From the NCBI GenBank assembly GCA_947595415.1, contig CANQER010000003.1, positions 1 to 19,139 of the forward strand: a stretch of 19,139 nucleotides of DNA. Direction: 5' to 3'. Both the position numbers and the translations under genes were made by a program. Under the pieces are notes generated by a model. The model saw nothing but the letters and a program-made list of their open reading frames with translations, did not search any database and was not told the origin of the DNA. Shown here one piece after another: positions 1 through 19,139 of the stretch (position 1 is the stretch's first letter; every line of letters starts with the position of its first letter). This stretch comes from an uncultured Bacilli bacterium (GTDB taxonomy: Bacteria; Bacillota_I; Bacilli_A; RF39; UBA660).

Positions 1-302
1 CTTTAGAATCAGTAAAAGATATTATAAGTATGTTTGAACCTATCTATAATGATGGAGGAGATACCCTATATTTGTACGATCAACTAGAAGATAAAAAAGA
101 TAATGAATATAGTCTAGATACTAAAATAGCTTTAAAAGAAGCTTTAGAAAAAATAAAAGAAAAAGAACGTTATGTAATAATTCAAAGATATATAATGGGC
201 AAAACCCAAATGGAGTTATCAGAAGAAATAGGAATATCACAAGCTCAAATATCACGTTTAGAAAAAAATGGAATTTCAGCTATTAAAAAAATGATTTTAT
301 AG
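1..302 (+). CDS. sigG: RNA polymerase sporulation sigma factor SigG, C-terminal part (5' end outside window)
   Basis: Sigma-G directs late forespore transcription after engulfment. The reading frame enters at base 3, so only about the last 99 residues are present. They carry the segment FEPIYNDGGD, which matches the region 3/4 linker of Bacillus SigG very closely, followed by sigma region 4 with the helix-turn-helix around TQMELSEEIGISQAQISRLEK. SigF, SigE and SigK share the ISQ-x-x-SRLEK type ending, but the FEPIYNDGGD stretch and the downstream ylmC argue for SigG. In Bacillus, sigG lies directly after spoIIGA-sigE and before ylmA-ylmC, so sigE is probably just upstream of the window. Nothing looks broken; the truncation is the window edge. 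Confidence 0.93.
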   Translation, partial: LESVKDIISMFEPIYNDGGDTLYLYDQLEDKKDNEYSLDTKIALKEALEKIKEKERYVIIQRYIMGKTQMELSEEIGISQAQISRLEKNGISAIKKMIL

Positions 303-345
303 GAAAAAGTTAAGTATTATTTAATACAATTAAATAGGTGGTTTT

Positions 346-573
346 ATGCATTTATCAGATCTTCAAGATAAGGATATTATAAATGTAATTGATGGTAAAA
401 ACATAGGAAATATAATTGATGTAGTAGTAAAAGAAGATGGTAGTATGGATGATTTAATCGTTTTAAAAAAAAGTTTCTTTTTTAATTTTTTTAAGTCTAA
501 AGAAGAGTATCATATAAGTTGGAATCAAATTGAAAAAATAGGGGAAGATGTAATATTAGTTAGACTAAGTTAA
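346..573 (+). CDS. ylmC: YlmC/YmxH family PRC-barrel sporulation protein
   Basis: This 75-residue protein starts MHLSDLQDKDIINV and contains a small PRC-barrel-like beta fold (DGKNIGNIIDVVVKEDGSMDDLIV, then EYHISWNQIEKIGEDVILV). That is the pattern of the YlmC/YmxH family, which sits next to sigG in many spore formers. The biochemical role is not established. The length is normal for the family. The start follows an AGGTGG ribosome site about 6 bases upstream and lies 43 bases after the sigG stop, with no terminator between them, so the two probably share a transcript. The family call rests on both sequence and position. Confidence 0.85.
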   Translation: MHLSDLQDKDIINVIDGKNIGNIIDVVVKEDGSMDDLIVLKKSFFFNFFKSKEEYHISWNQIEKIGEDVILVRLS

Positions 574-574
574 A

Positions 575-603
575 TTGACAAAAAACTACATATATGATAA
601 ATT
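575..603 (+). promoter_or_regulatory. Promoter of the GT4 glycosyltransferase gene
   Basis: A TTGACA -35 box (575-580) begins two bases after the ylmC stop. A 17-base spacer leads to TAAATT (598-603), preceded by an extended -10 TG at 595-596. Six bases later GGTGAT (610-615) begins, three bases before the ATG at 619. The expected start of transcription is therefore at the first G of the ribosome site, giving a leader of about 9 nt. Confidence 0.65.
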
Positions 604-618
604 TATATTGGTGATAAG

Positions 619-1632
619 ATGAAGGTTTTAATTCATGCTGATAAGATGAAAGCAATAGAAAAAAGTGGGGTAGGTAGAGCTACCATTCATCAAAAAGAGG
701 CGTTAAAACTAGTAGGTGTAGACTATACTACTGATCCTAAAGATGATTATGATATTGCTCATATAAACACAATTTTTCCAGAATCATATGCCCTTAGTAA
801 AAAAGCTAAAAAAATGGGTAAGAAAGTAATCCTTCATGCTCATTCAACAGAAGAAGATTTTAGAAATTCCTTTCTTCTTTCTAATCAAGTAGCTCCAGCT
901 TTTAAGGTATGGCTTAAAAAAATATACAGTCAAGGTGATTTAATTTTAACTCCTACACCATATTCTAAAAGATTACTTGAAAATTATGGACTTGAAAAAC
1001 CTATTATTGCAATATCAAATGGAATTGATTTAAAAAAATTTAAACGTGATGAAAAAAAAGGCCAACTTTTTCGTAAGAAATATGGTTTTAAAAAAGATGA
1101 TAAAATTGTTATTTCAGTTGGTCTTTGGATTCAAAGAAAAGGTATTTTAGATTTTGTAAAACTAGCTAGTGAAATGCCAGAATATGAGTTTTTTTGGTGT
1201 GGATATACTAATTTAAACACAGTAGATTCTAAGGTTAGACAAGCTATTAAAACTAAACTTCCTAATCTTCATTTTCCAGGGTATATCAAAAGAGATGATA
1301 TGATAGGAGCTTATTCAGCAGCCAATTTGTTTTTATTCGCCACTTATGAAGAAACTGAAGGAATTGTTTTACTAGAAGCTTTAGCTATGAAAACACCAAT
1401 TTTAGTAAGGGATATTCCTATATATGAAAAATGGTTAGAAGATGGGAAAAATGTATATAAATTTAAAACCTATAATGAGATGAAAAGTAAAACTAAAGAT
1501 ATTTTAGAAGGTAATCTACCTTCACTAGTAGATGAGGGATATTTAGTAGCTAAACAAAGAGATATCTATCAAATAGGTTTACAGTTAAAACAAATATATG
1601 AAGATTTATTAGAAGATAAAATTAAACTATAA
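619..1632 (+). CDS. GT4-family glycosyltransferase, CpoA/LafB-like glycolipid synthase
   Basis: This 337-residue protein is a GT-B fold family 4 glycosyltransferase. The N-terminal half has the acceptor-side signature MKVLIHADKMKAIEKSGVGR and, further on, HAHSTEEDFRNSF. The C-terminal half has GLWIQRKGILDF and the nucleotide-sugar E-x7-E motif in EETEGIVLLEALA (around residues 244-256). This arrangement strongly resembles streptococcal CpoA/LafB, which adds a second sugar to monoglucosyl-diacylglycerol on the inner face of the membrane, so the likely product is a diglycosyl-diacylglycerol. The sugar specificity cannot be read from the sequence. No membrane span is seen, as expected for a peripheral enzyme. 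Its stop codon overlaps the end of the convergent minus-strand gene by 6 bases. Confidence 0.85.
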   Translation: MKVLIHADKMKAIEKSGVGRATIHQKEALKLVGVDYTTDPKDDYDIAHINTIFPESYALSKKAKKMGKKVILHAHSTEEDFRNSFLLSNQVAPAFKVWLKKIYSQGDLILTPTPYSKRLLENYGLEKPIIAISNGIDLKKFKRDEKKGQLFRKKYGFKKDDKIVISVGLWIQRKGILDFVKLASEMPEYEFFWCGYTNLNTVDSKVRQAIKTKLPNLHFPGYIKRDDMIGAYSAANLFLFATYEETEGIVLLEALAMKTPILVRDIPIYEKWLEDGKNVYKFKTYNEMKSKTKDILEGNLPSLVDEGYLVAKQRDIYQIGLQLKQIYEDLLEDKIKL

Positions 1633-2001
1633 AGTAGGATTTGATACATCAGCAGGATCATCTTTATATTTAGAAACACTATACAGTATAATTATAGCTG
1701 CGATTACTGATAAGATTGATGAATATAGTTGAAGTTTATCTGGTTTGGTGTTTTGATTACTTATCATATCTAATTTATAGTTACTATAATCAATATATAA
1801 ATAAATTAATACAAGAAGTAAAATAAGAGTTCTATTAGCAATTATTATGTTATTAAAAGTCTTTATATCAAATAAAGTCTTTTTATTTTGAATTTTTAGT
1901 TTTTCATTGTAAGTTAAAATAATAGACACAATTGTCGCAATGATAAAAACAATTGTTGAAGCCATTTGGATATCTAAAAGTCTAAGTTTTTTTTCCTTCA
2001 T
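1627..2001 (-). CDS. Small three-span membrane protein of unknown function
   Basis: I do not recognise this 124-residue protein. It has a basic start (MKEKKLRLL) and three hydrophobic segments at about residues 13-32, 50-68 and 90-107, with short charged loops and a polar tail. It overlaps the 3' end of the upstream polysaccharide deacetylase gene by 20 bases in another frame, so it is probably translated by coupling from that message. That pairing suggests a role in cell envelope or wall modification, but this is inference from position only. The other end overlaps the convergent glycosyltransferase gene by 6 bases. No terminator can be seen between the two converging genes. Confidence 0.7.
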   Translation of the reverse strand: MKEKKLRLLDIQMASTIVFIIATIVSIILTYNEKLKIQNKKTLFDIKTFNNIIIANRTLILLLVLIYLYIDYSNYKLDMISNQNTKPDKLQLYSSILSVIAAIIILYSVSKYKDDPADVSNPTL

Positions 2002-3157
2002 ATGACCTTAATAATTTTACTTCTTCTAATTCACTTAAGGTAACAAATTGATACCCTTGTTTTTTAAGTTCATCTACAATAATTTTAACTGCTTCTAAGG
2101 TTCTTTTTTTAGTATCGTGCATAATTATTATCTTTTCATCAGCTGCTTTTTGGATAACTTTAGAAGCTAGAGTATTACTATTTTTGTACTTCCAATCCAT
2201 TGGATCAATATCCCACATAGCTATTTTAAGGTTAGTTTTACTTCTTAACTTATCATTTATAGATCCATAAGTTGGTCTTAAATAAACAGGGGTATAACCT
2301 GTTATTTTTTTTATAATCCTTTGAGTTTCATCTAGTTGATATTTTAACTCTTCATCGTTTAATCTAGTTAACCATTTATGAGAATAAGAATGATTTCCTA
2401 TTTCATTGCCATACTTAACCATTAAACGAATGGTATCTTTATAGATATTTACCTTATTACCAATCACAAAAAATGTTGCATAAGCATTATTTTTATTTAA
2501 ATATTCAACAATTTCTTTAGTATATTTACTTGGTCCATCATCAAATGTTAAAGCGATAACTGGTTTTTTATAATCAATAGGATTGTTTGTCTGTTTTATA
2601 ACTTTATAATCGTCATAGTTATTATCTTTTTTTATATTTAATTTGGTAGGTATTTTAGACAAAGGTATTTTTATAGTTAGTTTATAATTTTTTAAATAGA
2701 AATATAAATTACTATCATCAAAACTAAATTCATAGGTTATTTTATCTAAATTTATGTCTTTCTTTTTTAGTAAGGCTTCTTTTTTTACTAAACTATCTAC
2801 TTTACTTTGATCAGTTACTAAATCATCTAAATTTAAAAATTTGTTTTTCTTTTTATCAAAGATAAAACTTTTTACTTGATATTTATTATTAACGTAGGTA
2901 TAGATTATAATATTAAGATATCTACTGTTTACGATGTTATAAGAATAATCAATATTTAACTCACTATTATCTTTTCTTTTTTTCATAAATGTATTATAAA
3001 TATCATCTACATATTTATCTATTTTTTTATCGAGTTTAGATATATTAGTTTTAGGGTAGTTTATACCAATATATAAACTATCATCAATATTAGTATTAAT
3101 ATTGATATTTCCACATCCCATAAGTAAAAAACATAAGATGCACAATATCTTTTTCAT
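1982..3157 (-). CDS. Lipoprotein polysaccharide (peptidoglycan) deacetylase, PdaC-like
   Basis: This 391-residue protein has a lipoprotein signal peptide ending LLMGC, with the acylated Cys at residue 15, so it is anchored outside the membrane. Residues about 30-175 form an alpha/beta region like the DUF4163/DUF3298 module found before the NodB domain in Bacillus PdaC. Residues about 198-378 are a NodB carbohydrate esterase 4 domain with all the usual motifs: TFDDGP (204-209), HSYSH (256-260, metal histidines), RPTYG (294-298), DPMDW (318-322) and IIMHD (344-348). The catalytic Asp and the metal triad look intact. The likely reaction is N-deacetylation of peptidoglycan sugars. The substrate is not certain; chitin-type oligomers are less likely in this setting. 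The start is fixed by GGTGAT three bases before the ATG. Confidence 0.9.
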   Translation of the reverse strand: MKKILCILCFLLMGCGNININTNIDDSLYIGINYPKTNISKLDKKIDKYVDDIYNTFMKKRKDNSELNIDYSYNIVNSRYLNIIIYTYVNNKYQVKSFIFDKKKNKFLNLDDLVTDQSKVDSLVKKEALLKKKDINLDKITYEFSFDDSNLYFYLKNYKLTIKIPLSKIPTKLNIKKDNNYDDYKVIKQTNNPIDYKKPVIALTFDDGPSKYTKEIVEYLNKNNAYATFFVIGNKVNIYKDTIRLMVKYGNEIGNHSYSHKWLTRLNDEELKYQLDETQRIIKKITGYTPVYLRPTYGSINDKLRSKTNLKIAMWDIDPMDWKYKNSNTLASKVIQKAADEKIIIMHDTKKRTLEAVKIIVDELKKQGYQFVTLSELEEVKLLRSYEGKKT

Positions 3158-3168
3158 ACTATCACCTA

Positions 3169-3193
3169 ATCAAATATATTCATTTAATTTGAT
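3169..3193. repeat. Short inverted repeat over the deacetylase promoter
   Basis: The arms ATCAAAT (3169-3175) and ATTTGAT (3187-3193) are perfect complements separated by 11 bases. They straddle the predicted -10 box of the minus-strand deacetylase gene, which would suit a repressor site. In such AT-rich DNA a 7-base inverted repeat can occur by chance. Confidence 0.3.
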
Positions 3194-3201
3194 AATATTA
3201 A
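3173..3201 (-). promoter_or_regulatory. Putative promoter of the deacetylase operon
   Basis: Read on the minus strand, TTAATA (3201-3196), a 17-base spacer and TATATT (3178-3173) are followed by six bases and then GGTGAT and the ATG. The -35 box is poor, but the spacing from -10 to ribosome site to ATG matches the better promoters in this window exactly. Confidence 0.4.
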
Positions 3202-3223
3202 AAGTCTAAAATATTTAATTTTA

Positions 3224-3244
3224 CATATAATTTTATAGGGTGAT
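3224..3244 (+). promoter_or_regulatory. Putative -10 region and ribosome site of yabG
   Basis: CATATAAT (3224-3231) lies 7 bases before GGTGAT (3239-3244), which lies 3 bases before the ATG. No sigma-A-like -35 is visible at 17 bases. The CATA start of the box is reminiscent of sigma-E/sigma-K promoters, and yabG is a mother-cell gene in Bacillus, but spacing and -35 do not allow a firm assignment. Confidence 0.35.
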
Positions 3245-3247
3245 ATT

Positions 3248-4027
3248 ATGGATTATAAAGTAGGTGATTTAGTAACTCGTAAATCACATAATCACGATAC
3301 GATTTTTAAAATTATTGAAATTGATGAAGAAATTGCCTATTTAAAAGGAACTTATATTAGACTTTATGCTGATAGTGAAATATCTGATTTATCGTTATAT
3401 AAAGATGATATCGATAAAGAAGAAAGAAAATTTTTAGATAGTATTGAAGTTAAAAAGTTAGATCGTGATGATTATTTTTATCTACCTGGTAAAATACTTC
3501 ATATAGATGGTGATGATGATTACTTAAATCGTTGTTTGGACTATTATAAAAAGATGAATATTGCTGCTTTAGGGATAAAAGAAAAAGAAAGTGACATTCC
3601 TTTTGTCATAAGAAAATTGCTTGAAGAATACACCCCAGATATAGTTGTGATAACTGGTCATGATGCTTATTATAAAAAAAAGGGTGGAATTGATAATCTA
3701 AATGCTTATAAAAATAGTAAAAATTTTGTTGAAGCAATTAAAGAAGCTAGAAGGTATGAAAAAAGTCATGACAAACTTATAATAATTGCTGGGGCTTGTC
3801 AATCAGATTATGAAGAACTAATTAAAGCTGGGGCTAATTTTGCTTCTAGTCCTAAACGTATTAATATTCATGCCCTAGATCCTGCTATTATCGCTACTAA
3901 AATGAGTTTTGCTGATGTCAATGTTGATATTGACCTAAAAGGAATAATTGAAAAGACACGTTATGGTAAAGAAGGAATAGGGGGTATTAAAACCAAAGGA
4001 ACTATGTATATAGGTTATCCTAGATAG
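3248..4027 (+). CDS. yabG: Sporulation-specific protease YabG (peptidase family U57)
   Basis: YabG is a cysteine-type protease of the mother cell that trims coat proteins, and in clostridia also germination proteins, during spore maturation. This 259-residue protein has the family's N-terminal small barrel (DYKVGDLVTRKSHNHDTIFKI), the segment LPGKILHIDGDDDYL, and the catalytic-region motifs VITGHDA (His 138) and IIAGACQSDYEEL (Cys 184). These are followed by the conserved run INIHALDPAIIATKMSF and the ending GTMYIGYPR. The length is close to the usual 280-290 residues. It is followed after 9 bases by veg, as in Bacillus. The assignment of His 138 and Cys 184 as the active pair is from family conservation, not proven here. 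Confidence 0.93.
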   Translation: MDYKVGDLVTRKSHNHDTIFKIIEIDEEIAYLKGTYIRLYADSEISDLSLYKDDIDKEERKFLDSIEVKKLDRDDYFYLPGKILHIDGDDDYLNRCLDYYKKMNIAALGIKEKESDIPFVIRKLLEEYTPDIVVITGHDAYYKKKGGIDNLNAYKNSKNFVEAIKEARRYEKSHDKLIIIAGACQSDYEELIKAGANFASSPKRINIHALDPAIIATKMSFADVNVDIDLKGIIEKTRYGKEGIGGIKTKGTMYIGYPR

Positions 4028-4036
4028 GGGGATTTT

Positions 4037-4258
4037 ATGACGATTGAAGAAGTTAAAAACGAACTTAATAATCATCTTGGAAAAGAGGTTATGATTAAGT
4101 ATAATTTGGGAAGAAATAAGTATGAAAAATACCATGTAACAATTAAAGAATTGTATAATTATATATTTCTAGTTCAACTTGTGAGTGATGAAAATCCTGA
4201 AATAAAGTCATTTTCATATTCTGATGTTATTACAAAAACGATAAAAATAACCTATTAA
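4037..4258 (+). CDS. veg: Veg family protein (DUF1021)
   Basis: The 73-residue protein has the Veg layout: an N-terminal helix (IEEVKNELNNHLGKEVMIKYN), a basic loop, then FLVQLVSDENPEIKSFSYSDVITKTIKITY, where the SYSDVITKT segment matches the end of Bacillus Veg. Bacillus Veg is an abundant small protein linked to biofilm gene control; its mechanism here is unknown. The gene is slightly shorter than the Bacillus version because the acidic tail is missing. It follows yabG by 9 bases with a GGGGGAT ribosome site, so it is probably co-transcribed with yabG, unlike Bacillus where veg has its own very strong promoter. Confidence 0.88.
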   Translation: MTIEEVKNELNNHLGKEVMIKYNLGRNKYEKYHVTIKELYNYIFLVQLVSDENPEIKSFSYSDVITKTIKITY

Positions 4259-4281
4259 ATGACAAAATTTTTAACAAACTA

Positions 4282-4308
4282 TTGTTTTTTTTATAAATTT
4301 GTTATACA
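4282..4308 (+). promoter_or_regulatory. Putative spoVG promoter
   Basis: TTGTTT (4282-4287), a 15-base spacer and TATACA (4303-4308) with an extended -10 TG at 4300-4301 lie 37 bases before the spoVG ATG. The -10 resembles the TGTTATACT boxes of the paralog genes at 6322 and 7171. Bacillus spoVG uses sigma-H; I cannot see a clear sigma-H pattern. Confidence 0.5.
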
Positions 4309-4344
4309 ATTAAGGTGTATTATATACTGAAGGGAGAGAAGAAC

Positions 4345-4602
4345 ATGAAAATAACATCTGTAAATGTTCGTAAGGTCGACAAAGAAGAGTCTAGAATGAA
4401 AGGGATAGCAACTGTTTTATTAGACGACAGTTTTGCAGTTCACGACATTAGAATTATTGAAGGTGATAATGGATTATTTATTGCAATGCCAAGTCGCAAA
4501 ACAGCAACAGGTGGATATAGAGATATAGCTCATCCAATCAATCAAGAAGTTAGAAAAATGTTTGAAGATGCTATTATTGAAGAATATAATAAAGCTGAAT
4601 AA
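4345..4602 (+). CDS. spoVG: RNA-binding regulator SpoVG
   Basis: SpoVG is a small site-specific RNA/DNA-binding regulator that affects septation and sporulation. This 85-residue protein contains the almost invariant core: [34 protein letters not shown] and [23 protein letters not shown]. That is diagnostic, and the length is typical. The start was chosen at 4345 because the AGGGAGAG ribosome site (4331-4338) lies just before it and because all homologs begin MKIT or MEVT; an in-frame ATG 30 bases upstream lacks a ribosome site. The gene stands alone between its own promoter and a good terminator. Confidence 0.96.
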
Positions 4603-4624
4603 AACACTTCATTGAAGTGTTTTT
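4601..4624 (+). terminator. Rho-independent terminator of spoVG
   Basis: AAAACACTTC (4601-4610) pairs with GAAGTGTTTT (4614-4623) across a three-base loop, and the stem runs into a T tract. It begins on the last two bases of the spoVG stop codon. Confidence 0.85.
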
Positions 4625-4625
4625 A

Positions 4626-4653
4626 TCATATTTATTTAAAAATCTCATAATAT
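4626..4653 (+). promoter_or_regulatory. Sigma-E-like promoter of yabP-yabQ
   Basis: TCATATT (4626-4632), 13 bases and CATAATAT (4646-4653) fit the Bacillus sigma-E pattern (ATATT-type -35, CATA-type -10, 13-15 base spacer). In Bacillus yabP-yabQ is transcribed by sigma-E. A strong TAGGAGG ribosome site follows. Confidence 0.5.
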
Positions 4654-4669
4654 TAATTAGGAGGTTTTT

Positions 4670-4948
4670 ATGGACAAGGTTGATAATCTAACAAGTCACA
4701 GTGTAAGTATTAATGAAAGAAAAAACATTATTATAAGTGGCGTTAAAAAAATTGATAGTTTTGATAATGAAGAGTTTTTATTAGAAACCAATATGGGATA
4801 TATTGTTATAAAAGGAGAAGGTTTAGAGATTGTTAAACTTGATACCTTTCAGGGTAATGTCTCAATTAAGGGTAAGATAAATAGTTTAAGTTATATGGAA
4901 ACTTCAAATAAAAAAGAGGAAGGAATATTTAGTAAACTATTTAAGTAA
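4670..4948 (+). CDS. yabP: Sporulation protein YabP
   Basis: YabP is a mother-cell protein needed for spore cortex formation in Bacillus; its biochemical activity is not known. The 92-residue protein shows the family pattern: HSVSINERKNIIISGVKKIDSFDNEEFLLETNMGYIVIKGEGLEIVKLD followed by GNVSIKGKINSLSY, predicting an all-beta fold without membrane spans. The tail GIFSKLFK is the usual basic ending. The ATG follows TAGGAGG with 6 bases between. Its stop overlaps the yabQ start by one base (TAATG), so the two are translationally coupled. A sigma-E-like promoter lies upstream. Confidence 0.9.
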   Translation: MDKVDNLTSHSVSINERKNIIISGVKKIDSFDNEEFLLETNMGYIVIKGEGLEIVKLDTFQGNVSIKGKINSLSYMETSNKKEEGIFSKLFK

Positions 4949-5229
4949 TGAGTTTAAAAATCCAAATATTTTCTTTACTGTTCTCATTTTTATATGGAAT
5001 TATATTTATGATATTGGTTAATTTGAATTATAAGTTAATTTCCAAAGTAAAATCTTTTAAAATACTAATAACCTTTTTATTTGTATTTATAAATGTATTT
5101 GTTTATTTTGTTATTTTAAGAAGTATTAATAATGGAATAGTTCATATATATGAGTTTATGATGATAATAATTGGTTATATTACAAGTTGTATTGTGGGTA
5201 AAAAAGTTGCACAACACTATAAAAAATGA
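4948..5229 (+). CDS. yabQ: Spore cortex protein YabQ (integral membrane)
   Basis: YabQ is a sporulation membrane protein required for cortex formation in Bacillus. The 93-residue product has hydrophobic spans at about residues 5-25, 36-57 and 67-85, and the family-typical phrases LLFSFLYGIIFMILVNLNYKL and YEFMMIIIGYITSCIVGKKV. It is shorter than Bacillus YabQ (about 200 residues), which has a long polar C-terminal part; short forms are common in clostridia. The start overlaps the yabP stop by one base. The last 25 bases contain the promoter of the following divIC gene. Confidence 0.85.
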   Translation: MSLKIQIFSLLFSFLYGIIFMILVNLNYKLISKVKSFKILITFLFVFINVFVYFVILRSINNGIVHIYEFMMIIIGYITSCIVGKKVAQHYKK

Positions 5230-5235
5230 TATAAT
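5207..5235 (+). promoter_or_regulatory. Internal promoter of divIC
   Basis: TTGCAC (5207-5212), a 17-base spacer and TATAAT (5230-5235) with extended -10 TG at 5227-5228 lie across the yabQ stop codon. Six bases later comes GGTGAT and, three bases on, the ATG. This frees the division gene from the sporulation-only yabPQ promoter. Confidence 0.75.
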
Positions 5236-5250
5236 TGTCTAGGTGATTAT

Positions 5251-5658
5251 ATGGTAAAAAGAAGAGTATCAAAAGCTTCTAAAAGACGTTTAGTTATTTT
5301 TGGAACTATATCTTTTATTGTAATTGGCTATTTTATTTATAGTTTGTGTTTATATACCTATAATCTTGATCGTCTCAATAAAGAAGATAAAAATTTAAAA
5401 AGTGAATTAAGTGATTTAAAAGAAAAAGAAAAGTATTTAAAAACTGAAATTGAAAAGTTAAACGATCCTGAATATATTGCTAGATTCGCAAGAGAAAAAT
5501 ATCAATACACCAAAGATGGGGAAATTGTTATTCAAATGGATGAGGAAGAAAAAAAATCTGCTACTAAGGTTAGTAATTTATCTAGTCAATATATATATAT
5601 TGGAGGAATTTCTTTATTTATAATATTTGTTTTGTATTTAATTGTTAAAAAGGTATAA
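5251..5658 (+). CDS. divIC: Septum formation initiator DivIC, with an added C-terminal membrane span
   Basis: DivIC works with FtsL and DivIB in the divisome. The 135-residue protein has a basic cytoplasmic start, a span at about residues 14-35, a coiled coil (38-70, rich in Lys/Glu/Leu heptads) and the conserved motif NDPEYIARFAREKYQY followed by KDGEIVIQM (71-96). Position after yabP-yabQ matches Bacillus exactly. The oddity is residues 114-133, a second clear hydrophobic segment (YIYIGGISLFIIFVLYLIV) ending in KKV; normal DivIC ends soon after the KDGE motif outside the membrane. This would return the C-terminus to the cytoplasm. The frame is open and uses the same codon style throughout, so a frameshift artefact is not evident. 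Confidence 0.9.
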   Translation: MVKRRVSKASKRRLVIFGTISFIVIGYFIYSLCLYTYNLDRLNKEDKNLKSELSDLKEKEKYLKTEIEKLNDPEYIARFAREKYQYTKDGEIVIQMDEEEKKSATKVSNLSSQYIYIGGISLFIIFVLYLIVKKV

Positions 5659-5685
5659 AAAAAGATTTTACAATTTAAAATCTTT
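5657..5685 (-). terminator. Terminator of the LemA-family gene, between convergent genes
   Basis: On the minus strand, AAAGATTTTA (5685-5676) and TAAAATCTTT (5670-5661) pair around a 5-base loop and run into a 7-base U tract (5663-5657). The 5' arm lies in the last codons of the LemA gene. On the plus strand the T tract is poor, so it mainly serves the minus strand. Confidence 0.7.
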
Positions 5686-6213
5686 AGTGTCATCATCATT
5701 CATATCTTTACCATCAAGATATGTTTTTTCTTTGTATTTACATATTTTGCCAACTAAATTAGAAGGAAATGTTCTAATTATTTTATTATAATCTGTAATG
5801 ATATCGTTATAATATTTGCGAGCTGCTGTTATTTCAGCTTCAGTTTCGTTTAATCCTACATCTATTTTAACGAAACTTTCACTATTTTTAAGTTCTGGAT
5901 AACTTTCTTTATAATGATTAAATTCATTAATAGCTTCATATAACTGACGATCTAGTTCAAAATTAGAAAGTTTTCTAGATCTTAATTTAACAATTGATTC
6001 TAATACTTCTTTTTTAGTGTTAACGTTAGCTTTAATAATATTTATTGATTTATTTAAAAGGTCAAAACGTTTTCTTAAGGTAGAATCAATATTGGCTTCA
6101 GCTTCGTTTAACCTAATTATAAAACTTTGATATTTATTATAGGTATTTATATACCAAATAAGAAGTATACAGACTGCTATTGTAACTAATAAAGTATACA
6201 TAAATACGTTCAT
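5668..6213 (-). CDS. LemA family membrane-anchored protein
   Basis: The 181-residue protein has one N-terminal membrane span (about residues 5-24) followed by a long helical region. The LemA family core is seen as YNKYQSFIIRLNEAEANIDSTLRKRFDLL, where family members have N-x-L-V-x-L-R-x-x-V-x-x-A-x-x-x-I-D-x-x-L-K-R-R. It continues with the family end IDVGLNETEAEITAARKYYNDIITDYNKIIRTFPSNLVG. The function of LemA proteins in bacteria is unsettled, though they are often tied to the envelope. The tail after residue 160 is charged and probably disordered. The start is fixed by GGTGAT three bases before the ATG and by a near-consensus promoter just upstream. Length is normal. Confidence 0.9.
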   Translation of the reverse strand: MNVFMYTLLVTIAVCILLIWYINTYNKYQSFIIRLNEAEANIDSTLRKRFDLLNKSINIIKANVNTKKEVLESIVKLRSRKLSNFELDRQLYEAINEFNHYKESYPELKNSESFVKIDVGLNETEAEITAARKYYNDIITDYNKIIRTFPSNLVGKICKYKEKTYLDGKDMNDDDTKDFKL

Positions 6214-6229
6214 ACTATCACCTATTTAC

Positions 6230-6258
6230 ATTATAACAAATAATTATAGTTAAAGCAA
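6230..6258 (-). promoter_or_regulatory. Promoter of the LemA-family gene
   Basis: On the minus strand, TTGCTT (6258-6253), a 17-base spacer and TATAAT (6235-6230) with an extended -10 TG lie 7 bases before GGTGAT. The predicted leader is 9-10 nt. Confidence 0.75.
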
Positions 6259-6298
6259 TTATTTATGATAAAAATTAAAAAAATTATTCTTACAAATA

Positions 6299-6327
6299 TT
6301 GTCAAAATAAGGTATCTATGTTATACT
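6299..6327 (+). promoter_or_regulatory. Promoter of the first membrane-anchored paralog
   Basis: TTGTCA (6299-6304), a 17-base spacer and TATACT (6322-6327) with extended -10 TG (6319-6320) precede the AGAAAGGAG ribosome site. The same promoter is repeated before the next paralog. Confidence 0.8.
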
Positions 6328-6344
6328 GAGAGCAGAAAGGAGTT
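6317..6344 (+). repeat. 28-base direct repeat, copy 1 (promoter -10 plus ribosome site)
   Basis: These 28 bases are identical to 7166-7193. They span the extended -10 box, the expected transcription start and the AGAAAGGAG ribosome site. The copies lie 849 bases apart and mark the tandem duplication of the two paralogous genes. Confidence 0.85.
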
Positions 6345-6348
6345 AGGT

Positions 6349-7089
6349 ATGAAAAATAATGGTGGTCTTATAGCTGCTATAGTTATCTTAAGTTTAATTG
6401 TCTTAGCTTTGGCAGGAGTTATTATTGTTAAAGGTACTAAAGGTACAACAGATGATACAACAAGTAAACAACCAGGTAGTGGGACTGAAGAAGTAAAACT
6501 TACTGCTAGTGAAGTTGATAGTTTAATGAGTAAATATTTAATTAAACAATGTAGTAATTATTATTTAACTGATTATACTAATGAAGATGTTAAAAATGGG
6601 ATTGCAGCTAATAATATTAATGCTACTGGTAGTGTGAAATGTAGTGAAAAATATGAAGGATCTTTTAACGAAGGAAGTAGTGATTATAATATTTCAGATT
6701 CAACAGTTAATGATATAGCTAAGTGGTGTGAAAGTGATAAAGCTAATACTTATACTTATGATGCTATTTTAGCTAGTAAAAAAGAATTGTTTGGACTTAA
6801 TTCTAGTTTAGCTAATAATGATTTTAAAGCTAATAATTGGTTATATTATGATTATGATAGTTCAAATAATGCCTTTGTTGCATTAGATACTTTTGGTAAG
6901 GGATGTGCTGCTCCAGAACGTACAACTACTATTGATTCATTTGATCAAAGTGGTGATGTTTTAGAAGTAACATTTACTTACAATGAAGTGTATGGTAATC
7001 CTAGTGAAGATAAAACAGAAAAATATAAATATACTTTTAAAAAAGCTAATGAAAAATTTTATTTGTCTTCAATTAGTAAGGTTGCATAA
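6349..7089 (+). CDS. Membrane-anchored extracellular protein of unknown function, paralog 1
   Basis: I do not recognise a named family. The 246-residue protein has one N-terminal span (about residues 6-28) and no lipobox. A Thr/Ser/Gly-rich linker (about 30-48) leads to an extracellular domain that starts LTASEVDSLMSKYL and ends EKFYLSSISKVA. It carries four cysteines, in KQCSNYY, VKCSEK, KWCESD and GKGCAAP, which could form two disulfides. The next gene encodes a related domain. The start was put at 6349 because AGAAAGGAG lies 7 bases upstream; an earlier in-frame ATG at 6265 lies upstream of the promoter. The gene has its own promoter and terminator. A surface or sensing role is possible but unsupported. 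Confidence 0.75.
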   Translation: MKNNGGLIAAIVILSLIVLALAGVIIVKGTKGTTDDTTSKQPGSGTEEVKLTASEVDSLMSKYLIKQCSNYYLTDYTNEDVKNGIAANNINATGSVKCSEKYEGSFNEGSSDYNISDSTVNDIAKWCESDKANTYTYDAILASKKELFGLNSSLANNDFKANNWLYYDYDSSNNAFVALDTFGKGCAAPERTTTIDSFDQSGDVLEVTFTYNEVYGNPSEDKTEKYKYTFKKANEKFYLSSISKVA

Positions 7090-7114
7090 AAATCTCTAAT
7101 AAGAGATTTTTTTT
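7089..7114 (+). terminator. Terminator after paralog 1
   Basis: AAAATCTCT (7089-7097) pairs with AGAGATTTT (7102-7110) across a 4-base loop and is followed by T's to 7114. Confidence 0.85.
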
Positions 7115-7147
7115 GACACTTTCTTTACTAATTATAAAAACAAACAA

Positions 7148-7176
7148 TTGATAATAAGTAACATTTATGTTATACT
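7148..7176 (+). promoter_or_regulatory. Promoter of the second membrane-anchored paralog
   Basis: TTGATA (7148-7153), a 17-base spacer and TATACT (7171-7176) with extended -10 TG (7168-7169). Apart from the -35 and spacer bases it repeats the promoter at 6299-6327. Confidence 0.8.
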
Positions 7177-7193
7177 GAGAGCAGAAAGGAGTT
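7166..7193 (+). repeat. 28-base direct repeat, copy 2 (promoter -10 plus ribosome site)
   Basis: These 28 bases are identical to 6317-6344. The gene bodies have diverged a good deal more than this control segment, suggesting selection or gene conversion on it. Confidence 0.85.
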
Positions 7194-7198
7194 TTTAT

Positions 7199-8035
7199 AT
7201 GGAAAAAGAAAATAGAGGTATATTAATAGGGATAATAGTGGTTTTAGCTATTTTAATTATTGGTTTAGGATGGTATATTTTATTTGGTGGTGAAAAGACT
7301 ACATCATCTGATTCAGATAGTAAAAATCCAACTCAAAACAATGAGGAAAGTCCAACTCCTCAACCAGTACCAGATTATGAAGGACCAAGTATTGAAGAAG
7401 ATAGTCAAGGACAAGATAATCAAGGTAGTGAACAAACAACTGAAGAAAGCACTAAACTTACAGCTAGTGAAGTAAAAAATCTTATGAAAAAATATATTGT
7501 TAAATCTAATGGGACATATTACTTAACTGATTACAGTGACGAAGCTAGTAAAAGTGCAATAGCTGCTGGTTTTGCTAAAGCAAGTAATACTATTACTTGT
7601 AGTAAAACATTTGAAGGCTATGCTGATGGAAGTAGCTATTATGTAACTGAAGATGAATCTTTAAATCTTCCTTATTGTCCAAACGATAAAGCTAAAGTTT
7701 ATACATATGATAGAATTTTAAGTGCTAAAAAACAACTATTTGGACCAAATGCAACTTTATCTAAAAAAACTTTTGTAGGTTATATGTATCTTCTAACTTA
7801 TATATATCAAAAATCTTCAAATACATTTGTTGCCTTAGAAAAAAGTGGTAAAGGTGGGGGAGGCACAAACGTATCTGAAATCTATAAATATAGTGAAACA
7901 GATGAAGCCTTAGTAGTAAAATTTAAAACAGGAGTAAAATATAACGTAGAAGTTGAAGAACAAAAAAGTTACCAATATAGATTTACCAAAGAAGATGGCA
8001 ATTACTATTTAACTTCTATTAAACAAATAGGTTAA
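7199..8035 (+). CDS. Membrane-anchored extracellular protein of unknown function, paralog 2
   Basis: This 278-residue protein has the same plan as its upstream neighbour: an N-terminal span (about residues 8-29), a longer disordered linker rich in Pro, Gln, Ser and acidic residues (about 30-85), and the same extracellular domain starting LTASEVKNLMKKYIV and ending NYYLTSIKQIG. Shared phrases include YYLTDY, YTYD, KK-x-LFG and TFVALE versus AFVALD. Only two of the four cysteines of paralog 1 remain (TITCSK and LPYCPN); the other two positions are KSNGTYY and GKGGGG. The ATG at 7199 follows AGAAAGGAG by 8 bases. The function is unknown. The linker suggests a domain held away from the membrane or across the wall. 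Confidence 0.75.
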   Translation: MEKENRGILIGIIVVLAILIIGLGWYILFGGEKTTSSDSDSKNPTQNNEESPTPQPVPDYEGPSIEEDSQGQDNQGSEQTTEESTKLTASEVKNLMKKYIVKSNGTYYLTDYSDEASKSAIAAGFAKASNTITCSKTFEGYADGSSYYVTEDESLNLPYCPNDKAKVYTYDRILSAKKQLFGPNATLSKKTFVGYMYLLTYIYQKSSNTFVALEKSGKGGGGTNVSEIYKYSETDEALVVKFKTGVKYNVEVEEQKSYQYRFTKEDGNYYLTSIKQIG

Positions 8036-8078
8036 AAAAAAACATATTTATATGAAAACATATCTATATGTTTTTTTT
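8036..8078. terminator. Bidirectional terminator between paralog 2 and the coat operon
   Basis: For the plus strand, AAAACATA (8055-8062) pairs with TATGTTTT (8067-8074) across TCTA and runs into T's to 8078. On the minus strand a CATAT-rich hairpin is followed by a run of U's opposite 8036-8042. It serves both converging units. Confidence 0.75.
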
Positions 8079-8388
8079 ATGCTAACTCGTTTATTTTATT
8101 AGTTAAATCAGAATGTTTTTCTTTTACTTTAACTTCATCTTCCTTACATAAGCTATACCAACCATTTTTAAACATTAAGTTATAAACCTCTCTTTGCATT
8201 TTACTAGCTTCATCAAAAATTTCTTTAATTTTAAAATATAGATAATCATTACTTGCTTCATTTAAAGCATAAGAATAATTATTAACATTATTTTTTAAAG
8301 TTTCTAAAACGCAAGTTAAATAATCTTTATCATTTAAAGAAGTATTACTAGGTACTTCTTTTTTTATATTACTAACAGTATTATTCAT
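8077..8388 (-). CDS. Spore coat protein, CotF family
   Basis: This 103-residue protein contains the coat F (DUF2383/ferritin-like helical) signature LNDKDYLTCVLETLKNNVNNYSYALNEASNDYLYFKI, then FDEASKMQREVYNLMFKNGWYSL. The MQRE-x-YNLMF-x-GWY run is typical of CotF-like coat proteins of spore formers. It is predicted to be a helical bundle of the spore coat without a signal peptide. The ATG is preceded by a strong CTAGGAGG site that lies in the end of the upstream gene, which it overlaps by 8 bases, so the two are translated together. The exact position in the coat layers is not known. Confidence 0.87.
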   Translation of the reverse strand: MNNTVSNIKKEVPSNTSLNDKDYLTCVLETLKNNVNNYSYALNEASNDYLYFKIKEIFDEASKMQREVYNLMFKNGWYSLCKEDEVKVKEKHSDLTNKINELA

Positions 8389-8590
8389 TATTACCTCCTA
8401 GAATAGTTATTAATTTTTGACAATGTTTAGAATGCATATCCCTTACTTTAGTAATCATATCTTTTATTTGTTCATCATCTACTTCAGATATAAAATGATT
8501 ACACTTTTTACTAGCAGTAAAATTCCAATTAAACATATCAGAAATATAATCTAAATCTTTGGTTGATATAATTTCAGGTACTTTATCCAT
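8381..8590 (-). CDS. Small CotF-like spore coat protein
   Basis: The 69-residue protein (MDKVPEIISTKDLDYISDMFNWNFTASKKCNHF...) matches the short proteins that commonly precede CotF-family coat genes in Firmicutes. A helix pair with DLDYISDMFNWN-x-x-ASKK and VRDMHSKHCQKLITIL is the usual pattern. It resembles the first half of the coat F bundle, so it may pair with the product of the downstream gene. The ribosome site AGAAAGGAG lies 7 bases before the ATG. I could not assign a promoter in the AT-rich 90 bases upstream; a mother-cell sigma-K or sigma-E promoter is expected from its role. Confidence 0.8.
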   Translation of the reverse strand: MDKVPEIISTKDLDYISDMFNWNFTASKKCNHFISEVDDEQIKDMITKVRDMHSKHCQKLITILGGNNE

Positions 8591-8698
8591 ATAATCTCCT
8601 TTCTATTAGATAGTGTTAAAATTATCAAAATTTATACAAAAAAAATATAATTTTAAAAATTTATTCATATTTCGACAAAAAGTTTGTTTTTTTTATTG

Positions 8699-8716
8699 GA
8701 TAATAAACTAGGTGAT
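8699..8716 (+). promoter_or_regulatory. Putative -10 box and ribosome site of the SpoIIB-like gene
   Basis: GATAAT (8699-8704) lies six bases before GGTGAT (8711-8716), itself three bases before the ATG. A convincing -35 at 16-18 bases is not visible. Confidence 0.4.
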
Positions 8717-8719
8717 AAT

Positions 8720-9187
8720 ATGAAGATAAAATACTTTTTTCCTATCTTAGTAGCTCTTATAATGGGATTTATTTTAGGTTACTATATCTATGAAAAATAT
8801 GACAACAAAAATAAAATTCAAACAGTTTTTAATAATTCTAATGAACTATACTTTATTCAACTTGGGGTCTATAAAAACAAAGATAACATGGAAAATAAGA
8901 TGAAATCTTTATCTTATTATATATATTCTAAAGAAGATGATTTGTATCATGCTTTTGGTTGTATAACTCATGATAAAAACAATTTAACTAAAATAAAAGG
9001 TTATTATAATAGTATAAAATATAATATATATGAGAAGAAATATCAAGTAGACAACGATGGATTTTTAACTGTATTAGATCAATATGATGAACTATTAAAA
9101 CAGACAAATGATGATAAAACTATTGAAGCTATTTGTAGTCAAGTTTTAAGTAAATATGAGGAGATGGTAGTAGATAATGAAAATTAA
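8720..9187 (+). CDS. SPOR-domain-like membrane protein in the SpoIIB position
   Basis: The 155-residue protein has a short N-terminal membrane span (about residues 5-23) and an extracellular region with a SPOR-like pattern: ELYFIQLGVYKNKDNMENKMKSL, then DLYHAFGCITHDKNNLTKIKGYY. SPOR domains bind denuded glycan strands at septa. In Bacillus the gene in this position, upstream of maf-radC, is spoIIB, whose product has a SPOR-type domain and aids septal wall thinning at engulfment. This protein is therefore a probable SpoIIB counterpart, much shorter than the Bacillus one (about 330 residues). The ATG at 8720 was chosen over one 36 bases upstream because GGTGAT lies 3 bases before it. It overlaps radC by 11 bases. 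Confidence 0.65.
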   Translation: MKIKYFFPILVALIMGFILGYYIYEKYDNKNKIQTVFNNSNELYFIQLGVYKNKDNMENKMKSLSYYIYSKEDDLYHAFGCITHDKNNLTKIKGYYNSIKYNIYEKKYQVDNDGFLTVLDQYDELLKQTNDDKTIEAICSQVLSKYEEMVVDNEN

Positions 9188-9857
9188 AGATATTCCTCTT
9201 AGTGATCGACCAAGAGAACGCCTTATCAATAATGGGGTTAGTAGTTTAAGTAACGAAGAATTATTAGCTATTTTATTAAAAACAGGAACACGTGATGAAT
9301 CTTCCAAAATGCTCGCTAGTAAAATACTTTCTAGTATCAAAAGTATTGATAAACTAAAAGATATGGATATAAGACAATTAAATCAAATAAAAGGAGTAGG
9401 ACTAGCTAAAGCATGTGATATTTTAGCTGCTGTAGAACTAGGAAGACGTGTTTATAGTAATTTAGATACACTCTGTAACTATAAAATGAACAATCCTATT
9501 TATGTATATGAATACTATAAAAAAATATTAGGAAGTAAAAAACAAGAACACTTTTATTGTGTCTATCTAGATAATAAAAAAACTATTATCGCAGATAAAC
9601 TACTTTATATTGGAACAGTCAACTACAGTGTTGTCCATCCAAGAGAGATATTCAAACAAGCATATATCCTAAGTGCTTCAGCTATTATCTGTTTACATAA
9701 TCACCCAAGTGGAGATGTAATACCAAGTAAAGAAGATATAGATCTTACCAACAAACTTATCAAAATTGGAAAGTTACTTGGAATAGATGTAATCGATCAT
9801 ATCATTATAAGTAGTAATAATTACTATAGTTTTTATGAAAATGGCGATATTGTGTAG
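9177..9857 (+). CDS. radC: RadC family JAB/MPN-domain protein
   Basis: The 226-residue protein has the N-terminal UPF0758 region (SDRPRERLINNGVSSLSNEELLAILLKTGT), a helix-hairpin-helix around IKGVGLAKA (71-79) and a C-terminal JAB domain with the metal motif HNHPSGD (174-180) and conserved Glu in REIFK. All metal ligands are present. Although named for DNA repair, RadC's molecular role is not settled. The length is normal. It overlaps the SpoIIB-like gene by 11 bases, with a GAGGAGATGG ribosome site inside that gene. The spoIIB-radC-mreC order matches Bacillus. Confidence 0.95.
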   Translation: MKIKDIPLSDRPRERLINNGVSSLSNEELLAILLKTGTRDESSKMLASKILSSIKSIDKLKDMDIRQLNQIKGVGLAKACDILAAVELGRRVYSNLDTLCNYKMNNPIYVYEYYKKILGSKKQEHFYCVYLDNKKTIIADKLLYIGTVNYSVVHPREIFKQAYILSASAIICLHNHPSGDVIPSKEDIDLTNKLIKIGKLLGIDVIDHIIISSNNYYSFYENGDIV

Positions 9858-9877
9858 CTAAATTAGAAAAAATATAT

Positions 9878-9896
9878 TATAATAAAAAAAGGTGAT
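9878..9896 (+). promoter_or_regulatory. Putative -10 box and ribosome site of mreC
   Basis: TATAAT (9878-9883) is followed by 7 bases and GGTGAT (9891-9896), then ATG at 9901. No good -35 is visible, so it may be weak, or use of the upstream radC transcript may dominate. Confidence 0.45.
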
Positions 9897-9900
9897 AGGC

Positions 9901-10752
9901 ATGTATCATAAAAAAAAGAAAAAGGGTAAATATATAGTTTTAGTTGTTTTATTAGTTGTAGTTATTGTTTTAACTGGAATTGCCATTACAATTAGACCTA
10001 CAAGAGATTTAACTGCTCCAGAAAAAGTAATAAAAGATACAGTTTTATTTATCAACAAAATAGTTGTAAGTCCTTTTAGATTTATAGGGGATATGATAAA
10101 TGAATCAAGTGAAAAAAAGGATTTATATAAAAAATATGTTGAACTTAAAAAGAAAGTAGATAATATGAGTCTTACTATAGCTCGTAAAGAAGAACTAGAA
10201 AAAATGGTTAACGATTTAGAAGAAACTTTAAAACTTAACCAAAATTTATCTGATAATATGTATTTAAATGCTTCAGTTATTAATCGTGATATTGGATATT
10301 GGTACAATACCATTACTATCGATAAAGGTCTTAAAAATGGGGTAAGTAAAGATATGGCAGTTATTGTACCTAATGGACTTATTGGTAAGATCAGTAGTGT
10401 TAGTAACTATAATAGTACAGTAAAACTTCTAACCACAGAAGATGTCAACAATAAAATATCAGTTAAAATAAATAATGATGGCAAATATGTGTATGGACTT
10501 TTAACTGGATATGATAAAAAAAATGAAGCTTTTATAGTTGAAGGAATATCAGAAAATACAAGTATTAAAAAAGATAGTCTTGTCACAACAACTGGTCTTG
10601 GTGATATTTTCCCAAGTGGAATAATCATAGGTAAAGTAAATAAAATAACCACAGACAATTTTGATCTAGCTAAAATTGTAGAAGTTAAATCAGATGTAGA
10701 TTTTAACGATATAACAGTAGTAACTGTTTTAAAAAGGAAAGATTCAAAATGA
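9901..10752 (+). CDS. mreC: Rod-shape determining protein MreC
   Basis: MreC is a membrane-anchored scaffold of the elongasome that contacts penicillin-binding proteins outside the membrane. The 283-residue protein has a very basic cytoplasmic start, a span at about residues 12-33, a coiled coil at about 67-112 and the two-barrel MreC domain with the typical NASVINRDIGYWYNTITIDKG, VPNGLIGKISSVS and TTGLGDIFPSGIIIGKV. The start at 9901 is chosen because GGTGAT lies just upstream; a GTG at 9892 falls inside that ribosome site. It overlaps mreD by 4 bases (ATGA). No mreB lies beside it, unlike Bacillus. Confidence 0.95.
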   Translation: MYHKKKKKGKYIVLVVLLVVVIVLTGIAITIRPTRDLTAPEKVIKDTVLFINKIVVSPFRFIGDMINESSEKKDLYKKYVELKKKVDNMSLTIARKEELEKMVNDLEETLKLNQNLSDNMYLNASVINRDIGYWYNTITIDKGLKNGVSKDMAVIVPNGLIGKISSVSNYNSTVKLLTTEDVNNKISVKINNDGKYVYGLLTGYDKKNEAFIVEGISENTSIKKDSLVTTTGLGDIFPSGIIIGKVNKITTDNFDLAKIVEVKSDVDFNDITVVTVLKRKDSK

Positions 10753-11249
10753 GTTTAGTATTATTTACAATGATATTTTCCTTTTTTTTAGAAGCTTTAG
10801 TATCTAATTTTATACCTATGAATACAGATTTATTTGTCCCTTGTTTTACTTTAATATCCCTTGTTTTAATCTATCCATTTTTTACTAAAGAAAACTATAG
10901 TTATTTAAAATATGCTTTCATTTTAGGTTTTTTTTATGATATTACTTTTACCAATGTATTATTTTTAAATGCTTGTCTATTTTTAGTAATAGCTTATCTA
11001 ATTAGAGCTATTAATATTTGGTTTTCTAATAATGCTTTTAACGTTATTTTTATAAGTGGAGTAGTAATAGTTATATATCGTATTTTAAACTACTTCCTTC
11101 TTATTTTTATGACCCTTAAAAAATTTGTTTTACTAGATCTTGTAAATAGTATAACTTCATCTTTACTAATCAACGTTATATATGCTTTTATAATGTATTT
11201 GTTGTTAGATTTTATAAGTAAAAAAAGAAAAATTTTAAAAATCGATTAA
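10749..11249 (+). CDS. mreD: Rod-shape determining protein MreD
   Basis: The 166-residue protein is almost wholly hydrophobic with about five or six spans, the MreD pattern, including an FILGFFYDITFTNVLFLNACLFLVIAYLI stretch that corresponds to the conserved G-x-x-x-D region. MreD is the membrane partner of MreC in the elongasome. The gene overlaps the mreC stop by 4 bases, so it is translationally coupled. Sequence conservation in MreD is low, so the call depends partly on position after mreC. Confidence 0.9.
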   Translation: MSLVLFTMIFSFFLEALVSNFIPMNTDLFVPCFTLISLVLIYPFFTKENYSYLKYAFILGFFYDITFTNVLFLNACLFLVIAYLIRAINIWFSNNAFNVIFISGVVIVIYRILNYFLLIFMTLKKFVLLDLVNSITSSLLINVIYAFIMYLLLDFISKKRKILKID

Positions 11250-11263
11250 TAAAATTTTTTTTT
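11228..11263 (+). terminator. Possible terminator of the mreCD unit
   Basis: AAAAATTTTA (11228-11237) can pair with TAAAATTTTT (11250-11259) over a 12-base loop, followed by more T's to 11263. The stem has no G-C pairs, so it is weak and may be partial. Confidence 0.4.
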
Positions 11264-11274
11264 ATACATATAAT
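11246..11274 (+). promoter_or_regulatory. Putative promoter of spoIVFA-spoIVFB
   Basis: TTAATA (11246-11251), 17 bases and TATAAT (11269-11274) precede GGTGAT by 6 bases. The -10 sits inside CATATAAT, the same octamer found before yabG. Bacillus spoIVF is transcribed by sigma-E; the -35 seen here is weak for either sigma factor. Confidence 0.4.
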
Positions 11275-11289
11275 TAATAAGGTGATACT

Positions 11290-11844
11290 ATGGATAAGGT
11301 TTTTAGTAAATTTACTAAGTATTTATCTAAAATACTTATAATTGTTATTATTACTTTAGTAGTATTAATCCTTCTTAAAAAAGATAGTGAATTTAAAAAA
11401 ACTTTTTATAGTAATATCTATGAAAATAACATATCTTTTACTAGTATTAATAAATGGTACCAAGAAAAGTTTGGAAGTCCTATTCCATTTAGTGATTTTT
11501 TAGATAACTCTTTAAAACCAGTTTTTGATGAACAAATAACCTATACTAAAGCTAGTAAATATAAAGATGGAGTTTGTTTAAATGTATCTAAAAATTATTT
11601 AGTTCCAGCTTTAGAAAGTGGCATGGTTATCTTTATTGGTAAAAAAAATGGTTTTAAAGATATAGTCATAATTGAAGGTGATGATGGGGTAGATATTTGG
11701 TATAGTAATATAGGAAATTTGAATGTTAAAATGTATGATTATGTAAATAAGGGTGGGCTATTAGGTGAGGCATTAAGTGATAAAATTTATATGCTTTTTG
11801 AAAAAGATGGTAAATTTGAAGATTATAAAAAATATCTACCATAA
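11290..11844 (+). CDS. spoIVFA: Stage IV sporulation protein SpoIVFA (inactive LytM/M23-like regulator)
   Basis: SpoIVFA anchors and holds back the SpoIVFB protease in the outer forespore membrane until a signal arrives from the forespore. The 184-residue protein has one span (about residues 14-29), a linker with EKFGSPIPFSDF and a C-terminal M23-like domain (SKNYLVPALESGMVIFIGKKNGFKDIVIIEGDDGVDIWYSNIGNLNV, then YVNKGGLLGEAL). The metal-binding H-x-x-x-D and H-x-H residues of active M23 enzymes are absent, as is usual in SpoIVFA. The downstream overlapping spoIVFB gene confirms the call. It is shorter than Bacillus SpoIVFA (about 264 residues) mainly in the N-terminal part. Confidence 0.88.
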   Translation: MDKVFSKFTKYLSKILIIVIITLVVLILLKKDSEFKKTFYSNIYENNISFTSINKWYQEKFGSPIPFSDFLDNSLKPVFDEQITYTKASKYKDGVCLNVSKNYLVPALESGMVIFIGKKNGFKDIVIIEGDDGVDIWYSNIGNLNVKMYDYVNKGGLLGEALSDKIYMLFEKDGKFEDYKKYLP

Positions 11845-12568
11845 AATTAAGGTTAATATATTATATTGGATAGTAGCCTTTATTTCCTTTATAACAGGTC
11901 ATTTTAAAGATTTTGTTTTAATAAGTATAATTATAACTGTTCATGAATTAGGTCATATTTTAGTGGCAATCTATTATAAATGGCATATTGATAAAGTAAT
12001 ATTATTACCTTTTGGGGCAGTAACTATATTTAAAGAACACTTAAATAGACCTATCAAAGAAGAGTTTTTAATACTTATCTCAGGACCACTATTTCAAATA
12101 GTTTTTTATTTTATCCTTAAAAATATTATATTTGATCAAAACTTGTTTACTAATTATCATTACTTTTTACTTTTATTTAACCTAATTCCTATTATTCCTT
12201 TAGATGGATCAAAATTAGTAAATGTTTTTTTAAATAAGGTTTTACCTTTTAAAATAAGTCATTTAATTACTATTTATATATCTATTATAAGTTTTTTTGT
12301 TTTTTTAAGGTTTAATAATTTAATATATTTGTTAGTGTTTAGTTTTTTGTTAGTTAAAGTAATAGATGAGTATTTAAAACATAGGTTTATTTTTAACAAG
12401 TTTTTGTTTGAAAGGTATTTGTATGATATAAATTTTAAAAAGGTTAAATATATTTCAAATATTAGTAATATGTATCGTGATTATAAACATTACATTAAAG
12501 ATAAAAATAGGTATGTAACAGAAAAAACCCTTTTAAAAAAAAGGTTTGACAACAGATTTAAAGTATGA
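11810..12568 (+). CDS. spoIVFB: Site-2-type intramembrane metalloprotease SpoIVFB (pro-sigma-K processing)
   Basis: SpoIVFB cleaves pro-sigma-K in the mother cell. The 252-residue protein has the zinc motif HELGH (46-50) in a membrane helix, LLPFGAVTIFKEHLNRPIKEEFLILISGP, and the second catalytic segment NLIPIIPLDGSK (Asn 125, Asp 133). These match Bacillus SpoIVFB closely in order and spacing. The start at 11810 (MVNLKIIKNIYHKIKV) aligns with the Bacillus N-terminus, though an ATG 33 bases earlier is also open; both lie inside spoIVFA, so coupling is expected. The C-terminal CBS region that senses energy state is only partly present: the protein ends about 35 residues short of the Bacillus one. 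The L21 promoter overlaps its stop codon. Confidence 0.9.
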   Translation, partial: VNLKIIKNIYHKIKVNILYWIVAFISFITGHFKDFVLISIIITVHELGHILVAIYYKWHIDKVILLPFGAVTIFKEHLNRPIKEEFLILISGPLFQIVFYFILKNIIFDQNLFTNYHYFLLLFNLIPIIPLDGSKLVNVFLNKVLPFKISHLITIYISIISFFVFLRFNNLIYLLVFSFLLVKVIDEYLKHRFIFNKFLFERYLYDINFKKVKYISNISNMYRDYKHYIKDKNRYVTEKTLLKKRFDNRFKV

Positions 12569-12574
12569 TAAAAT
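12546..12574 (+). promoter_or_regulatory. Promoter of the rplU-prp-rpmA operon
   Basis: A perfect TTGACA (12546-12551), a 17-base spacer and TAAAAT (12569-12574) with extended -10 TG (12566-12567). The box overlaps the TGA stop of spoIVFB. It lies directly before the L21 leader RNA. Confidence 0.85.
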
Positions 12575-12580
12575 CTATAA

Positions 12581-12658
12581 GTGTGTAGACCTCGTTCTAC
12601 AACCGCACTAAAGAGGTTTTAAAACTTATGTACCTCAAAGGCGAGTCTTAGATAATAA
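12581..12658 (+). ncRNA. Ribosomal protein L21 leader RNA
   Basis: This non-coding leader lies between the promoter and rplU and has the look of the Firmicute L21 leader, which is thought to let L21 control its own operon. A hairpin TGTAGA (12584-12589) / TCTACA (12596-12601) is closed by GTG (12581-12583) / CAC (12606-12608). A second helix pairs GAGGT (12613-12617) with ACCTC (12632-12636). The conserved ending CTCAAAGGCGAGTCTTAG follows. CGAG (12642-12645) could pair with CTCG (12591-12594) in the first loop as a pseudoknot. The family call is from recognition; a covariance search would confirm it. Confidence 0.8.
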
Positions 12659-12670
12659 AGGAGGTAATCT

Positions 12671-12967
12671 ATGAAAGCAATTATTGAAACTGGTGGTAAA
12701 CAATACTACGTTGAAGAAGGTTCAATTATTTATGTTGAAAAAATTGACGCTAATGTAGGGGATACTGTTAAGTTTGACAAGGTTTTAATGGTAAATGGAG
12801 TATCTGGAAGACCTTATGTTAGTGGAGCTAATGTACTTGGGGAAGTTATTAAACATGGTAAACAAAAAAAGATAACTATTTTTAAGTATAAACCTAAAAA
12901 GAAATATCGTAAAAAACAAGGTCATCGCCAACCTTATACAAAGATTGAAATTAAGTCAATTAAGTAA
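12671..12967 (+). CDS. rplU: 50S ribosomal protein L21
   Basis: L21 binds 23S rRNA in the large subunit. The 98-residue protein starts [25 protein letters not shown] and ends with the basic RNA-binding stretch [23 protein letters not shown], both hallmarks of L21; the length is close to the Bacillus protein (102). A strong AAAGGAGG site precedes the ATG. The gene leads an operon with prp and rpmA, the usual Firmicute arrangement, under a consensus-like promoter and the L21 leader. Confidence 0.98.
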
Positions 12968-12969
12968 TT

Positions 12970-13284
12970 ATGGTAAAAGTTAAAGTTTTATATCAGGATA
13001 ATTTAGTTAAAAATCTAGTTGTTACTGGTCATTCAGGTTATGAGGTAGTTGGTAAGGATATTGTTTGTGCAGCTTTAAGTAGTATTTGTATAACTACTGT
13101 AAATGGAATTCTTAGAATTGATAAAGATGCACTTATATATGATGAAAAAGAAGGTTTTTTAAAAATAGAGGTCCTTAAACATGATTTAGTAATTGATAGC
13201 TTGCTTACTAACATGATTGATTTAGTATCTGAATTAAGAAGTAATTATCCCAAAAATATTGTAATAAATAAGGAGGTGCTCTAA
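12970..13284 (+). CDS. prp: Ribosomal-processing cysteine protease Prp (YsxB)
   Basis: Prp removes the N-terminal extension of ribosomal protein L27 in Firmicutes, a cleavage needed for ribosome function. The 104-residue protein shows the catalytic pair in [21 protein letters not shown]: His 21 and Cys 33, spaced as in the characterised staphylococcal enzyme. It lies 2 bases after rplU and overlaps rpmA by one base (TAATG). Its substrate is encoded by the next gene and carries the matching cleavage site, so enzyme and substrate are co-produced. Confidence 0.95.
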
Positions 13285-13574
13285 TGAATTTTTTAAAGTT
13301 AAATATTCAATTATTTGCACATAAAAAAGGTCAAGGTTCAACTAAAAATGGTCGAGATTCAATTTCTAAAAGACTTGGAATTAAAGTAAGTGATGGACAA
13401 TATGCTAAAGCTGGTTCTATTATTTATCGTCAACGTGGAACTAAGATATATCCAGGTAAAAATGTAGGTATTGGTAGTGATGATACTTTATTTGCGAAGA
13501 TGGATGGATATATTAAATATGAACGTTTAGGACGCGATCGAAAACAAGTAAGTGTTTATGAAAATCGCATATAA
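13284..13574 (+). CDS. rpmA: 50S ribosomal protein L27 with Prp-cleaved N-terminal extension
   Basis: L27 reaches the peptidyl transferase centre. The 96-residue precursor starts [26 protein letters not shown]. The first 12 residues form the Firmicute extension; Prp is expected to cut after Ala 12 in LNIQLFA, exposing HKKG. The rest ([29 protein letters not shown] and [17 protein letters not shown]) is typical L27. The ribosome site AGGAGG lies in the end of prp. A terminator follows directly. Confidence 0.98.
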
Positions 13575-13580
13575 TGAAAT

Positions 13581-13608
13581 AAATACAAATTTTAGTTGTA
13601 TTTTTTTT
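13581..13608 (+). terminator. Terminator of the rplU-prp-rpmA operon
   Basis: AAATACAA (13581-13588) pairs with TTGTATTT (13596-13603) over a 7-base loop, followed by T's to 13608. The 3' arm also supplies the -35 box of the next promoter. Confidence 0.8.
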
Positions 13609-13624
13609 CTTATTGTGATATACT
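13596..13624 (+). promoter_or_regulatory. Promoter of the 12-codon mini-gene, embedded in the rpmA terminator
   Basis: TTGTAT (13596-13601) lies within the 3' arm of the rpmA terminator. A 17-base spacer leads to TATACT (13619-13624) with an extended -10 TG (13616-13617). Transcription should start near 13631. Confidence 0.7.
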
Positions 13625-13656
13625 TTAAGTAGAGAATGGGAAGGAGGAATCGAGGT

Positions 13657-13695
13657 ATGAAATTTGCTTGGGCTTGGTTAAAAAGATTTTTATAA
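13657..13695 (+). CDS. 12-residue Trp-containing peptide (unknown; leader peptide or small functional peptide)
   Basis: A very good ribosome site (GGAAGGAGG, 13639-13647) and ATG open a frame encoding MKFAWAWLKRFL, then TAA. It is basic, hydrophobic and has two tryptophans. It has its own promoter upstream and, after the stop, a hairpin and a strong terminator, so the transcript is about 150 nt. This looks like either an attenuator with a leader peptide or a free-standing mRNA for a micro-peptide or a small RNA. Because the next gene has its own promoter beyond the terminator, a stand-alone unit is at least as likely. No family is recognised. Confidence 0.5.
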   Translation: MKFAWAWLKRFL

Positions 13696-13700
13696 GATTT

Positions 13701-13732
13701 AACTAATTAAAATATATATATTGTAATTAGTT
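13701..13732 (+). other. RNA hairpin downstream of the mini-gene
   Basis: AACTAATTA (13701-13709) and TAATTAGTT (13724-13732) are perfect complements around a 14-base AT-rich loop. No T tract follows, so it is not itself a terminator; it may stabilise the short RNA or take part in a switch. Confidence 0.55.
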
Positions 13733-13737
13733 AGTGT

Positions 13738-13780
13738 AAGACTATGATGAAATGGGTAAATTTCATTGTAGTCTTTTTTT
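13738..13780 (+). terminator. Strong terminator of the mini-gene transcript
   Basis: A 16-base-pair stem (13738-13753 with 13760-13775, two G-U pairs) closes a GGGTAA loop and is followed by T's to 13780. It is the longest-stemmed terminator in the window. Confidence 0.88.
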
Positions 13781-13809
13781 ATAAATTACTACAATAAACA
13801 ACAAAAATC

Positions 13810-13838
13810 TTGTAAAAATTATAATTATTTGTTACAAT
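13810..13838 (+). promoter_or_regulatory. Promoter of the CPBP-like gene
   Basis: TTGTAA (13810-13815), a 17-base spacer and TACAAT (13833-13838) with extended -10 TG (13830-13831) lie 21 bases before the ATG. Confidence 0.65.
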
Positions 13839-13859
13839 TAATATGAAAGTAGGGATTGT

Positions 13860-14537
13860 ATGTTAGTAAAGAATAAAAATTTAATTTTAAAAACATTGAT
13901 CGTTTTTATTTGTTACTTATTCTATAAAAATATAATCGTGTATTTGTGTGGAATATTTAACTTAGGTGAAATTGTTTCAAGTTTCATAGCTGATCTAATC
14001 TTCTTTTTAGGAGTAGTAATTGCTTATAAGGAAGATATAAAAAGTGATTTTATTGATTACATTAAAAACTATAAACTAAAAGATAAAATTTTCAGTATTT
14101 TAAAATGGGTATTAATTATTTTTATTGCTAATATAATAATGGGATTTATTTCAGGACTATTATTTGGAGATGTCGAAGTTGATGAAAATACGACAACTTT
14201 AAATTCATTATTTGATATTTCATTTTTGTATACAGCATTCTTAACCTTGATATTCGCTACTGTAGCTGAAATATTGGTTTTCCAAAAATCTATTAGAGAT
14301 GTTGTTGATAATAAAGTAGCATTTGTAATTGTAAGTAGTGTTATTTATACTATTATGAACTTTGTTTATGCTGATTTAACTAATGTTCATTTAGGTATGT
14401 ATATGTTTATGTATTTCTTACCTGCACTTATATTATCAATCGCTTATGTTCGAAATAAGGATAATGTTTTCATTTTAATGTTTATTAAATTTGTGTATAA
14501 TTTGATTCCATTTACCATACTAGTATTAGGAGGTTAA
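13860..14537 (+). CDS. CPBP-like integral membrane protein with degenerate protease motif
   Basis: The 225-residue protein has about six or seven hydrophobic spans and resembles the CPBP (Abi/CAAX-protease-like) family. The place of motif 1, normally E-E-x-x-x-R, reads AEILVFQK at residues 136-143: only the second Glu remains and the Arg is Gln. The later motifs are also blurred (FVYADLTNVHLG, then FIKFVYNLI with an Asn at the expected place). It may therefore be catalytically inactive. Family members process prenylated or peptide substrates or give bacteriocin self-immunity; which applies here is unknown. A 46-residue membrane peptide follows after one base, in the same transcript. Confidence 0.6.
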   Translation: MLVKNKNLILKTLIVFICYLFYKNIIVYLCGIFNLGEIVSSFIADLIFFLGVVIAYKEDIKSDFIDYIKNYKLKDKIFSILKWVLIIFIANIIMGFISGLLFGDVEVDENTTTLNSLFDISFLYTAFLTLIFATVAEILVFQKSIRDVVDNKVAFVIVSSVIYTIMNFVYADLTNVHLGMYMFMYFLPALILSIAYVRNKDNVFILMFIKFVYNLIPFTILVLGG

Positions 14538-14538
14538 T

Positions 14539-14679
14539 ATGAACTTAAAACACTTTAATATTCTAGCAGTAGTCCAAAAACCAGGTTCAGGGTCAACTAA
14601 CTTAAATTTAATTATAATAATTGTAGTAATACTAATAATTGTTCTTATCGCAAGTACAGTTTTATCAAACAAAAAATAG
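14539..14679 (+). CDS. 46-residue single-span membrane peptide of unknown function
   Basis: The frame starts one base after the CPBP-like gene and has a perfect AGGAGG ribosome site (14528-14533) inside the end of that gene. The product begins MNLKHFNILAVVQKPGSGST, has a Gly/Ser/Thr hinge and then one strongly hydrophobic helix of Ile, Val and Leu, ending SNKK. It has no lipobox or double-Gly leader. The tight coupling to the CPBP-like gene suggests the two act together, perhaps as a membrane protein and its small partner or substrate. This is inference; no family is recognised. Confidence 0.65.
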   Translation: MNLKHFNILAVVQKPGSGSTNLNLIIIIVVILIIVLIASTVLSNKK

Positions 14680-14681
14680 TA

Positions 14682-14710
14682 TTGCTTTTTTTTGTGATTA
14701 GTGGTAGAAT
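14682..14710 (+). promoter_or_regulatory. Promoter of the lipoprotein gene
   Basis: TTGCTT (14682-14687), a 17-base spacer and TAGAAT (14705-14710) with extended -10 TG (14702-14703). It starts three bases after the stop of the 46-residue peptide. Confidence 0.65.
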
Positions 14711-14735
14711 ACTTGCATTAAAGGGGATGAAAAAA

Positions 14736-15428
14736 ATGATTAATAATTTAAAAATAACTAAATCACTTATACCTATTTTAATATCATCAATTATTTTAAC
14801 AGGTTGTGTACATGATAAAGTAGATAATCCTAAAGATGAGGATACATATGGTAAAGTAGATAATAATGTAAGTTATGAATCTGCTGATATAAACGCAAGT
14901 CCTAATGATTTAGTAGCTGATAAAGTAGAGGATATAAAGGATAGTATTCAGGATAAATTAAGTAAAGAAAATAGAGAAAAGTATAAGGATGAAATTATTT
15001 TAGATTTTGCTAAAATAGTAAGTTTTATAAATGGTACTTATGAAATAAATGGTTATAGTATTGATGATGTTACTGATGAAGTTAAATATGATGTTTATAA
15101 TACTTTTATTATTTTGGATAATCAAATTGAAAAGTATTTTCCAGATTATAAAGAAAAATTAGGTAATATTAAAGATAAGACTTTTGAAAATGGTTATAAA
15201 GCGTATTTATATGTTTATCCTAAAATAGATAAAGCAATCGAAAGTGCAGATAATAAATTAGAAGAAGTAATTGGTAGTGATTCTTATAATAAAATGAAAG
15301 ATAAAACTAAAGAAGTAGCTGATTCGATAACTGATTTTGGTAAGGAAAACTATCCTAAAGCTAAACAATATGTAAAGGGTAAGATTGATGATTTAAATAA
15401 ATGGGCTAATGAAAAAATAGAAGAGTAA
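14736..15428 (+). CDS. Helical lipoprotein of unknown function
   Basis: The 230-residue protein has a signal peptide with lipobox LTGC, so Cys 24 should be acylated and the protein anchored outside. After an Asp/Asn-rich linker, residues about 58-230 are charged and helix-forming, with many Lys/Asp/Glu in the style of amphipathic repeats (VEDIKDSIQDKL, KLEEVIGSDSYNKMKDKTKEV, AKQYVKGKIDDLNKWANEK). I recognise no family. The start at 14736 is preferred because AAGGGG (14721-14726) lies 9 bases before it; the ATG at 14727 is too close to that site. It has its own promoter and a short terminator. Confidence 0.75.
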   Translation: MINNLKITKSLIPILISSIILTGCVHDKVDNPKDEDTYGKVDNNVSYESADINASPNDLVADKVEDIKDSIQDKLSKENREKYKDEIILDFAKIVSFINGTYEINGYSIDDVTDEVKYDVYNTFIILDNQIEKYFPDYKEKLGNIKDKTFENGYKAYLYVYPKIDKAIESADNKLEEVIGSDSYNKMKDKTKEVADSITDFGKENYPKAKQYVKGKIDDLNKWANEKIEE

Positions 15429-15441
15429 TCTTCTTTTTTTT
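15419..15441 (+). terminator. Short terminator after the lipoprotein gene
   Basis: AGAAGA (15419-15424) pairs with TCTTCT (15429-15434) across GTAA, then T's to 15441. It includes the stop codon. The stem is only 6 pairs but the T tract is good. Confidence 0.6.
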
Positions 15442-15472
15442 GTAAAGTTATTTTAAAGATTTTAATAATTTA

Positions 15473-15502
15473 TTGACACCAACTTAAAGTTGATGTTAAA
15501 CT
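15473..15502 (+). promoter_or_regulatory. Promoter with a long dyad filling the spacer (MerR-type operator candidate)
   Basis: TTGACA (15473-15478), an 18-base spacer and TAAACT (15497-15502) with extended -10 TG (15494-15495). Centred on A15486, bases 15473-15485 and 15487-15499 form an inverted repeat with 11 of 13 positions paired; its core is CAACTT-A-AAGTTG. MerR-family activators bind dyads of this kind lying between the -35 and -10 of stretched promoters. No MerR gene is in the window. Confidence 0.65.
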
Positions 15503-15517
15503 AAAAATGGTGATAGT

Positions 15518-17122
15518 ATGAAAAAAATATTGTTAATTTTAATTGTTTCTTTTTTATTTATGATACCAGTTAAAGCTACTTCAACACCTAGTCAAGTTAA
15601 AATAACTGATGTATCAATTAGTAGTAATAATATAACTTTAACTTATAAAAAAGTTAAAAATGTAGTTGGATATAAAATATATCGTATGGAAAATGATAAG
15701 TTTGTTCATATTAAAACTACTAATAAAACGACTTATAAAGATTCAAATTTAAAATATAATAAAACTTATCAATATAAAATTAGAGCTTATAAAAAGGTAA
15801 ATGGTAAAACTATATTTGGTAAGTATTCTAGTATCAAAAGTGGTAAAACATCTCCTAAAACACCTAGTTTTACTTTAAGTAGTTATGATTATAACAAAGT
15901 AAAAATAACTATTAATAAGGTAAGTGGAGCTATTAGTTATAAAGTTTATAGATCAAGTAAAAAAAATGGAACTTATACTTGTATTGGTTCTACTAGTGAG
16001 AGTATAATCGATACTAAGTTAAAAACTGGTAAGACTTATTACTATAAAGTAAAAGCAGTAGGTAAATCTGGTAAGGTTAAAACGTATAGTAAAATAAGTA
16101 GTTATAAAACTATAGCTCCTAAGTTAAAGACTGCTAGTTTTAAGGTTAGTTTGACTGATAAGGGAGTTAAAATAAGTATTGATAAAGTAAATGGAGCTAG
16201 TAACTATCAAATTTATAAAGCAACCAGTAAAAAAGGTAGTTATACTTATTTAAAAAATACAACTTCTAATACTTTTACTGATACTAGTGTTGGTAATAAA
16301 ACTTATTATTATAAAGTAAGAAGTTTTAAAGTAGTAGATAAAAAAAGGGTTCATAGTAGTTATTCTAGTGTTATTAGTATAAGTGTTCCTAAACTATATC
16401 AAACTGGTAAATATGTAGTTTCTAAACAAATTGAACCTGGATTATATCGAGTTTTAAACAACAGTAATATGGGAGGCTATATTTCAAGGTTAAATTCTTT
16501 AGATATTGGAATGGAATCGATAATTGCTAGTAATATGTTTATTTCAAATGGTTATGTGGAAATTAAAAGTAGTGATTATGCTGTTGAGGTAAATGGAGTT
16601 ACGATTTATAAAATAGATTATGATACTTATAAGGGTAGTATTAAAAATAGTTATTCATCTGGAAGGTATTTAGTTAATAAAGATATTTTACCTGGTATCT
16701 ATAAAGTTAGTGATATTAAGGGTTTAAATGGTTATATCGAAAGACTTAGTAAGGTAGATATGGAAAGTAGTAGTATTATTAAAAACAAGTATTTTATAGA
16801 TAATGGTTATATTGAAATTAAAAGTAGTGATTATGCTATTAATATAGAAAGTTGTACAATTGAAAAAATCGATTATGATAGTTATTTACCTAATGTATTA
16901 GATGAATATAAAGATGGAATGTATTTAATAGGTAAAGATATTTTACCTGGTACTTATGAGGTTAAAGTAGTTGATGAGAATAATTATGTAAAAGTATTAA
17001 AAGGGGTTAGTTTAGAAGATGAAGAGTTATTAAATAATTCCTATGAAAGTGATAGTACTATTACTATTAGTGATGGATTTGCTATTGATATTAAAAATAT
17101 TATACTTAAAAAAATAGATTAG
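15518..17122 (+). CDS. Secreted protein with three FN3-like domains and three C-terminal ~85-residue repeats
   Basis: The 534-residue protein has a signal peptide (cut expected after VKA, residue 20). Three fibronectin type III-like units follow at about residues 24-110, 112-198 and 203-290, each with the V-x-G-A-x-x-Y-x-I/V-Y-R/K ... T-Y-Y-Y-K-V-R/K-A pattern. The C-terminal half is three repeats starting at about 293, 378 and 463, each opening G-x-Y-x-V/I-x-K-x-I-x-P-G-x-Y-x-V. No LPXTG, membrane tail or S-layer motif is seen, so wall attachment is unclear. It is very rich in Lys, Ser, Tyr and Thr. A surface, adhesion or matrix role is likely but not proven. GGTGAT lies 3 bases before the ATG, and a dyad-containing promoter lies upstream. 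Confidence 0.8.
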   Translation: MKKILLILIVSFLFMIPVKATSTPSQVKITDVSISSNNITLTYKKVKNVVGYKIYRMENDKFVHIKTTNKTTYKDSNLKYNKTYQYKIRAYKKVNGKTIFGKYSSIKSGKTSPKTPSFTLSSYDYNKVKITINKVSGAISYKVYRSSKKNGTYTCIGSTSESIIDTKLKTGKTYYYKVKAVGKSGKVKTYSKISSYKTIAPKLKTASFKVSLTDKGVKISIDKVNGASNYQIYKATSKKGSYTYLKNTTSNTFTDTSVGNKTYYYKVRSFKVVDKKRVHSSYSSVISISVPKLYQTGKYVVSKQIEPGLYRVLNNSNMGGYISRLNSLDIGMESIIASNMFISNGYVEIKSSDYAVEVNGVTIYKIDYDTYKGSIKNSYSSGRYLVNKDILPGIYKVSDIKGLNGYIERLSKVDMESSSIIKNKYFIDNGYIEIKSSDYAINIESCTIEKIDYDSYLPNVLDEYKDGMYLIGKDILPGTYEVKVVDENNYVKVLKGVSLEDEELLNNSYESDSTITISDGFAIDIKNIILKKID

Positions 17123-17137
17123 ACCTTAGGGTCTTTT
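17121..17137 (+). terminator. Weak terminator after the FN3-repeat gene
   Basis: AGACC (17121-17125) pairs with GGTCT (17130-17134) across TTAG, with only four T's. It overlaps the stop codon. Some read-through into obgE is likely. Confidence 0.5.
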
Positions 17138-17140
17138 ATC

Positions 17141-17169
17141 TTGAAAATAATATTGTTTTTTGATATTAT
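17141..17169 (+). promoter_or_regulatory. Promoter of obgE
   Basis: TTGAAA (17141-17146), a 17-base spacer and TATTAT (17164-17169) with extended -10 TG (17161-17162); an overlapping TATAAT lies at 17167-17172. Confidence 0.65.
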
Positions 17170-17190
17170 AATAGAAAGATGAGGGATAAT

Positions 17191-18462
17191 ATGTTTATAG
17201 ATGAAGTTATAGTTGAGTTATATGCTGGTGATGGTGGCAATGGGTGTATGGCTTTTAGACGTGAAAAGTATGTGGAAATGGGTGGCCCTTATGGTGGTAA
17301 TGGGGGTCGTGGAAGCAATATTATTTTTAAGGTTGATGAGGGTTTAAATACGCTTGTTGATTTACGCTATCATAGAATTATAAAGGGTAAAAAGGGTGAA
17401 AATGGTTTAGGTAAGGGAAAACATGGTAAGAAGGCAATGGATATTTATGTTAAAGTACCTGTGGGAACTGTTTTAACTGATGTTGAAACTGGTTTTGTGA
17501 TTGCTGATTTGGTAAATAAAGAAGAAGAGGTAGTTGTTGCTTATGGGGGTCGTGGAGGTCGTGGTAATATGGCTTTTGCGACACGAAATAATCCAGCTCC
17601 TAGTATTTGTGAAAATGGGGAACCTGGAGAGTATCGTAAGGTTAAGGTAGAACTAAAATTACTTGCTGATGTTGGTTTAGTAGGGATGCCTAGTGTTGGT
17701 AAGTCAACTTTTATTTCCCAAATTTCTAAGGCTAAACCTAAGATAGCAGATTATCCTTTTACGACTTTAAAACCTAATTTAGGGGTTGTTAAAACTAAGG
17801 ATGATAGATCTTATGTGGTTGCTGATTTACCAGGTCTTATAAAAGGGGCTTCTTTGGGTGAAGGATTGGGTGATCAGTTTTTACGTCATATTGAAAGAAC
17901 TAGGGTTATAGCTCATATTGTTGATATGGCTTGTTTTGAAAGAAGAGATGCTTATGATGATTATATAACTATCAAAGAGGAACTTAAAAATTTTAATCCT
18001 AAGATTTTAGAAAAACCTGAAATTATTATAGCTAATAAAATGGATGTTTCAGGTTCAAAAGAGAATTTAGAGGCTTTTCAAAAAAAGGTAAATAGTAAAG
18101 TATATCCTATATCAGCTTTTAAAAATGAGGGTATTGATGTTGTACTTATTGAAATAGCTGATATGTTAGATAAAATACCTAAGAAGTCTTTGTATGATGA
18201 AGATAAGGTTGAAAGTCATGTTTTGTATAAATTTCAAAGGGAAAAACCTTTTACTATTACTAAAGATAATGATGTTTGGGTTATAAAGGGTAAAGAGGTA
18301 GAAAAGATTTTAAAGATGACAAGGTTTAATAGTGATGAGGCTGTTTTAAGGTTTACTAATAAGTTAAGAAGGTTAGGTATTGATGATGAACTTAGTAGAT
18401 TAGGAGCTAATGAAGGGGATTATGTAAGGATTTTAGATTATGAATTTGAGTATAAAAAATAA
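17191..18462 (+). CDS. obgE: GTPase Obg/CgtA
   Basis: Obg is an essential GTPase of large-subunit ribosome assembly and stress control; in Bacillus it is also needed for sporulation onset. The 423-residue protein has the Gly-rich Obg fold (1-158: AGDGGNGC, RREKYVEMGGPYGGNGGRG, YGGRGGRGN), the G domain with P-loop GMPSVGKS (165-172), Thr 191, DLPG (212-215), NKMD (282-285) and SAF (308-310), and a C-terminal OCT domain (about 345-423). The start at 17191 (MFIDEV) aligns with other Obg proteins; GAGGG lies 5 bases upstream, and an earlier ATG at 17179 is inside that site. In Bacillus obg follows spo0B after rpmA; here 3.6 kb of other genes intervene. Confidence 0.97.
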   Translation: MFIDEVIVELYAGDGGNGCMAFRREKYVEMGGPYGGNGGRGSNIIFKVDEGLNTLVDLRYHRIIKGKKGENGLGKGKHGKKAMDIYVKVPVGTVLTDVETGFVIADLVNKEEEVVVAYGGRGGRGNMAFATRNNPAPSICENGEPGEYRKVKVELKLLADVGLVGMPSVGKSTFISQISKAKPKIADYPFTTLKPNLGVVKTKDDRSYVVADLPGLIKGASLGEGLGDQFLRHIERTRVIAHIVDMACFERRDAYDDYITIKEELKNFNPKILEKPEIIIANKMDVSGSKENLEAFQKKVNSKVYPISAFKNEGIDVVLIEIADMLDKIPKKSLYDEDKVESHVLYKFQREKPFTITKDNDVWVIKGKEVEKILKMTRFNSDEAVLRFTNKLRRLGIDDELSRLGANEGDYVRILDYEFEYKK

Positions 18463-18486
18463 AACTTTATTGGAGTTTTATTTTTT
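18454..18486. terminator. Bidirectional terminator between obgE and the DUF192 gene
   Basis: A 13-base-pair stem (18454-18466 with 18474-18486) closes a 7-base TTATTGG loop. The A tract on one side and T tract on the other are both inside the stem, so it works in both directions. The arms include the obgE stop codon, and the 7-base loop begins with the first base of the stop codon of the minus-strand gene. Confidence 0.85.
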
Positions 18487-18781
18487 CGTTTAGTTTATAA
18501 TTTGTTATATTTATTGGTAATTCAAAGGTATAGTAAACATTTTTTTTAGGTAGGATTATTTTGTTTTTTTTAAGGTTTTTGTAGATATATAAAATTTGGT
18601 AGTTTTTATCTGTCATATATACGTCAATTGGTTGTTTCATGAAGAATGTATGAATACTATTACATTTTACTAGACATATTCCATAATTGAAGGTTTTTTT
18701 AAACATTAAACCTTTTAATTTGGATATAAAATTTTTATTTATAAAGATATTTATTTTATTATTATTTACGTTTATATACAT
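18467..18781 (-). CDS. DUF192 family protein
   Basis: The 104-residue protein has the DUF192 core: KLKGLMFKKTFNYGICLVKCNSIHTFFMKQPIDVYMTD, with the characteristic GLM start, the C-x-SIHTFFM segment and IDVYMTD, then KNVYYTFELPINI near the end. DUF192 proteins are small beta proteins of unknown function, usually with a signal peptide in Gram-negatives but often without one in Firmicutes. The start was set at 18781 because a promoter and a GGTG ribosome site lie directly upstream; the frame extends upstream to a GTG at 18847, but that extension would cover its own promoter. Neighbouring Flp/Tad pili genes are divergent. DUF192 genes do occur near tad loci. Confidence 0.82.
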   Translation of the reverse strand: MYINVNNNKINIFINKNFISKLKGLMFKKTFNYGICLVKCNSIHTFFMKQPIDVYMTDKNYQILYIYKNLKKNKIILPKKNVYYTFELPINITNYKLNEKIKLQ

Positions 18782-18797
18782 ATTTAACACCAGTACA

Positions 18798-18826
18798 AAT
18801 ATAACATAAAAAAAAATATTTGACAA
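18798..18826 (-). promoter_or_regulatory. Promoter of the DUF192 gene
   Basis: On the minus strand, TTGTCA (18826-18821), a 17-base spacer and TATATT (18803-18798) with extended -10 TG. Six bases later GGTG begins, ahead of the ATG. Its -35 overlaps that of the divergent pilin promoter. Confidence 0.7.
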
Positions 18827-18848
18827 ATTTCTTAAAAAATTATACACT
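18820..18848 (+). promoter_or_regulatory. Promoter of the Flp pilin gene
   Basis: TTGACA (18820-18825), a 17-base spacer and TACACT (18843-18848), or TATACA at a 15-base spacer. The -35 shares five bases with the minus-strand promoter, so the two divergent promoters cannot easily be occupied together. Confidence 0.6.
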
Positions 18849-18876
18849 TATTATAGTAATGGTATGGAGGTCTAAT

Positions 18877-19074
18877 ATGAAGATTAATAACAAGGGTCAA
18901 GCTTTGGTTGAATATTTACTTATAATTGCTGTTATTAGTGTAATAGTAGTGGGTATAGTTAAGTTGTTAGGTGGTTATTTACAAGATGCGATGACAAAGT
19001 CTGCTTGTTCATGGACTGATAAGATTTATGTTGAGGGTAATAAACCTGGTGATGGTAAGTGTGTAGAAAAGTAA
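18877..19074 (+). CDS. Flp-type pilin (class III/type IVb prepilin)
   Basis: The 65-residue protein starts MKINNKGQALVEYLLIIAVISVIVVGIV. The prepilin peptidase should cut between Gly 7 and Gln 8, leaving the conserved Glu at +5 of the mature chain (Glu 12) ahead of a hydrophobic helix. This is the pattern of Flp/Fap pilins of Tad systems. The C-terminal tail has two cysteines (SACSW and GKCVEK), which could form a disulfide. The start at 18877 is supported by ATGGAGG six bases upstream; the frame extends further upstream but without a ribosome site. Further tad genes are expected downstream, outside the window. Confidence 0.85.
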   Translation: MKINNKGQALVEYLLIIAVISVIVVGIVKLLGGYLQDAMTKSACSWTDKIYVEGNKPGDGKCVEK

Positions 19075-19111
19075 TAGTTTTATTATAAATTTTTGTTATG
19101 GAGGAATGGAT

Positions 19112-19139
19112 ATGTTAGCAAATAGCAAATGGGGGGGGT
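19112..19139 (+). CDS. Start of the next gene, cut by the window end
   Basis: ATGGAGGAATGG followed by ATG at 19112 opens a frame reading MLANSKWGG before the window ends. The same ATGGAGG ribosome site precedes the pilin gene, so it may belong to the same pilus unit. Nothing can be said about the product. The last bases include a run of eight G's (19131-19138), striking in such AT-rich DNA. Confidence 0.45.

Follow-up and report, generated by a model that had tools for sequence, protein, structure and literature searches.

Promoter -10 elements at a fixed phase to the Shine-Dalgarno sequence predict leaders of 9 to 10 nucleotides in an uncultured Bacilli lineage

Promoter and Shine-Dalgarno (SD) sequence are very probably fused at a fixed phase in the genome studied here, with transcription starting at the beginning of the SD sequence and a predicted leader of 9 to 10 nt. 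We observed an excess of the corresponding spacing, a distinct base pattern at the expected start, conservation of the arrangement upstream of yabG, and differences in gene context among relatives; from these we infer the transcription start, the sigma factor assignment, and 30S binding. The window is the whole stretch of 19,139 nt that was analyzed, and it comes from a 935-kb genome (G000) that is 68% complete and has a G+C content of 0.27.

Gene starts in the window

The initial annotation had listed ten genes with a -10-like hexamer that ends 6 or 7 bases ahead of GGTG. On rereading, all ten had one, defined as having no more than two mismatches to TATAAT. An eleventh case, the gene at 346, was absent from that list. 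The instances are given below in window coordinates, with N for the number of intervening bases.

325 to 345, forward strand: gene at 346; -10 TACAAT 325-330, N6, GGTGGTTTT 337-345, ATG 346
575 to 618, forward strand: glycosyltransferase gene; -35 TTGACA 575-580, 17 bp, -10 TAAATT 598-603, N6, GGTGAT 610-615, AAG, ATG 619
3158 to 3178, reverse strand: polysaccharide deacetylase gene; -10 TATATT 3178-3173, N6, GGTGAT 3166-3161, ATG 3157
3226 to 3247, forward strand: YabG gene; -10 TATAAT 3226-3231 (CA just before), N7, GGTGAT 3239-3244, ATG 3248
5230 to 5250, forward strand: DivIC gene; -10 TATAAT 5230-5235, N6, GGTGAT 5242-5247, ATG 5251
6214 to 6235, reverse strand: LemA gene; -10 TATAAT 6235-6230, N7, GGTGAT 6222-6217, ATG 6213
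8699 to 8719, forward strand: "SpoIIB-like" gene; -10 GATAAT 8699-8704, N6, GGTGAT 8711-8716, ATG 8720
9878 to 9900, forward strand: MreC gene; -10 TATAAT 9878-9883, N7, GGTGAT 9891-9896, N4, ATG 9901
11269 to 11289, forward strand: M23 peptidase gene; -10 TATAAT 11269-11274, N6, GGTGAT 11281-11286, ATG 11290
15473 to 15517, forward strand: FN3 gene; -35 TTGACA 15473-15478, 18 bp, -10 TAAACT 15497-15502, N6, GGTGAT 15509-15514, ATG 15518
18782 to 18826, reverse strand: DUF192 gene; -35 TTGTCA 18826-18821, 17 bp, -10 TATATT 18803-18798, N6, GGTGTT 18791-18786, N4, ATG 18781

Among the ten listed genes, the gap between the -10 and GGTG was 6 bases in seven and 7 bases in yabG, the LemA gene, and mreC. 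GGTGAT was separated from ATG by 3 bases, or by 4 in mreC and after the GGTGTT of the DUF192 gene, just as had been described. The gene at 619 has a -10 with two mismatches to TATAAT (TAAATT) and a perfect TTGACA 17 bp upstream. Most of the gene names proposed earlier agreed with Pfam, whose cutoffs were passed for glycosyltransferase, polysaccharide deacetylase, YabG, DivIC, LemA, MreC, M23 peptidase, and DUF192; the M23 peptidase match fell on the gene that had been called spoIVFA, the fn3 match of the gene at 15518 was just below the cutoff (24.4 versus 25 bits), and the gene at 8720 had no Pfam match, its label being that of the initial annotation. The four-base spacing in mreC places the GTG of GGTGAT (window position 9892) in frame with the ATG, so that a longest-ORF call puts the start at 9892 and not at 9901. 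The window also holds a short ORF at 18877 to 19074, beginning MKINNKGQALVEYLLIIAVISVIVVG, which we take to resemble a Flp or type IV pilin-like peptide.

Excess of the fixed spacing over chance

A genome-wide scan for a -10 at a fixed distance from GGTG, which had been put forward as a check, gave a clear excess over a shifted control. The pattern TATAATN5-7GGTGN5ATG occurred 54 times in G000 versus 3 times for the shifted control TATAATN12-14, and GGTGATNNNATG occurred 120 times versus 3 times for the pattern read backwards. When the gap was left free (TATAATN{0,30}GGTGN5ATG), 92 matches were obtained, with 34 at gap 6, 17 at gap 7, 8 at gap 8, 3 at gap 5, and 30 at the others; exact TATAAT thus stood at gaps 6 to 7 in 51 of 92 matches spread over 31 gaps.

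The same preference appeared in a 324-kb sample of this genome that comprised the window and 20 further stretches. Of 56 cases in which GGTGAT preceded, by 0 to 15 bases, an ATG that opens an ORF of 80 codons or more, 37 had a spacing of 3, and AGGAGG lay at spacings of 4 to 8 from ATG in 44 of 51. Starts were also collected without regard to any motif, as the 190 of 302 ORFs in which no further in-frame ATG comes within 20 codons of the first one. In these, GGTGA at -9 (30/190) was the most frequent phased word, and the most frequent phased six-mers were GGTGAT at -9 (21 starts), AGGTGA at -10 (20 starts), and GTGATA at -8 (16 starts); TATAAT was found at -21 in 12 of the 190, which accounts for 12 of its 62 occurrences. 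Where GGTG[AGT] stood at -9, TATAAT with at most one mismatch was present at -22/-21 in 15/42 starts; in 2,000 base shuffles the count averaged 3.7 and never exceeded 10. Elsewhere a TATAAT-like word at these positions was seen in 6/76 AGGAGG-type starts and 4/72 other starts.

With a G+C content of 27%, the -10-like hexamers could be chance matches in AT-rich DNA, with the true start further upstream. We consider this highly unlikely, as exact TATAAT is concentrated at two gaps, shifted matches are scarce, the glycosyltransferase and FN3 genes have a perfect TTGACA 17 to 18 bp before the predicted -10, and the -10/GGTG arrangement is conserved in yabG orthologs (see below); the spacing scan by itself already disfavors chance. 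What chance may explain is part of the loosely defined -10 elements, which preceded 23/52 of the GGTG starts in our sample at gaps 6 to 7 and 9/52 at the control gaps 12 to 13, so that a good share of the loose matches may be accidental. For GGTG starts with more than 40 nt of upstream space the corresponding counts were 18/35 and 7/35, and 17/35 had no phased -10 even when tested loosely. Loose -10 elements also peaked at gaps 10 to 11 (20/52), which we take for a putative echo of the extended -10 (TGNTATAAT). A smaller second peak at gaps 14 to 15 among relatives (33 starts, of which 27 lacked a phased -10) could likewise be counted in favor of chance, but these starts would fit ordinary longer leaders on the same SD. 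Similar starts with the -10 at gap 14 to 15 and a steadily longer leader recur among the relative loci L071 to L150 (for example, L074, L075, L081, L084, and L114; ATGAAACCAGAATTATTAGC).

Base pattern at the predicted transcription start

Suppose that RNA polymerase takes a purine 7 bases downstream of the -10 as its start. With a gap of 6, +1 would then be the first G of GGTG and the preceding base would be free; with a gap of 7, the base before GGTG would itself have to be a purine. We combined the G000 matches with those listed for G040, a genome of the same family, and found a purine before GGTG in 33/35 matches at gap 7 versus 22/58 at gap 6 (Fisher test, P = 2e-8), where T was present in 36/58. 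Counted from the promoter, the 7th base after TATAAT was a purine in 33/35 gap-7 matches; at gap 6 the search pattern itself makes it a G. In relatives the purine was found in 31/32 starts at gap 7 versus 42/69 at gaps 5 to 6; our own sample gave 3/3 versus 6/15, which was not significant (P = 0.21). Where relatives had GGTG at -10, the -10 peak shifted to -22/-23 (8 and 7 of 56).

These frequencies have to be read against the starts without a phased -10, which in the start samples had a purine before GGTG in 163/194 cases. Relative to this baseline, gap 7 was slightly higher (34/35, P = 0.036) and gap 6 was lower (47/73, P = 8e-4). As the SD complement itself favors A before GGTG, a purine in this position at gap 7 counts for little on its own; the weight lies with the T that precedes the expected +1 in gap-6 starts. 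Together, spacing and base pattern support the earlier proposal that the message would begin at the ribosome site itself, with a leader of 9 to 10 nt.

Conservation upstream of yabG

The relatives comprised 80 loci from metagenome-assembled genomes titled uncultured Bacilli, Tenericutes, Erysipelotrichaceae, Bacillales, Bacillota, Mollicutes, or bacterium; one relative locus is from Candidatus Faecisoma merdavium, a genus placed by NCBI in Mycoplasmatota incertae sedis. In the survey of yabG at 80 loci, 75 had a usable ATG and 5 did not. GGTG was present at -9 to -11 in 70/75 starts, 69 of which also had a CATATAAT-like -10, and the gap between the two was 5 to 7 in 68 of those 69. As for exceptions, GGTG at -8 to -12 was missing in 5/75 starts, one start had no -10, and the outlying rows were two at gap 7 and one at gap 2.

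The base before GGTG was a purine in 42/42 starts at gap 6 and in 0/24 at gap 5, where it was always T; this purine is the 6th base after the CATATAAT-like -10. A single insertion or deletion alters gap and base together, and the informative point is thus that every extra base was a purine. On a tree of 66 YabG rows the gap and base traits each needed 9 changes, and the 4 independent pairs on supported branches all agreed (sign test, P = 0.125).

Sigma-E promoters have the consensus CATANNNT at -10 and a TCATATT-like -35 about 13 to 15 bp upstream. With this consensus, we found TCATATT with at most one mismatch at 13 to 14 bp in 19 matches among the 69 yabG starts with a CATATAAT-like -10. The yabG promoter is probably read by a sporulation-type sigma factor that recognizes CATATAAT.

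Gene context in relatives

Starts with and without a phased -10 differed in the relatives, which are centered on yabG and related to one another, so that P values from them overstate the differences. GGTGAT was kept in 69/101 starts with a phased -10 versus 62/151 without, a G two bases before GGTG was present in 11/101 versus 57/151, and 4/101 versus 38/151 were operonic. With the CA-TATAAT group left out, the upstream G was found in 10/66 versus 57/151 and GGTGAT in 39/66 versus 62/151. The median distance to the upstream ORF was 62 nt with and without a phased -10. A message that begins at the G of GGTG leaves the upstream AGGA outside it, and phased starts are therefore predicted to lack the upstream SD base, which holds in the relatives. 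In our own sample the differences in upstream G (4/18 phased versus 14/43 without; P = 0.54) and in GGTGAT (10/18 versus 14/43; P = 0.15) were not significant, all P values of this comparison being uncorrected, and operonic starts made up 2/18 of those with a phased -10 versus 18/43 of those without.

Shine-Dalgarno pairing and register

As the initial annotation had stated, GGTGAT is complementary to the 3' end of 16S rRNA (GGUGAU with AUCACC). Inspection of that end, which it had suggested, gave the complementary tail GGATGGATCACCTCCT in 10/117 family genomes, and no 16S gene was found in the incomplete G000 assembly. Among class relatives, of which one strand was read, an identical tail was seen in 5/20 loci. 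The tail is fully complementary to AGGAGGTGAT. GGTGAT-N3-ATG corresponds to the 3' half of AGGAGGTGAT-N3-ATG and shares the register of AGGAGG-N7-ATG, which is within the usual AGGAGG spacing of 4 to 8. The calculated pairing energy with the tail was -8.8 kcal/mol for GGUGAUAUU (the 9-nt leader), not far from the -11.0 kcal/mol for AGGAGGUUAAUAU (AGGAGG). SD-led initiation calls for complementarity to the 16S tail at a normal distance from the start codon, which the GGTGAT starts show.

It had also been proposed that two classes of initiation coexist; in such a scheme, GGTGAT genes would contact the ribosome in their own way, and AGGAGG genes would follow the classical route. The sharp spacing of GGTGAT (37/56 at 3) beside the wider spread of AGGAGG (44/51 over 4 to 8), and the different gene context of the two classes in relatives, would agree with this. 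However, GGAGG genes were equally phased: TATAATN{0,30}GGAGG peaked at gap 6 in G000 (12/61 typed of 64 matches), and the -10 of AGGAGG starts in relatives peaked in the same place, at gap 5 (12/67 starts). The common register, a canonical 16S tail where one was found, and the frequency of intermediates with an upstream G and no phased -10 (57/151 in relatives) also count against two mechanisms, and we regard them as highly improbable. Phasing is thus a more general trait of SD promoters here, with GGTGAT marking the shortest leaders, and we favor a single SD mechanism that uses a truncated or a full SD, the upstream half being dropped when the transcript would start on the SD. Genes inside operons would have the bases upstream of their starts transcribed and could for that reason use AGGAGG or GAGGTGA. 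The 7th base after the -10 was a purine in 23/23 GGAGG genes with a gap of 9 or less, and this was set aside as evidence for the start, with 15/23 fixed by the motif and the rest possibly SD bases.

In the window, the gene rplU, which had been cited as a contrast with a special leader, does have a ribosomal protein L21 leader (RF00559, 51.9 bits, window 12591 to 12658). Two neighboring genes that look paralogous by eye (starts at 6349 and 7199) have an identical 28-base promoter-leader, TATGTTATACTGAGAGCAGAAAGGAGTT, at 6317 to 6344 and 7166 to 7193; both have an AGGAG-type site and lack a phased -10. At 13642 to 13695, AGGAGG is followed by a start codon at 13657, a 12-residue peptide, MKFAWAWLKRFL, and a stop; it is possibly a tiny membrane or leader peptide.

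The mRNAs might instead be leaderless, with GGTG as part of the promoter or its GTG as a start codon at the 5' end, a reading that we consider extremely unlikely. The -10 is near the start codon, as in leaderless genes of Deinococcus according to the available part of a published study (PMC12340547), and at four-base spacing the GTG is in frame, as in mreC; at the usual spacing, however, it is out of frame, and GGTG kept its position at -9 in 43 and at -10 in 9 of the 190 starts in our sample. Of the GGTG starts in our sample that lack a phased -10, 18/43 are operonic, and such starts often carry the upstream SD base. A leaderless mRNA has its start codon at the 5' end or no more than about 5 nt from it, and no SD, whereas the predicted leader here is 9 to 10 nt long with the SD at -9.

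We propose the following mechanism for the phased starts. RNA polymerase with the housekeeping sigma factor, or probably a sporulation-type one at yabG, would start 6 to 7 bases after the -10, on the first G of GGTGAT or on the purine just before it, and the mRNA would begin with GGUGAUNNNAUG or AGGUGAUNNNAUG, giving a leader of 9 to 10 nt with the SD at its very 5' end. As the upstream AGGA would sit in untranscribed promoter DNA, these genes would be left with the 3' half of the SD complement, GGUGAU, which would pair with AUCACC of 16S rRNA in the normal register to AUG. The 30S subunit would then initiate as on any SD mRNA.

Distribution across the class

Across 247 genomes of the class, TATAATN5-7GGTGN5ATG gave 1,682 matches versus 1,014 for the shifted TATAATN12-14. 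The window's family contributed 495 close versus 172 shifted matches over 31 genomes, 26 of which had more close ones and 2 equal numbers. By the ratio close/(shifted + 1), G000 ranked first among the 247 sampled genomes. G040 had 47 close versus 5 shifted matches, and among the 58 matches listed of its 65, 24 were at gap 6 and 18 at gap 7. Close matches were in excess in 7/22 sampled families at an uncorrected P of <0.05 and were rarer than shifted ones in 6/22 (for example, 8 versus 21 in family f11). GGTGATNNNATG alone was present in 245/247 genomes; GGTGAT is thus common as an SD sequence, and what characterizes the lineage is the -10 in phase with it.

Implications and comparison with known systems

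Overall, short leaders of the kind already known seem to have a variant in this lineage, and the arrangement does not look like a separate mode of translation initiation. The chances seem to us evenly balanced for the broader claim that a large uncultured Bacilli lineage has a near-obligatory phase between promoter and SD, served by more than one sigma factor, with many first genes on leaders of 9 to 10 nt with a truncated SD and ribosomes loading at the extreme 5' end, below the proposed bacterial minimum. With the module, sequence alone suffices to predict, almost to the base, where transcripts begin in an uncultured group, and gene finders would gain a strong start signal in this lineage. 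It also offers a natural test of the shortest workable SD-containing leader and of translation control by start-site choice; if the reading is true, a choice one base up or down would be directly coupled to translation efficiency. No description of this lineage's module was found in the open-access library that we searched, which is no proof that none exists.

The comparisons that follow rest on the available parts of the cited studies. Thermotoga maritima has a "Short" 5' untranslated region class, with measured leaders of 11 to 17 nt that barely accommodate the SD; according to the authors, any shorter leader would no longer allow translation. Its promoters are of the sigma-70 type with a start 7 bp after the -10, and the available text reports no leaderless transcripts (PMC3636130). 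Our system is similarly bacterial, with a putative sigma-70-type promoter and a leader predicted to be barely longer than the SD, but the leaders here are predicted, shorter (9 to 10 nt), and tightly phased, GGTGAT replaces the upstream SD half, and a sporulation-type -10 is also used (PMC3636130). In Thermococcus onnurineus the median leader is 12 nt and the SDs are GGDGRD (PMC5316973), and in Thermococcus kodakarensis the SD is GGTGA (PMC2784483), paired with the 16S tail and described around 6 nt from the start site (PMC5316973, PMC2784483). Short leaders, predicted in our case, and GGTGA as an SD that pairs with the 16S tail are common to both systems; however, the archaeal promoter is of the TATA/BRE type and has no -10 fixed to the SD of the kind seen here (PMC5316973, PMC2784483). 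In Deinococcus-Thermus the -10 adjoins the ORF and the mRNAs are leaderless or nearly so (PMC12340547). That lineage, like ours, holds a promoter element at a fixed short distance from the ORF, but in the portion available no SD lies between its -10 and the start codon, whereas here an SD stands in that place, and we predict that transcription begins with it (PMC12340547).
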